A stretch of 64,000 nucleotides of DNA, from the NCBI GenBank assembly GCA_022797935.1, contig JAAWLO010000001.1:1-64000 (forward strand), read 5' to 3'. The notes below the pieces were generated by a model that saw nothing but the letters and a program-made list of their open reading frames with translations, was not told the origin of the DNA and ran no database searches. This document shows positions 1 to 64,000 of the stretch, one piece after another (within the stretch, counting starts at the first letter, position 1; every line of letters starts with the position of its first letter). Origin of the DNA: Oscillibacter sp. (GTDB lineage: Bacteria; Bacillota; Clostridia; Oscillospirales; Oscillospiraceae). A program made the translations under genes and the position numbers.

Positions 1-144
1 CTCTTGATTAGCGGCGGAGGAAATGGAACGGAATGGATGCCGCCGCGCCGCGGCGGCGCAATGGAGTGGAATTTCCGACGCCGCGGGACCGCAGTCCCCC
101 TCTTGACTAGCGGCGGAGAAAATTCCACTCTTGATTAAATGAAA

Positions 145-177
145 AATCCACTCAAAATCTCTGATTTTGAGTGGATT
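145..177 (-). terminator. Intrinsic terminator downstream of recD2-like gene
   Basis: Perfect 15-bp inverted repeat aatccactcaaaatc-tct-gattttgagtggatt just after the stop at 184, followed on the minus strand by a T-rich run (TTTTTCATTT). Confidence 0.8.
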
Positions 178-183
178 GGTGCT

Positions 184-2409
184 TTATGGGTTTGGGTTCT
201 CTGGTTTTTTTCTTCCTCTGCGTAAGCGCCAGCACAATCCTGTATAACGTTTCTGCCGGCGGTTATTTTCTACCATTTCCTTGATCGCTGAGTCATCTCC
301 TACCACAATCATCAACTCCCGCGCCCGTGTCAGCGCCGTATACAGCACCCCGCGTACCATCAGTGACTGCGCCGCCGGCATCGCCGCCAGCACCACCGCC
401 CGGTACTCACTCCCCTGTGCCTTATGCACCGTCATGGCATACGCAAGCTCCACCTGATTCAGCTGCTCCGCGCCATACACCGCCACTCGTCCGTCAAAAT
501 CAATTTCCAGCCAGCTTTGGGAGTCATCAATATGGGTGATTCGCCCCACGTCGCCGTTGAACATTCCGGTTCCGATCGTCCCGTCCCGTCTCTCCCACAC
601 CACATCATAGTCATTCCGTGTCTGCATTACCCGGTCTCCCTCGCGGAATAAACGTTCTCCCCACTGCACTTCCCGCTTTCCCGGTACAGGAGGATTCAAC
701 GACTCCTGAAGCTGCCGGTTCAAGTTGATCGTACCGCTTGGCCCCTTCCGGGTGGCCGTCAACACCTGAATCTGGTCTGCCGGAATTCCCATCCTTTCCG
801 GCAGCCGGGTCTTACAGAGCTCTACCAAGGTTTGAACCATTCGCTCTGGGTCCCGGCGGCAAAGGAAAAAGAAATCTTTCTGGTTATTTACCAAGTTCGG
901 CATCCGCCCCAAGTTCACCGCGTGGGCGTTTCGGATAATGGCCGACTCCTCTGCCTGGCGGAACACGTCCCGAAGGAAAATGGTTGTCAGCCGTTCGCTT
1001 TGAATCAAATCCCCAAACACATTTCCAGCTCCCACAGAGGTCAGCTGGTCCGCATCTCCCACCAGCACCAGCCGGGTTCCAGGACGCAGAGCCCGCAGCA
1101 GAGCCGAAAACAGCTGTATATCCACCATGGACATCTCGTCCACGATGACAGCCTCCGCCTCCAGCGGTTCCTTCTCGGTTTTTGTGAAGGTCACCTGTCC
1201 CAGCTGTTCATTCCAGGACATCCCCAGCAAGCGATGAATCGTCTGAGCCTCCATGCCGGTCAGCTCGCTCATGCGCTTGGCCGCCCGGCCCGTGGGCGCC
1301 GCCAGAACGATGGTCAGGCCCATTTTTTGATACAGAGACACAATCCCCCGGACGGTGGTTGTTTTTCCGGTACCAGGGCCCCCGGTAAGAATTAAGACAT
1401 TTTTCTCCGCCGCCAGCTCCACTGCCTCCCGCTGCCGGGGGGCATAGGTCAGACCCTGTTCTTGCTCCAGCTCCTGCACCGTGCGGGCGGCAAAGGGACT
1501 TTGGTCCGCCTCTGCCTTCAGCAGGGCCTCCAGACGCAGATGCGCCGATGTTTCCGCCTCCCACATTCGCCGGATATAACATCCGGTCTCTTTGGCTACC
1601 GTCTCTTGGCACACTTCGCCGCGGTCGATCAACGCGTCCAGGCCCATCTCCGGGCCCTCCGCATCACAGTCCAGCATCTGTGATGTGGCGTTGATCAGTT
1701 TTAACCGGGGCAGAAAAACGTGCCCATTGCCCTCGTTATAGGTCAGCTCAAAGAGCACCGCTGCCTGATAGCGCTGGATGCTGTCAAGATTGATACCCAA
1801 ATCCAGGGCCATGCGATCCGTGATATCGAAGGACACCCCGCAGCTGTCGCTGGAGAGCAGGTAGGGATTTTCCCGGATTTTTTCTAAGGCGGCGTCCCCG
1901 TACTGCTGCCGCAGCCGCATAGCCAGCACGGTTGGCAGCTCATATTGTGCCAAGAACGCCATCAGCCGCCGCAGGCCCATATGCTGGCGGAAACCCGCGG
2001 CAATTTCCTGGGCCCTCCGGGCCGTGATGCCTTTGACGGAACAGAGCCGCTCCGGCTCGGTCTCCAGAATATCCAGCGTTTCTATGCCGAAGCGGTCGAC
2101 AATATTCCGGGCCGTGACAGGGCCCAGTCCTTTACAGACGCCGGAGGAGAGGTAGCTGAAGATTTCCTCCTCGTCCTCCGGCAGACTCCGCTCCACCTCG
2201 ATAGCCCGAAGCTGTTCTCCATGTTGGGGATGCTCTTCCCAGATGCCGTTCACGGTCAGGTGTTCCCCGGGGGCAATACAGGGGATACAGCCTACCACGG
2301 TAAGAATCTCCCCCTCCTCGGTCAGGAGACGGAGGACCGTATAGCCGTTTTCGGCATTCTGGAAAATAACACTATGTACGGTTCCTTCCCGGCAAATCAG
2401 TTCTTCCAT
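184..2409 (-). CDS. recD2: RecD2/RecD-like ATP-dependent DNA helicase
   Basis: 741 aa; Walker A ILTGGPGTGKTTT, VIVDEMSMVD, LVGDADQL, C-terminal AYAMTVHKAQGSEY and LYTALTRARELMIVVG; N-terminal HhH-like region. Confidence 0.95.
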   Translation of the reverse strand: MEELICREGTVHSVIFQNAENGYTVLRLLTEEGEILTVVGCIPCIAPGEHLTVNGIWEEHPQHGEQLRAIEVERSLPEDEEEIFSYLSSGVCKGLGPVTARNIVDRFGIETLDILETEPERLCSVKGITARRAQEIAAGFRQHMGLRRLMAFLAQYELPTVLAMRLRQQYGDAALEKIRENPYLLSSDSCGVSFDITDRMALDLGINLDSIQRYQAAVLFELTYNEGNGHVFLPRLKLINATSQMLDCDAEGPEMGLDALIDRGEVCQETVAKETGCYIRRMWEAETSAHLRLEALLKAEADQSPFAARTVQELEQEQGLTYAPRQREAVELAAEKNVLILTGGPGTGKTTTVRGIVSLYQKMGLTIVLAAPTGRAAKRMSELTGMEAQTIHRLLGMSWNEQLGQVTFTKTEKEPLEAEAVIVDEMSMVDIQLFSALLRALRPGTRLVLVGDADQLTSVGAGNVFGDLIQSERLTTIFLRDVFRQAEESAIIRNAHAVNLGRMPNLVNNQKDFFFLCRRDPERMVQTLVELCKTRLPERMGIPADQIQVLTATRKGPSGTINLNRQLQESLNPPVPGKREVQWGERLFREGDRVMQTRNDYDVVWERRDGTIGTGMFNGDVGRITHIDDSQSWLEIDFDGRVAVYGAEQLNQVELAYAMTVHKAQGSEYRAVVLAAMPAAQSLMVRGVLYTALTRARELMIVVGDDSAIKEMVENNRRQKRYTGLCWRLRRGRKKPENPNP

Positions 2410-2465
2410 TCCTTGGACGTCCTCTCTTTTTCCCTCCAGGTTTTTTTCCTTTATTTCCGTTCACG

Positions 2466-2786
2466 TTACAGCTTCCATTCTCCGGCAGCTACCAGGGCGG
2501 CTTCTTTTTCCCGCCGCGTCAGATACTCCGCCAAAGCTTTGGCGTCCTGGGTCAGTCCGCAGTCCGCCAGGAGAATCTTCGCACCCGGAAGTCCCCCTTG
2601 GACTCGCCGCAGTTCCCGCATGTCCGCCTCCAGTGACAAAGCCTCACCTTTCACCGGAAGAACCAGCAGAAGACCCGGAATCGCCGGGCGGCCGATTTGA
2701 AGCACCGCTCCTCCAATAATCCACACCAGGGCCGTTAGGCCTACCGCAGAGAGAAACGCTATGATTCCGTCTTGCAATAGCAGCAT
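2466..2786 (-). CDS. Small hypothetical protein with N-terminal hydrophobic segment
   Basis: 106 aa ORF in the same operon orientation; N-terminal TM-like stretch, no family recognised. Confidence 0.6.
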   Translation of the reverse strand: MLLLQDGIIAFLSAVGLTALVWIIGGAVLQIGRPAIPGLLLVLPVKGEALSLEADMRELRRVQGGLPGAKILLADCGLTQDAKALAEYLTRREKEAALVAAGEWKL

Positions 2787-3056
2787 TGTTTTTCACCTCA
2801 GTGTAGTGTATGCTGCCGCCGGCTTTTGTGGTTCCTCCCAATGTGAGAAGGGAGATCTCGCTTCCGCGAGGGGCTGGATTTTTCCCTCCAGGGGAACGGG
2901 ATGCCGGTTCATTGCGCCGCCGCCGCAGCGAGACGATTCCCAGCTCCTGTCAGGGCCGCCAATGGGAGGCCGGAAATCGCTGAGCGTCCTGCCTATCTAT
3001 CTGCCCGCACCTACCTTTCAGACCTCTGGTCCTGAACTGGCAAACGCCTTCTGCTC

Positions 3057-3545
3057 TTAACGCATAATCCCCAATTCCGTCAAAATCGCTTCCTCCCTCT
3101 TCCGCATCTGCTCTTTCATGGCCCCCTCGTCGACGTGGTCGTACCCCAACAGATGCAAAACCGAATGCACCGTCAGATACGCCAGCTCCCGCCGCTTGGA
3201 GTGCCCATATTCCTTCGCCTGCGCCTCCACGTGTTCCATGGAAATCATCATATCTCCCAATGGGACCAAACCCGTCCCCGGGTCCGCGTCCTCCTGGCCC
3301 GGCAATTCCCCCGGCCGGAGATCGAAGGCCGGAAAGCTCAGCACATCCGTCGCCCGGTCTACCTGGCGCATCTCCCGATTCACCTGATGTATCTCCTCAT
3401 CATTGGTGACAAGCACATCTACTTCACAGGGGAAATCTACCCCTTGGGCAGCCAGCGCCGTCCGAATCACCATGCGGATAAAGGCAATCTGGCTCTTATT
3501 TACCCCCGGGACCTTGGCAGTGACGGTAATGTAATGTCGTTTCAT
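3057..3545 (-). CDS. ybeY: Endoribonuclease YbeY (rRNA maturation factor)
   Basis: HSVLHLLGYDH (HxxxHxxxxxH) metal motif and EVDVLVTNDEEIHQVNREMRQVDRATDVLSFP; start reset to internal MKRHYITV preceded by AAGGGGGG; ORF track starts upstream at 3581. Confidence 0.93.
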   Translation of the reverse strand: MKRHYITVTAKVPGVNKSQIAFIRMVIRTALAAQGVDFPCEVDVLVTNDEEIHQVNREMRQVDRATDVLSFPAFDLRPGELPGQEDADPGTGLVPLGDMMISMEHVEAQAKEYGHSKRRELAYLTVHSVLHLLGYDHVDEGAMKEQMRKREEAILTELGIMR

Positions 3546-3559
3546 GGGCATTCCCCCCT

Positions 3560-3955
3560 TTATAGTCCTCCGGCAATCCATTCCGGAAGGTTTTCCCAGT
3601 CCCAGAAGACTCCTTCGCCGCAGTCCATGATGCGGGCGTCCAGCAGCTCGCAGAGAAATTTAAGCGGGTACGCCCAGCGCTCCCCGCAGCCGGGGCGGGA
3701 GAACAGGATCCCCCTCAGGGGCTCGTCCTCACGCTCCACAGCCAGGTTGAATTCCAATGCGTAGTCCGGGGAGCTGAGCACGGGAAACCAAATCCCCTCG
3801 TCCAGATGGGCATAGCCGCTGATGAGGTCCGGGAAGCGGCCGTGCAGCATGGTTTTCAATTCCCGCCAGCAGGGCATGGGAACCACCTCCATAACCTCCT
3901 CCAGGTCCTTCTCCCGGTTGGAAGCGGTTTTCATCAGGTAGACATCCCAGCTCAT
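3560..3955 (-). CDS. Hypothetical protein between phoH and ybeY
   Basis: 131 aa ORF, overlaps the phoH stop by 4 nt, co-oriented; no family recognised. Confidence 0.75.
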   Translation of the reverse strand: MSWDVYLMKTASNREKDLEEVMEVVPMPCWRELKTMLHGRFPDLISGYAHLDEGIWFPVLSSPDYALEFNLAVEREDEPLRGILFSRPGCGERWAYPLKFLCELLDARIMDCGEGVFWDWENLPEWIAGGL

Positions 3956-4947
3956 TTTCGTCTGCCCTTGCCGGAGTCCTTCCGCTCCTTGTGGTTCTCG
4001 TAGTCCTCATAGGCTTGTACAATTCTCTGAACCATGACATGCCGCACCACATCCGCATTGGTCAGCTGACAGATGCCAATGCCTTCCACGTTCCGCAGGA
4101 CCCGCATAGCCTCCTTCAGGCCGGAAGTCTTGCCGTCCGGAAGGTCAATCTGCGTTGCATCGCCGGTGATGACGATTTTCGACCCAAAGCCCAGCCGGGT
4201 CAGGAACATTTTCATCTGTTCCCGGCTGGTGTTCTGGGCCTCATCCAGAATGATGAAGCTATCGTCCAGGGTCCGTCCCCGCATGTAAGCCAGAGGCGCT
4301 ACCTCGATGCTCCCCCGCTCCAGATATTTCTGATAGGTTTCCGCCCCCAGCATATCAAAGAGGGCGTCATACAAGGGCCGCAGGTACGGGTCCACCTTGG
4401 ACTGAAGGTCCCCCGGCAGGAAGCCCAGACGTTCCCCGGCCTCCACGGCGGGACGGGTGAGAATAATTCGGTTGACCTCCTTGTCCCGGAAGGCCTGCAC
4501 CGCCGCCGCCACCGCCAGATACGTCTTTCCCGTGCCTGCCGGGCCCACGCCGATGGTCACGGTGTTTTTCAGCACCGACGCAATATATTCCTTCTGTCCC
4601 ACAGTCTTGGGCTTAATTGGCCGGCCCTTGGCGGAGATGCAGAGAACATCACCGGTAAGTTCCGCGATTTTCTCCTCTTTCCCCGCCCGGACCATGCTGA
4701 TGACATAGCGGACATTCTGTTCCCCAATCGCCTCTCCCCGGCTGGAAAGCGTCAAAAGGGCCTGAATGGCCTTGCAGGCCAGGGCGGTATCCTCCGCGCC
4801 GCCCTCTACCCGAAGTTCTCCGTCCCGGTTCACCACGGTGACGGAGAACTCCCGCTCCAACAGCCGGATGTTTTCGTCAAAAGACCCAAAAATATTGATG
4901 GCCTGTTCCAGCCTCTCGATACTGATTCTCTGTTCCACAGTCTTCAC
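3952..4947 (-). CDS. phoH: PhoH family ATPase
   Basis: GVGPAGTGKTYLAVA, LTRPAVEAGERLGFLPGDLQSKVDPYLRPLYDAL, FIILDEAQNTSREQMKMFLTRLGFGSK. Confidence 0.95.
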   Translation of the reverse strand: MKTVEQRISIERLEQAINIFGSFDENIRLLEREFSVTVVNRDGELRVEGGAEDTALACKAIQALLTLSSRGEAIGEQNVRYVISMVRAGKEEKIAELTGDVLCISAKGRPIKPKTVGQKEYIASVLKNTVTIGVGPAGTGKTYLAVAAAVQAFRDKEVNRIILTRPAVEAGERLGFLPGDLQSKVDPYLRPLYDALFDMLGAETYQKYLERGSIEVAPLAYMRGRTLDDSFIILDEAQNTSREQMKMFLTRLGFGSKIVITGDATQIDLPDGKTSGLKEAMRVLRNVEGIGICQLTNADVVRHVMVQRIVQAYEDYENHKERKDSGKGRRK

Positions 4948-6149
4948 GCTCCTAAGTCACCTGTATCGTCCGTATAAATGGGCGCCGCTTCCCCAATCTC
5001 CTCCCGGCACTCTGCCGACAGTGTCACCACCAGCGTATCCCCCCGCTGCCGGGCACTGCACAGGCTGGACCGCACCTCGCCATAAGGTTCCACCATCTCC
5101 CGAAGCTGGGCAGACAGAATTGCCTCCGCAGCCTTTTCCGCCTGGGCGGCGTCCTGGGGAACCGGGACGGTCTCATAAAAACGCCAGGTCTCCGTCACCA
5201 GGGTGACCGGCAAGGGGACCCCCAAAAGAGACCAGGGATGCCTGTTGGTTATTTTATCATATTCCGCCCCTTCAATGCTACTGTTTGAAAAGAATTTTAT
5301 CCGCCGGGTTCCAAAAATCAGAGAAAACCCCGTTTTTTCCTGGCCGGTATAGCGCTTCTCCTCCACCGTCAAAGGCACAGAGGTTCGCAGCTGATACCAT
5401 GTCCGGGCGGAAACCCGCCCCAGGCCCCCCAGTACCCGGGCCCCTACGGTGTCTGTATCTTCCACACCGGAGATCAGAATCTGCCCCTCCGTTACAGCGC
5501 TGCCCGGGACCACACAGGCCACCCCGCCAATGGTCTGTATCTCCAGCACCAGCCCCGCCCGGCGGGCAATCAGGTTCGACGGCTCCCGCCGGTCAATCAG
5601 CACAGGCGCCGGAATCCGCTCCCGCACCTGGACACTGGCCCGGCAGCCGGAGACGTTGACGGCAATCCAGCTCAGTTCCGGTATGTCCAACAGAACATGA
5701 TTGCGGATGTCCTCCCCGTTGAGCGAGAGGCCGAAGCTCCCCAGACCCACGCCGTTTTTCTCCAGAGCCCGGAGAATACGCTCGGTGGGCACCGTCTCAT
5801 TCCCCTCCACCTGAAAATCCCAAATGAAAAAAGAACCCAGAAACAGCGCCAGCCCGCAGCCTACCAGTCCCATCAGCAGGGCTTGCCGGTGACGGAAGCG
5901 GAGAAGAAAATAGGGTGCCCCCTCCAGTCTTACCACCGAGAAGGTACAATCCAGATTCTGCCCCACCCGCCGCAGGGTCCGCCAGTCCCGCCGGGAGAGG
6001 CGGCAGGTAAAAGCGGTCGGAGATTCCCATTCCAAATCCCAGAAAGCCAGCTCCTGGGCCCCACAGAGGTTCAGCACGCGTTCGGGAAAGGCACATTCCG
6101 CCCGGATGCGGACCTGTCCCCGCAGGCGGTTTACCAGCTCATTCAGCAT
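4944..6149 (-). CDS. yqfD: Sporulation protein YqfD
   Basis: Single TM after ~90 aa, YqfD-like architecture, adjacent to yqfC and phoH; likely start at MLNELVNRLRG inside the longer ORF (6188). Confidence 0.85.
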   Translation of the reverse strand: MLNELVNRLRGQVRIRAECAFPERVLNLCGAQELAFWDLEWESPTAFTCRLSRRDWRTLRRVGQNLDCTFSVVRLEGAPYFLLRFRHRQALLMGLVGCGLALFLGSFFIWDFQVEGNETVPTERILRALEKNGVGLGSFGLSLNGEDIRNHVLLDIPELSWIAVNVSGCRASVQVRERIPAPVLIDRREPSNLIARRAGLVLEIQTIGGVACVVPGSAVTEGQILISGVEDTDTVGARVLGGLGRVSARTWYQLRTSVPLTVEEKRYTGQEKTGFSLIFGTRRIKFFSNSSIEGAEYDKITNRHPWSLLGVPLPVTLVTETWRFYETVPVPQDAAQAEKAAEAILSAQLREMVEPYGEVRSSLCSARQRGDTLVVTLSAECREEIGEAAPIYTDDTGDLGA

Positions 6150-6450
6150 CCTGCCCCACCCATTCCACGGCGCCGATTCTGCCGCCAATGCGCAGCTCTC
6201 CCGCCGTCATAGCCATCAGTGTCAAGTGCTTCCCCTTTATACGAAGCACCCCGGCGGAGGTATTGGCGTCAATCTGTTCCTCCGTATAAGCCAGCAGGCC
6301 CATGTGATGCTCCAAATACAGTTGGCGGCTGCCCACCATCTCCAGCCGGGGCAGGCCCGCCACAATATCTGCCGGCAGGTCGAAAAGCTCTGCCACGGAG
6401 CTCAGCACCCCTGCCTCACGGTCACGCCGGTTTCGTTCCATGCAACTCAC
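6139..6450 (-). CDS. yqfC: Sporulation protein YqfC
   Basis: 103 aa; LEHHMGLLAYTEEQIDANTSAGVLRIKGKHLTLMAMTAGELRIGGRI typical of the YqfC/YabP family; yqfC-yqfD-phoH order. Confidence 0.88.
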   Translation of the reverse strand: MSCMERNRRDREAGVLSSVAELFDLPADIVAGLPRLEMVGSRQLYLEHHMGLLAYTEEQIDANTSAGVLRIKGKHLTLMAMTAGELRIGGRIGAVEWVGQDAE

Positions 6451-6488
6451 CTCAGAGAATTTCTATGCGCCGGAAGCTTCCGGCATGA

Positions 6489-7445
6489 TTGTCTTTCCCT
6501 CCGCATAAGCATTCTTTGGTGATGGATATGAACAAACGCTGGCGGGCGGACGCCTGCCTGGTTCTCTGCGGCCTGCTGGTCTGGTTTCTGGCGGACGCCG
6601 CCCGGGTGCGGGCCGCAGCGGCGGCGGGGCTGGCCCTGTGCGGCCGGGCGGTGATTCCCGCTCTGTTTCCCTTTCTGGCTGTGTCTGGGATACTGATTTC
6701 TTTGGGCTTCGGCCAGTGGGCAGGGCCCCGGCTGGCGGGACTCATGAGTCTCTACCGTCTTCCGGGCGCTGCCGGGTCCGCTCTGCTGCTGGGCTTGGTG
6801 GGAGGCTACCCCATCGGAGCCCGAACGGCGGCGGAGCTGTATGAAAAAGGCCTCCTGACCCAGGGGGAGGCCCAGCGGCTTCTGGGCTTTTGCAACAACT
6901 CCAATCCCGTCTTCCTGATCAGCGTGCTGGGGAGCGGCGTCTTCGGCAGCACCCGTGTGGGCATTTACCTTTGGCTGATCCATTTGCTCTCCGCCTTGCT
7001 GACAGGCTTTTTCTTTCGGAGAAAAGAGGGAGCAGCCTCGGTACGGCGGCGAATGACAAGTACTTCCCCTTTCCAGTCTGCCCCCCTGGCCGCCGCCTTT
7101 GTGGAGGGAGTGCGGAATGCCTGCGGAAACATGGTGGCCATCTGCGGCTTCATCATTTTCTTCTGCGTCCTTTCCAGCCCCCTGTCTGCCCTGGACAGTC
7201 CTCTGGGCACCGCTCTCACCGGGGCTCTGGAGCTCTTTTCTTTGACGCCCCGGCTGGCCGCGAACCGGCTTAGTTTTATTCTGGCTTCCGTCTGCGCTGC
7301 CTGGGGCGGGACCTCTATCCTCTGCCAGACAGCAGCCGTGCTGGAAGGCAGCGGCCTGGGCATGAAGACCTGCCTCAAAGGAAAGATCATCCAGGCCCTT
7401 CTGGCCGGGGCTTTAGCGGCGGGAATCAGTGCGCATCTTTTTTGA
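6489..7445 (+). CDS. YlbJ-like/nucleoside-recognition domain integral membrane protein
   Basis: Multiple TMs; RAVIPALFPFLAVSGIL, GLVGGYPIGARTAAELYEKGLLTQGEAQRLLGFCNNSNPVFLI typical of sporulation membrane protein YlbJ; likely start at MDMNKRWRAD (~6522). Confidence 0.8.
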   Translation: MSFPPHKHSLVMDMNKRWRADACLVLCGLLVWFLADAARVRAAAAAGLALCGRAVIPALFPFLAVSGILISLGFGQWAGPRLAGLMSLYRLPGAAGSALLLGLVGGYPIGARTAAELYEKGLLTQGEAQRLLGFCNNSNPVFLISVLGSGVFGSTRVGIYLWLIHLLSALLTGFFFRRKEGAASVRRRMTSTSPFQSAPLAAAFVEGVRNACGNMVAICGFIIFFCVLSSPLSALDSPLGTALTGALELFSLTPRLAANRLSFILASVCAAWGGTSILCQTAAVLEGSGLGMKTCLKGKIIQALLAGALAAGISAHLF

Positions 7446-7451
7446 GGAAAA

Positions 7452-7475
7452 AGACGGGACATCCCGTTCTTTTTT
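7452..7475 (+). terminator. Intrinsic terminator after YlbJ-like gene
   Basis: GACGGGAcaTCCCGTTC hairpin followed by TTTTTT. Confidence 0.7.
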
Positions 7476-7659
7476 CCTTTTCAGCCTCCTTTCCGGGTCT
7501 TTTCTCCCGGCACAGGTCAAATGCGCCATTTCCCGCGCCCTCTGCCATACCATTTGCCGTTATGCCTTCTAATTTTGAAGGCCAACGGGAAACGGCTCTC
7601 CGGACAAGCCGGAAAGCCGCTCCTTTTCGTATTTCTTCGACAAAATTCTACTTTTTGTA

Positions 7660-8601
7660 TTATCTCTGTCCCTTGTCGTAGGGAATGCCTTCTGCCTTGG
7701 GAGCCCGGGACTTCTTGGACGTGAAGGCCAGCACCACCAGAGAAATGATATAAGGCAGCATGTTGTACACAGAACCGGGGATATTCAAGGCCTTCAACAG
7801 GTCGAATCCGGTATATACGTTGCCCAAGGCCCGGAAGAAGCCGAACAGCAGCGCCGCCAAAGCAATCCGCGTGGGCTTCCACTGACCGAAAATCATGACA
7901 GCCAGTGCCAGGAAACCGAAGCCCGCCACACCATTTTCAAACTTCCACTCGCTGACGCCTGCGGTGATGTACACGATACCACCCAGGCCGCCCAGCATGC
8001 CGGAAATCAGCACACCGGCATAGCGCATCTTATAGACGTTGATGCCCACGCTGTCCGCCGCCTGGGGATGCTCGCCGCAGGCCATAAGGCGGAGGCCAAA
8101 CCGGGTCTTATACAAGGAGACATAGGACCCAACCAGCGCCAGAATGGCCAGCAGCATAAACCAGTTGAACTCAAAACTGCCAATATTTACGATAAAGGCC
8201 TTTTTGGCATTGATGTACTGGATGGTAGAGGAGACATTGTCCACGCTCTCGGCGGTATTCATGGCCTTGACCAGGACCGTGGCCGCCGCAGTGCCCAGCA
8301 GGTTCATAGCCGTGCCCACCAGGGTCTGGTCCGCTTTGAAGTTGATGGCCGCCACCGCCAGCAGCAGGGAGTAAAGGACGCCCAGCACGATAGACGCCAG
8401 CACCACCAGCAGTATCATGCCAAAGGCCGGGGTGCTCTCCGGCAGGAATTTCATCATCAGCGCGCCGCCCAGAGCGCCCATCACCATGATGCCCTCCAGA
8501 CCAATGTTGATGACGCCGGAGTGCTCGGAGAAGCAGCCGCCCAGGGCTACCAGCAGCAGCACGGACGCGAAAATCAGGGTGTATTGCAGCAGCAGAATCA
8601 T
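7660..8601 (-). CDS. Nucleoside-type ABC transporter permease (BMP-associated, second permease)
   Basis: GCFSEHSGVINIGLEGIMVMGA motif, multi-TM, adjacent to second permease and ATPase. Confidence 0.92.
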   Translation of the reverse strand: MILLLQYTLIFASVLLLVALGGCFSEHSGVINIGLEGIMVMGALGGALMMKFLPESTPAFGMILLVVLASIVLGVLYSLLLAVAAINFKADQTLVGTAMNLLGTAAATVLVKAMNTAESVDNVSSTIQYINAKKAFIVNIGSFEFNWFMLLAILALVGSYVSLYKTRFGLRLMACGEHPQAADSVGINVYKMRYAGVLISGMLGGLGGIVYITAGVSEWKFENGVAGFGFLALAVMIFGQWKPTRIALAALLFGFFRALGNVYTGFDLLKALNIPGSVYNMLPYIISLVVLAFTSKKSRAPKAEGIPYDKGQR

Positions 8602-9722
8602 TTCTCGCCGCCTCCTTTCTCAGCCTTCTTCTCGTCCCGGCGGTTCAGCCAGTTGTTCATCGCCGTCTTGAAGAAGAGGACAAAGCCGCAGAGGTAGATA
8701 ATCAGCGCGGAGATGAAGTCGGAAATCTGGGCGGAATACATGGTTTTGTCCACATAAGCGCCGCCGTTGGTGATGTGCTGAATGAAATAGGAGGAGAAAA
8801 TCGCTCCAATGGGATGCAGTCCCCCCAAAAAGGCGGCGGCAATACCGTTAAAGCCCATGGCGGGAACGGCGGACTGGGTACACTGCCACTGCTCAAATCC
8901 GGAGAGGAACAGCATAGCCGCGCCCATACCGGCAAGACCGCCCGCGATTGCCATGGTGAGAATCAGATTCTTCTTCTCCCGCATACCGCAGTATTTGGCG
9001 GCAAACCTGTTGCAGCCCGTGGCCTTCAGCTCATAGCCCAGCTTGGTCTTTTCCAGCAGAATCCACACCAAAACGGCCACTAGGGCTGCCAGGGGCACCG
9101 CCAGGGTGACGTACTGGTTCTTGCTGAACAGCTCTCCCAGCCCCATGGAGGGAATCAGCGCCCCTTCATTGGTGCTGGCCAGCGTGTACGTATAGGGGCT
9201 GGTCTCCTCCTTCACCTTGGTCAGCAGCAGGTTCACGCAGTAAAGGCTGATCCAGTTGAGCATGATGCAGGAGATGACCTCGTTGACGTTGCAGTAGGCC
9301 TTCAGCAGGCCGGAAACAGCGCCCAGCAAAGCCCCGGCGGCCACGGCGGCGATCAGGCACAGGAACCAGGGCAGCTTCAGCCCCAGGGCGCAGTACAGCG
9401 CCGCACCGGTGCCCACCACATACTGGCCCGCCGCACCAATGTTGAACAGGCCCACCTTATAAGCAAAGAGCACCGACAGGCTGCACATCAGCAGCGGCGC
9501 CGTCTTCACCAGAGTGCTGCCGAAGTAGCGCAGCTGTGCCGTGGATTTGGAATAGGTCATGAAGTTCTCCACAATGGCCAGAATCGCTCCATTGGCTCCG
9601 GCGGGGTTGATCATCAGCAGGGCCACATAGCCCAGCAGCAGGCCCAGCAGAATACACAGCAGAGAGGCCAGCAGAGACTGTACCGCGCCATTGCGCAGCA
9701 GGGAGGTTTTTTCGTTTTTCAT
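8598..9722 (-). CDS. Nucleoside-type ABC transporter permease (first permease)
   Basis: VGLFNIGAAGQYVVGT, multi-TM; 4-nt overlap with downstream permease. Confidence 0.92.
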   Translation of the reverse strand: MKNEKTSLLRNGAVQSLLASLLCILLGLLLGYVALLMINPAGANGAILAIVENFMTYSKSTAQLRYFGSTLVKTAPLLMCSLSVLFAYKVGLFNIGAAGQYVVGTGAALYCALGLKLPWFLCLIAAVAAGALLGAVSGLLKAYCNVNEVISCIMLNWISLYCVNLLLTKVKEETSPYTYTLASTNEGALIPSMGLGELFSKNQYVTLAVPLAALVAVLVWILLEKTKLGYELKATGCNRFAAKYCGMREKKNLILTMAIAGGLAGMGAAMLFLSGFEQWQCTQSAVPAMGFNGIAAAFLGGLHPIGAIFSSYFIQHITNGGAYVDKTMYSAQISDFISALIIYLCGFVLFFKTAMNNWLNRRDEKKAEKGGGEK

Positions 9723-9725
9723 ACC

Positions 9726-11321
<1,596 letters not shown>

Positions 11322-11413
11322 TGTATCATATCATCCTGAGGATTTCAAAGCATTTTTTGAAAATTTTCACAAAGTCAACCTTTTCTCTCCACAATATCCC
11401 AAGAGCACAGAAA

Positions 11414-11442
11414 AGCGAGGACGGGAAATTCCCGTCCTCGCT
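11414..11442 (-). terminator. Hairpin between BMP lipoprotein and ATPase genes (attenuator)
   Basis: 13-bp perfect stem agcgaggacggga-aat-tcccgtcctcgct; short T-rich tail on the minus strand. Confidence 0.65.
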
Positions 11443-11458
11443 GCTTTGAGGGGTTTTC

Positions 11459-12652
11459 TTACTTGATAGCGCCCAAATCGTTCAGCGTGATATTGGAAAC
11501 GGCGGGCATCTGGGAGATGTCGTCGGACACCGTGATCTTGCCATCGAACATATCCTTCACCAGGGCCTTATAGTCGTCCTGGGTGAAGCCTTCACCCCAC
11601 AGCGTGGTCTCCATAGGCAGAAGGACATAGTTGGCGTCCGGATCGTCGCCGGAAACCAGGCCCAGGGCCTCGGCCTTGCCGCCGTAGTTGGCGAAGTTGC
11701 CCGCGGCTACCTCGTCCAGCATGTGCTTAACGGTAGCGCCCAGACCCTTCATGGCGGAAGTCAGCGTCACACCCTCGCCGTAGCCAGCGTCCAGCGTGAA
11801 GCTCTGGTCCACGTCCACACCGATCACCTTGGTGCCAGGAACCTTGGCAGCCGCCTCACCAGCGGAAGTGCAGATACCGCCACCGCAGGCGAAGACCGCC
11901 TGGACGCCCAGGTTCTGATACCAGTTGTCCATATAGGCCGTGATATCGGGGTCACCATTGAACTGGTTGCCATAGACATACTCAACCGTAGCATCCACGC
12001 CCAGCTCACCGGCGGCCGCGTCCACGCCCTGAACAAAGCCATAGCCGAAGCGCTGCACGGCGGGAACGGCCATGCCGCCCAGGTAGCCCAGGTGGGTGTA
12101 GCCCAGCTTCACGGCGGCGACGCCGGCCATGTAGCCGCAGAGCTCTTCCTTGTAGACGGCGCAGTACACGTTGCTGGGAACGCTGCCGCCCACGTCGTCC
12201 TCGCTGACGTCCAGGGCGATGAAGCTGATTTCGGGATAGCTATCGGCCACCTGCACGATGGTCTCGCCAAAGGCGAAGCCGGGCATGACGATGACGTTGT
12301 AGTCCTCGTCGGCGGCCTTCTCCACCATGGCCACGCGCTCGGCGGTGGAGTTACCGGCGGGCTTGTAATACGTAAACGTCACGCCGTTGGCCTCACACCA
12401 GGCCTTGCTGGCCTCGTAGGTGGTCTGGTTGAAGGACTGGTCGGTGATGTCGCCGTAGTCGGTAATCATGGCGACGCGGATGTCCGCTCCGCCCTCGTCG
12501 GGGGTATTGGCGGGCTCTTGCTGCTGGCTGTCGCCGCTGCTGCCGCTGTCACCGGAGCTGCCGCTGTCACCGGAGCTGCCGGAATCCCCGCCGCAGGCGG
12601 CCAGGGACAGGACCATCGCCAATGTCAGCAGGAGCGCAAAAAACTTCTTCAT
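11459..12652 (-). CDS. BMP family ABC transporter substrate-binding lipoprotein
   Basis: MKKFFALLLTLAMVLSLAACGG lipobox, BMP-family VAMITDYGDITDQSFNQTTYEA; followed by GSSGD repeats. Confidence 0.92.
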   Translation of the reverse strand: MKKFFALLLTLAMVLSLAACGGDSGSSGDSGSSGDSGSSGDSQQQEPANTPDEGGADIRVAMITDYGDITDQSFNQTTYEASKAWCEANGVTFTYYKPAGNSTAERVAMVEKAADEDYNVIVMPGFAFGETIVQVADSYPEISFIALDVSEDDVGGSVPSNVYCAVYKEELCGYMAGVAAVKLGYTHLGYLGGMAVPAVQRFGYGFVQGVDAAAGELGVDATVEYVYGNQFNGDPDITAYMDNWYQNLGVQAVFACGGGICTSAGEAAAKVPGTKVIGVDVDQSFTLDAGYGEGVTLTSAMKGLGATVKHMLDEVAAGNFANYGGKAEALGLVSGDDPDANYVLLPMETTLWGEGFTQDDYKALVKDMFDGKITVSDDISQMPAVSNITLNDLGAIK

Positions 12653-12801
12653 TGGAATCAACCTTCCTTTTCAAAATTCCCTTCCCCGTTCCAAAGACCG
12701 GGAAGGTGGACTCATTATACCATATTCTCCGGCAATTTCAACCGGATTCCGAAATTCTTTTCCAGGAGTTCATAATTTCCACAAAGCCGCTCCGGACAGC
12801 C

Positions 12802-13521
12802 TCAGCCCTTCCGCGCCATTTCCACGGCGGTTTCCAAGGCAATTTCCATCATCTGGCGGAAGCTGGTCTGCCGCTCCGCCGGGGAAAGCTCCTCTTTTGT
12901 CACAAGGCTGTCCGAGATGGTGCACATAGCCAGCGCCCGCTTCCCTGCCTCGGCGGCGTTGCAGTAGAGGGCCGCCGCTTCCATCTCCACGGCCAGCACG
13001 CCCATGCGGGCCCAGTCCAGGCCGCCGCCTTTCTCCTTATAAAACACGTCGGAGCTCACCAGGTTCCCCACCGGGGGCTCCACCCCCAGGCGGCGGGCCA
13101 CGGCCACAGCCGTCTCCAGCAGGGTGAAGTCCGCAATGGGGGCAAAGGTACCGCTCAGGCCATACTGATGGGCATACCGGGAGTCCGTGCAGGCTCCCTG
13201 GGCCATAACCACATCCCGCAGCTTCAGCTTGGGGGAAACCGCTCCGGCACTGCCAATGCGGATGATGTTGTCCACATCATAGAAGTGAAAGAGTTCATAG
13301 GAGTAGATGCCAATACTGGGCATTCCCATGCCGGAGGCCATGACGGACACCGGCGTGCCCCGGTAACTGCCGGTATAACCCTGGATGCCCCGGACGTTGT
13401 TCACCAGCCTGGCCTCCTCCAGGAAAGTCTCGGCAATAAACTTCGCCCGCAGGGGGTCGCCGGGCATCAGTACCGTTTTCGCAAAAGCGCCCTGAGGAGC
13501 TTCGTTGTGCGGCGTACCCAT
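12802..13521 (-). CDS. deoD: Purine-nucleoside phosphorylase
   Basis: MGTPHNEAPQGAFAKTVLMPGDPLRAKFIAETFLE, GIYSYELFHFYDVDNIIRIGSAGAV, VEMEAAALY. Confidence 0.95.
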   Translation of the reverse strand: MGTPHNEAPQGAFAKTVLMPGDPLRAKFIAETFLEEARLVNNVRGIQGYTGSYRGTPVSVMASGMGMPSIGIYSYELFHFYDVDNIIRIGSAGAVSPKLKLRDVVMAQGACTDSRYAHQYGLSGTFAPIADFTLLETAVAVARRLGVEPPVGNLVSSDVFYKEKGGGLDWARMGVLAVEMEAAALYCNAAEAGKRALAMCTISDSLVTKEELSPAERQTSFRQMMEIALETAVEMARKG

Positions 13522-13525
13522 ACCG

Positions 13526-14191
13526 TCAGCCCTCCTGGGCCTTGACGGCCTTCACAATACGGCTGGTTCCCAGGCGGGACGCGCCCAGATTAATGAAATC
13601 CTCCGCGTCCTTCAGGTCGGCAATGCCGCCGGCCGCCTTGATCTTCACATTGGGGCCCACATGCTTGGCGAAAAGGGCCACATCCTCCCGGGTGGCTCCG
13701 CCGCCGCCGAAGCCGGTGGAGGTCTTGATATACTCCGCTCCAGAGGCCGTGACAATTTCACACATCTTGATTTTCTCCTCGTCTGTAAGGAGGCAGCACT
13801 CGATGATGACCTTCAGCAGCTTGCCCTTGCAGGCGTCCTTGATGGCCTTGATTTCCGCCAGGATGTCGTCCCAGCGCCGGTCCTTCACCCAGCCGATATT
13901 GATGACCATATCCACTTCCGCCGCGCCGTTGTCTACCGCGTCGCCAGCCATGAAGCATTTAGCGGCTGTCGTATCATAGCCGTTGGGAAACCCAATAACC
14001 GTGCAGATGGGCAGCTTGCCGTCCACATACTCCGCCGCCTGCTTCACATAGCTGGCTGGAATACAGACGCTGGCACAGTGATACTTCATTCCATCATCAC
14101 AAAGAGCTTGGATTTCCGTCCAGGTAGCTCCCTGGGTCAGGACAGTGTGGTCGCATTTGGCCAGGATTTCTTTCAGGTCCATTTCAGTCAT
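13526..14191 (-). CDS. deoC: Deoxyribose-phosphate aldolase
   Basis: [45 protein letters not shown]. Confidence 0.96.
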
Positions 14192-14537
14192 CTCCTTTAG
14201 TGTTGTATAAACAGTCTCTTCTTTCTATTTTAGCAAAATTTCCCCTTCCTGTCCAGCCTTCTTTTGTTTATTTTATGGAAATACGCATTTTAAATGATAG
14301 AAATCTGATAAAATTACCGCATAGCCGTCCCTCTGCAGCCAATCCCCCATCCCGCTATGCAGCCCGGAGGGGTCCGCTTCCGTCTCCGCCCTTGCCGCAG
14401 CCAGAAAGGAACCCGCCATTTTTGAGGAAATGGTCCTTCTTATTTTACGATCCTTCCCCTCTGATGCAGTATCCTTTGGCGAACATTACCGAAGACGGCT
14501 TCCCTTTCCGCTCCAATCTTCAGGATCAGCAAAGGAC

Positions 14538-14566
14538 TTGCAAAACCCGGTCCAGCGTGTTAAAAT
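14538..14566 (+). promoter_or_regulatory. Sigma-A-type promoter for secreted protease
   Basis: TTGCAA-17 nt-TAAAAT, 33 nt before the start codon. Confidence 0.6.
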
Positions 14567-14598
14567 AAGCTTTGAAATTTTTTTACGGAGGCTATCCC

Positions 14599-15840
14599 AT
14601 GAAAAAGCGAATTGCAGCCCTTCTCTGTACCCTGACGCTTCTGCTGGGTGCAGTTCCTATTGCCGGCGCTCTGGAGGGAGAATCCCAAAGAGCGGCAGAA
14701 ACCTTAGCGGCTATCGGCCTACTCGAAGCCGTTCCTGCCGCGGCCAGCCTGGAAGAGCCCTCCACCCGGGTCCAGGCCGCCGAGCTCCTTACCCGGCTTT
14801 ACGGCGTCACCCAGGCCCAGCGGGAGGTCAGCGCGCAGGACTACGCCATTGACCAGGGCTGGCTCACCGTCACCGGCCAGCAGCAGGAGCCCATCCCCGC
14901 CAATGAAATCTGCGCCGCCCTTCTTCGCCAGCTTGGATGGGAGGATGTGGAGGAGGCCTCCGCGCATCTCCTTGCCCGCCGTCTTGGTCTGGTCTACCAG
15001 AATTATGAAGGTCCCTTAACCCAGGGCGAGCTGTTCCAGCTGGTGCGGGACTCCCTGACCTATCCCGATACCAAAGGCGTCACCGCCGCCCAGCGGCTGG
15101 TGGACAAGGGCATCGCCTCTCAGGCCGCTGTGAAAGCCCAGGGCTTGTTGGACGAGGAATTTTCCGCCCGGCAGATTGCGGACCGGTACCTGACCACAGC
15201 CTTCTGTCTGGATACCTACTACACAGAGTCCCATTATCAGCGCGGCATCCCAGATAACGGCGGCAGCGGTTTCTTCATCTCCGAAGACGGACTGGCTGTC
15301 ACCAACTACCATACCATTGACGAAGCCGTCCGGGCCACCGCCCAGCTCATCACCGGCGAGACCTATGAGGTAACAGAAGTGGTGGCCTATGACCGGGAAA
15401 TCGATTTTGCCATCCTTCGAATCTCTCGGACCTCCACGGAGGGAAAGGAGACCCCCTGCTTCGCCAGCCTGGATCTGGTGGAAAATGCGGAGCTCCATCC
15501 CGGCGACAAGGTTTACACTTTGGGCAATCCCCTGGGCCTGGGTCTGGCCATCAGCGACGGCATCATCAGCGCCGTGGACCGGGTGGTGGAAAACTTTGCC
15601 CTCCCCTGCATTATGAACACCGCCGACATCTCCAACGGAAGCAGCGGCGGCGCCCTGCTGAATATCCGCGGACGGGTAGTGGGCATCACTACCGGCGCTT
15701 ACAGCTACGGCAATAACATGTACATCGCCGTCCCTGTTACGCCCCTGCTGGAAGCCGACTGGGAAGCCGAGGGCATTTCCTTGGCCCAGGTGGCGGAGGA
15801 AGTGGACGCCGCCAAGGCTGCGGAGAAACAGCAGCGCTGA
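14599..15840 (+). CDS. Secreted trypsin-like (S1C/HtrA-type) serine protease with degenerate SLH-like N-terminal region
   Basis: Signal peptide MKKRIAALLCTLTLLLGAVPIAGA; TNYHTIDEA, REIDFAILRI, NGSSGGALLN triad motifs; start after GGAG. Confidence 0.88.
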   Translation: MKKRIAALLCTLTLLLGAVPIAGALEGESQRAAETLAAIGLLEAVPAAASLEEPSTRVQAAELLTRLYGVTQAQREVSAQDYAIDQGWLTVTGQQQEPIPANEICAALLRQLGWEDVEEASAHLLARRLGLVYQNYEGPLTQGELFQLVRDSLTYPDTKGVTAAQRLVDKGIASQAAVKAQGLLDEEFSARQIADRYLTTAFCLDTYYTESHYQRGIPDNGGSGFFISEDGLAVTNYHTIDEAVRATAQLITGETYEVTEVVAYDREIDFAILRISRTSTEGKETPCFASLDLVENAELHPGDKVYTLGNPLGLGLAISDGIISAVDRVVENFALPCIMNTADISNGSSGGALLNIRGRVVGITTGAYSYGNNMYIAVPVTPLLEADWEAEGISLAQVAEEVDAAKAAEKQQR

Positions 15841-15870
15841 AATTTTTCGAAGATTTTTCCGGATTAACCC

Positions 15871-15899
15871 TTGAAAACAGGACAGACTTATGGTAACAT
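15871..15899 (+). promoter_or_regulatory. Sigma-A-type promoter for secG
   Basis: TTGAAA-17 nt-TAACAT upstream of secG. Confidence 0.6.
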
Positions 15900-15957
15900 T
15901 GTATGTTGTCAAATACTTCTCACGCATGGCGTGATGGAATTTTGGAGGTTGAACGAT

Positions 15958-16191
15958 TTGCTGAAGTTGATTATTACCATCTTACAACTCCTCTGCGGCC
16001 TGGCCATCATTCTGGTGGTGCTGTTCCAGTCCGGTAAGAGCGCCGGGCTCTCCGGTGCGATCGGCGGCGTAGCGGACTCCTTCCTGGCGAAGAACAAGGC
16101 CAAAACGATGGACGCCAAATTGGCCCGGGCTACGAAGTGGGTGGGTGCAGCGTTCCTGATTTTGACTATGGTACTGCTCATTTTGGGCTGA
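15958..16191 (+). CDS. secG: Preprotein translocase subunit SecG
   Basis: LVVLFQSGKSAGLSGAIGGVADSFLAKNKAKTMDAKLARATKW; probable TTG start after TGGAGG. Confidence 0.9.
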   Translation: MLKLIITILQLLCGLAIILVVLFQSGKSAGLSGAIGGVADSFLAKNKAKTMDAKLARATKWVGAAFLILTMVLLILG

Positions 16192-16206
16192 ACCGGCACA
16201 ACAAGA

Positions 16207-16241
16207 AGTCCCTCCCTGAAGTGGGGAGGGATTTTTCTTTT
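16207..16241 (+). terminator. Intrinsic terminator after secG
   Basis: TCCCTCCctgaagtgGGGAGGGATTTTTCTTTTT. Confidence 0.8.
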
Positions 16242-16279
16242 TAAGCTTCCAAACGAACGAAAAATTTTTCGAAATTTTC

Positions 16280-16319
16280 AGAACAAGCGTTTGCTTTTTC
16301 TTTTCGCCTGTGTTATACT
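16280..16319 (+). promoter_or_regulatory. lexA promoter with LexA box overlapping the -35
   Basis: AGAACAAGCGTTTGCT (GAAC-N4-GTTY) at 16280-16295; TTGCTT (16291)-17 nt-TATACT (16314). Confidence 0.7.
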
Positions 16320-16358
16320 AGAGAAAATCAGCCGCAATCTTCAGACAAGGAGGTTATT

Positions 16359-16949
16359 ATGGAACAGCTTACGCACATGCAGCAAAAAATTTACGATTAC
16401 ATCGTCTCCTGTATCCAAACCCAGGGCTATCCCCCTTCTGTACGGGAAATCGGCAACGCGGTGGGATTGAAATCCCCCTCCACGGTCCATTTCCATCTCA
16501 AACACCTGGAAGCCGCCGGTGTCATTGCCAAAGGAGCCGGAAAAGGGCGGGCCATTGCCCTCACCGCCCCCGCTGCTCCCAAAAATCATATCCCCATTGT
16601 GGGAAACGTAGCGGCCGGCACGCCCATTCTGGCTGAAGAGTGCATCGACGATTACGTTCTGTTCGACGTGGGTGGGCGGGAAAGCGAATACTTCGCTCTC
16701 CGGGTCCGTGGGGACTCCATGATTAAGGCCGGCATTTTCAATGGCGACCTGGTCATTGTTCACCGGCAGGCCACCGCTTATCAAGGCGAAATCATCGTGG
16801 CCCTGCTGGACAACGAAGCCACTGTAAAGCGCCTTTCCCTGCGGGATGGCCGCATCTGGCTGATGCCCGAAAACGACGACTACTCCCCCATTGACGGCAC
16901 CTTTGCCCGCATTCTGGGAACCGTCACCGCTCTGGTGCGGCAGTACTGA
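16359..16949 (+). CDS. lexA: LexA SOS repressor
   Basis: QQKIYDYIVSCIQTQGYPPSVREIGNAVGLKSPSTVHFHLKHLE; VGNVAAGTPILAEE cleavage site; RGDSMIKAGIFNGDLVIV. Confidence 0.97.
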   Translation: MEQLTHMQQKIYDYIVSCIQTQGYPPSVREIGNAVGLKSPSTVHFHLKHLEAAGVIAKGAGKGRAIALTAPAAPKNHIPIVGNVAAGTPILAEECIDDYVLFDVGGRESEYFALRVRGDSMIKAGIFNGDLVIVHRQATAYQGEIIVALLDNEATVKRLSLRDGRIWLMPENDDYSPIDGTFARILGTVTALVRQY

Positions 16950-17028
16950 AGCCGCCCTGTCCCCAGATGCCTTTTGGCTGCAAACATAATCTCTTCTGTC
17001 TCTCCGGAGCAGCCGGTAACCTGCAGAT

Positions 17029-17062
17029 AAAAAAGCTGGAGCCCCTTGGCTCCAGCTTTTTT
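17029..17062. terminator. Bidirectional intrinsic terminator between lexA and the motility operon
   Basis: AAAAAAGCTGGAGCCccttGGCTCCAGCTTTTTT, symmetric A/T tracts. Confidence 0.9.
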
Positions 17063-17066
17063 CTGT

Positions 17067-17240
17067 TTATGCGTAAGTGTCGATATACTGGCCCAGGCTG
17101 GGGGTGGGGGGAAGCATTTCCAGCTCACCCATAGCCTGCTGTTCCATATCCGACATCACATTCTTCTGCAAAGACATGGAATACTGCATTGCCAGCCGCG
17201 CCGAGCTCATCTGCATAGAAGCAAGGGCTACGTCGTTCAT
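17067..17240 (-). CDS. YjfB-family putative motility protein (57 aa; below the ORF-track cutoff)
   Basis: MNDVALASMQMSSARLAMQYSMSLQKNVMSDMEQQAMGELEMLPPTPSLGQYIDTYA read directly; GGAGG RBS, start overlaps csrA stop. Confidence 0.85.
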   Translation of the reverse strand: MNDVALASMQMSSARLAMQYSMSLQKNVMSDMEQQAMGELEMLPPTPSLGQYIDTYA

Positions 17241-17500
17241 TCCTCAAGGCCCTCCTTTCCCTTGTTTTTTGCTGGAGGCACGGGCTTAAGCAGCCCAAGC
17301 AGCTCACTGGGCGCTGCCTCCTCCGCTGCGGAATCCCGGTTTGCCGCGGTGGCGTCCAGCAGTTCGCTGCGGAGGATGGGTACCTCCTGCGGTGCCGAGA
17401 TGGCCAGGCGAACCCGGCCGCCCTCTATGGATACCACGCTGATGGAGATCTCCTCTCCGATGATCACGGACTCACCAGGTTTACGCTGTAAAATCAGCAA
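17237..17500 (-). CDS. csrA: Carbon storage regulator CsrA (with C-terminal extension)
   Basis: MLILQRKPGESVIIGEEISISVVSIEGGRVRLAISAPQEVPILRSEL. Confidence 0.95.
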   Translation of the reverse strand: MLILQRKPGESVIIGEEISISVVSIEGGRVRLAISAPQEVPILRSELLDATAANRDSAAEEAAPSELLGLLKPVPPAKNKGKEGLEE

Positions 17501-17949
17501 AGCACGGCCTCCTCCCCGCGGCTAAACTCAGCCAAGGGATGCCGCATTTCGTAATGCTCCATGATAACCTGACGGGCCTCCCGGGTCTCCGGATGGATCA
17601 CCAGAGGGCATTTCAAGTTCACCGTACTGGCAGATACCGGGTTCTTCACGGCGCAAAGCACATAGAATCCCAGATCCCCCACCTCTTCTACGCCAAACTG
17701 CCGCAGCTCCGCCTTCGTCAATTCCGGCGCGTAATCCGGCTTCAGCGAGAAGGGGTCCAGCACCACGAAGGCCAGGGCCGGAGTCGCCACGCTTTGAAGA
17801 CACAGCATGCTCCCTCCGCCGCCTTCGAAAGGCAGAAGCAGGAAGGCATGCTCTTCATCAAAACCAAAGAGCCCCGCCGGGAAACGGATGACATCCTTTT
17901 CCTCGTACTCCACATTCCCGAAATACTTACTCTGTAATTCTGCCGTCAT
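17494..17949 (-). CDS. fliW: Flagellar assembly factor FliW
   Basis: DVIRFPAGLFGFDEEHAFLLLP, LSASTVNLKCPLVIHPETREARQVI-type FliW signature, next to csrA. Confidence 0.95.
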   Translation of the reverse strand: MTAELQSKYFGNVEYEEKDVIRFPAGLFGFDEEHAFLLLPFEGGGGSMLCLQSVATPALAFVVLDPFSLKPDYAPELTKAELRQFGVEEVGDLGFYVLCAVKNPVSASTVNLKCPLVIHPETREARQVIMEHYEMRHPLAEFSRGEEAVLC

Positions 17950-18554
17950 GCCTGCAAATCCACCGGTTCATAATCCGGGTCGGCGGAGGGGGGCACGTAC
18001 AGAGGCCCGCCCACATATTTGATAATCACTTCCGGCTTCTGTTTTACGGAAATTTCAATGTCGCCAGGGATGAATTCAAACTCCGTCTTGTTAATCCGCC
18101 AATCGAAATTCAATTTATCCATCTCGTAGCGGATATTCATCTCCGCCGGGTCCCACGTGATTTCCGGCCCCGCCTTGGGGATAAAATCTAATCCGGGCTG
18201 GCTGTACATCTCTGTGCTGATGGCCGTTTTGGCCAGCTGAGCCTGGACATCCTCGCCAATTTTTGCCTTCAAGTACAGCTCTCCTTCCTGCGCGAGAGCG
18301 GCGGTGGCCTGATAGGCAGCCTGCTGGCCCTTCTGAGCGCTCTGCTCAATGCTGGTGGTTGGGGAGGGAAGAATGGAATTACGCATCTCAAACGTATCCA
18401 CATTCAACTGAATCGGCCGGCTTTTGATGCTCAATCCGCCTTTGTCTCGAGAGACCTCCAGCTCTGCCGTTCCCTTGGTATACTGCAGCTGAGCGCGGGA
18501 GGTCCGCATTTCGATTTCAATGGGCACTCTGGTTATTTCAATCAACTGTTCCAT
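17946..18554 (-). CDS. YviE/DUF6470-like protein
   Basis: IEMRTSRAQLQYTKGTAELEVSRDKGGLSIKSRPIQLNVDTFEMRNSI; position between flgL and fliW as in Firmicutes. Confidence 0.8.
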   Translation of the reverse strand: MEQLIEITRVPIEIEMRTSRAQLQYTKGTAELEVSRDKGGLSIKSRPIQLNVDTFEMRNSILPSPTTSIEQSAQKGQQAAYQATAALAQEGELYLKAKIGEDVQAQLAKTAISTEMYSQPGLDFIPKAGPEITWDPAEMNIRYEMDKLNFDWRINKTEFEFIPGDIEISVKQKPEVIIKYVGGPLYVPPSADPDYEPVDLQA

Positions 18555-18601
18555 ACTGCATAGCGCACTCCTTCCTCATTGATTTTATTTCTATCTTTTT
18601 A

Positions 18602-20032
18602 TTAGAAATTCATATAATCCATTAAGCTTTGAGAGAGAACGCTGTTGCCCACCTTCAGGGCCGTGTCGTAGCAATACTTGGCAAACATATACTCCGAAAT
18701 CGCGGCCGCCGGGTCTGCATCCTCCAGAGCCAGGAACTGCTGCTCCAGGGATTCTGCCGTATCCGTCAGCTGGTCCACGTTGTCGTGGAGGAAGCTGGCC
18801 TCCGTATCCAGCTCTGCGTAACGCTGCTTCACCTTGCTGGACACATCCTCGAACTGATGCGCCAGGACCATGAACTCATCCCGTTCCGCGTCACTGGCAA
18901 ACTTGCCGCTGTCCGCATCGCAGTTCTGAAGAATCTGGCCCATGCGGTAGGTAACCGAAACAATATTATTGGGTACCTCCGCTTTGACGGTGCGGCTGTT
19001 GCCGTCCGCATCGGTCAACGTAATTTCCTTCTCCGTGGTGCCATAGCCGCCCAGGTAATAGATTCCCTGGAGTGCCACGTTGGACACGCTGGAGCCCACG
19101 ACCTCGCCGTCGACCTCCTTGTAGCCCAGGCCAATGTCCACGTACTTTTTCTCATCCTGCGTGAAGTACCGCAGCTTCTCCTGGTCCGCCGGATCCATGG
19201 AATCCACCGGTACGCCGCGATAATAGAGGGTCATGTCGGCCCGCTTCTCATCGTTCGTGCCGGTGCCGTCGATTTTCAGGTACTTATAAGCGCTGTTCTC
19301 GTTGTAGGCGGGATTTTCATTGGGAACGATCTCCGCGTCCGCAGCATCTTCAACCGGTTCACCATTCACATTCAGGTAATACTCGTTCCCAGGGCCATTC
19401 GGCTGGGTCAAATCCGCGTCGGGATTGATCTTCGCCACCCGCTCCGCTTCGTCTATATTATTGGTGGGCACGCCGCCTACGCCCAGGTACTGGAACGCCG
19501 CCGCGTAATCCGGATTGGTGGGGTCCTTCGCCGCCAGGGCCGGGTCGATATAGTCCGGATTCGTCCGGGTCTCCCAGGTGAAGGGAACGTTCAGCGTGTC
19601 CGCGCCGGAGAAGATATAGTTCTCACCATAGCGGCCATTCATGATCTGGGCGATGTTCTTGGCCTTGGCCACCATGGACTGGCCCAGGGCGTTCCGGCCC
19701 GACGCCGTGGAATCGCTGATGCCCCGCAGCAGCGACGTGAAAGTATTGTCATTGCTCACCGTGTCGATGTCCAGAGAGATTTCCGCCGACGCTTTCCAGG
19801 CCACGTCATACTTCCGGGCCACGGACTCGTTGACCGTCAGCTGGCTGCTGGTGCGCAGATAGGACCGGCGCAGCTGGAAGCAGCGGGTAGCCAGGGCGGG
19901 GTCCTCGGCGTAGGTATTGAAATTCCGGCCGGTGAGGACCTTGTTCATGCTGTTGCTCATGTTGAAACCGGAACGGTTCAGGTTATAACGGTAACCCTTC
20001 AGCGTACCGATTGTGGTCATACGTGGTATCAT
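18602..20032 (-). CDS. flgL: Flagellar hook-associated protein FlgL, enlarged variable domain
   Basis: N-term MTTIGTLKGYRYNLNRSGFNMSNSMNKVLTGRNFNTYAEDPALATR; C-term LFxQSLMDYMNF-like flagellin-type end. Confidence 0.9.
   Translation of the reverse strand: MIPRMTTIGTLKGYRYNLNRSGFNMSNSMNKVLTGRNFNTYAEDPALATRCFQLRRSYLRTSSQLTVNESVARKYDVAWKASAEISLDIDTVSNDNTFTSLLRGISDSTASGRNALGQSMVAKAKNIAQIMNGRYGENYIFSGADTLNVPFTWETRTNPDYIDPALAAKDPTNPDYAAAFQYLGVGGVPTNNIDEAERVAKINPDADLTQPNGPGNEYYLNVNGEPVEDAADAEIVPNENPAYNENSAYKYLKIDGTGTNDEKRADMTLYYRGVPVDSMDPADQEKLRYFTQDEKKYVDIGLGYKEVDGEVVGSSVSNVALQGIYYLGGYGTTEKEITLTDADGNSRTVKAEVPNNIVSVTYRMGQILQNCDADSGKFASDAERDEFMVLAHQFEDVSSKVKQRYAELDTEASFLHDNVDQLTDTAESLEQQFLALEDADPAAAISEYMFAKYCYDTALKVGNSVLSQSLMDYMNF
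19226..19561 (-). repeat. Degenerate NP..YL..DGxP protein repeats in FlgL
   Basis: NPDYAAAFQYLGVGGVPTNNIDEA / NPDADLTQPNGPGNEYYLNVNGEPVEDAADA / NPAYNENSAYKYLKIDGTGTNDEKRA. Confidence 0.7.
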
Positions 20033-20050
20033 GAAAGCTCCTCCTTAAAA

Positions 20051-22525
20051 TCAGGTGGTCAGACCGGTGTTGTTGATAAGCTTGTCAAGGACACTGTCCA
20101 GGGTCGTCATCAGCCGGCAGGCCGCGTTGTAGGATTTCGCGTACATCATCAGATTCATGGCCTCGTCGTTGAAGTCCACGGAGGAAACGGAATCCCGGCT
20201 CGTGTCAATGGAGAGGGTATTTTCGTAGAAGGTATCCAGCATGGTGCTGGAGTACTTCTGGTCCGCACCCAGGATGGCGCCCATCTTGTTCCAGAATTCC
20301 GTAAAGCTGCCGGTGAACATCACGTCCCCGCTGGCGCCTTCCGCCCCGGGAACATCGCTGGGCCGGTAGTCCATCTTCTCGTCAATCAGGCCCTGCATGT
20401 GGAGGATGTTCTCGCTGTCGCCGGAGGCGGGCTCCGTGGAGCCCGGCGGGCAAGTAAAGCTTCGAACTACCAGAGGGTTCACAGACCAGTCAGCGGAGAT
20501 ATCGATATTGGAAGCGGTGATGTTGGTGGGGTCGTTGCTGTTGTTGCTGTTGCTGAAGAGCACGCCGCCATCGAAAATGCCCTTTGCGTTGGCCTTCAGA
20601 GCGTCACCCTCCAAAGTGGGGTTGCCATCGGCATCGTATTTCTGCCCCTTCAGGTAGGCGTCAATAATTTCCTGGCTGTTGTCCTTGTCCGGGTCGTAAT
20701 GGAGGCCGGTCTCCTCCTGAAGCCGCCGGACGATTTCCGGAGGCTGGTCTTTCAGGGTAGTGTTCTTGTTCAGCACGAGCGTATCCGTCGTATCGGTTCC
20801 ATCTGCCGCCATACCCGTCACGGTCACCGGCACACCGATTTCCTCGCCCTTCTCATTGACGCCGGTGGTAATATAATTTCCATCCGGGTCCATCCGGAAG
20901 CCCTGGTTGGCCGCGTTGAAGGCGTTGGCCACCTGATTGGCCAGGGCGTCCAGCATCTTCTGATAGTAGGGGATGCCCCGCTTGCTGCCGGCGTTCTCGT
21001 CGGCGTTGCGCAGCGCTCCGGTGGCCAAGTCGCCGTTGATTACTTCCAGGTCGGTGAACTCACCGGCCTCGGTCAGCAGCTCCCGCTCGGCCTGGAGACC
21101 GCCGTGGAGGTCGTTGTCGTCCAGCTCCACCGGCTTGGAGGCTGTCTGAATGTATTCCTGCTTGAAATATTTCCCCGCTTTATTCATGCGGTAAACCGTA
21201 ATCAGGATATCCTTGTTGTCCTGCTTCTCCGCCACGGAGCCGCCGTTCTTGATGGCCTTCTTCGCCGCCTCAATCTCGGCAGGATCGGTAATCTCGGTCT
21301 CCGCGCCCAGCTCCTCGGTGGTGTAATGCAGCCGGCCCGTCTTGTTCCGCATCTCGGATACCGTCAGGTTGAAGTTGGGGTTGTCGACCATCTTCGCTTT
21401 CGTGGGGTCGTTGGTCGGGTTGCCCTCTCCATCCAGATAGGGCATGTAGGCGGGGTTGGCCTTGGGTTCCTCGGCGGCATTGTTCACATCCGTGGGCTTC
21501 CCGTCTTTATCCAGATACTGGGTAGCCGGGTCCTTCCCATCCCAGTCCGGATTTTCTACCTTCACCATCTCCGCCTGATCTGCGGTCATCACGGGGTCGC
21601 CGTTGGCATCCAGATACGGCCAGGTATCCTTGTTGTCCGGGTCCAGCTTGGCCGCCGGATTCTCCTGGGGCACCTGCTCCAGAATCAGCTGGGCGGCATA
21701 GATACCGTCAATCAGCATGGTGGAATCCGTCTCGACGCTGCCGTCGGGGTTGGCGTTGCCCAAGCGGATGGTCAGCTTCTCAATCTCCACGCCGTAGCTG
21801 AACTCCTCCATGCTGTACTGCACGTCGATATCCACCAGGCTGGAGAGCTTGTCAATCAGCAGATTCCGCTTGTCCCGCAGCTCCAGGGCGGGGTCGCCGT
21901 GGATGTCCGCCTTGCGGATTTCCGCATTCAGCTCCCGGATGCTGACAAGGTAGTCGTTCACCGTCGCCACGTCCTGCTTGAAGGCCGTGAGGGTATTCTT
22001 ATAGGTCTGATTGAGCTGGTTGGCGTAGCTCTTGAACTTCTTCACCAGTTCTCTGGCCGCCGCCCGGACCTGGTTGTCGTACTCCTCGTGGCCGGTCTGC
22101 TCCACCAGCTGTTCCAGGGCGTCGTGGAGCTCGCTGAAATCCGCGCCGAGAAGACCGAAGTCTTCGCCCTCGGTCTGAACGCCTTTGCCCGTCTCGTCCA
22201 GGACCTGGGCAACGCTGTTCAGGCCGCCCAGCATGGCGTCCATATAGCCCATATTGGCGTTCTCCGTGCGGAAGCGGATATCCAGATAGGGGTTTCGAAT
22301 CTGAGAAATGCCATTTACCAGAACACCCTGACCTACCCGGACGTCATTCTGGGCATAATACCGGTCTGCACCGGAACAGTAGAGGCTCGACTGATCCACC
22401 CGCTGGCGGGTGTAGCCCTCGGTATTGATGTTGGAAATGTTGTTGCCGGTGACGCCCAGGCCGGTCTGCGCGGCATAGATGGCCAGCCGGGCCTGGGTAA
22501 ACGCACCAAAGGTTCCAATACTCAT
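20051..22525 (-). CDS. flgK: Flagellar hook-associated protein FlgK, enlarged (824 aa)
   Basis: GAFTQARLAIYAAQTGLGVTGNNISNINTEGYTRQRV; C-term DSVSSVDFNDEAMNLMMYAKSYNAACRLMTTLDSVLDKLINNTGLT. Confidence 0.95.
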   Translation of the reverse strand: MSIGTFGAFTQARLAIYAAQTGLGVTGNNISNINTEGYTRQRVDQSSLYCSGADRYYAQNDVRVGQGVLVNGISQIRNPYLDIRFRTENANMGYMDAMLGGLNSVAQVLDETGKGVQTEGEDFGLLGADFSELHDALEQLVEQTGHEEYDNQVRAAARELVKKFKSYANQLNQTYKNTLTAFKQDVATVNDYLVSIRELNAEIRKADIHGDPALELRDKRNLLIDKLSSLVDIDVQYSMEEFSYGVEIEKLTIRLGNANPDGSVETDSTMLIDGIYAAQLILEQVPQENPAAKLDPDNKDTWPYLDANGDPVMTADQAEMVKVENPDWDGKDPATQYLDKDGKPTDVNNAAEEPKANPAYMPYLDGEGNPTNDPTKAKMVDNPNFNLTVSEMRNKTGRLHYTTEELGAETEITDPAEIEAAKKAIKNGGSVAEKQDNKDILITVYRMNKAGKYFKQEYIQTASKPVELDDNDLHGGLQAERELLTEAGEFTDLEVINGDLATGALRNADENAGSKRGIPYYQKMLDALANQVANAFNAANQGFRMDPDGNYITTGVNEKGEEIGVPVTVTGMAADGTDTTDTLVLNKNTTLKDQPPEIVRRLQEETGLHYDPDKDNSQEIIDAYLKGQKYDADGNPTLEGDALKANAKGIFDGGVLFSNSNNSNDPTNITASNIDISADWSVNPLVVRSFTCPPGSTEPASGDSENILHMQGLIDEKMDYRPSDVPGAEGASGDVMFTGSFTEFWNKMGAILGADQKYSSTMLDTFYENTLSIDTSRDSVSSVDFNDEAMNLMMYAKSYNAACRLMTTLDSVLDKLINNTGLTT
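21368..21661 (-). repeat. Degenerate NP..YL..DGxP protein repeats in FlgK
   Basis: NPAAKLDPDNKDTWPYLDANGDPVMTADQAEM / NPDWDGKDPATQYLDKDGKPTDVNNAAEE / NPAYMPYLDGEGNPTNDPTKAKM. Confidence 0.75.
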
Positions 22526-22557
22526 ATCATTAACTCCTTTGTCTCACGAAGAAGAAT

Positions 22558-23037
22558 TCAAGCGCGGAAATCTGTTTTCATCGACGGCGGCGGACCACTT
22601 TGCGCAGGCTTGCCGTAGCCGGGGCCCATTTCCGGCGGCGGGCCGCCCATTTGGGCCACCATAGCGTCCACCTCCCGCATGTTCTGCTCCAGGAAGGCCC
22701 GGGCCTTCTTGGATTTCTGCCGGTAGGTCTGGTAGCTTCCCTGCAGAACCGCCACAGCCTCCTCCACCGGCTTGCGCCACTGGGCGGGAATCCGGCTGGG
22801 GGTTTGGGAGAGGGAAAGGCCCTCCATTCCCAACTGGGACAGCAGACGGTCCCGGGTCTGCTCCAGTCCGCGGAAGGTGAGGGCCAGGGCCTGCTCCTGG
22901 TTCATCAGTTCATTCAACGTCTGGAGGTCATCGGTCTTGGCGGCCTCCAGCTGTCTGTCCGCCAAGGCGCCCAATTCCTCCACACTGCGGGACATAGACG
23001 CCAGGAAGGAGAGGTAGGACTGTATCAATTCTTCCAT
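22558..23037 (-). CDS. flgN: FlgN-type flagellar export chaperone
   Basis: LGALADRQLEAAKTDDLQTLNELMNQEQALALTFRGLEQTRDRLLSQLG; located between flgM and flgK. Confidence 0.85.
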   Translation of the reverse strand: MEELIQSYLSFLASMSRSVEELGALADRQLEAAKTDDLQTLNELMNQEQALALTFRGLEQTRDRLLSQLGMEGLSLSQTPSRIPAQWRKPVEEAVAVLQGSYQTYRQKSKKARAFLEQNMREVDAMVAQMGGPPPEMGPGYGKPAQSGPPPSMKTDFRA

Positions 23038-23040
23038 CGC

Positions 23041-23337
23041 TTACTCCTCCACCAGAAACAGCATCCGCCCCGCAATGGCCATGGGGTCCGGTCTGTACTC
23101 GCCGGCGCTCACCTGGCTGTGCAGCTCCTGAATATCGCCGGTAGTCGTGGCGGTGCGCACATCCTGTGCCATCCGGCTGACCAGGTCCATCTGAAAGCTC
23201 CTGGCCGGAGCGGAGAAGGAGTCGTATTTGTGTCCAGCGGCGGCGGGGTAAGGCGCCCCCTGCTTTCGGGCGGTGTAATAGGTTTTCGTCCGGCTAACGG
23301 AAGAAATGGAGCCGGAACCGGGAGTTGTCAGCATCAT
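23041..23337 (-). CDS. flgM: FlgM-like anti-sigma-28 factor
   Basis: C-term DVRTATTTGDIQELHSQVSAGEYRPDPMAIAGRMLFLVEE resembles FlgM; upstream of flgN-flgK. Confidence 0.75.
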   Translation of the reverse strand: MMLTTPGSGSISSVSRTKTYYTARKQGAPYPAAAGHKYDSFSAPARSFQMDLVSRMAQDVRTATTTGDIQELHSQVSAGEYRPDPMAIAGRMLFLVEE

Positions 23338-23391
23338 ACCTCACATCCTTTGCAAATGACAGAAGTCCGTTTCCACTATTATTCACTATTC

Positions 23392-23418
23392 ATATCGGCC
23401 AAGACGGCGAAAAGTTAA
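23392..23418 (-). promoter_or_regulatory. Sigma-28 (FliA)-type promoter of flgM-flgN-flgK operon
   Basis: Minus strand TTAACTTT-N11-GCCGATAT (or TAAC-N14-GCCGATAT), ~55 nt before flgM ATG. Confidence 0.75.
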
Positions 23419-23569
23419 GAAGAGGAGGGATAATTTTCTTGCCCCTTCCCGGAAAAGCGCCTCTTTCCCCGAAGCAGGGATGGAAAAACCGGTCCGGAGA
23501 GGGCCTTTCCTCGCCGAACCGGATGACGTTCCGCAAAACACGCAAAGCAAAAAAACCAAGTCTTTCCCC

Positions 23570-24616
23570 TCAGCGCAGGGTCTGCAGGTGCCGCAGCAGC
23601 ACGGAGGAAATGGTCTCGCAGGAGGCCTGGATGCACACCGCGCCGATGTCGTGAGCCACCATGGGCATCCCATACACCACACAGGACTCCTTATCCTGGC
23701 CGATGGTGTAAGCGCCCCGCTTGCGCATCGCCAGCAGGCCGGCGGCGCCGTCCTGGCCCATGCCGGTCATGATGATGCCCACCATCTTGCAGCGCACCAC
23801 CTCCGCCATGGACTGAAACATGGCGTCCACCGATGGGCGGTGGCCGCTGACCTTCTCCCCTGCCGTGCAGGAGATGGTGTATTTATCCCCAATCCGCACC
23901 AGGCGGCACTGCAAATCCGCGGGAGCCACGTAAGCCAGACCCCGGCGAAGCTCATCGCCGTTTTTGGCCTCCCGGACCTCCATTTTGCAGAGGCGGTTCA
24001 GCCGGTCGGCGTACATCTGCGTAAAGCCCTTGGGCATGTGCTGGACAATCACCATGGGGGGAATGTCCGCCGGGAGGCGCTTCATCACCTCCAAGGTGGC
24101 CTCCGTTCCGCCGGTGGAGGCCCCCAGGCCAATCACCACCCGGTCCAGACCTCCGCCGCCGCCCAGGGGCGGAATCACCGCCGCCGGCGCAGCGGGAGCA
24201 GCGGCCCGCGCAGAAGTCCGCACCCGGGCCATGGAGGCAATCAGCACTTTTTGGGCCAGGCCTGCCGTAAAGACCGCTTTGTCGTCCTGGGCCTCCGGCT
24301 TGCGGACGAAGTCCACCGCACCGGCGCTCAGCGCGTCAAACACCTTCAGGTTCAGGGATGACACCAGAATCACTGGTACCGGATGCTCGGGAATATAGCT
24401 CTTCAAAAACTCGATGCCGCTCTGGCCCGGCATCTCCACGTCCATGGTGACGACGTCGGGTTTCAGCCGTTCCATCTTCTGTTTTGCGTCCAGCGTGTTG
24501 ATGGCGAAGCCGATTACCTCAATGCGAGGATGCTCCGACAGGCCCTTGATAATCATATTTCGGGCAATCGCGGAATCATCCACCACCAGTACGCGGATTT
24601 TCGTTCCTGTTACCAT
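23570..24616 (-). CDS. cheB: Chemotaxis protein-glutamate methylesterase CheB
   Basis: IRVLVVDDSAIARNMI, VVTMDVEMPGQSGIEFL, IGLGASTGGTEA, QHMPKGFT; start reset to MVTGTKIR after AGGAGG. Confidence 0.96.
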   Translation of the reverse strand: MVTGTKIRVLVVDDSAIARNMIIKGLSEHPRIEVIGFAINTLDAKQKMERLKPDVVTMDVEMPGQSGIEFLKSYIPEHPVPVILVSSLNLKVFDALSAGAVDFVRKPEAQDDKAVFTAGLAQKVLIASMARVRTSARAAAPAAPAAVIPPLGGGGGLDRVVIGLGASTGGTEATLEVMKRLPADIPPMVIVQHMPKGFTQMYADRLNRLCKMEVREAKNGDELRRGLAYVAPADLQCRLVRIGDKYTISCTAGEKVSGHRPSVDAMFQSMAEVVRCKMVGIIMTGMGQDGAAGLLAMRKRGAYTIGQDKESCVVYGMPMVAHDIGAVCIQASCETISSVLLRHLQTLR

Positions 24617-24716
24617 TGTCGGCAGCCCGCCTCCTTTGCTTAATTTGCTCTTCCAACTGCCAAGCCGCCGGGCGCGGTCGGGCAAACGCCCCCGCTCCCC
24701 GGCGGTCCTCCGGCAC

Positions 24717-25556
24717 TTATTTCTGGAAGGTCGCGGTAGCCAGACGGCGGTAAGGCGAGTTCTGGCTCAGATTTTCCGAATAGCTGATCAGCAAATAACC
24801 GCCGGGAACCGTGGCGTCGTAAAACCGGCGGACCAGGGCGTCCTTGGTGGGCTGATCGAAATAAATCATCACATTCCGGCAGAAAATCAAATCGAACTTC
24901 CGGCGGAACTGGATGGGGTCCATCAGGTTGAAGGGCTGGAAAATGACATTGCTGCGCACATCCGGGGTAACGGTGTGGCTGCCGTCGGGATTGGGCCGGA
25001 AATACTTGCGCTTCCAGTCTGCCGGGATGGTGTCCGGCAGGGTATACGTACCCTTTTTCGCCGCCGCCAGCGCCTGGGCGGAGATATCTGTGGCCAGAAT
25101 GCGGGTATCCCACTGCTTGGCCTGCGTGCCCAGGTAATCAAAGAGGAACATCGTGATGTTGTAGGGTTCCTCACCGGAAGAGCATCCGGCGCTCCAGATG
25201 GACAGGCATTTGTCTTTCTGATGGCGCCGGACCAGCTCTGGAATGATGTTGGCGCAGAAGTAGTCCAGGTGTTCTTTCTCCCGCATGAAGAAGGTGTAGT
25301 TGGTCGTGAGTTTGTTGAGAATCAGGGTAATTTCGTCATTTTCCTTCTTCTCCAGAACATGGTTCACAAAGTCACCGAAACTGGCATACCCCAGCTTGCG
25401 GATGGCGGGAGAGAGCCGGCCAGTAATGAGCTGCTTCTTCTGAGAGAGATCAATGCCGTAGTTGGACTGGATGAATTTCACCATCCGGTGAAAATCCCCA
25501 TCCGAGATCGTCATGGGACTGAAGGTTCCCGCAGCGTTTTTATTCTCTATGGCCAT
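24717..25556 (-). CDS. cheR: Chemotaxis protein methyltransferase CheR
   Basis: IWSAGCSSGEEPYNITMFL, FDLIFCRNVMIYFD. Confidence 0.96.
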   Translation of the reverse strand: MAIENKNAAGTFSPMTISDGDFHRMVKFIQSNYGIDLSQKKQLITGRLSPAIRKLGYASFGDFVNHVLEKKENDEITLILNKLTTNYTFFMREKEHLDYFCANIIPELVRRHQKDKCLSIWSAGCSSGEEPYNITMFLFDYLGTQAKQWDTRILATDISAQALAAAKKGTYTLPDTIPADWKRKYFRPNPDGSHTVTPDVRSNVIFQPFNLMDPIQFRRKFDLIFCRNVMIYFDQPTKDALVRRFYDATVPGGYLLISYSENLSQNSPYRRLATATFQK

Positions 25557-25560
25557 GCAC

Positions 25561-26058
25561 TCACTCCCCGTAGCCGTGGGCAATGAGCTGCTCGCAGTCC
25601 AGCACCAGCATGGTGCCGGAACCGTCCGGCAGCGTGCACATGCCAGAAACCAGTTTCTGGGCGCTCTGGGAGGGGATGGGTACGATACTTTCTGTCGGGA
25701 TATCCAGCATCAGGTCCACGGAGTCCACCTGGATGCCCAGCTGATTTTCATTGTAATCCAGCACGATAAGGATGCTGCTGCCCTCCTTGGGCGGTTTCCC
25801 CAGGCGGAGACGGATGTCCATAATGGGAATGATCTGGCCGCGCATGTTGAAAATGCCCAGAATATAATCCGGCATCATGGGCAGGTAGGTAACCGTATAG
25901 CTGTTGAGCAGCTCCACCACCTGTTCCGCGTCCAAACCAATTTTCAAATTGTCCACGGTGAAGATGAGGTATTTCCGGCTGCCGGCGCCCTCGTCTTCCT
26001 GAACGGTGTTCTCCAGTTCATCGTCCTCCACCTGGAACAGGACGTTTTCCTTACTCAT
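25561..26058 (-). CDS. cheW: Chemotaxis coupling protein CheW
   Basis: YLIFTVDNLKIGLDAEQVVELL, ILGIFNMRGQIIPIMDIRLRLG. Confidence 0.95.
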   Translation of the reverse strand: MSKENVLFQVEDDELENTVQEDEGAGSRKYLIFTVDNLKIGLDAEQVVELLNSYTVTYLPMMPDYILGIFNMRGQIIPIMDIRLRLGKPPKEGSSILIVLDYNENQLGIQVDSVDLMLDIPTESIVPIPSQSAQKLVSGMCTLPDGSGTMLVLDCEQLIAHGYGE

Positions 26059-26079
26059 TGCGTTTCCCTCCTCTGGCGC

Positions 26080-28155
26080 TTACAGGTTCCGGGCCGCCGT
26101 GTAGAGGCCGCCCGCGTCAAGGATGATGCTGATATTGCCGTCACCCAGGATGCTGCACCCGGTGATGCCGTAGTTCTTGATATCGAAGTTGTTTACATAA
26201 GTGGGCAGGGGCTTGACGACAATCTGCTGCTCGCCCAGAAGCTCATCAACAAACAGGCAGTACGAGCAGTCGCCGGACTCCAGCCACATCAGAATGCCAT
26301 CGTCAATCTCCTCCGCGCCGCCGGGCAGGTTGTAGAAATCCCGGGCGCGGATGACGGGGTAATAGCTGTCCATCATCTTGACCATCTCGCCATTGACGGA
26401 GTCGTGAAGGATATCCTGATTGGTCATCTTTACGGTGGAGCGGATATTATTGATGGGGATGGTGAAAATCGAATCCCCCACGGAGACCTCCATGCCATCC
26501 ATGATAGCCATGGTCAGGGGAATGCGCATCACGGTAGTCATGCCCACGCCCCGCTCGCTGGAGATGCTGACGCTGCCGCCCAGGCTCTCCACGCCGCTTT
26601 TCACCACGTCCATGCCTACGCCCCGGCCGGAGAACTCCGTCACCTGGGTGTTGGTGGAAAATCCGGGAGCCATGAGGAAATTCAGAATCTCCTTGTGGGA
26701 ATACTCCCCGTCCGGAGAGGCAATGCCGTTCTTGATGGCCTTGCGAAGCACCGCCTCGTCGTCCACGCCCTGGCCGTCGTCCTGAATCATGATGATGACC
26801 TCGCTGCCGGTGTCCTGCGCGGAGAGAAGGATTTCTCCCGTGGGGTCCTTGCCGGCGGCGACGCGCTCCTCCGCCGTCTCCTCGATGCCGTGGTCCATGG
26901 AGTTCCGGACCATGTGCATGATGGGGTCGCCAATGGAGTCCACAATGGTCTTATCCACCTCGGTGTCCTCGCCCACCAGGGTGAGCTTCACCTGCTTGTT
27001 GAGCTTCTTGCACATGTCCCGCACAATGCGGTTCATCTTCTGGAAGGTGTTGGACACGGGCACCATGCGCAGAGACATGGACACATCCTGAAGCTCGTCC
27101 GTGAGCTTGCGCAGCTGCCGGGCGGACTTGGAGAAGGCGTCCAGATTCAGCCCCTTGAGGTCCGGAGAGGAGGTGACCATGGACTCCGTGATGACAATCT
27201 CGCCCACAATGGCGGAGAGCTGGTCCAGCTTGCTCAGGTTCACGCTGATCAGGCTCTCCTTCTGATGCTGCTGGGCAGGGGCCGCCGCGGGGGCGGCCGC
27301 CGCCTTCTGGACGGGCGCAGGCTCCTTGGCCGCCGCCGGGGCAGCCGCCGGGACCTCTTCCTCCACCGCCGGGGGAGCGGGCACATAGTCGCTGGGCTGG
27401 TAAGAACGAACGGAACCGGCCGTGAGCACAATGGGAATGGCCCGTTCCCGGTCCTCCGCCTTGCGGAACTGGAGGAGGAAGCCGTTGTCAATTACCTGCT
27501 CCGCCGTGGAGGGGTCCGACTCCACTCCGGCGGGCTCATAGACAAAGTCCGGCTCCGCGCAGAAGCCCTGCACGGAGGTCACCAGCATGAAGGCCCGCAG
27601 GTTCTCCATGCCGCATCCGTCATCGAAAAAGACCCGCAGTTCATAGGGGAAGTCCGCATTGCCCTGGGCGCTCTGGGCCGGGGCAGGCTCCGCCCCGCCG
27701 GAGGCCGGGGCCGCCGCGGGAGCGGGCGCTTCCTCCGCCGGGGGTTCCTCGCCCTTAATTTTGGCGATCAAACTATTAATATTTGCAAGGAAACTGTCGA
27801 CATCATTACTAAGGGGCTGTTCTGCCTCTACCTTCTCCATTTCCTCCCGGAAATAATCCACGGAGTGAAGCATCACGTCAAACAGCGCCGGACGGTCCTC
27901 ATCATGCACCACGGACATGGTTCCTTCTCGAATCAGGAAGAACATATCCTCAATTCGATGGGATACACGCGCCAGAGTATCAAACTCCATCATGGCGGAA
28001 GATCCCTTGATCGTGTGCATAATGCGGAAAATTTCATTGACATTGTCCTGAGAGAACGTATTTTCCTTCTCCGCGTCCAGAACAATGCTCTCCAGCTGCT
28101 CCAGAAGCGTGTTGGTTTCATAGATATACATATCCAGAATATCGTTGCTGCTCAC
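26080..28155 (-). CDS. cheA: Chemotaxis histidine kinase CheA
   Basis: IFRIMHTIKGSSAMM Hpt, HMVRNSMDHGIE, DDGQGVD, GRGVGMDVVKSGVESLGGSVSI. Confidence 0.97.
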   Translation of the reverse strand: MSSNDILDMYIYETNTLLEQLESIVLDAEKENTFSQDNVNEIFRIMHTIKGSSAMMEFDTLARVSHRIEDMFFLIREGTMSVVHDEDRPALFDVMLHSVDYFREEMEKVEAEQPLSNDVDSFLANINSLIAKIKGEEPPAEEAPAPAAAPASGGAEPAPAQSAQGNADFPYELRVFFDDGCGMENLRAFMLVTSVQGFCAEPDFVYEPAGVESDPSTAEQVIDNGFLLQFRKAEDRERAIPIVLTAGSVRSYQPSDYVPAPPAVEEEVPAAAPAAAKEPAPVQKAAAAPAAAPAQQHQKESLISVNLSKLDQLSAIVGEIVITESMVTSSPDLKGLNLDAFSKSARQLRKLTDELQDVSMSLRMVPVSNTFQKMNRIVRDMCKKLNKQVKLTLVGEDTEVDKTIVDSIGDPIMHMVRNSMDHGIEETAEERVAAGKDPTGEILLSAQDTGSEVIIMIQDDGQGVDDEAVLRKAIKNGIASPDGEYSHKEILNFLMAPGFSTNTQVTEFSGRGVGMDVVKSGVESLGGSVSISSERGVGMTTVMRIPLTMAIMDGMEVSVGDSIFTIPINNIRSTVKMTNQDILHDSVNGEMVKMMDSYYPVIRARDFYNLPGGAEEIDDGILMWLESGDCSYCLFVDELLGEQQIVVKPLPTYVNNFDIKNYGITGCSILGDGNISIILDAGGLYTAARNL

Positions 28156-28186
28156 GAAAACACCACCTTATCAGCCTTTTTCATTA

Positions 28187-28214
28187 CTATCGACCTGTTG
28201 TGCTAAAAAAATAA
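28187..28214 (-). promoter_or_regulatory. Sigma-28-like promoter of cheA operon
   Basis: Minus strand TTATTTTT-N12-GTCGATAG, identical spacing to the fliD candidate. Confidence 0.5.
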
Positions 28215-28250
28215 GTAGCGACTGCAAGTTTTTTCTGCGAGGTGTCAAGA

Positions 28251-29687
28251 ATGCCTGATCTTCTCGGCGCAACCAATCCCGTTCCCGGCTATGACAAAGC
28301 AAATGTAAACCGCAACATTCCCGTCTCGCCGGACAACGCGCAAATTCAAAATGTCCCCGATACAACCAAGGTGGTCCGCGCCGACGGCAGGACCGAGCAC
28401 CAGGACAGCAACCTCCAAGGGGACGGCCATATCCGGTACGACTCCAATTTCCAGACCTTCCTCCAGCGGCTCAAGGAAACCCCCGGGCTTATGGACAGCC
28501 TGGCCCGCATCTTCTCCGGGCGGGAGGGCATGATTGTCTCCTCCGGCCTCAGCGCCGGAATCGCCCAGGAGATGAGCCAGATTCTGGAAATGCTGCGGCT
28601 GGACGAACATCAGCTGCTGGATTTTCTCACCGGTCAGGCCAAAGCCGGCTCCCGCTTTGGCGGGGCCCTTTTCGCGCTGCTGCGCAACGCCTATGCCCGG
28701 GCCGCCTCCGACGGGGTCCGGGGGGATATTCTCCAGTTTCTCAAGACTTATGTGGATTTCGACTCCACCAGCCACATTGAAACCAACCTCCTCCGGGACC
28801 TGGACCGCATGGCCGACGCCATGCCCGCCAGCTGGGCAGAAAAACTGCGGGACCTGCTGGCTCAGCTGAAAAACGGTGTGGCCGCCGGAAACCGCCAGGG
28901 AAATCTCCAGCTGCTTCAGCGGGAAATTTTCCCCTACATGTCTTCTTACGTGGAGCGGACTCACGACATGGGCACGCCCCGGGCGCTTCTGACCATGCTG
29001 GCGCTGAACGTGGCCCGGTATGAGAACGGTTCGGAGTCCAAGCTGCTGGAGGCCTTCCATCAGCTCAGCGGCTATGGCACCCTCAAGGGCCAGCTGGGGG
29101 GCATTGACGACCAGTCCCTCCTCCTGCTCCTCCGCTCCCGTCAGTCTGAGGCCGGTTCCCGGGCCATCCAGTTTTCCGACCACCTGGCCGCCGCCGCCGC
29201 CCGGGCGATCCGGGGAGAGGGCAGTGCCGAGGTCCAGCAGGCCTTCCAAAATCTTCTTGCCGCCCTGTTGGTGAACGAGAGCGTTTACATGCCTCTCAAC
29301 CATTACCTCCTTCCCTTGGAGTGGGAAGGCCGGATGCTCTTCTCCGAATTGTGGGTAGACCCGAACGCCGGAGAGGAGTCCGGCAAAGGCGGCGGGCGGG
29401 GCGCTTCCTCTACCATGCGCTTCCTGCTGAAGCTGGACGTTCAGTCCCTCGGGCTGTTCGACGTTGTCCTCACCACCCTGGGAACCGACGTGGATGTGCA
29501 GATCGCCTGCCCGGACGGCGCCGTCCCCTTTTCCAAGCAGATCGGGGACGCGGTGTCCCAGATTCTGGCCCGCAACCAGCTCAATCCTCTGCGGGTCGCC
29601 GTCCGCCGGATGGAACGCCCAGTCACTTTGACGGAGGTGTTCCCCAAAATCTTTGAAGGGAAGAACAGTGTCAATGTCAAGATCTGA
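28251..29687 (+). CDS. Hypothetical protein, possible FliK-like C-terminal domain
   Basis: 478-481 aa; C-term MRFLLKLDVQSLGLFDVVLTTLGTDVDVQIACPD..DAVSQILARNQLNPLRVAVRRM resembles FliK C-domain layout; GAGG RBS; followed by FlhB C-domain-like gene. Confidence 0.8.
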   Translation: MPDLLGATNPVPGYDKANVNRNIPVSPDNAQIQNVPDTTKVVRADGRTEHQDSNLQGDGHIRYDSNFQTFLQRLKETPGLMDSLARIFSGREGMIVSSGLSAGIAQEMSQILEMLRLDEHQLLDFLTGQAKAGSRFGGALFALLRNAYARAASDGVRGDILQFLKTYVDFDSTSHIETNLLRDLDRMADAMPASWAEKLRDLLAQLKNGVAAGNRQGNLQLLQREIFPYMSSYVERTHDMGTPRALLTMLALNVARYENGSESKLLEAFHQLSGYGTLKGQLGGIDDQSLLLLLRSRQSEAGSRAIQFSDHLAAAAARAIRGEGSAEVQQAFQNLLAALLVNESVYMPLNHYLLPLEWEGRMLFSELWVDPNAGEESGKGGGRGASSTMRFLLKLDVQSLGLFDVVLTTLGTDVDVQIACPDGAVPFSKQIGDAVSQILARNQLNPLRVAVRRMERPVTLTEVFPKIFEGKNSVNVKI

Positions 29688-30021
29688 CCAAACCCGGTCC
29701 AAGAAGGCCGTGGCCCTGCAGTACGGGCCCGGCGACAACGCACCGGTTATTGTAGCTTCCGGCATGGGATATCTGGCGGAAAAAATCGTGGAAACCGCCG
29801 CCGATGCCGGCGTCCCTATTTACGAGGACAATTCCCTTTCTACGATCCTCACACAGCTCCAGCTGGGTCAGGAAATTCCGGAGAGCCTGTACCAGGCCAT
29901 AGTGGAAATCTATGTCTACTTCCTCCGCTTTGACCCCACAGGCAATCTCCAGCAGGCCAAAGAAGCCCATAGCCAACCGCCCCAAAGTGAAACCCAAGGA
30001 CAAGGAGAGGTGACCACATAA
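29674..30021 (+). CDS. FlhB C-terminal domain-like protein (YlqH/FhlB type)
   Basis: AVALQYGPGDNAPVIVASGMGYLAEKIVETAADAGVPIYEDNSLSTILTQLQLGQEIPESLYQAIVEIYVYFLRF aligns by eye with FlhB VALRYHPEEDNAPIVLAKGQDELAARIVRVAEEHQVTVIENVPLARALY (same window). Confidence 0.88.
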   Translation: MSRSDQTRSKKAVALQYGPGDNAPVIVASGMGYLAEKIVETAADAGVPIYEDNSLSTILTQLQLGQEIPESLYQAIVEIYVYFLRFDPTGNLQQAKEAHSQPPQSETQGQGEVTT

Positions 30022-30647
30022 TGGCAGACAATCAAACCACCCGCGCCGACGCCCGGAACTTCATGATTCTGGACACCGAGAACCATCCCCTGGCCCACGG
30101 CAGACTGGAAACCCCGCCGGACGCCCCTACTCTGCGCCTGCTGGTGCTCAATGCCGACATTGATGAGGTGGAGGACAAGGAAAACCTCATTCTTGTCAGC
30201 ATGAGCAGCAACGACGCCCCCATGCGCTGCAAGGTTCTGCGCCAGAGGGGGGACGTTCTGTTCCTGGAGAAAACTGGCACCGTGGACAATGAGGTCCGGC
30301 GGAACCTGCGGGTTCCCGTGACCTTCGATTCCTTCCTTTACCCCCTGGACAATTCCCGCTGGAGGGGACGGCGGCCCATCCGGTCCCTGGACCTCAGCTG
30401 CGGCGGCATCGCCTTTACCGGGGAGGAGGGCTTGGACCTTCACGAGGTACAGGAAATCGTGATCGTTCCCACGGAGGAACCGGTGGTTCTCCAGTGCGAG
30501 ATCCTGCGGAAAAAGGAAATGGAGGATGGAAGCATTCTCTACGCCACTAAATTTGTAAACATGTGCGAGGACGAAGAGGTCGTCGTGCGGGAGGCTGTGT
30601 TCAGCCTTCAGCTGGCAGGCCGTTCCGCCCGGAGCGACAAAAAATAG
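30021..30647 (+). CDS. PilZ domain protein (c-di-GMP receptor candidate)
   Basis: RRNLRVPVTF (RxxxR) and LDLSCGGIAF (DxSxxG). Confidence 0.88.
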   Translation: MADNQTTRADARNFMILDTENHPLAHGRLETPPDAPTLRLLVLNADIDEVEDKENLILVSMSSNDAPMRCKVLRQRGDVLFLEKTGTVDNEVRRNLRVPVTFDSFLYPLDNSRWRGRRPIRSLDLSCGGIAFTGEEGLDLHEVQEIVIVPTEEPVVLQCEILRKKEMEDGSILYATKFVNMCEDEEVVVREAVFSLQLAGRSARSDKK

Positions 30648-30660
30648 GAGGTATCCGACA

Positions 30661-33600
30661 ATGACCGTACATACCAGCAGCCGCGCAAAACCAGGGTTCG
30701 CCAGATTGGGGGCCCTGGTTCTTGCCGCCCTTTGCAGCCTGGCGCTCTTCGTCCGGCCCGCCCAGGCGGCAGAGTGGATGGACCCCTACCTGGATCAGGT
30801 GGTGGAATGGGGCGTCATGCGCGGCGATGCCGCCGGCAACCTCAACCCCAACCGCCAGATCACCCGGGCGGAGTTTGTCACCATGGTCAACCGCGCCTTC
30901 GGCTACACGAAGATGAGCGATGGCAATCCCTTCCGTGACATCACCCCCAGCGACTGGTTTTATGACGACATCCTCATTGCCCACGAGGTGGGCTATTTCA
31001 ACGGCACCAGTGACCGGACCGCCTCGCCCTACAATCTGGTAACCCGGGAGCAGGCCGCCGTCATGCTGGGCCGGAGCCTCCGCTTCCAGGGAGACCCGGG
31101 CACCCATACCGACTTCGCCGATGACACGGAGATGGGTCCCTGGAGCCGGGGACTGGTGCAGGAGGCCGCCGGCATGGGCATCATCCAGGGCTACTCCGAT
31201 GGCACCTTCCGTCCCAAACAGCTCATCACCCGGGGGCAGATGGCCTGCTTCCTGGTACGCGCCCTGGGCACCCTGGTTCAGGAGACCGGTGAGCAGACCT
31301 CCGGCGGCGTGTACGGCAACCTGACCATCAACACCCCCGGCGTGAAGCTCAAGGACACCGTGGTCACCGGCAACCTCTATCTCACCGGCGGCGTGGGCCT
31401 GGGCGGCGTGGAGCTGGAGAACGTCACCGTCATGGGTAAAATCGTTATCTGCGGCGGCGGCGAGGCCGAGGGCGGCCAAAACAGCATCATCCTGCGCAAC
31501 GTCACCGCCGATGCTCTGGAGCTGGACAGCCTGGATGAAGAACAGTTCATCTCCCTGCAGGCCGAGGGCCTCACCAGCATCAACAACACCACCGTCCGTT
31601 CCTCCGCCTTCCTGCAGGACCTGACGGATGACGGTCTGGGCCTCCAGACCATTACCCTGGACGCCCTTGAGGGTGCGGAATTCCAGCTGGCGGGCAACAT
31701 TAAAAACGTACTGAACCTGACGCCGGAGTCCACCCTTCAGATGGCCCAGGGCGTGGCCGCCAACGTCACCATTGACGAGAGCGCCATTGACGCCGCCGTC
31801 GCCATTGACGACCGGGCCAGCATCAAGACCCTGAACCTGGACCGGGGCGTCAACGTCACCGGCAAGGGCAGCATCAGCCATGTGAACATCAATTCCGCCG
31901 GTTCCACGGTGGAAATGCTGCCAGATACGCTCACCATCCGTCCCGGCATCACCGCCAACGTGGACCGGGAAAATATGGACACCAACACCGCCGCCGAGTC
32001 CTCCGAGGATCCCCGGATTCTCTCCGGCTATCCCGTGGCCCGGAACGTAGGTCCCACTTCCGCCGAGGGCGTCTTTTCCACCAATAAGCGGGGCACCATT
32101 TACTGGGGCCTTTCCGCTATGATGGACGGCTCTCTCAGCGAAGAACAGCTGCTGAATCCCGGCCTGAATTCCTCCCGCATCGTCCGCAGCGGCACCCTGA
32201 ACGCCACGGCCTCCAACACGGAATTCACCGCCCGGCTCACCGGCCTCACCCGGGAGGGCTCCTACTACCTCTCCGCCATTCTGGTGGACAGCCGGGGCCG
32301 CAAGAGCCCGGTGAAGGTCACCTCCTTCACCACGCCTGACGACTCCGTCCCTGCCTTTGCCCCCGGATATCCCACAGCCCTTCTCACGGAAGACAGCGAG
32401 GGCACGCAGGTGGTCCAGGCTTCGGTCATGACCACGAAGGACTGCCAGCTCTACTATGTGCTGCTGCCGAACGGGTCCACCGCACCCACCGCGGCAGACT
32501 TCCGCAGCGCCGCCATCCCGGGCAGCCTGGGCTTCGGCGTGGTCGACATGAAGAAGAACGTACCGCAGCTGATCTCCCGCATCAACACCTCTTATCTGGA
32601 GGAACAGACCACCTACAGCCTCTACTTCTGGCTCAACGACGCCGACAACGGCCGCAGTTCTGCTGTCCGGCGGCTGCAGATTACCACGCTGGATAAGACG
32701 CCGCCTACCATTACACACCTGACCCTTACCGGCACCGCCGCCAGAAGCGCCACCTTCACCTTCGCTCTGGATGAGCCGGGAACGCTGTACTGGGCTGTGG
32801 TGAAGCACTCTGACAAGGCCGATAACTTCTACGCTCCCATCAATGGCAAGCCCGGCGGCCCCCTGCCCAAGCCGGAGGACCTTATCGCAAAAATCCAGGT
32901 GGAAAATGGTACCAACGCCCTGCGCCGCGGCCAGGCCAACGCCGCCCGGGCCGCCACGGACGTACGGTTTAACGTCACCGGCCTGGACCCGCAGACTCAC
33001 TATGACCTCTACTATGTGGCCAAGGACCGGGCGGGAAACTATAACGTCTATACCAAGGAACTGACGCCGCCTATGGAGTTCAGCACCTTGGACAACGAAC
33101 CCCCCACTGTCCACCAGGAATTCACCCACGACGGCACCGACGAGGGCCAGACCAAGCCCACGCCTTATCCCGACACCTCCATTCAGCTGGTCTTCTCCGA
33201 GAGTGTCCAGGGTATTCGGGATGAGAACGGACAGACCATTCACAGCATTTTCGCCGAGCTCTATCAGGCAGTACGGGACGCCTCCGAAGCGGAGCGTGCC
33301 GCCAAAGAGGAGGCGTTTGCCAAGGGCCTGCGGGAACACATCAAGCTCTGGCGGCGGCCTGCCAGCGGCCAGCCTGTTCAGGTAGTGGAACGCAGCGCCG
33401 CCAACGAGAATGAGGTGGGCGACAACTGGGTCATTGACTACCGGAAGGCTCAGGTGGAGACCGACCCTGATACCGGGGAAATGATTATCACCTTCCCCTA
33501 TAACTCCGTGCTCAGCAAGAGCGGCATCAATCTGGACAGCGGCGTCACCTATTACTTCACCCTGGAAGGGATTGCGGACACCTCTCAGGCAGAAAATACG

Positions 33601-35727
33601 ATGAAGGGCAATCGCGGCGTCGTCACCCTGCCGGACTTCACCACCATTGATGCTCAGCTGATCTTCTCTCAGGGCTCCGCCAGCGGCGACCTGGACGGCG
33701 AGAAACGAATCTTTGATATGAACTTCCGGCTTTCCCCCGTCACTACTGCCAACGTCAGCGCCGATACCGTGTGGGATATGCTGTTCTGGTCGGAAAATGC
33801 CATGACCTTTGAGCTGTATTCCCGGAAAATTTCCGGTGGAGGCTGGTCGCTGCTGGGTTCCGCCAGCTTCAATCCCACCAGTCTTACCCGCCGCGTAGGT
33901 ATCAGTATCTCCCGGCAGATGCTCACCTCCCAAGGCGCAGACACTATTAACTTCGAGCCCCTTCAGAATATGAACGGCGACCGGGAATACGGTATTATTG
34001 TCACGGAGCTCAACGGAAACAAGAACCGCGCGGAATGGTCCGGCACCGGGTCCATCACCATTGTTCCCGTGGCAGGAGATCAGGGTTCTATGACCGTTCT
34101 GGCCAACAGCAACCTGACTCCCGACAACTATAAAGCCCACCAGCAGGGCATCTACGCTGTAAAGGAAATCGGCGTACCCACGGAATATACCGTCTCCTGC
34201 CCCTTCCGGGATACGAATCCGCCTACGTTCGTAGACGGCTATCCCACCTTCGAGGCCGGCGACACCGGTGTGAATATGAGCATCATGCTCAACCGCTCCG
34301 GACGGTATTATTACGTGATTGCTCCTGTAGGCTTTGTTCCCACCACCGTTACCAGCAACGGTAAACCCATCAGCAGCAGCAACCCCGCCGATACCTCTGT
34401 CACCTCCACTTCGGGCTGGGATAGTCTGCCGGTTAACGGTAATGACTTCGATGGGCGGAAGGACCCCACAGTAAACGGCAATGCTTCCCTCCCCTCCAGC
34501 GGTACCATCACCAATCCCAATTTTAAGGGTGACTCCTTCCGTACAGGCTCCGGCAACAGCGATGGTTCGTATACCAATATTCCAATCACAGAACTCACCC
34601 CCAACACGAATTATGTTGCCTACTTTGTTCTCCAGGGTGAATCTGCGGAATCTGTCTCCAATGTCTATGCGTTTGCCTTTAATACTTCCGAAGCAGACCG
34701 GCCCATCCTGCAGGCTCAGCTAAGCAACCCCCGCGTGACGGTCACCTCTTTGGCTCCCACTAACACCGATACGCCGAAGGATGCGCGGGTCAGTTACATG
34801 GTCATCAATTCCGTTATGCCGAATTCTATTCTCAACGGAAAGATGAGTAATAACTGGAATGCGGATGCAGCCCAAAAGTACAACCTTTCAGATTCTACCA
34901 TAAGCACCTATCAAAACTATACTTTGATAGAAGCCATGTCTGTCATGTATCGGGCCAACGGCGAGGTTAAAGGTTCCGTATTTGATTTGTTTGCCACGGA
35001 AAGCATCCAAGGGCAAGTAGCCAGCTGGTTCACCAGTGCCCAAACCAACGGCAACAATATTTTGGCTGTGGGCATTGACTCCTTTACTCTGAATCGTGGT
35101 AATAAGTGGACCAATGACCAACTGGACTTCCGAAAAGAGCTGACCGGCAACAGCGGACAATACTGGTTTGTCGCTATGGGTGTAAGCGCAATCAGCGAAA
35201 CCCGGTATGCGTTCACTTCCGCCCGATATCTGACCAATCCCGCCGTCACACACCCGATGGTAACCGCTGTGGACTTCAACTATGACCGCAACCAATCTCC
35301 TTCTCAGCCCACAGCAGGAGAAGCCGAAAACCAGTCCTATACCGGAACACTTACCATCACTTTTAATGGACCTCTATACTATGTAAATCCTCAAAACAAC
35401 AAACTGCTTCAGGTTGTCGATACCTCTGATCCCGGTATTACGCAAGTTGGTGACTATATTCGAAGCTCTGAGATCTGTTCACCTCAGATTCCTGTAGTCC
35501 AACTGGTTCCCAAGCAAAATGACACAACTCCTTCTTACTGCACTCAGCTTCGATTCTCTGTTACGAACGGCTTTATACGAGCCAATGTTCAGTTTGGACA
35601 GTATTTGGCTAACAGTGCCGGTGACTATGGAGAAGAGACCTTGAGTCTCAGTATGAAAGTCGAGCGAAATTCGAACGGCTTGTACGAAGCAGTCTTCACC
35701 GTTGATACGGCTGGCTGGACTGTCTGA
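30661..35727 (+). CDS. Very large secreted surface protein: N-terminal SLH domains, beta-helix-like region, Ig/Fn3-like modules
   Basis: 1688 aa; signal peptide ending RPAQAA; SLH motifs VEWGVMRGDAAGNLNPNRQITRAEFVTMVNRAFG and GIIQGYSDGTFRPKQLITRGQMACFLVRALG. Confidence 0.92.
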   Translation: MTVHTSSRAKPGFARLGALVLAALCSLALFVRPAQAAEWMDPYLDQVVEWGVMRGDAAGNLNPNRQITRAEFVTMVNRAFGYTKMSDGNPFRDITPSDWFYDDILIAHEVGYFNGTSDRTASPYNLVTREQAAVMLGRSLRFQGDPGTHTDFADDTEMGPWSRGLVQEAAGMGIIQGYSDGTFRPKQLITRGQMACFLVRALGTLVQETGEQTSGGVYGNLTINTPGVKLKDTVVTGNLYLTGGVGLGGVELENVTVMGKIVICGGGEAEGGQNSIILRNVTADALELDSLDEEQFISLQAEGLTSINNTTVRSSAFLQDLTDDGLGLQTITLDALEGAEFQLAGNIKNVLNLTPESTLQMAQGVAANVTIDESAIDAAVAIDDRASIKTLNLDRGVNVTGKGSISHVNINSAGSTVEMLPDTLTIRPGITANVDRENMDTNTAAESSEDPRILSGYPVARNVGPTSAEGVFSTNKRGTIYWGLSAMMDGSLSEEQLLNPGLNSSRIVRSGTLNATASNTEFTARLTGLTREGSYYLSAILVDSRGRKSPVKVTSFTTPDDSVPAFAPGYPTALLTEDSEGTQVVQASVMTTKDCQLYYVLLPNGSTAPTAADFRSAAIPGSLGFGVVDMKKNVPQLISRINTSYLEEQTTYSLYFWLNDADNGRSSAVRRLQITTLDKTPPTITHLTLTGTAARSATFTFALDEPGTLYWAVVKHSDKADNFYAPINGKPGGPLPKPEDLIAKIQVENGTNALRRGQANAARAATDVRFNVTGLDPQTHYDLYYVAKDRAGNYNVYTKELTPPMEFSTLDNEPPTVHQEFTHDGTDEGQTKPTPYPDTSIQLVFSESVQGIRDENGQTIHSIFAELYQAVRDASEAERAAKEEAFAKGLREHIKLWRRPASGQPVQVVERSAANENEVGDNWVIDYRKAQVETDPDTGEMIITFPYNSVLSKSGINLDSGVTYYFTLEGIADTSQAENTMKGNRGVVTLPDFTTIDAQLIFSQGSASGDLDGEKRIFDMNFRLSPVTTANVSADTVWDMLFWSENAMTFELYSRKISGGGWSLLGSASFNPTSLTRRVGISISRQMLTSQGADTINFEPLQNMNGDREYGIIVTELNGNKNRAEWSGTGSITIVPVAGDQGSMTVLANSNLTPDNYKAHQQGIYAVKEIGVPTEYTVSCPFRDTNPPTFVDGYPTFEAGDTGVNMSIMLNRSGRYYYVIAPVGFVPTTVTSNGKPISSSNPADTSVTSTSGWDSLPVNGNDFDGRKDPTVNGNASLPSSGTITNPNFKGDSFRTGSGNSDGSYTNIPITELTPNTNYVAYFVLQGESAESVSNVYAFAFNTSEADRPILQAQLSNPRVTVTSLAPTNTDTPKDARVSYMVINSVMPNSILNGKMSNNWNADAAQKYNLSDSTISTYQNYTLIEAMSVMYRANGEVKGSVFDLFATESIQGQVASWFTSAQTNGNNILAVGIDSFTLNRGNKWTNDQLDFRKELTGNSGQYWFVAMGVSAISETRYAFTSARYLTNPAVTHPMVTAVDFNYDRNQSPSQPTAGEAENQSYTGTLTITFNGPLYYVNPQNNKLLQVVDTSDPGITQVGDYIRSSEICSPQIPVVQLVPKQNDTTPSYCTQLRFSVTNGFIRANVQFGQYLANSAGDYGEETLSLSMKVERNSNGLYEAVFTVDTAGWTV

Positions 35728-35751
35728 CAACCTAAAATCCCAACTCACCGC

Positions 35752-35792
35752 GGGAGGGCGGGCGGCACCGCCTGTCCTCCCACACCGTTTTT
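35752..35792 (+). terminator. Hairpin between the two surface-protein genes
   Basis: GGGAGGgcGGGCGGcaCCGCCTgtCCTCCC then GTTTTT. Confidence 0.55.
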
Positions 35793-35814
35793 AAGGAAAG
35801 GAGACATTTCCTCC

Positions 35815-38800
35815 ATGAAATCCTATTTTTCCCGCCGCCTTTGTTCACTCCTGCTGGCTTTGGTGATGACGCTGTCTCTGGTTGTTCCAGCGGCGGCAGA
35901 TGAAGGTGTTGATATTCCACCCACAGTCCCTGTGACTAGCATTCAACTGACCCCGGCTGCTATTACCAGTATAAGTCCAGGTTCAACGCAAAAAATTACC
36001 GCACTCATCTCTCCCTCTGACGCAACAGACCCGACCCTTACTTGGAGCAGCGACACGGAAAGTGTTGCGACCGTTGACCAGTACGGTGCCGTCACTGCCG
36101 TCGCTGCCGGTACGGCAACCATTACAGCTGCCGCCAACGATGGAAGCAACGTTTCCGCTGCTTGCACAGTCACCGTAAAGGCGGCACAGCCTCAGCCTCC
36201 CACACTTACTGGCATTACCATCAGCGGACCCAGCCGTGTCAACATTAAAGAAGCCATTACCCTGCGGACCCAGCTGACGCCTGCGGACGCTTCCGTTGGC
36301 AATCTCACTTGGGACAGCAGTAACTCTAATATTGCTACAGTTCAGGCAGCAAGTGCGAACGGCACTGCTACCGTCACCGGCAAATCTGCAGGCACTGTCC
36401 AAATCCGCGCCAGCGCCAACGGTATTACCAGCGCCCCCTATACGGTCACCGTCACAGACCCTGACGCGGCCACCCGGATCACCTTGAAAACCGGCGGCAA
36501 AGAACTGGCTTCCAGCGACAGCGGAAACAACCTCATTTCCCAACCACTCGCCGCGAAGGAAACCCTGGAGATCAATGCCACGATCGATCCTTCTTCTGCC
36601 CAGAGCCGCAACGACATCCAGTGGGATACCAGCAATCCCGATATCGCCACGGTAGACCGCCTTACCACCAGCTTCGCCGCCCGGGTTACCGCCGGTGAAA
36701 AGGCCGGTACTGCTTTTATCTCCGCCACTATCCGGGGAACCGATATCACCGCCCGGTTTGCCGTCACCGTCTCCGTTCCCGACCCTGACCGGGTGAAGAG
36801 CTTCCACATCACCACTCCGCCGGGACAATATGTGGACGTGGGCGCCTCCATGCCGCTGAGCTATGAAATTAACCCTTCTACTGCGCTCAATAAAGACATT
36901 GCCTGGCGCAGCGATACCCCCGCCGTCGCTACCGTCAGCTCCACCGGCGTCATCACCGGCGTGGCTCCCGGCAAAGCTACCATCACCGCCACTACCGCCG
37001 ACGGCGGCTTTACCGACGAATACGAAATAGAGGTCTCCGGCATCCGGCTGGAGAAGCACACCCTCTCCCTCTATATCAACACCAGCGAAACCCTCACTTA
37101 CCAGAGCTACGGCAACGCCAAGGAGCTTACGCCCACCTGGACCGCCGTGAATCCCTCTATCGCCAGCACCTCTTCCCCCAGCATCGGCCGCGTTACCGGC
37201 CACTTCGCCGGCACCACCGACATCACCGTCACCGCCGGCAGCTACAACGACACCTGCACCGTTACCGTCTCGGAGGACATTGCCCAGGCCATTACCGTGA
37301 ACATGGGCTCCAGCCTCTCCTACTCCTTCGCCGGTATCCTCTCTCAGCTCAATGACCGCTGCATGAGCAAAACCAGCAGCCGTCTGGACGCTGTCTACAA
37401 CCTCACCGCCTCTCCGGAAGAGGGGATTCTCTATCACCGCTACACCTCCCCCTCCAGCCCCGGCCAGGGCGTGGGCGGCACGGAACGCTATTACTACAGC
37501 CCCGCCAACAACAACCAGCGGGCCATCAAGGATGTTTCCTTCGTCCCCTCCACCGGCTTTGACGGCACCGCTGTCATCAACTATACCGGTGTGGGCACCA
37601 ACGGCGTCAGCTTTGTGGGCACCATCCGCATTCAGGCCTCCTCCGGCGGTGACGTGCGCTATTCCACCGCCATCAATGAGCCAGTGGCCTTTTCCGCAAA
37701 ACAGTTTGCCGACATCTGCCTCAGCCGGACTGGGAAGAATCTCCGCTATGTCACCTTTGACCTGCCCTCCGAGTCCCGGGGCATCCTGTATTATAACTAC
37801 AGTCCCAACCAGTTCTCCCCCAAGGTGGACAGCACCACCCGCTACTACAGCGGCAGCAATCCTTCCCTTGACCAAATCACCTTCGTTCCAGCGGAGGGCT
37901 TCAAGGGCAATGTGGACATCACCTACCGCTGCACGGACAGCTCCGGCGGCACCTATGTGGGCACCGTCGCCATCAATGTCTACGCCCCCAACGGCACGCA
38001 AACCGGCGACGTCACCTACTCCACCGGGCTTAACCAGCGCGTGACGCTCAACGCCAGCGACTTCAACAGCGCCAGCCAGCGCCTGACGAACAACAGCCTC
38101 AGCTATATCCGCTTCACCAACCTGCCCTCCTCCAGCGCCGGACGGCTGTATCTGAACTACGTCAACAGCTCCAGCACCCAGGTCACCACGGGGCGGAACT
38201 ACTACCGCAGCTCCACCCCCCGCATCTCCAACATCACCTTCGTCCCCGCGAAGGACTACAGCGGCACGGTAACGATTCCCTTCACCGGCACCAATGCTTC
38301 CGGAAAGAATTTCAACGCCAATCTGGTCATCCGGGTGGGGACCACGGAGGACGTCATTCACTACAACACCCGCACCGGTCAGTCGGTAACCTTCTACGCC
38401 TCGGACTTCAACACCGCCTGCCGGGCCGCCACGGGAAATACCCTGGACTACGTCCGCTTCCATCTCCCCAATTCCACCTACGGCACCTTGTACTATCAGT
38501 ACAACACCTCCAGCAAAACCGGCAGCACGGTTACCACTTCCACCAATTATTACTACACGTCCAACAGCGGCGGCCGTCTCCTCAGCGACGTGACCTTCGC
38601 CGCCGCCAATACCTCCGGCACCGTCCGCTTCTCTTACACCGGTTATTCCACCGGCGGACAGACCTTCAGCGGCACGGTGGAAGTCACCGTCGATCCCTCT
38701 TCCACCGCCACGGCCTCTGCCATCCGCTATACCGGCAGCGCCGCGCCGGTGGCCTTCCGGTCCTCGGACTTCCAGAACGTCTGCCAGACGGCCTTGGGCA

Positions 38801-39603
38801 ATCCGCTGGCCTCGGTGCAGTTCAACTCCATTCCCTCCACGGGACGCCTGAAGCAAAATTACAGTGGTCCTGTTCAGAGCGGTTCCGCCGTCACCACCAC
38901 CAACCGCTACAGCCTGCAGGATCTGGACCGCATCAGCTACCTGCCCCGGGCGGAATATCAGGGACTGGTTACCATTCCCTTCACCGTCTATGACAGCAAG
39001 GGCGCCAGCTACGCCGGTTCTGTGGAAATTCAGATTTCCACCGCCTACTGCCCCAGCAGCTTCTATGACACCGCCAGCGGCTGGGACTGGGCAAAGCCCT
39101 CCATTGAGTTCCTCCGGGTCAGCGGCATCACCACCGGTTACAACGACGGAACGTTCCGTCCCGGGCGGTCTATCAGCCGCGGCGAGTTCACGCTGATGCT
39201 CTGCCGGGCCTTCCAGCTTCAGGGCAACGGCAGTACAGTCAGCTTCCCGGATGTCCCTGCCAGCAGCGTTTATGCCTCTGCCATTGCCACCGCCCGGCAG
39301 CTGGGAATTGTTCAGGGCAGCAATGGCCGCTTCCAGCCCAACAGCCCCATCACCCGCCAAAGCGCCATGACCATGATCTGCCGGGCCATGGAGGCCGCAG
39401 GACAGTCCGTCCCCACCGCTTCCACCACGCTGCTTTCCGCTTATGTGGATGGAAACCGTGTCTCCTCCCACGCCCGCAGCGCCATTGCTTCTCTGCTGCA
39501 AATGGGAGCCGTGCGGGGCACCGCGGACATGCGCCTGAACCCCGGCAATCCCATCAGCCGGGCAGAGATGGCCGTCATCCTCCACCGGGTGCTGACCCGC
39601 TGA
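35815..39603 (+). CDS. Large secreted surface protein: Big2-type Ig domains, five ~115-aa tandem repeats, C-terminal SLH domains
   Basis: 1262 aa; signal peptide; VSSTGVITGVAPGKATITATTADG Big2 motifs; C-term SGITTGYNDGTFRPGRSISRGEFTLMLCRAF SLH motifs. Confidence 0.93.
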   Translation: MKSYFSRRLCSLLLALVMTLSLVVPAAADEGVDIPPTVPVTSIQLTPAAITSISPGSTQKITALISPSDATDPTLTWSSDTESVATVDQYGAVTAVAAGTATITAAANDGSNVSAACTVTVKAAQPQPPTLTGITISGPSRVNIKEAITLRTQLTPADASVGNLTWDSSNSNIATVQAASANGTATVTGKSAGTVQIRASANGITSAPYTVTVTDPDAATRITLKTGGKELASSDSGNNLISQPLAAKETLEINATIDPSSAQSRNDIQWDTSNPDIATVDRLTTSFAARVTAGEKAGTAFISATIRGTDITARFAVTVSVPDPDRVKSFHITTPPGQYVDVGASMPLSYEINPSTALNKDIAWRSDTPAVATVSSTGVITGVAPGKATITATTADGGFTDEYEIEVSGIRLEKHTLSLYINTSETLTYQSYGNAKELTPTWTAVNPSIASTSSPSIGRVTGHFAGTTDITVTAGSYNDTCTVTVSEDIAQAITVNMGSSLSYSFAGILSQLNDRCMSKTSSRLDAVYNLTASPEEGILYHRYTSPSSPGQGVGGTERYYYSPANNNQRAIKDVSFVPSTGFDGTAVINYTGVGTNGVSFVGTIRIQASSGGDVRYSTAINEPVAFSAKQFADICLSRTGKNLRYVTFDLPSESRGILYYNYSPNQFSPKVDSTTRYYSGSNPSLDQITFVPAEGFKGNVDITYRCTDSSGGTYVGTVAINVYAPNGTQTGDVTYSTGLNQRVTLNASDFNSASQRLTNNSLSYIRFTNLPSSSAGRLYLNYVNSSSTQVTTGRNYYRSSTPRISNITFVPAKDYSGTVTIPFTGTNASGKNFNANLVIRVGTTEDVIHYNTRTGQSVTFYASDFNTACRAATGNTLDYVRFHLPNSTYGTLYYQYNTSSKTGSTVTTSTNYYYTSNSGGRLLSDVTFAAANTSGTVRFSYTGYSTGGQTFSGTVEVTVDPSSTATASAIRYTGSAAPVAFRSSDFQNVCQTALGNPLASVQFNSIPSTGRLKQNYSGPVQSGSAVTTTNRYSLQDLDRISYLPRAEYQGLVTIPFTVYDSKGASYAGSVEIQISTAYCPSSFYDTASGWDWAKPSIEFLRVSGITTGYNDGTFRPGRSISRGEFTLMLCRAFQLQGNGSTVSFPDVPASSVYASAIATARQLGIVQGSNGRFQPNSPITRQSAMTMICRAMEAAGQSVPTASTTLLSAYVDGNRVSSHARSAIASLLQMGAVRGTADMRLNPGNPISRAEMAVILHRVLTR
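37288..39042 (+). repeat. Five tandem ~342-369-bp (~115 aa) protein repeats
   Basis: Repeat starts near 37288, 37648, 38005, 38347, 38716; core L.Y..F.LP....G.LY.NY....V....YY....I..ITFVPA..Y.G.V.I.YTG...G..F.GTV.I.V. Confidence 0.85.
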
Positions 39604-39622
39604 GGCAAGAAAGGAGACGATC

Positions 39623-40339
39623 ATGGGTTTATTTGACTTTCTGAAACGGCACAAAAGCCCGCCCCCGGCAGAGGAGACCCCGCCGCCTCCAGCAGAAAAG
39701 CAGCCGGAGGGTCCGCCTCCCGAGCTCTACGACGGAATGCGCATTGAGGTCATGACGCCGGAAAATCACCTTCTCTATGTAGGACGGCTGAAAATCTACA
39801 GCGCCAGCATTCTGGAGATCCGCTCCGAGTCCGACGGGGAACTCCCCCGGGCCCTGTATAAGCAGGCGGTGAAGCTGCGGGGCTTCCAGCGCAATTCCGA
39901 AGCCTTCACCCTCAACGGCACCATCTGTCACAGCAGCCCGGCCTTCTGGCATGTGGAAAACATCCGCTTCCTTCAGCGGGAAGACCAGCGCAGCTTCTTC
40001 CGGCAGAACACAGACACAGAGGCCACCTTTGTCCTGGATGGGCACTGGCCCGACGAGGCGGTCCCCTGCCGGATTCTGGATCTCAGCGCCGGCGGCCTCC
40101 GGATTACCACCAAGGAGCAGCTTCCGGTAGGTTCTATCTTCCACATCTCCACGGCCCTTTTGGAAAATGAGGACCCCTTTACCATCACCTGTCAGATTCG
40201 CCGTGCTGCCGAACAGCAGATGGGCAGCTTTGAGTATGGCTGTCAGTTTATTGGCCTGCCTCCCAAAGACCAGGAACGGCTGCTGCAAGTCATTTTTGTA
40301 CTCCAGCGGAAAATGCTTCAGGCCCGCCGGGATTTCTGA
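39623..40339 (+). CDS. PilZ domain protein (second)
   Basis: QRSFFRQN (RxxxR) and LDLSAGGLRI (DxSxxG); YcgR-like N-terminal region. Confidence 0.88.
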   Translation: MGLFDFLKRHKSPPPAEETPPPPAEKQPEGPPPELYDGMRIEVMTPENHLLYVGRLKIYSASILEIRSESDGELPRALYKQAVKLRGFQRNSEAFTLNGTICHSSPAFWHVENIRFLQREDQRSFFRQNTDTEATFVLDGHWPDEAVPCRILDLSAGGLRITTKEQLPVGSIFHISTALLENEDPFTITCQIRRAAEQQMGSFEYGCQFIGLPPKDQERLLQVIFVLQRKMLQARRDF

Positions 40340-40355
40340 ATCCCGCTCATGATTT

Positions 40356-40399
40356 GTCCCCCCTCGGAAGTACTGTACTTCCAAGGGGGGACGTTTTTT
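40356..40399 (+). terminator. Strong intrinsic terminator after second PilZ gene
   Basis: GTCCCCCCTcGGAAGTActgTACTTCCaAGGGGGGACGTTTTTT. Confidence 0.9.
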
Positions 40400-40462
40400 C
40401 CGGGTTAAAAGCCTTTGTAATTGGAAATAATTCCCTTTACTTTCATTTGGGAGGAACCGCCT

Positions 40463-41902
40463 ATGTCTGTTGCCTTCTCATCCTTCTGCACCGCCACACC
40501 GGCGGGCTTCGAGACGCTGCGCCGCTGTGTCGACCGCTGCGGCCAGCAGGGCCGGAGCTACGAATTCCAGGATTGCCAAATGCCGGACGGCTGCGTTCCC
40601 CAGAAAGCCGTATTGGGCTTTTTGCAGCGGAACAGCGGCTATCTGCTCTACTGGCGGCCTGCGGTGGTCTACCGGGGAGACAGTCCCCTGCTGGCAGCCC
40701 TCTTTGCCCGAAGTGTCTGGCGTTTTGAGCGTTACGACCTTCTCTGTGCCCGCCTGCAGGCTCTGAGCCGGGAAGCCGCTCCTGTTCCGGCTTTCCGTCC
40801 GCCTCCCTTTCCCGCAGAGGAACCCAAAACCGCTGCCAAACCGAAACCCCAGCCGGAACTTTTGACCCAGGCGGCCGTTTGGCCTCTCCTGTACCGCCGC
40901 CTGCGCCAAGAGCTCAGTCAATCCGTGCTTGGCCAGGAGCGGGCTGTGGAGGCCGCCGCCTTCCGGCTTTACAGCCACGCAGGCAAACGCAGTCCCGCCC
41001 GTCCCCTCTCCCTGATCTTCCATGGTCCCACCGGCGTAGGGAAATCGGAACTGGGAAAGGCCCTGGCTCCCGCTTTGGAGCGCTGCTGCGGAAAACGATA
41101 TCAGTTTGTCTGGACAGAGCTGAACACCTTCACTGAGGCCCATTCCGTCCACCGCCTCACCGGCGCGCCGCCGGGCTATGTGGGCTATGAGGACCAGCCG
41201 GTCTTTGAAGCTGTACGCCAGAACCCTTGGACGGTTTTCATGTTCGACGAGCTGGAAAAGGCCCACCCGGAGGTGCTGAAGGTCTTCATGTCCATCCTGG
41301 ACGAGGGCCGTGCCACAGCCCGGAAAGCCGGCGAAAAGGGAGAGCGGGAATTGGATTTCCGGCACTGTATTTTCGTTTTCACCACCAACGCAGACCTGAC
41401 AGCAGCGGGAGACCGTCCCCTGGGCTTCTGCGGCCAGCGCTCTTCTGCCAAACCAGCTGAAACTGCGCCAAGCGCCAACCCAGCCGAACTGGCGGAGCGC
41501 CTCTTCCAGGAAAACGAAGAAGCACGCCGGGCAATGGTGCGCCACGGCGTGCTTCCGGAAATCGCGGGCCGCTTCAGCGGCATCATTGGCTTTCAGCGCT
41601 TGGAGGACGAGGCCCGTCAGGCCGTCACCGTCAAGCAGATTACGGCTCTGGGCCGGGAGTACGGTCTGGACATTGTCCAGGTGGAGGCAAGCACTGCCCG
41701 GGCTTTGACGCCGGGGAAAGATGCTCTTTCCGTACGCTCCTCCGTCTGTGTACTGGAGAGTCTGCTGGCCCCCCTCTTCACGGCGGCTTCCGGTCAGACC
41801 GCTTACCGCCTTGCCGGAACGCCGCCGGGGGCCCTTCAGTTGATGGCGGTCTCTTCCAGCTCCAGTTCCCGCACGCGGTTGTTCAGCACATCCAGCACGT
41901 AG
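40463..41902 (+). CDS. AAA+ ATPase of the Clp/Hsp100 type with unknown N-terminal domain
   Basis: FHGPTGVGKSELGKAL, VFMFDELEKAHPEVLKVFMSILDEG, GAPPGYVGYED pore-like loop; only one AAA module. Confidence 0.9.
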   Translation: MSVAFSSFCTATPAGFETLRRCVDRCGQQGRSYEFQDCQMPDGCVPQKAVLGFLQRNSGYLLYWRPAVVYRGDSPLLAALFARSVWRFERYDLLCARLQALSREAAPVPAFRPPPFPAEEPKTAAKPKPQPELLTQAAVWPLLYRRLRQELSQSVLGQERAVEAAAFRLYSHAGKRSPARPLSLIFHGPTGVGKSELGKALAPALERCCGKRYQFVWTELNTFTEAHSVHRLTGAPPGYVGYEDQPVFEAVRQNPWTVFMFDELEKAHPEVLKVFMSILDEGRATARKAGEKGERELDFRHCIFVFTTNADLTAAGDRPLGFCGQRSSAKPAETAPSANPAELAERLFQENEEARRAMVRHGVLPEIAGRFSGIIGFQRLEDEARQAVTVKQITALGREYGLDIVQVEASTARALTPGKDALSVRSSVCVLESLLAPLFTAASGQTAYRLAGTPPGALQLMAVSSSSSSRTRLFSTSST

Positions 41903-43083
41903 GCCCGGCCATCGGCGGAGAGGAAATAGTTTCCGGCAATCTGGCCATCCTGGTCATAGATATTCACCCGCATACAGGGACTGCCTTCAATCAGCACAGA
42001 GCCCTCCTGGGGCATCAGCTCATAAACATCCATGCTCTCTCCCGGCAAACCCAGGGCGGAGGGATGCAGCGCCCGGAGATCCGAGACGCTCCAACGATGG
42101 GTTCCCGACGGCGCCGTGGTTTCCGGCTTGGGATCCCGCACCTGGCCTTCCGGCATATCCAAGGTGACGGTGCAAGTGGTCCCTGTCCAGCTCAGCAGCA
42201 GGGACTGCACGCCGCCCTCCTCCGGCAGGTTTCGGGCCAGCTGGACACTGCCGGAGGCCTGTTCTTCCTCAAACACCGGCGGGTCAATCCGCAGCAGGGT
42301 TTCATCCACCACAGAGAAACCGGCGTCTGCCGTCGTCATCACAGCCGCATAGGCCGCAATCAGGTCCCGGGGATTTTGAAGGCCCTCATAGCGGTAGAGA
42401 ATCTGGGGGAAATCCTCCGTCTCTTCCGCGGGAGGCGGCGCTTCCTCTTCCGTTTCTCCCTCCTGCGCTTCATCCTGCGCTTCGTCCTGCTCCCCGTCCT
42501 CCTGCTGCTCTTCTTCCGGCGGTTTTTCCGGCTCCGGAATTACCTCTTCCTGATAGACCACCACTTCCGTACCCCACACAGGCAGAGCCACAATTTTCAG
42601 CTCATTGAGTACGTATTCCGTAGGAATCTCGATGGGGGCCTGGACCGCCTCTTTGTCTTTTCCGCCCCGCAGGAAAAAGAAGACTCCGACGCCAACCACC
42701 ACTGCTGCGGCAGCCGCTCCAATCAAGATCAGTTTCTTTTTGCTCTTCTTGGGAGGGGCCTCGCCCTCCTCCAGCTCCATTTCCACCCCGCCGCCTTTGG
42801 CCGTAGCCTTTGCGGCAGCTTTGGCCATGGCTTTGGCCTTCTTCTCCTCCGCCTTCTGCGCGGCGGCTTTGGCCTTCTCCGCGGTGCGCTCCGCCTTCTT
42901 GGCCACATTTGCGGCCTTTTTTTCCGCATTTTTCGAGATCTTTTCGGCCCGTTTTTCCGCCTGCGCCGCCTGCTTCTGGGCAACTTTTTCCGCCCGTTCG
43001 CTGACCGCCTGCACCTGCTGTGCAGCCTTTGCGGCCTTGCGCTCGGCCTTTTGGATCATCTTATCTGCCTTATCCTGTTTCAA
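41836..43083 (-). CDS. Bitopic membrane protein with Ala/Lys-rich coiled-coil N-terminus and acidic extracytoplasmic linker
   Basis: KAERKAAKAAQQVQ..KAEEKKAKAMAKAAAKATAKG, TM LILIGAAAAAVVVGVGVFFFL, E/Q/P-rich linker, globular C-terminus. Confidence 0.88.
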   Translation of the reverse strand: MKQDKADKMIQKAERKAAKAAQQVQAVSERAEKVAQKQAAQAEKRAEKISKNAEKKAANVAKKAERTAEKAKAAAQKAEEKKAKAMAKAAAKATAKGGGVEMELEEGEAPPKKSKKKLILIGAAAAAVVVGVGVFFFLRGGKDKEAVQAPIEIPTEYVLNELKIVALPVWGTEVVVYQEEVIPEPEKPPEEEQQEDGEQDEAQDEAQEGETEEEAPPPAEETEDFPQILYRYEGLQNPRDLIAAYAAVMTTADAGFSVVDETLLRIDPPVFEEEQASGSVQLARNLPEEGGVQSLLLSWTGTTCTVTLDMPEGQVRDPKPETTAPSGTHRWSVSDLRALHPSALGLPGESMDVYELMPQEGSVLIEGSPCMRVNIYDQDGQIAGNYFLSADGRAYVLDVLNNRVRELELEETAIN

Positions 43084-43131
43084 CGCTTCACTCTCCTATA
43101 TTTCAGCCCAAACGCCGTTCAGACGCGTTCC

Positions 43132-45078
43132 TCACCGGATGGTAATCGTATCCCGATCCCGCACCGGCTCGGTAAAGCCGCACTCCACGCCGTTCACCGT
43201 CAGATGTACCGGCCCTTCCAGCTTCTCAAAATCCACGCCGGAACGCTCCAGCAGATCCATCAGAAAATAAGGCTGGCCATTTTCCTTGGGCTGAAGCACC
43301 ATGGGTTTGCCATTTAGGATAATCTCCACTTCTCGTTTGCGGATCAGCGGCTTCGGCGGGGGAACAGGGGCTGGCTTTGCCGGAACCGTAATTTCCGGCG
43401 GCGCCTCTGGGGCGGCAGAAACCGCTGGCGGCGTCTCTGGAACAGACTGCATTTCCGGTGCCGGCGGCGGAACCGCCGCCGCTGCCTTTCCGGCAGGCCC
43501 CTCCAAGGTCAGGATCACGTCCCCTGTCCGGAGAGCTGCGTCCAGCCGTCCCTCTTGGTTGTTCACCAGAACCCGGCCCCGGAAGTCCTTACCCAGCACT
43601 TCCCTCAGGGTCTTAGCCGCGTCCGCACCGCTGCGGGCAGGCTGGAAGCGGATGCTGTCCCCGGCGTGGACCACCGTGGTAATTGCCGCCTCCTCATCAT
43701 TGACCTGCAGGATCGCCGGTGCGGCCGGCTCGCCCCGGAAGACCATGTGCCGTCCATTGAGGGTGACGCTGAGATTCTTTCCGGACCGGCCCAACATATC
43801 CGCGTATGTATAGCCATTCATCAGCAGAATATCCCGCAGAGTCAGCACACCGCTGCGGAAGAGCTTGGCGGTTTCGCCGTTCAGGGTGATCACATAGCTG
43901 TCATTCAGAAGCCCCAGGGCGGCGGACACGGCAATACCCAAGGGCGTGGCCAACTCCGGGTTATTCAGGTCCATCTCATCCGAAAAGGCGCTCTTATTGT
44001 AATTGCTCCCGGCAACCGCCACCCGCCGTTCCTCGATTCCCAGACTGGCTGCAACCTTTTCCCGCAGTCCATCCAGTTTGCTGCCGCCGCCCGCCAAAAA
44101 CAGCGCTGACGGCGGTCCGCCGTTGAGCTGAGACACCTGCGCGGCAATGGCCTCCGCCAGACGTCCCATGGGTTCCTGAATGGCCGCCCGAAGCGCGTCC
44201 TGGGAGACGGTGTTTTCCAATCCCAAAATGTCTGTATAGACCGCTTCCGGCTTCTCCCCCAGATTCCGCTTCAGCTCTTCAGCTGTCTGAAAATCCACCA
44301 GGAAGGCCCGCATCAGCGCCTCGGTGATTTCGTCTCCGGCGATGGTGGCCATGGTATAGCCTGTGACGCTGCCGTCCCGGCAGACGGCAATATCCGTCGT
44401 GCCTGCGCCGATATCCACCAACGCCAAATTCAAAAGCCGCAGTTCCGCAGGAATGGCAGCATTCATGGCGGCAATGGGCTCCAAGGTTAAACTGGCCACC
44501 TGAAGACCCGCTGCACGCATGGCCGCATAGAGGCTCTCCACCACTTCACCGGGAAGGAAGGTTGCCACCACGTCCGCCTCTGCCAGCTTGCCGCTATGGT
44601 CCAGGAGAGAGCTGAGAGGATAATTATCCAACCGGTACTGGGCCACGGTGTAACCCACCATGAAGAACTGCCGCCGGGCCTCTTCCTCCATCTGCAGGGA
44701 CTCCTCAGCAGCGGAAAGGGCGCCGGCCTCCAGGCGGCTGATGAGCTCGGGACCAATGGTCTTCTCCTCGCTTAAATCCAGGGAGAAGCTGCCTCCCTGG
44801 GTTCGCAGGGCCCGCCCGGCAGCTGCTACGCAGACCCGCTCCAGGCGGACGCCCAGACGCTCCTCCAGCCGTTCGGTCACTGTTCGGGCCAGTGTGCCCA
44901 CCTGCTGGATATTGTCAATCTGCCCATCCAGCATGGCCCGGCTGCTGTGCTCCGCCATCTCCATGTCCAGGGCCTTGAAGCGCCCGCCGGAGGTCTTCCC
45001 CACGATACCGACCACGCTCCGTGTGCCAATATCCAGGGCGAAAATCGTGTCCCGGTCCTGTGCTCTGTATTCCGTCAT
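43132..45078 (-). CDS. FtsA-like actin-fold ATPase with C-terminal beta-grasp-like repeats
   Basis: TIFALDIGTRSVVGIVG, LALVDIGAGTTDIAVCRDGSVTGYTMATIAGDEIT, LFLAGGGSKLDGL; C-term VEIILNGKPMVL..VHLTVNGVECGFTEPVRDRDTITI. Confidence 0.88.
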   Translation of the reverse strand: MTEYRAQDRDTIFALDIGTRSVVGIVGKTSGGRFKALDMEMAEHSSRAMLDGQIDNIQQVGTLARTVTERLEERLGVRLERVCVAAAGRALRTQGGSFSLDLSEEKTIGPELISRLEAGALSAAEESLQMEEEARRQFFMVGYTVAQYRLDNYPLSSLLDHSGKLAEADVVATFLPGEVVESLYAAMRAAGLQVASLTLEPIAAMNAAIPAELRLLNLALVDIGAGTTDIAVCRDGSVTGYTMATIAGDEITEALMRAFLVDFQTAEELKRNLGEKPEAVYTDILGLENTVSQDALRAAIQEPMGRLAEAIAAQVSQLNGGPPSALFLAGGGSKLDGLREKVAASLGIEERRVAVAGSNYNKSAFSDEMDLNNPELATPLGIAVSAALGLLNDSYVITLNGETAKLFRSGVLTLRDILLMNGYTYADMLGRSGKNLSVTLNGRHMVFRGEPAAPAILQVNDEEAAITTVVHAGDSIRFQPARSGADAAKTLREVLGKDFRGRVLVNNQEGRLDAALRTGDVILTLEGPAGKAAAAVPPPAPEMQSVPETPPAVSAAPEAPPEITVPAKPAPVPPPKPLIRKREVEIILNGKPMVLQPKENGQPYFLMDLLERSGVDFEKLEGPVHLTVNGVECGFTEPVRDRDTITIR

Positions 45079-45248
45079 TTCGTGCTCCTCCTATTGTCCG
45101 GTCTCGCGCAAATGATGCCAGAAGGCGGCAGAAACCGCCCTCTGGCACCATGGGATTCTCTGCCAGTGCGGCAAGGCGCATGGCCCATGCCCGCTAGCTG
45201 CTTCGCACCTCGGGGAAGGATCCGCGCGATGAGATGGGACTGGCGCGC

Positions 45249-47060
45249 TTAATACTTGCTGAAGGGATTGGAGGCCCCAGCCTCGTAACCGCCGTCATAG
45301 CCGCCCGCGTCATAGCTCTCCGGCTCAAGGTCCACCCGGGGTGCGGCGGAAGCGGCAGAAGCGGCGGAAAACTGGCCGCCATCTTCCCGAAGGGTAAATT
45401 TGCTCATCAGGCTCTTCATAAGATTGGCCTGGCTGTTCAGCTCCTCACTGGCGGCAGCAGACTCCTCGCTGGTGGCAGAGTTGGTCTGAACCACAGAAGA
45501 AATCTGGTCAATCCCCTCGGTAACCTGAGAGATGGCCTCGGACTCGGACTCCACGGCCCGGGTGATCTCCTGAATGGCCTCCATGGACAGTTTGGTGGCT
45601 TCCACAGTCTTGCTCAGAGAGTCGGACACCTTCTTGACGATGTCGCCGCCCTCCTGAACCGAATCAATGGAACGGTCGATCAATTCCTTGGTCGCCTTGG
45701 CAGCCTGGTCAGACTTGGTGGCCAGATTCCGCACCTCGTCCGCAACCACGGCGAAGCCCTTACCGGCGCTGCCCGCCCGGGCAGCCTCCACGGCGGCATT
45801 CAGAGCCAGAATATTGGTCTGGAAGGCAATGTTCTCGATCGTCGCAATAATCTTACTGATCTCCTGCGAAGAGACGGAAATCTTCTCCATGGCCTTGACC
45901 ATTTCATCCATGTAGTCGGCGCTCTCCCGCACCCGGACATCGGACTTCTGGGAATGTTCCATAGCGCTCTCGCTGCGCTGGGCGTTCTTCTGAGAGTTCT
46001 GGGAGATGTCGGCAATGGTGGCGGAGAGCTCTTCCACAGCGCTGGCCTGCTCCGTAGCACCCTGAGCCAGAGCTTGGGCACCGGTGGAAACCTGCTCCGC
46101 TCCGGCAGAAACCTGCTCGGCACTGAGGCTGATCTGAGCCAGCGTATCGCTGAGGTTGCGGTTGATGACGCGAATGGAGCTCAGCAGGGAGCTCAGCGCA
46201 CCCACATACAGCTTCTCTTCATGAGACCGGCAATTAAAGTTTCCGCTGCCCATCTCATCCAGAAGGCGGCAGGTATCACCGATGACACCGGTAAGCACCG
46301 TCTGGCTGGTCCGCAGGGCTTTGCACATATCTCCAATCTCGTTGGAGCTCTCAAATTCTACGTCAATATTGAGGTTGCCCTCGCTGAAGCCGATCAGGGC
46401 CTTATGGACCTGCCGCAGAGGTGTGAGGATATTCTTCATGATCTTCAGGTTCAGCGCGATGACGTAAATAGTCGCCAGAAGCAGCACTGCAACAATAATC
46501 ACGATGGTCCAGAACACCATCCGCTCCTGACTTTCCACAGTCTTATTCATCTGATTGGTCAGAGCGTCATCAATGCTTTGCGCAGAAGAGGCCATCGCAT
46601 TCAGGCGCGGCGTGCAGTCATTGATGATCAGACTCACAGCCTCCTGTCCCCGGCCAGCATTTACAGCCGCAATGATAGGGGGAACTTCATTCTTCCAATC
46701 GTTGACTGCCTGAATATACTCGTTAATCTGATTATCCTTCAGAGGATTGAGCTCCTGAAGTTCTGCCAGGTCTGCCTCCAGAATAGCCACAACCTCGTTG
46801 ACCCGTGCCTCCAGGGCGCTGTTATTGGAAGATCCTGTCTGCAGTGCCATATCCCGCACGTTCCGTGCGCCGATGTTGGCATACATCCGGCATTCGGTAA
46901 TCAGCTGGCTGGCCCGGACCTCTTCATTGATGATCCGGCGATACTGGTTGCTCTGAGAGCTCAGGGTAAACAGGGTAAACACTGTGATGATCACTGAGAC
47001 AACAATGGTCGTGCCGAAGCCCAGCGCCAAACTCTTTCTGAGTTTCATGTTCTTGAGCAT
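45249..47060 (-). CDS. Methyl-accepting chemotaxis protein
   Basis: Two TMs, HAMP-like, [43 protein letters not shown] hairpin tip. Confidence 0.97.
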
Positions 47061-47232
47061 ATTCGCTCCTCCTCTTTCTTGTTTCACTGAATTTTTGAAT
47101 CTATATCACCATCGGCTCCGCAATTCCAAATCGGGATCCTCTGCCATCGAATCTGCGTTTCTTTCCTTTTTCCGCTTTAACCGCAGCGGCGGATACAGGA
47201 AGTGACACACTCGCTAGCTATGAAAACAGATT

Positions 47233-47970
47233 TTAAATTACGTCGCCGTACCTTCCCTTCTTGACATCACCGAAAACCTTTCCGTCCACCAGTGTCACCA
47301 CTCTGCGGCGCAGAATGTTGACATAGCGGCTGGCGTGGGTCGCCATTATCACGGTTGTGCCCAGCCGGTTGACCTCCATCAGCAGCTGGAACATATCCCA
47401 GATGTTGTCATCGTCCAGGTTGGCAGTAATTTCGTCCAGAACCAGAATGGGGGGACTGTTGATGAGGGCCCGGGCCAGTTCCACCCGGCGGCACTCTCCC
47501 ACAGACATCTCTACGGGGTACTTCTTCTCCGATCCCCGCATCCCCACCAGGCCCAATACCTTTGCTACCCGCATAGCCACATGCTTATTGCTCTCAAAAC
47601 GCCGGCGGCCTACCTGCGCGGCTACCCAGAGATTTTCCTCCACCGTCATCTTGCGAATCAAGCTGTGCTCCTGCTGAACCTTGCCGAAGAGGATGGCCAT
47701 GCGGTTGTGGCTCCAGGGAATGAGTTTGGACAAATCCTTTTTATCCAGACAGACCATGCCTTTGTCCGGCCGGGCCTTTCCGGAGATCAAATCCAGCAGC
47801 GTACTTTTTCCGGCGCCGCTGCTGCCGATAATAAAGACAAACTCCCCCTGTTTGATGGTCAGGTCAATATCCTGTACGCCGATTTCGAAGCGTTTGCCCT
47901 TGTGCTCCTTCCGCTGCCGCCGGTCGTATTTATAAAGCTTTGTTACATTTTCCAGCGTAATCGTGGGCAT
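47233..47970 (-). CDS. FtsE-like ABC ATPase without an adjacent FtsX
   Basis: ITLENVTKLYKYD, FIIGSSGAGKSTLLDLI, ILVLDEITANLDDD, TTVIMATHA; atypical signature MSVGECRRVELARAL. Confidence 0.88.
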   Translation of the reverse strand: MPTITLENVTKLYKYDRRQRKEHKGKRFEIGVQDIDLTIKQGEFVFIIGSSGAGKSTLLDLISGKARPDKGMVCLDKKDLSKLIPWSHNRMAILFGKVQQEHSLIRKMTVEENLWVAAQVGRRRFESNKHVAMRVAKVLGLVGMRGSEKKYPVEMSVGECRRVELARALINSPPILVLDEITANLDDDNIWDMFQLLMEVNRLGTTVIMATHASRYVNILRRRVVTLVDGKVFGDVKKGRYGDVI

Positions 47971-48053
47971 AGGACCCTGCCTCCTGCATCGCTCTCCGCC
48001 TGTATTTGTGCGCGAAGGCGGAACCCCGGTCAAATTGGCCGGGGTTCCGGCAT

Positions 48054-48446
48054 TTACTGATATATCGATTTTTCTCGGGTCAGTTTCCGGTTCACGATCC
48101 GATCCAATTCTACCACCTGTTTCAAAATCCGCCCATTCAGGCTCACCTGCTCCGCAAGGGCGCGTTCCTCCTCCGCCTCTGCCGCAGCGCCCTTCAGAAG
48201 GCCCGCAAGTCGGGCGCCGTCCTCAGCGGAAAGCGCTCTTTGCTGCTGTTCCAAGGCCCGCTGGGCCTGGGCAAGGCGGTCAACCGGCTCCTGCCTCATA
48301 GCGACCAGCATCCGAATGGAGACTTCGTCATTGCGGTCTACCGCGTCCGCCAGCTGCCGGGTCAAATCCAGCGACTCATTCAGCGCGGTGTAGATTTTTT
48401 TCAGCTGGACATGGGCGTCCAGCAGTGCCGGCGCTTCCATAACCAC
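48054..48446 (-). CDS. FliT-like flagellar chaperone candidate
   Basis: ~130 aa all-helical protein directly downstream of fliS; FliT-like position only. Confidence 0.6.
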   Translation of the reverse strand: MVMEAPALLDAHVQLKKIYTALNESLDLTRQLADAVDRNDEVSIRMLVAMRQEPVDRLAQAQRALEQQQRALSAEDGARLAGLLKGAAAEAEEERALAEQVSLNGRILKQVVELDRIVNRKLTREKSIYQ

Positions 48447-48448
48447 CT

Positions 48449-48826
48449 CTACTTCCCAAAGTCTCCGCTCTTCTGGGCCTGACGGAAGGCATCCCGCAGC
48501 TCACCCACCATAGACTTCACGGGAGTAAGCACCTCTTTCCGCCGGCCGATTTTCACCCGTCCAAGCTCATATGTGAAATACTCATACAGCTGAGCCAGAT
48601 TCTTGCTGATGGGATATTGCCGGTCCAAGGTCCCGTCCAGATAGGCAATGATGTCGACAGCCCGTTGAACAGAGGCTTCAAAAACGGGGTAATCCTGCTT
48701 ATCCAGCATGATTTCCGCCTGGGAGAGGCGCTTATACAGCTCATCATAAAGCAGCAGCAGCAGCTCCCCCTGGGTCATGGTATTGATACTTTGCTGTTTA
48801 TATTGTTGGAAGCCCTTCATATCCAT
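48449..48826 (-). CDS. fliS: Flagellar export chaperone FliS
   Basis: YKQQSINTMTQGELLLLLYDELYKRLSQAEIML. Confidence 0.95.
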   Translation of the reverse strand: MDMKGFQQYKQQSINTMTQGELLLLLYDELYKRLSQAEIMLDKQDYPVFEASVQRAVDIIAYLDGTLDRQYPISKNLAQLYEYFTYELGRVKIGRRKEVLTPVKSMVGELRDAFRQAQKSGDFGK

Positions 48827-48850
48827 TGCCTGTGGATCACCGCCTTTTTA

Positions 48851-51451
48851 TCAACCACCCATCAACTGGGCAAAATAGGAGCTCTGAGAGTTCATCTGAG
48901 CAATCAGCTGCTCCAACCGCGAGAACTGGCCGGTATAGTAGTCCACCTTATCGGACATCTTATCCTGCCACTTTTCGATCTCCGTGTCAATACTGTTCAG
49001 CTGCTTTTGAATGAGGTTGTTATACATCGTGGAAGCCGCCAAAGGCGAGCCGGCCTTCTCCACCAAAATACCCTTGCCGCCGGTGGTCTTGCCGTACATG
49101 TCCAGAGGCACCTTCAGGGCCTGCATCAGACCGTCGCTGTCCGCGCCGCTCTCTGCGCTCTTGGAGAAGATGTCCCGCACCCGGTCGGGATCGCTGTCCA
49201 GGGTTTCCCGGAGCTTCTTCTCATTAAAGCTCAGAGTGGACAGGCCGTTGGAGTAGTTGACGGTAATGCCGGCAGCCTCCAGATCCGCGCCGTTCTCACC
49301 GGCCATGGAAATCGCCTTGTTGATGCGGCTGTAGAGGGTCCGCAGGTCATTGTCGCCAAAGAGGATGCCCTGTTTGGCATTTTCCTCCCAACGCTCAATG
49401 GTACTGTCGGACATTCCCTCCTTGTCCTCATCGGTCAGGGGTTCGTAGTACTTGCCATTGGACTGCTGGGGAGGCAGAGTGGAATAGGCGTTTTTAATCT
49501 CCGTAGCCATGGCGTTGAAGTCCTCCACCATGGAGCGGATGGCATCCACAATCTTATCGGAGTCCGAGCTGGTCTCGAAGGTAACCGCCTCCGTGTCCAC
49601 CTTGTTATAGCCTGTGACATTGCCGTCGGCGTCCTTCACGGCCTCATAGCCGAAGGTACCCTTGAGATTCACAGTCAGCCCGTCAAAATCCACGCTGTTG
49701 CTGGACCGGGTCAGCTCCATCTCCTCGCCGCCGTTGATGCTGACGCTGAAGATGGCGTCCTTTCCGGCCTCCAGTTCGCCGCCGCCAAAGAGGGCGTTCG
49801 CCAGAGAGCCTTCCTCACCGAAGTCAATCGTCTCCGCCGCGCCGGTCTCCCGGGCGGTAAAGACCATCTCGTTGGTGGTCTTGGAGTAACTGGCGTTGAC
49901 GCCGGAATCCTTCTTGCTGTTAATGTTGTTGATGACCGTGGCCAGAGCGGTATCCTCCGTATACTGTCCAATCTCCACACCATTCATTTTGAAGGAATAG
50001 AGGGTCTTGCCTTCATAGCCGGTGATCTCGCCCTTTTCGTTTTTGATGGCCTTTTCTTTCACGATCCGGCCCTGGTCGTCCCGCACAGCCATGTCATCCG
50101 TCAGGTCCACCAAATCCTTAAGGGTCTGGCTGGTCTTGAGATAGCTGGTAAGGGTGTTGTCCTCGCCAAAGCCCATAGCCCAGGCCTTGTCAGACGTGAT
50201 GGTAAAGCTGGAACCCTTCTGTCCGGCCTCAAACTTCAGCTGAAGACCATCGCCGTTGGCGCTGGTGGCGGCGTCGCCGACCTTCAGCTTGCTGGTGCCG
50301 TCCGACAGCTTTCCGAAGGCCTTATCGACCTTTTCCTGAAGGGCAGCCAGGAAGGCCTGGTCACGCAGTTCCCGGTTCTCGGGATTGCTGATATCCTCGC
50401 CGTTCTTGATCTTCTCTTTCAGTGCGTCGTAATACTTGTTCGGCGTACCGTCCAGATTCTTGTTGCTGAGCTTCTCAATAATCTCATCAACGGTAGGCAG
50501 CTCAATGTTCTTGGTCACACCGTCCAAGGTAATTTTCAGAGGAGACCCGGACAGGTACTCATAGGTATTCACAGACTTTTTCAGCGTCTCCGCCGTGATT
50601 CTGCCATGCTCCTTGGAGCCGGTGAGGGACTTGACATCCTCGCCGGGCTTCTGGCCCATAAGAAGATTTTCCTTCACACTGTCGCTGGCACTGCTGACAA
50701 AAACGCCGTTCTTCTTCGGGTCCGCAAATCCAATGACTCCGCCGTTGGCCTTGGCCTGGATGACGTTTTCCAGCAGCTCATCGCCGGTGTAAGTCTTGTC
50801 GCCAATGGTGACCGTCTGCTCCTTCAGCTGCTTATTGATTTCCTCCGCCAGCTCGGAGGCATCGTTAAAGACTTTGGACTCGTCGAAATTTATGGTGAGA
50901 TAGCTCCGGGCATCCGAGCCGCCATAGGCCAGCGTCAGGCTGCCGTTCAGCGTGCTGATATCCATGTTTCCGCCCATCTCAAAAGCGGAACCCGCAGCGG
51001 CGGAGGCAAACCCGTTGTCAGAGACACCGTTATTTTTGCCGATCAGGCTGCCGCTGACGGAGTACCGGGAGGCGGTAGCCAGCTGCTTGATCCGGTTGAT
51101 CTCCACATTGCTGGTGCCCCGGCCGCTGGCGGTAATCTTTCCAGCGTTCTCACCCTTTGCGATGGTCCGCACCGCCTGATCAAAGAAACTGGTGGACATC
51201 AGGTTGGTGGCGGAATTATAAGAGGTGTACTTGTCGGTAAAGCTGGCCATTTTATTGATAATGCTGCGGTAAGCATCCTGCTGCCACTCCGTTTTTGTAC
51301 GCTTCTGCTGGAGTTTGCTGATCTTATTTTTGTAGCTGGCAACTACATTTTCGATCATGGACTCCGTATCCATGCCGCTGGCAAGGCCGCTGATTACATT
51401 TCTGTTGCCATAAATGCTGTTAGAACTTCCAACACTGCTAATCGATGGCAT
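48851..51451 (-). CDS. fliD: Flagellar filament cap FliD, enlarged (866 aa)
   Basis: VISGLASGMDTESMIENVVASYKNKISKLQQKRTKTEWQQDAYRSI; C-term YTGQFSRLEQLIAQMNSQSSYFAQLMGG. Confidence 0.95.
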   Translation of the reverse strand: MPSISSVGSSNSIYGNRNVISGLASGMDTESMIENVVASYKNKISKLQQKRTKTEWQQDAYRSIINKMASFTDKYTSYNSATNLMSTSFFDQAVRTIAKGENAGKITASGRGTSNVEINRIKQLATASRYSVSGSLIGKNNGVSDNGFASAAAGSAFEMGGNMDISTLNGSLTLAYGGSDARSYLTINFDESKVFNDASELAEEINKQLKEQTVTIGDKTYTGDELLENVIQAKANGGVIGFADPKKNGVFVSSASDSVKENLLMGQKPGEDVKSLTGSKEHGRITAETLKKSVNTYEYLSGSPLKITLDGVTKNIELPTVDEIIEKLSNKNLDGTPNKYYDALKEKIKNGEDISNPENRELRDQAFLAALQEKVDKAFGKLSDGTSKLKVGDAATSANGDGLQLKFEAGQKGSSFTITSDKAWAMGFGEDNTLTSYLKTSQTLKDLVDLTDDMAVRDDQGRIVKEKAIKNEKGEITGYEGKTLYSFKMNGVEIGQYTEDTALATVINNINSKKDSGVNASYSKTTNEMVFTARETGAAETIDFGEEGSLANALFGGGELEAGKDAIFSVSINGGEEMELTRSSNSVDFDGLTVNLKGTFGYEAVKDADGNVTGYNKVDTEAVTFETSSDSDKIVDAIRSMVEDFNAMATEIKNAYSTLPPQQSNGKYYEPLTDEDKEGMSDSTIERWEENAKQGILFGDNDLRTLYSRINKAISMAGENGADLEAAGITVNYSNGLSTLSFNEKKLRETLDSDPDRVRDIFSKSAESGADSDGLMQALKVPLDMYGKTTGGKGILVEKAGSPLAASTMYNNLIQKQLNSIDTEIEKWQDKMSDKVDYYTGQFSRLEQLIAQMNSQSSYFAQLMGG

Positions 51452-51550
51452 AAAACTCGACTCCCTTCATAAAACGCTGGCGCCCACTTCCGGCCGCGCC
51501 GGACCTGGGCAAACGAAATCAGATTTTTTTTGATATTCCTCTATGCTTTT

Positions 51551-51578
51551 TTATCGACATATAGTATAATAAAAATAA
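51551..51578 (-). promoter_or_regulatory. Sigma-28-like promoter of fliD operon
   Basis: Minus strand TTATTTTT-N12-GTCGATAA ~100 nt upstream of fliD ATG. Confidence 0.55.
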
Positions 51579-51618
51579 GAGGTCAGCGCTTAGTTTTTAC
51601 TGTAAGGAGGAAAATCCT

Positions 51619-52401
51619 TTGACACAGGTCATTACTGTTACAAACCAGAAGGGCGGCGTGGGGAAAACCACCACGGTTTCCGCTCTGGTCTGCGGCCTCC
51701 GCCAAAGAGGCGCACGGGTCCTGGGCGTCGACCTGGACCCTCAGGGCAACCTCGGTTTCACGCTGGGACTGGACATCGGCGACTGCCGCACGGTCTATGA
51801 CGTCCTCACCGGCGCGTGTCCCATTGAACGGGCCATCTCCCACACCGAGTACGGGGACATCCTCGCCTCGGACATCATGCTCTCCACGGCGGAGGTGGCC
51901 TTTACCGCTCCCCGGCGGGAGTTCATGCTCTCCCAGCAGCTGGATGTGGTGAAGCCCAACTATGACTTCATCATCATCGACACGCCCCCGGCTCTGAACA
52001 TTCTGACCATCAATGCTTATGTGGCCTCCACAGGCCTCATTGTCCCCATGGAGGCAGAGGTTCTCAGTCTGGTCGGCGTTTCACAGATTCAGGATACCAT
52101 AGAGACTGTCCGCAAGTCCTTCAACCCCAATCTGAAGGTCCTGGGCATTCTGCTGAACAAATACGACCGCCGGCTGACGCTCTCCCGAGAAATTCTGGAT
52201 CTGGCGGAGTCCGTGGCGGAGCAGCTGGACAGTCAGGTTTTCCGTACCAAGGTCCGCCGCAGCGTCAGCGTGGCCATGGCTCCCGCTCACGGGCAGAGCG
52301 TTCTGACTTATCAGCCCAATGCCAAATCCGCCGCCGACCTGCGAAAAATCGTGGACGCTGTGGCGGGCCCGGCTTTTCCGGCTCCCCGGAAGTGGCGCTG
52401 A
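51619..52401 (+). CDS. ParA/Soj-family ATPase (no ParB alongside)
   Basis: VITVTNQKGGVGKTTTVSAL, VLGVDLDPQGNLGFTLG, YDFIIIDTPPALNILTINAY; TTG start after GGAGG. Confidence 0.93.
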   Translation: MTQVITVTNQKGGVGKTTTVSALVCGLRQRGARVLGVDLDPQGNLGFTLGLDIGDCRTVYDVLTGACPIERAISHTEYGDILASDIMLSTAEVAFTAPRREFMLSQQLDVVKPNYDFIIIDTPPALNILTINAYVASTGLIVPMEAEVLSLVGVSQIQDTIETVRKSFNPNLKVLGILLNKYDRRLTLSREILDLAESVAEQLDSQVFRTKVRRSVSVAMAPAHGQSVLTYQPNAKSAADLRKIVDAVAGPAFPAPRKWR

Positions 52402-52444
52402 TTTCCTTTTGGCATTCCGACTTTTCTGAAAAGGAGTTTTTGTT

Positions 52445-53137
52445 ATGGCTTCCAACAACACCAGCAAAACGGCCCATGTGATGAATCTGCTCAGCAAGAA
52501 CCGCGGCCCTGCCGCCTCTGAGGCGTCTGAGGTCCCCACCCCCGCCCCTGCCTCTCCCGAGGCAGAAGCCCCTGCACCGGTGGCTCCCATCCTCTCTTCC
52601 ATCAACGCCGACGCCGCCGTATCCTCCCAAATCAAGGACGCTCTGGAAGCGGAGCTGGAAGCCCCCCCTGCCCCCAAACCGGTTCCTCCCAAGGCGAAGA
52701 CGCCCGCTCCGGAACCTCCTCAGGCGAAAGTACCTGCTCCGGTTCAAGAACCTGCTGCACCTCCGGTTCAGGAACCTGCCGCGCCTCCTATGCCCTCCGC
52801 TGAGGAGCTGATGGACCTTCCCTTGGAAGAGCCGGTGGAAGGAGAAATCTGGGACGGCAAACCCACCTATGTCAATGTCATGGAAGAGCTGGTTGATGAG
52901 AAAGCGGATAAATACATGGAGATGTTCGGCATCTGCTGCTGTGACCAGTGCCGGGTAGACGTTCGGGCCTACGCCCTGAACCATTTGCCCCCCAAGTACG
53001 TGGTCATGAGCCGGGGAGACCGGATTCCCCGGCTTACGGTATATGAGAGCAAGTACAGCAGCGACATCACCGCCCAGCTGATGAAGGCCTGCAAGGCCGT
53101 CATGACCGCCCCCCATCACACCCGGGAGGACAGCTGA
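52445..53137 (+). CDS. ComFB-domain protein with long Pro/Ala linker
   Basis: C-term PTYVNVMEELVDEKADKYMEMFGICCCDQCRVDVRAYALNHLPPKYV matches ComFB-type motif; N-term P/A/V/E-rich repeats PVQEPAAP. Confidence 0.85.
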   Translation: MASNNTSKTAHVMNLLSKNRGPAASEASEVPTPAPASPEAEAPAPVAPILSSINADAAVSSQIKDALEAELEAPPAPKPVPPKAKTPAPEPPQAKVPAPVQEPAAPPVQEPAAPPMPSAEELMDLPLEEPVEGEIWDGKPTYVNVMEELVDEKADKYMEMFGICCCDQCRVDVRAYALNHLPPKYVVMSRGDRIPRLTVYESKYSSDITAQLMKACKAVMTAPHHTREDS

Positions 53138-53157
53138 GCGCTTCAGAGTTTTAAACC

Positions 53158-53199
53158 GTCCGGCGCGGCAGAGTTTTCCTGCCGCGCCGGACATTTTTT
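53158..53199 (+). terminator. Intrinsic terminator after ComFB-like gene
   Basis: GTCCGGCGCGGCAgagttttccTGCCGCGCCGGACATTTTTT. Confidence 0.92.
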
Positions 53200-53315
53200 G
53201 AAACGCGGAAGGACCGTTTTTCCGGCGGCTTTTCTTCAGATGATTGGAAAGGTTCGACGCACAGCGCCGAACCTTTCTGCTACCCTGGCCGCCGCAACAC
53301 GGGATTCTGCGGCGC

Positions 53316-54617
53316 TTATTCTTCTGCGGAATCTGCTTCTGCCGTCTCTTCCGGCGCAGGTGTCTGTCCTTCCGTGGGACTGGTCAGCTGCTTCCACAGT
53401 ATTTCCACGTTCTCCATACAGTTGAAGTAGATGTTGGTCAGCAGGTTGTTGGGAATCCCCAGCTCTTCTGCCAGGCTGGTAATGGCATCCCAGTTGGCGG
53501 CCTCGTAGCTCAGCACCAGCTCGTAGAGCTTGCCGCACCGGCCTCCCTTGTTCAGCAGGGCGTCTTTCAGCTCCTCGGACACCGGCACCTCTGCCAGGAT
53601 TTCCGACAAGGGCGCGTCTACCAGATAATTCAAAGTAGAGAACATACCCAGCAGATAGGCTTCCGCCCGGGAGATGGGCATATTTTTGGCGTACTTCATC
53701 AGTTCCGTGCAGAAATTGGCCCGCATAAAGGAGCGTTTCAGGAACTCCTCGGAACCCGGGTCGTTGTTCTCCTGGGTGCCGCCGCTGGCACTGAGAAGAT
53801 AAATCCACTGCTTCAGCTGTCCCATACCCAGGGTCATAATGGCCTGATGGATGGTGGTCGCCCGGTTTCGCAGGGCAAAGTAGGCGGAGTTCGCAATCTT
53901 CAGCAAACCGTAGGTCAGCGTTGCGTCGGTGGAAATAAGGCGCTCGACCTCATCCACGTCCGGCTCATCCCGGTTTACCGCCGCCAGCAGCTGGAAGAAG
54001 TTGCTCCGCAGGAACTCGCCGCTGTGGACCTTAGTCTCCATCCGCTCTGCCACATAGGATCCTTCCAGTGCGTCCGCGTTCAGGGAAATGGCCTTTTGAT
54101 ACTGCTCCGGCGTCTCAATGTGGGCCACAATGCACTTTTTATTCATGCTGTGGGCCACTTCCACAATGTTGTGCAGCGCCATATCCGGCGTGTTCTGAAT
54201 GTTGATCTTGATGTAGTCGAGACTATCCAGCAGCGCCAGATACCGGGGCGCGAACTGGAACTCGTTGGCCGCAATTTTATAGCCTTCTTTGGCGAACTGA
54301 TTGACAAAGTGCATCGACAGCGGGTGGATAATCACACTGTCGTCAATCTGAATCACCAGCTCCGATTTGTCAAACAGCCTGGGCGTCTTTTTCATCAGGA
54401 GCATGGTCGTGAAGGTCATGAAGTTCAAGGAACCCTTCAGCGTAGTCGTGCTGTTCTGCGTCAAAAAGCTGTAGATCGTATCAGCAGAGGCAAATTCATT
54501 GGCCTGGCCGCTGTCGGAGGAAAAGGCCTGATTTTCTCCGTGATACAAAATTTCATAACCCAGGATTTTGCCGTCAGGGGCCTTGATCGGCTGCCTTACG
54601 ATATATTTATTGCTCAT
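53316..54617 (-). CDS. Degenerate-EAL/HDOD signalling protein (YuxH type)
   Basis: YIVRQPIKAPDGKILGYEILYHGE EAL-like start; HDOD LISTDATLTYGLLKIANSAYFALRNRATTIHQAIMTLGMGQLKQWI. Confidence 0.88.
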   Translation of the reverse strand: MSNKYIVRQPIKAPDGKILGYEILYHGENQAFSSDSGQANEFASADTIYSFLTQNSTTTLKGSLNFMTFTTMLLMKKTPRLFDKSELVIQIDDSVIIHPLSMHFVNQFAKEGYKIAANEFQFAPRYLALLDSLDYIKINIQNTPDMALHNIVEVAHSMNKKCIVAHIETPEQYQKAISLNADALEGSYVAERMETKVHSGEFLRSNFFQLLAAVNRDEPDVDEVERLISTDATLTYGLLKIANSAYFALRNRATTIHQAIMTLGMGQLKQWIYLLSASGGTQENNDPGSEEFLKRSFMRANFCTELMKYAKNMPISRAEAYLLGMFSTLNYLVDAPLSEILAEVPVSEELKDALLNKGGRCGKLYELVLSYEAANWDAITSLAEELGIPNNLLTNIYFNCMENVEILWKQLTSPTEGQTPAPEETAEADSAEE

Positions 54618-54633
54618 GATGTCTCCTCCGCCT

Positions 54634-55560
54634 TTACTTCCCGTTTACTTCCAGCAGATGGTCGATCACCTGGACCAGGTGCCCGATTTCCGGCTTGCTC
54701 AACTGCTCGTCTGCCCCCAGTTCCTTACCCTTCCGGCGCATCTCCTCGGTAATCAGCGAGGAGAAGATGATCAGCGGAATCTGTTTGAAGTCCTTGTCAT
54801 CTTTCACCAGCTTCGTCAGGCGGTGGCCGTCCATCTGGGGCATTTCGATATCTGTAATAATCAGCGACACCTTGCTGTCCCGTTCCGCGTCCTCCCGCAG
54901 GCTGCTGAGAAACTGCCAAAGCTCACTTCCATCCGAAAACATCTTGGTGTTCACATAACCGGAACGATGCAGCGCTTCTTCAATCATCTTGCTGAGCAGC
55001 ACCGAATCCTCTGCCACCAGAATGGCTTCATCGCTGCGCTGGCGCTCGCCCAAGCGGTCAATTTCGGACATCTGGATGGTGGTTTCCGGGGCAATTTCCG
55101 CCACAATGCGTTCAAAGTCCAGAATCGTGACCAGATTATCGCCGCACTGGGCAATGCCCGTGGCAATCCCCTCATTGCCGCCGGAGACCGTTTTGTCCGG
55201 TTTCTGGATGCTCTTCCAGGAAATGCGGCTGATGCCTACCACCGTATGTACCCGAAAGGCGATGTTCATCTTGTTGAAGTTACTGACGATGAACAGGTCC
55301 TTGCTCTTCTTCTCTCCGGCGCCTCCCAGCAGAAACGTCGCCAAGTCCACTACCGTGATGACCTTGTCCCGGGGCTTAAAAATTCCCTCCACTGCCGGAT
55401 GGGAGTGGGGCATGGGCTTCACCGGTTGGGACACAAGGATCTCCTTGACCTTCGCCACGTTGATGCCGTACAGGCTGTCGTTAATGGTGAACTCCATGAC
55501 CTCGATTTCATTGGTGCCGGATTCCAGCAAAATACCCCGCTTGTCCTCTTCCAACAACAT
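54634..55560 (-). CDS. cheV: Chemotaxis protein CheV (CheW-REC)
   Basis: IEVMEFTINDSLYGINVAKVKEIL plus REC ILVAEDSVLLSKMIEEAL, LIITDIEMPQMDG. Confidence 0.93.
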   Translation of the reverse strand: MLLEEDKRGILLESGTNEIEVMEFTINDSLYGINVAKVKEILVSQPVKPMPHSHPAVEGIFKPRDKVITVVDLATFLLGGAGEKKSKDLFIVSNFNKMNIAFRVHTVVGISRISWKSIQKPDKTVSGGNEGIATGIAQCGDNLVTILDFERIVAEIAPETTIQMSEIDRLGERQRSDEAILVAEDSVLLSKMIEEALHRSGYVNTKMFSDGSELWQFLSSLREDAERDSKVSLIITDIEMPQMDGHRLTKLVKDDKDFKQIPLIIFSSLITEEMRRKGKELGADEQLSKPEIGHLVQVIDHLLEVNGK

Positions 55561-55589
55561 TCCGAACACTCCTTTCAAAGCTTGATCGC

Positions 55590-56072
55590 TTAAATAATTC
55601 GTTCCGGCCGCCCATAGCTGCGGATGCAGCCCAGACCGGTGGCGGGGTCAAACAGCAGCGTGCGGGCCACGCTGCCGCCCACATCCTCTTTTAAAAGCTG
55701 GATGCCCTCTCGCTTCAGATTCAGGCGCACGCTCTCGATGTTGCGCTGCCCGATATTTCCCAGGTTCCCGCCGCTGACCTCAAACATTTTCGCCCCGCCG
55801 GCAATTTTGGCGGTAATGCGGGAACGGGACGCGCCCTTGGCCTCCATTTTCTTCAGGGTCTCCCGAATGCCGGTATCCGCATACTTCATGGTGTTCGCCC
55901 GGCCCGGCTCCATGTTCAGCGGCAACATGATATGCACCATGGCCGCTAACTTGATCTTCTGGTCATATAAGCAGATACCTATGCAGGACCCCAGCGCGTA
56001 GGTAATCAGCATCCCGGAGTCCTTGGCCATTTTCATATCCGCAATTCCAACGGTAATCTTATTACTTTCCAC
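55590..56072 (-). CDS. cheD: Chemoreceptor glutamine deamidase CheD
   Basis: ITYALGSCIGICLYDQKIKLAAMVHIMLP, GGAKMF, IGQRNIESV. Confidence 0.95.
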   Translation of the reverse strand: MESNKITVGIADMKMAKDSGMLITYALGSCIGICLYDQKIKLAAMVHIMLPLNMEPGRANTMKYADTGIRETLKKMEAKGASRSRITAKIAGGAKMFEVSGGNLGNIGQRNIESVRLNLKREGIQLLKEDVGGSVARTLLFDPATGLGCIRSYGRPERII

Positions 56073-56691
56073 TGTTCACGCCCAGCTTCCTTAGCAAAAA
56101 GTTCAAAGAGCGAATATCCGGGGACAGCAGCAGCCGGCAGGGAATCTCCTTTCCATTGCAGATGAAATTTCCGCCGATAGTCATGATATAATCCGACTGT
56201 CCGCCGTATTCCGCCATAGGCACCGCCATAATAGCCCCCTGCATATCGACCGTGAAGGCGGGCACCGTCAAATCGATCTCTAAGCCCGCCAGACTGCTGA
56301 GGGCGTTGATAAAGGTGGAAATCATGATATTGCCCACCTCGGTAAGGGCCGAACCCCTCATCTCATCCAAAACGCTGTAGTCCGAAATGGTCTGGCCCAT
56401 CATGCTCTCCAGCACCAGGTTCACAAATTCCAGCTGCTGCACCGAGAGCATAATGCCGCTGAGCTGGCCGCTCATGCCTACCAGTACGCCGGCTGTAATC
56501 TCCTCCGGTCCGCCAATCCACTCAATGGCTTCATTGTACCCCATGATGCGGACTTCCGGCTGCTGGATGCGCACCGGTTTTCCAATCAGGGCGGAAAGAG
56601 AGGTGGCCGCGTTGCCCGTGCCGATGCTGCCCACTTCTTTCAGGGTGTCCAGCTCCAGAGAGCTGAGCTCGTCGTAATTTTTAATCGTCAT
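56062..56691 (-). CDS. cheC: CheY-P phosphatase CheC
   Basis: LDTLKEVGSIGTGNAATSLSALIGKPV; MRGSALTEVGNIMISTFINALSSL. Confidence 0.93.
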   Translation of the reverse strand: MTIKNYDELSSLELDTLKEVGSIGTGNAATSLSALIGKPVRIQQPEVRIMGYNEAIEWIGGPEEITAGVLVGMSGQLSGIMLSVQQLEFVNLVLESMMGQTISDYSVLDEMRGSALTEVGNIMISTFINALSSLAGLEIDLTVPAFTVDMQGAIMAVPMAEYGGQSDYIMTIGGNFICNGKEIPCRLLLSPDIRSLNFLLRKLGVNSGK

Positions 56692-56702
56692 TCGTACCCT
56701 CC

Positions 56703-57479
56703 TTAGCTGCGCAGGCCGTTGATGGTGGTCTCAATTTCGTCGGAGGTCTGCACCATCTTCAGCGCCGCCTGGTAAGCCCTCTGGGACTCAATGACCTTTG
56801 ATAATTCGTCCGCCAGGTCCGCGTTGGACATCTCCAGTTTCTTCTGAATCAGCTTGCCGGTGCCGCGGCGGATGCCGCCGTTTTTATCAATGGCCTGGAA
56901 CCGGGTACCGTCAATGTGCTCCATGCCATCGTAATTGGCATAGTCAAAAATACCCACCGGCTGCGCCTCGTGCTCATCAGCCACCTCAATGATGCCGCCG
57001 GTCTCTCCCAAGACAAAGCGTCCCTGGTTGTCCGAGAGGTAGTATATCCGCTCCAGAATAGGCTGCCCTTCTTCGTCCAGGCCGCCACTGGGACGCATCA
57101 GCTCCGAGATGACGAAGGCGCCGTTTCGGGTAAGGGTCACCTCGTTGGTCTGCAAATCCACCACGGCAAAGAAACCGTCGCCGGCAATCATGTAATCCTG
57201 GTCCCGGCCGGTGTCCGCTACAGGGCCCATGGCGAAGTCCGTATCGGTGGTCCACAAAGCCGCGCCCACGCCGGAAGGAAGCATTTCGTAGCCCTCGGTA
57301 TCCCGTCCCGTCTCGGCTGTGCCCACCGCCTTGACGTCGTCGTACATCAGAGCGGCAAAACGGCTCTTCTCTGCTTTGAAGCCGTAGGTATTCAAGTTGG
57401 CAATGTTGTTGCCATGGACGGTCAGCCGCTTGAGCTGCTGGTGGGCTCCCACAGCACCGATGAAAAAGGATTGATTCAT
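56703..57479 (-). CDS. Flagellar hook-basal body (rod) protein FlgF/FlgG family
   Basis: GAVGAHQQLKRLTVHGNNIANLNTYGFKAEKSRF; C-term LEMSNADLADELSKVIESQRAYQAALKMVQTSDEI. Confidence 0.93.
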   Translation of the reverse strand: MNQSFFIGAVGAHQQLKRLTVHGNNIANLNTYGFKAEKSRFAALMYDDVKAVGTAETGRDTEGYEMLPSGVGAALWTTDTDFAMGPVADTGRDQDYMIAGDGFFAVVDLQTNEVTLTRNGAFVISELMRPSGGLDEEGQPILERIYYLSDNQGRFVLGETGGIIEVADEHEAQPVGIFDYANYDGMEHIDGTRFQAIDKNGGIRRGTGKLIQKKLEMSNADLADELSKVIESQRAYQAALKMVQTSDEIETTINGLRS

Positions 57480-57498
57480 GGGAAGACCTCCTTACCCG

Positions 57499-58263
57499 TC
57501 ACATGCGGCCCACTTCGGTGGCAGCCCGCGTCATCAGCTGGTCATACATTTTAGAAATCTGAGCGGCGCTCTGAAGGGCCCGCTGGTACGTGATCATCTC
57601 CGTCATCTGCTTGGCCAGGTCCGTGTTGGCCCGCTCGAGATATTTGTTATACACCTCGTAATTCTCGCTGACAGCCGCCCCTTCGCCAGTGAACATGCCC
57701 CGTTCATCCCGCTCCAGCGCCTCATTGTCCGGGAAGCTGAAGACGCCCAGGCGGCCAATCAGGCTGCCCTGTTGGTCGCCCTCGCCGGCATAGTAAAGCA
57801 AGCCCTGCCGGTCTCCGTCAATCTTATCCGTGCCCAGATAAATGGGCTGCCCATCAGGGTCCAGCACCTGCCCAAAGCCCGGGAGGCAGAGATACCCCTC
57901 ATCATTCAGGGAGAAGTTTCCCATGCGGGTATAAACCGTGTTGCCCTCCAGGTCCTGCACGGCAAAAAAGCCGTCTCCCACAATGGCGAAATCCAGGGGC
58001 AGGTTCGTGGGCTCCGGAATACCCTGGCTGTAATCCGTATAGATGTCACTGGCCGCCCGGATATAGCTCTGCCGTCCCAGGTCCACGCCCCGGCTGCGGT
58101 TCACATCCACCCGGCTGTAGAGCACATCGTCAAAGGTGCTGGCGGTGTAGCGTTCCTGTTTGTAGCCCGCCGTGGAAATGTTGACCATATTATTGCCGAT
58201 GACATTGAGATTTTGCTGGTGGGTCAGCATGGCGGAGGTCAGATTGTAAAATCCCTTAAACAT
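57499..58263 (-). CDS. Flagellar hook-basal body (rod) protein FlgF/FlgG family
   Basis: MFKGFYNLTSAMLTHQQNLNVIGNNMVNISTAGYKQERYTASTF; start reset from 58380. Confidence 0.93.
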   Translation of the reverse strand: MFKGFYNLTSAMLTHQQNLNVIGNNMVNISTAGYKQERYTASTFDDVLYSRVDVNRSRGVDLGRQSYIRAASDIYTDYSQGIPEPTNLPLDFAIVGDGFFAVQDLEGNTVYTRMGNFSLNDEGYLCLPGFGQVLDPDGQPIYLGTDKIDGDRQGLLYYAGEGDQQGSLIGRLGVFSFPDNEALERDERGMFTGEGAAVSENYEVYNKYLERANTDLAKQMTEMITYQRALQSAAQISKMYDQLMTRAATEVGRM

Positions 58264-58267
58264 TCGT

Positions 58268-59104
58268 TTATCCCTTCTTCCTCCTGTTTTTGGTTTCTTC
58301 GGTTCCGTTGAGATAGGCTTCCATATAGCTCCGCAGCTTCTGGATGGCCCGGGTATGTATCTGCGAGATACGGGGCTCACTGAGCTCCATCACCTGGGCA
58401 ATTTCCTTGAGATGCAGGTTTTTTTCGTAGTAGAGGGAGAGAACAATCTGCTCATTCTCCCGCAGCTGGGAAATCCCCTTGGCCAAGGCCCGCTGAAGCT
58501 CTCGCTCCTGAAGCATGGCCTCCGGCTGGCTCTGGGTGTCGTTGGAGGGCACCTCCAGCTGGTAGCCCGCCGTCTCCCGGGTATCCATCAAGGCGTCCAG
58601 GGAGAGGACATTGCTCAAAGCCACGTTAGCCGCGTCCTTCTGGTAACGCTCCTGGCTGACGCCCAGATGGGAGGCAATCTCTCCATCGCTTGGCATGCGC
58701 CCCAGACTGGCGGAAAGCTCCGCCACTGCCGCATCAATTTCCTTGGCCCGTTTGCGGACATTCCGGGGAATCCAGTCCTGCTTGCGGGCCAGGTCGATGA
58801 CCATGCCCCGAATCCGTTTGGAGACGTAAGTTTCAAATTTCACCCCTTTGTCGGGATCAAACTTGTCAATGGCCCCCAGGAGGGTGAGGATGCCCTCATT
58901 GATAATATCGTCAATCTGGGCAAAGCTGCTGTAAACCCCTCGAATCTGCATGGCGGCGCTCTTGATCAGTCCCTCGTAGCGCAGCACCAAGGGCCACTTC
59001 AGTGTCTCGTCGCCGGTCTCCTTATAGAGCCGCAGAAGCTCCTGGGTGTCCATTTCCTCAATTTCCTGCCCCGTATAACTCCGGGCGGCGGCGGTTTCAC
59101 TCAT
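58268..59104 (-). CDS. fliA: RNA polymerase sigma-28 factor FliA/SigD
   Basis: IDDIINEGILTLLGAIDKFDPDKGVKFETYVSKRIRGMVIDLARKQDWIPRNVRKRAKEI; region 4 LRENEQIVLSLYYEKNLHLKEIAQVMELSEPRISQIHTRAIQKL. Confidence 0.96.
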   Translation of the reverse strand: MSETAAARSYTGQEIEEMDTQELLRLYKETGDETLKWPLVLRYEGLIKSAAMQIRGVYSSFAQIDDIINEGILTLLGAIDKFDPDKGVKFETYVSKRIRGMVIDLARKQDWIPRNVRKRAKEIDAAVAELSASLGRMPSDGEIASHLGVSQERYQKDAANVALSNVLSLDALMDTRETAGYQLEVPSNDTQSQPEAMLQERELQRALAKGISQLRENEQIVLSLYYEKNLHLKEIAQVMELSEPRISQIHTRAIQKLRSYMEAYLNGTEETKNRRKKG

Positions 59105-61206
59105 GTGCCCACCGCCTTCCGCTCACTCCGGGCTGCCGGTTCCAGCGTGATATTGCCGATGGCCTGAATCTGCACCGTGCTGGTAATCTCATTGAAGGAA
59201 AGAACGTAAACATTGGGATAAAACTGGGTAATCATCTTGGAGAAATAACCGCGAATCACCTGACTGACCAAAATAACCGGCGTCTGGGAAAGGTCGTTGA
59301 ACTTCTTCAGCTGGTTGGCCAGCTGGGAAACAATCTGCTGCATCAGGTCCGGACCCATGGCCAAATAGACGCCCTGCTCGTTCCGGGTAAGAGAGGCAAT
59401 TACCTTTTTCTCCACCTCTGCGTCCAAGGTGACAACGCGAAGCTGTCCATCCTCGCAGAAACGGCGGGTAATTGTCCGCGCCAAAGCGCCCCGGACCTGC
59501 TCCGTGGCCGAGTCGATATCCCGGCCTTGGGCCAAAACATCCGCCAGGGTCTCCACAATGGTGCCCAGATCCTTGATGGGCACGCCCTCTTTCAGCAAAT
59601 TCCGCAAAACCTTTTCCAGAGTGGCGTAGGAAATCAGATTGGGAATGGCCTCCTCTACCAACTCCGGGGAGGTCCGCTTCAAATTCTCCACCAGCTGGAT
59701 GGTCTCTGTCCGGCCCAGCATCTCGTACGCATACTTCCGAATGGTTTCCGACAAGTGGGTCAGCATGACCGACAGAGGATCGATTACATTGTAGCCGTAG
59801 ATTTCCGCCATTTCCTTGTTCTCCGGCAAAATCCACCGGGAAGGAATGCCATAGGCAGGTTCAATGGTCTCAATGCCATCAATTTCCCCCAAGGGGTTGG
59901 CGGGCTCCAAGGCCAGATAGTAATCCACCAGAATCTCGCCCCGGGCCACTTCCTCGCCCCGAATCCGAATGACGTACTGGTTCGTTCCCAGGGAAGAGGC
60001 GTCATGGAGGCGAATGGAGGGGAAGACAAAGCCCATGTCTTGGGCATACTGGCGGCGGAAGATGACGATGCGGCTGATGAGCTTGCCGCCATGGCTCTCA
60101 TCCACCATGGGAATGAGGCTGTATCCAAACTCCATCTCAATGGGCTCCACCGAGAGGAGAGAATAGACGTTGTTGATATCCTTGTAGTAGTCGGTCTCGC
60201 TGGGAGCCGCCAGCTCGGCAGCCTCCTGCTCCTCCGCCACCTGCGTTGCCGCAGCAGCTTCCTGTTCCTGCGCCATTGCCCGGGCAATGAACCAGCCGCC
60301 GCCCAGCAGCACACCGCCGCCCACAGCCAGAGCCAAGTGGGGCGTGTTGGGGATTGCCGCCAGGAAGAGGAGGATGACGCCGGTGGTCATGATTGCCCGG
60401 GGCTGGGCCTTGAACTGACCGATCACATCCTTGTTGAGACTTCCCTCCGATACGGACCGGGTAACAATCATGCCCGTGGCGGTGGAGATCATCAGCGCCG
60501 GCAGCTGGGAGACCAGACCGTCGCCGATGGTGACGATGGAGTAGCGGGAGAGCACATCCGAGAATTGTCCGCCCTCCATCAGAATACCGATCAGCACGCC
60601 GCCGATGAAGTTGATCATCGTGATGACCAGAGACATGGTGGCGTCGCCCTTGACAATTTTGGTGGCGCCGTCCATAGCGCCATAGAAATCGGCTTCCTTC
60701 TGGATCTTGTGGCGGCGGTCCTTGGCCTCCTGTTCGTTAATCAGTCCGGAGGAAAGATCTGCGTCGATGGCCATCTGCTTGCCGGGCATGGCATCCAGGG
60801 TGAACCGGGCAGCCACTTCGGCCACGCGCTCCGCGCCCTTGGTAATCACGATGAACTGCACCAGCACGATAATCAGGAAGATGACCACACCGATGACGAT
60901 GTTGCCGCCTGTAATCAGATTGCCGAAGTTCTGAATCACTTCTCCGGCGTAACCGTGATAGAGAATCTGCCGGGTGGTGGAGACATTCAGTCCCAATCGG
61001 AACAGCGTCGTCACCAACAGCAGCGATGGAAATATGGAAAATTCCAGTGCATCCGAAATGTTCATCGTGATCATCAAAATCATGATGGACAGTCCGATAT
61101 TGATAATCAGCAGGAAGTCCAGAATCTGGGTGGGCAGCGGGATGATCAGGAACAGCACGATGACCACAACGGCTAACGATATTGCGTTGTCAAAAATCCG
61201 TCTCAT
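59101..61206 (-). CDS. flhA: Flagellar export protein FlhA
   Basis: FNNLITGGN..ARFTLDAMPGKQMAIDADLSSGLI, GDGLVSQLPALMISTATGMIVTRS. Confidence 0.97.
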   Translation of the reverse strand: MRRIFDNAISLAVVVIVLFLIIPLPTQILDFLLIINIGLSIMILMITMNISDALEFSIFPSLLLVTTLFRLGLNVSTTRQILYHGYAGEVIQNFGNLITGGNIVIGVVIFLIIVLVQFIVITKGAERVAEVAARFTLDAMPGKQMAIDADLSSGLINEQEAKDRRHKIQKEADFYGAMDGATKIVKGDATMSLVITMINFIGGVLIGILMEGGQFSDVLSRYSIVTIGDGLVSQLPALMISTATGMIVTRSVSEGSLNKDVIGQFKAQPRAIMTTGVILLFLAAIPNTPHLALAVGGGVLLGGGWFIARAMAQEQEAAAATQVAEEQEAAELAAPSETDYYKDINNVYSLLSVEPIEMEFGYSLIPMVDESHGGKLISRIVIFRRQYAQDMGFVFPSIRLHDASSLGTNQYVIRIRGEEVARGEILVDYYLALEPANPLGEIDGIETIEPAYGIPSRWILPENKEMAEIYGYNVIDPLSVMLTHLSETIRKYAYEMLGRTETIQLVENLKRTSPELVEEAIPNLISYATLEKVLRNLLKEGVPIKDLGTIVETLADVLAQGRDIDSATEQVRGALARTITRRFCEDGQLRVVTLDAEVEKKVIASLTRNEQGVYLAMGPDLMQQIVSQLANQLKKFNDLSQTPVILVSQVIRGYFSKMITQFYPNVYVLSFNEITSTVQIQAIGNITLEPAARSERKAVGT

Positions 61207-61264
61207 TCCTCTGTCACCTCCTGTCTGCCATTCCTTTCCGTCCTCTCAAGCCGAGGGACGCTCC

Positions 61265-62338
61265 TTATTTTACCAGCTGGTGTTTTTCATTCAGGCGGAA
61301 GATGTACACCAGTACCTCTGCCACCGGATTATATAGTTCTGGGGGAATTTCCTGGTTCAGCTCCCCATCCGCATAGAGGGCGCGTGCCAAGGGCACGTTT
61401 TCAATCACCGTCACCTGGTGCTCCTCTGCCACGCGGACAATCCGGGCCGCCAGTTCATCCTGCCCCTTCGCCAAAACAATGGGGGCATTATCCTCCTCCG
61501 GGTGATAGCGCAGCGCTACCGCGAAGTGGGTGGGGTTTCGGATAACCACATCCGCTCCCGGCACCTGCTGCATCATACGGCTCATGGCCCGCTGACGCTG
61601 CATCTCCTTGATTTTACCCTTGATTTTGGGGTCGCCTTCCATCTGTTTATATTCTTCTTTAATTTCCTGCTTGCTCATACGGAGTTCCCGCTCGTAGTCC
61701 CACCACTGATACATGAAGTCGACAGCAGCCAGCGCGATAAAGGCAATGCCGATCTTCACGACCATATTCATGCCCAAATCAAACAGGTGCACACAGGCAG
61801 CCCGAAGGTCTACATAAAGATATTTCGCGCTCTCATGCAGCATTCCGCTGAGGCTGAGGTAGATAATAATCATGAGAACGCAGATTTTCAGCAGGTTTTT
61901 CAGGGTATTGATCAGGCTTTTCAACGAAAACAGCCGTTTAAATCCCTGGAGCGGGTTGAGCCGGCTGAACTTCGGCCGCATCAGCTCGCCGCTGACCAGC
62001 AGCCGCGTCTGCGCAAAGGTTGCCACAATGGCGCACAGCGCCGTCACTAAGGTAATGGGCAGCACCGTCGCCGCCAGCAGCAGAATGGCCTCCATGACCA
62101 GCTCCAGCAAGATATCTCCAATTGCCAGCGCCCCCACAGAGGCACAGCGGTTCAGACACAGCTGCAGAAACGCCGCCAGCCGCTCCGCAATCCTCCCGGA
62201 CATCAGCCAGAAGATCATAAAGGACCCCAGCAGCGTCGCGACCGCAACGGCATCCTGACTGAGAAAGACGTTGCCTTTCTTTCGTTCATCCCGCCGCTTT
62301 TTGGGGGTTGCCTTTTCGGTTTTCGAACTGTCCGCCAA
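61265..62338 (-). CDS. flhB: Flagellar export protein FlhB
   Basis: SSKTEKATPKKRRDERKKGNVFLSQD; NPTHFAVALRYHPEEDNAPIVLAKGQDELA. Confidence 0.97.
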   Translation of the reverse strand: MADSSKTEKATPKKRRDERKKGNVFLSQDAVAVATLLGSFMIFWLMSGRIAERLAAFLQLCLNRCASVGALAIGDILLELVMEAILLLAATVLPITLVTALCAIVATFAQTRLLVSGELMRPKFSRLNPLQGFKRLFSLKSLINTLKNLLKICVLMIIIYLSLSGMLHESAKYLYVDLRAACVHLFDLGMNMVVKIGIAFIALAAVDFMYQWWDYERELRMSKQEIKEEYKQMEGDPKIKGKIKEMQRQRAMSRMMQQVPGADVVIRNPTHFAVALRYHPEEDNAPIVLAKGQDELAARIVRVAEEHQVTVIENVPLARALYADGELNQEIPPELYNPVAEVLVYIFRLNEKHQLVK

Positions 62339-62358
62339 GGCGCCTCCCCCCCCTTTTT

Positions 62359-63123
62359 TCAGCCGCTCAGTGCCAGCAGCGCCCCCATACTGTTCAGCAT
62401 GGACCGCTCCGCCGCCAGCAAAAATTCACTGAAGGGATATAGCAGCAGCAGCAACAGCATCAGGCCTATAATAACCTTTAATTCTATGTTAATGGAAAAG
62501 ACATTGATCTGAGGAATGACTTTCATCAAAATCCCCATCCCCATCTGTCCCAACAACTCTGCTGCCAAAATCGGCATAGCCAGCTTCACCGCCAGCAACA
62601 CACATTCCACAAAGAGCTCCAGCAGCGCGTTCACCACTTCCCCGCCAATGGAGACTCCGCCGTACCCCACCAGCCGGCTGGATGTAATCATAATCCGCAG
62701 CATGGTGTGATGCCCATTTCCCACGAAAAAGAGAAGAATCATCAGCGTATTCAGCAGCGTGCCTGTTACGGACATATTGGACTGTGCGCCGGAGTCGTAA
62801 ATCTGGTTCATGGTCATGCCCATTTGAGTATCAATGGCCAAACCGGTCTGTTGGGGAATGGAGAAAAAAAACTGCACCACCATGCCCAGCACAAAACCAA
62901 GCGCCAGCTCCAGCAGCACCTCCATGGCAAAGTCCAGCAGGCCCCTGGGCAGCGCCGCCGTTCCACCATCCACAGAATAGGTGAACACCGAGAGAACCAA
63001 AATGAATCCAGCCCGGAAAAAGCCCGGAAAATTCCGCCGGCCCAACAGAGGGCTGAATGACACAAAGCCGGTCATCCGAGCCGTAATCAGCAAAAAGAGC
63101 ATCAGGGCGCCTTCGTCGATCAT
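62359..63123 (-). CDS. fliR: Flagellar export protein FliR
   Basis: MTGFVSFSPLLGRRNFPGFFRAGFI, LALGFVLGMVVQFFFSIPQQTGLAIDTQMG. Confidence 0.95.
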   Translation of the reverse strand: MIDEGALMLFLLITARMTGFVSFSPLLGRRNFPGFFRAGFILVLSVFTYSVDGGTAALPRGLLDFAMEVLLELALGFVLGMVVQFFFSIPQQTGLAIDTQMGMTMNQIYDSGAQSNMSVTGTLLNTLMILLFFVGNGHHTMLRIMITSSRLVGYGGVSIGGEVVNALLELFVECVLLAVKLAMPILAAELLGQMGMGILMKVIPQINVFSINIELKVIIGLMLLLLLLYPFSEFLLAAERSMLNSMGALLALSG

Positions 63124-63134
63124 CCTGCCCTCCG

Positions 63135-63398
63135 CTAAATCATTGTCATTACTTCAAAGATTTCCCGGGCGTACTCCTGAAGGGTTGTCAGCATCCAGCT
63201 GCCGCTCAGCAAAAGCACTCCCACCACAATGACCACCTTCAGGATGAAGGAGATGGTCTGCTCATGGATTTGCGTCACCGCCTGAAAAATGGCGATCAGC
63301 ACACCGGCCATCATACTCAGCACCAGCATGGGCCCTCCCAGCTTCAACACCACGCCCACGGCGTCCCGCATGACGTCTGTTACCATTGCCGTATCCAT
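63135..63398 (-). CDS. fliQ: Flagellar export protein FliQ
   Basis: ISIFQAVTQIHEQTISFILKVVIV-type FliQ signature. Confidence 0.95.
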   Translation of the reverse strand: MDTAMVTDVMRDAVGVVLKLGGPMLVLSMMAGVLIAIFQAVTQIHEQTISFILKVVIVVGVLLLSGSWMLTTLQEYAREIFEVMTMI

Positions 63399-63410
63399 TT
63401 TCCTTCTCCC

Positions 63411-64000
63411 TTAGTAGACGCCCCGGACCAAGGTGGCGAACAGCAGCTCCCACCCGTTCAGGGTCACGAACAGCAACAGCTTGAACGGAGCGGAAATCAT
63501 GGACGGCGGCAGCATAATCATACCCATTGACATCAGCGTACAGGATACCACAATGTCAATCAACATAAAGGGGATATACAGCAGCAGTCCAATTGTAAAG
63601 GCCTTTTGCAGCTCACAGGTCACAAAGGCAGGCACGATAATCCGCAGCGGAAGGGTTTCCACAATCGTCTCGGTGGTTATCGTCTCCGGCATCTCCGTTC
63701 CGGCCAAATCGCAGTACATCTCCAGGGTTCCCTCCTGGATATTCCGGGCCATGAACTCCTTCAGCGGCACTGCCGCCCGCCGGAAAAATTCCTCCTGGGA
63801 GATGGTTTCCTCCACATAGGGCTCATAAGCCTCTGTTTGAATGCGGGTGATTGTGGACGACATGGTAAACAAGGTCAAAAACAGCGCCAGGCCCACCAGC
63901 ACCAGGTTCGGCGGCGTCTGCTGGGTACCCATGGCGTTGCGCAGGAATGAAAAGGAGATGATATACCGGGTAAAGGAGGTCATCATCACCACCAGCGACG
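63411..64000 (-). CDS. fliP: Flagellar export protein FliP (5' end beyond window)
   Basis: SFLRNAMGTQQTPPNLVLVGLALFLTLFTMSS; FTIGLLLYIPFMLIDIVVSCTLMSMGMIMLPPSMISAPFKLLLFV; frame open to the window edge. Confidence 0.95.
   Translation of the reverse strand, partial: SLVVMMTSFTRYIISFSFLRNAMGTQQTPPNLVLVGLALFLTLFTMSSTITRIQTEAYEPYVEETISQEEFFRRAAVPLKEFMARNIQEGTLEMYCDLAGTEMPETITTETIVETLPLRIIVPAFVTCELQKAFTIGLLLYIPFMLIDIVVSCTLMSMGMIMLPPSMISAPFKLLLFVTLNGWELLFATLVRGVY

Follow-up and report, generated by a model that had tools for sequence, protein, structure and literature searches.

A tandem repeat unit common to the neighbouring flagellar junction proteins FlgK and FlgL in Oscillibacter

The two hook-filament junction proteins encoded in an Oscillibacter genome, FlgK and FlgL, each contain three copies of one 25-46-aa unit with the consensus NPxY(D)...YLxx(D/N)Gx(P/G)TNDxxxAxxVP. 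Profile comparisons in both directions showed that the FlgK and FlgL units are homologous. These units probably decorate the outside of the hook-filament junction with a foldable array that changes by recombination. In this reading, one FlgK copy gave rise once to the FlgL units, which then diversified.

Results

The window, that is, the whole stretch of 64,000 nucleotides that was analysed, lies on contig C104 of a genome of 2.69 Mb (158 contigs, 84% completeness). On the minus strand, the gene order is flgM, flgN, flgK, flgL, a DUF6470 gene, fliW and csrA, the last two names being read from the sequence. The two junction protein genes are as follows:

20051..22525, minus strand: flgK, 824 aa, first hook-filament junction protein (TIGR02492, PF22638, and comparison of the model with solved FlgKs)
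18602..20032, minus strand: flgL, 476 aa, second hook-filament junction protein (fold and gene place)

The flgK product scored 205.3 bits with TIGR02492, above the cut-off of 170.75, and 81.8 bits with PF22638 (FlgK_D1; cut-off 28.6), and its AlphaFold model resembled solved FlgKs in Foldseek searches (best E value 4.6e-13). The flgL product matched TIGR02550 across residues 16-474 with an E value of 1e-13, yet at 51.4 bits it stayed below the curated cut-off of 127.2. The best structural matches of its model in Foldseek were chains of approximately 312 residues from the Salmonella hook-filament junction, and the gene lies directly 3' of flgK, with flgN and flgM upstream and the DUF6470 gene downstream. 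We infer from fold and gene place that the 476-aa protein is FlgL despite the score below the cut-off, and the name was kept because the insert and the divergence of the protein depress that score. The DUF6470 gene itself (window 17946-18554, minus strand, E value 3.8e-48), which is of unknown function, separates flgL from fliW. A 1329-aa open frame runs antisense to flgL and flgK (window 18629-22618, plus strand) and is probably a by-product of codon usage.

The six units and the conserved stretches around them were delimited as follows:

21557..21664, minus strand: FlgK unit 1, ENPAAKLDPDNKDTWPYLDANGDPVMTADQAEMVKV, aa 288-323 (joint profile, E 5e-13)
21458..21556, minus strand: FlgK unit 2, ENPDWDGKDPATQYLDKDGKPTDVNNAAEEPKA, aa 324-356 (E 3.9e-10 in own genome)
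21383..21457, minus strand: FlgK unit 3, NPAYMPYLDGEGNPTNDPTKAKMVD, aa 357-381 (E 1.7e-9), where sister genera have their single unit
21329..21382, minus strand: conserved FlgK stretch closing the array, NPNFNLTVSEMRNKTGRL (from the sequence)
19565..19588, minus strand: conserved FlgL stretch ahead of the array, VPFTWETR
19427..19564, minus strand: FlgL unit 1, TNPDYIDPALAAKDPTNPDYAAAFQYLGVGGVPTNNIDEAERVAKI, aa 157-202 (E 3.7e-11)
19316..19426, minus strand: FlgL unit 2, divergent, NPDADLTQPNGPGNEYYLNVNGEPVEDAADAEIVPNE, aa 203-239 (joint profile, E 8e-3; shared predicted secondary structure)
19226..19315, minus strand: FlgL unit 3, NPAYNENSAYKYLKIDGTGTNDEKRADMTL, aa 240-269 (E 1.8e-12)
19196..19228, minus strand: conserved FlgL stretch behind the array, LYYRGVPVDSM

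All six stretches quoted in the initial annotation are present in the sequence, and the coordinates given there were right within a few bases; the true start of the first FlgL unit lies earlier than was proposed, at TNPDYIDPALAAKDPT. The third FlgK unit belongs to the class most similar to the single units of the outgroups. The second FlgL unit is weak, with an E value of 0.27 against a profile built from FlgK units only and of 8e-3 against the joint profile. In FlgLs that carry no unit, a short loop, such as GEDGE, connects the VPFTWETR stretch to LLYRGV. The FlgK arrays of two other loci (L049 and L080) contain tandem repeats of approximately 14 aa, of the DAAGKGTEWPYT type.

The seed units of the profiles were picked by eye. 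The FlgK-only profile matched 21 of 24 long FlgLs, the FlgL of the window at an E value of 1.6e-13, and none of 1200 shuffled FlgL inserts fell under 0.09. In the opposite direction, the FlgL-only profile matched 19 of 22 long FlgKs (best E value 8.4e-23) and 13 of 18 outgroup FlgKs, and none of 1100 shuffles did better than 0.15. Alignment of the FlgK profile to the FlgL profile with hhalign gave a probability of 97.8% and an E value of 8.6e-13, and reversed or column-shuffled controls gave a probability of at most 1%. Moreover, in a single-sequence search with the FlgL of the window, which needed no hand-made seeds, the insert matched the FlgKs of seven other species (E values from 2.9e-9 to 6.9e-5). 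The proposal that one repeat is common to both proteins was therefore confirmed by profiles in both directions and by the profile-profile comparison, which the initial annotation had named as a possible refutation and which proved significant. That the two arrays arose independently and converged on a common hairpin motif is highly improbable. The motif is short, and the FlgLs of other genera bear different repeats of their own, which would suit convergence; the profile agreement (E 8.6e-13) and the absence of the motif from other proteins in the same genomes argue against it. The mean identity between FlgK and FlgL units is approximately 36%.

Structure predictions with AlphaFold, built on alignments of 36 and 33 sequences, gave the arrays a pLDDT of approximately 84-95 and the same DSSP pattern, EE-----EE--HHH--EEE-E, in FlgK and FlgL units, an agreement at the level of secondary structure rather than of superposed folds. 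In each unit, the predicted order is a beta-hairpin formed by YL, the D/N-G turn and T, then one turn of helix at xxxA and a short strand at VP; NPxY(D) linkers connect the units. The FlgK model was poor in parts beyond the array (residues 1-77 under 50). Since the units are predicted with high confidence to be structured, the alternative that they are a generic low-complexity linker was not borne out.

It had also been suggested that the unit may bind Ca2+ or another ligand through the D/N-G turn, and D and N are indeed abundant near this turn. Nevertheless, the turn position is D in 56% and N in 19% of the units, no set of acidic ligands is conserved, and the other acidic positions around the turn reach approximately 55% or less; the linker D alone attains 80%, counted over the units in which its column is occupied. 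Column frequencies thus revealed no conserved acidic loop ligands of the EF-hand or dockerin kind. The residues that are conserved, N-P, Y, L, G, T, A and V, are, as far as column conservation indicates, formers of turn and core, not of a metal site. None of 30 units matched Pfam at an E value of 10, and among solved structures the unit matched no further than a 12-residue stretch at 0.69. Binding of Ca2+ or another ligand is therefore very doubtful, and the earlier suggestion was not upheld. Choline-binding and cell-wall-binding repeats contain a tandem YL..DG hairpin-like motif, as does the present unit; unlike them, the present units are without a Pfam match and without a Trp-rich pattern.

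The unit is confined to the two junction proteins. In its own genome, matches occurred in flgK and flgL only, and in 86 Oscillibacter genomes every match at an E value of 1e-4 or better fell in flgK or flgL, one match on a second contig being the other part of a split flgK. The search of other proteins that had been proposed for the unit profile thus returned no further carrier within the genus. Among 301 genomes of the family, 15 had matches, all of them in FlgK outside the genome of the window. FlgKs of sister genera often have one unit, at the site of the third FlgK unit of the window, and their FlgLs have none. Beyond the family, samples drawn from the order and the phylum gave two clear matches, both of them FlgKs from a different family of the same order. 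The order-wide sample (394 genomes) also gave two hits in unrelated frames rather than in FlgK, which covered 16-19 residues at E values of approximately 7e-4 and were taken as chance. A search of PHROGs gave no match, and the papers searched included none on these repeats.

The insert is not inherited in both proteins of the relatives: sister-genus FlgLs have a short loop here, or other repeats elsewhere. In sister-genus loci L092-L119 (for example, L119, L115 and L110), another tandem repeat of approximately 50 aa, PNVLKDxxG..VDxxG..DPAGxxYL......TISKADYxxA, follows YRGVPVDAA, a site other than that of the present unit. The FlgL of a further locus (L156, genome G170) contains a third kind of repeat (W.DYY....TDE), and its FlgK has five units of the present kind.

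A tree was built from the conserved ends of FlgK and FlgL and rooted at the midpoint, with 30 of 38 inner branches well supported. One clade of 21 members has FlgL units in 20 of them. The 21 members outside this clade have no unit in FlgL, and a single FlgK unit is present in 12 of them. In another genus, the FlgK unit was multiplied to five with none in FlgL. Because all unit-bearing FlgLs fall in one clade, the distribution suggests that a single passage of the unit from FlgK to FlgL is most likely; the most economical history runs from a single FlgK copy through multiplication to one transfer into FlgL. Loss is also in play because some outgroup FlgKs have no detectable unit. The direction rests on this distribution rather than on a tree of units, which are short and diverged, and the outgroup FlgK unit does not stand out as the closest relative of the FlgL units. 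Ongoing gene conversion between the two genes was rejected: DNA identity between FlgK and FlgL units within genomes was 0.500, compared with 0.502 after permutation (p = 0.66). As FlgK and FlgL units of one genome resemble each other no more than those of different genomes do, the move into FlgL was probably a single, ancient step at the root of the clade and not an ongoing exchange. The earlier claim that a module was propagated between the two HAPs was thus upheld for the shared module and corrected as to its spread.

Variation between close loci was concentrated in the array. Two loci from different species representatives (L077 and L078) are approximately 98% identical through flgK and flgL, and their inner FlgL units, at 33-48%, are the only strongly differing part within these genes; the last FlgL unit is almost identical again, and its start is the right edge of the divergence. 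Two flgL copies in one MAG (L061 and L062; G012, contigs C11 and C80), which may represent either two loci or a bin that mixes two strains, have flanks that are 97-100% identical over most of their length and divergent inner units. A divergent middle in a near-identical background, as in a hypervariable region, was thus seen in two pairs. Neither a donor array nor a silent copy could be found in the own genome or in the genus. Further divergent stretches between L077 and L078 lie at 9800-10400, beside a LexA-like gene, and at 11400-12000. As stretches downstream of csrA also differ, difference alone is no proof of selection; the kept reading frame and unit pattern speak for the replacement of what would be a working part.

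Two functional alternatives bear on this variation. The units of FlgK and FlgL might pack together as a clamp that stiffens the junction, so that both proteins need the module, and the presence of the unit in both proteins of one clade would fit such a role. However, the whole lengths of FlgK and FlgL did not covary in 20 genomes (rho -0.02), which is evidence against an obligate pairing. Between close loci, the inner FlgL units differ and FlgK is unchanged, and in many species the unit is present in FlgK alone. Taken together, a clamp is distinctly unlikely. A correlation between FlgK length and FlgL insert (rho 0.67, p 0.024), obtained as one of three comparisons in a pattern-based subset of 11, was lost with all rows. 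Alternatively, the arrays may be near-neutral filler, in which insertion-tolerant loops were lengthened by slippage and recombination and are themselves without function. In favour of this, the number of copies and the length vary freely, other genera have other FlgL repeats, and a tolerant loop needs no selection. Against this, Y, G, T, A and N are conserved across very diverged units, and the units are predicted with high confidence to fold, which makes filler unlikely, if less so than a clamp.

Discussion

The reading preferred here, a variable outer decoration of the junction, would be reached in few steps. The unit would begin as a single FlgK copy and would be copied once into the adjacent flgL in one Oscillibacter lineage, so that in each junction protein it lies in the outer part, flanked by conserved strands. 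The units would then multiply and diverge through unequal crossing-over and the import of allelic arrays from other strains. We infer the FlgK origin, the single copying to FlgL and recombination as the cause of the divergence.

In solved junctions, the D2 domains of FlgK and FlgL point outward (PMC12221982, PMC6155364). By analogy, the arrays lie in a part of both proteins that is expected to be exposed and would give the hook-filament junction a variable outer coat that tolerates change. Variable outer domains are known in flagellar proteins, and the units are a variant of them. The outer domain described for FlgL and FlgK (PMC6155364) is likewise an extra domain on a conserved helical core, similar in the two proteins and, as is expected of the present arrays, on the exposed side, there in an assembly model. 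It differs in being a single beta-sandwich domain, whereas tandem short units in a lineage-specific insert are found here, and sister-genus FlgLs are without the insert. The repeats in the FlgLs of other Oscillospiraceae (PNVLKD..VD..G..DPAG..YL......TISKADY and W.DYY types) are also tandem units in the variable part of the protein, but they have another sequence and another site (after YRGVPVDAA or YRGVNV).

Flagellin has a hypervariable region that strains exchange by recombination (PMC7018530), and selection by antibodies or phages has been proposed for it. This region shares with the present arrays the conserved ends, the divergent exposed middle and the replacement between close relatives. 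In contrast to flagellin, the present arrays belong to minor junction proteins, consist of repeated units and are common to two proteins. Selection by gut antibodies or flagellum-binding phages would keep the arrays variable; the selective agent, whether antibody, phage or other, is suggested on weaker ground than the history of the unit. It is conceivable, and put forward tentatively, that the Oscillibacter junction is an antigen-like variable region in which a module was passed to a neighbouring protein and is replaced array by array between strains, as a second site of variation beside flagellin.

In conclusion, the repeat is an instance in which the movement of a small folded unit between adjacent genes can be followed. 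Strain-variable exposed parts of the flagellum are usually sought in flagellin; here, almost identical loci differ strongly in a module that two junction proteins share, which suggests that in a common gut genus the junction itself may be under pressure of the same kind.
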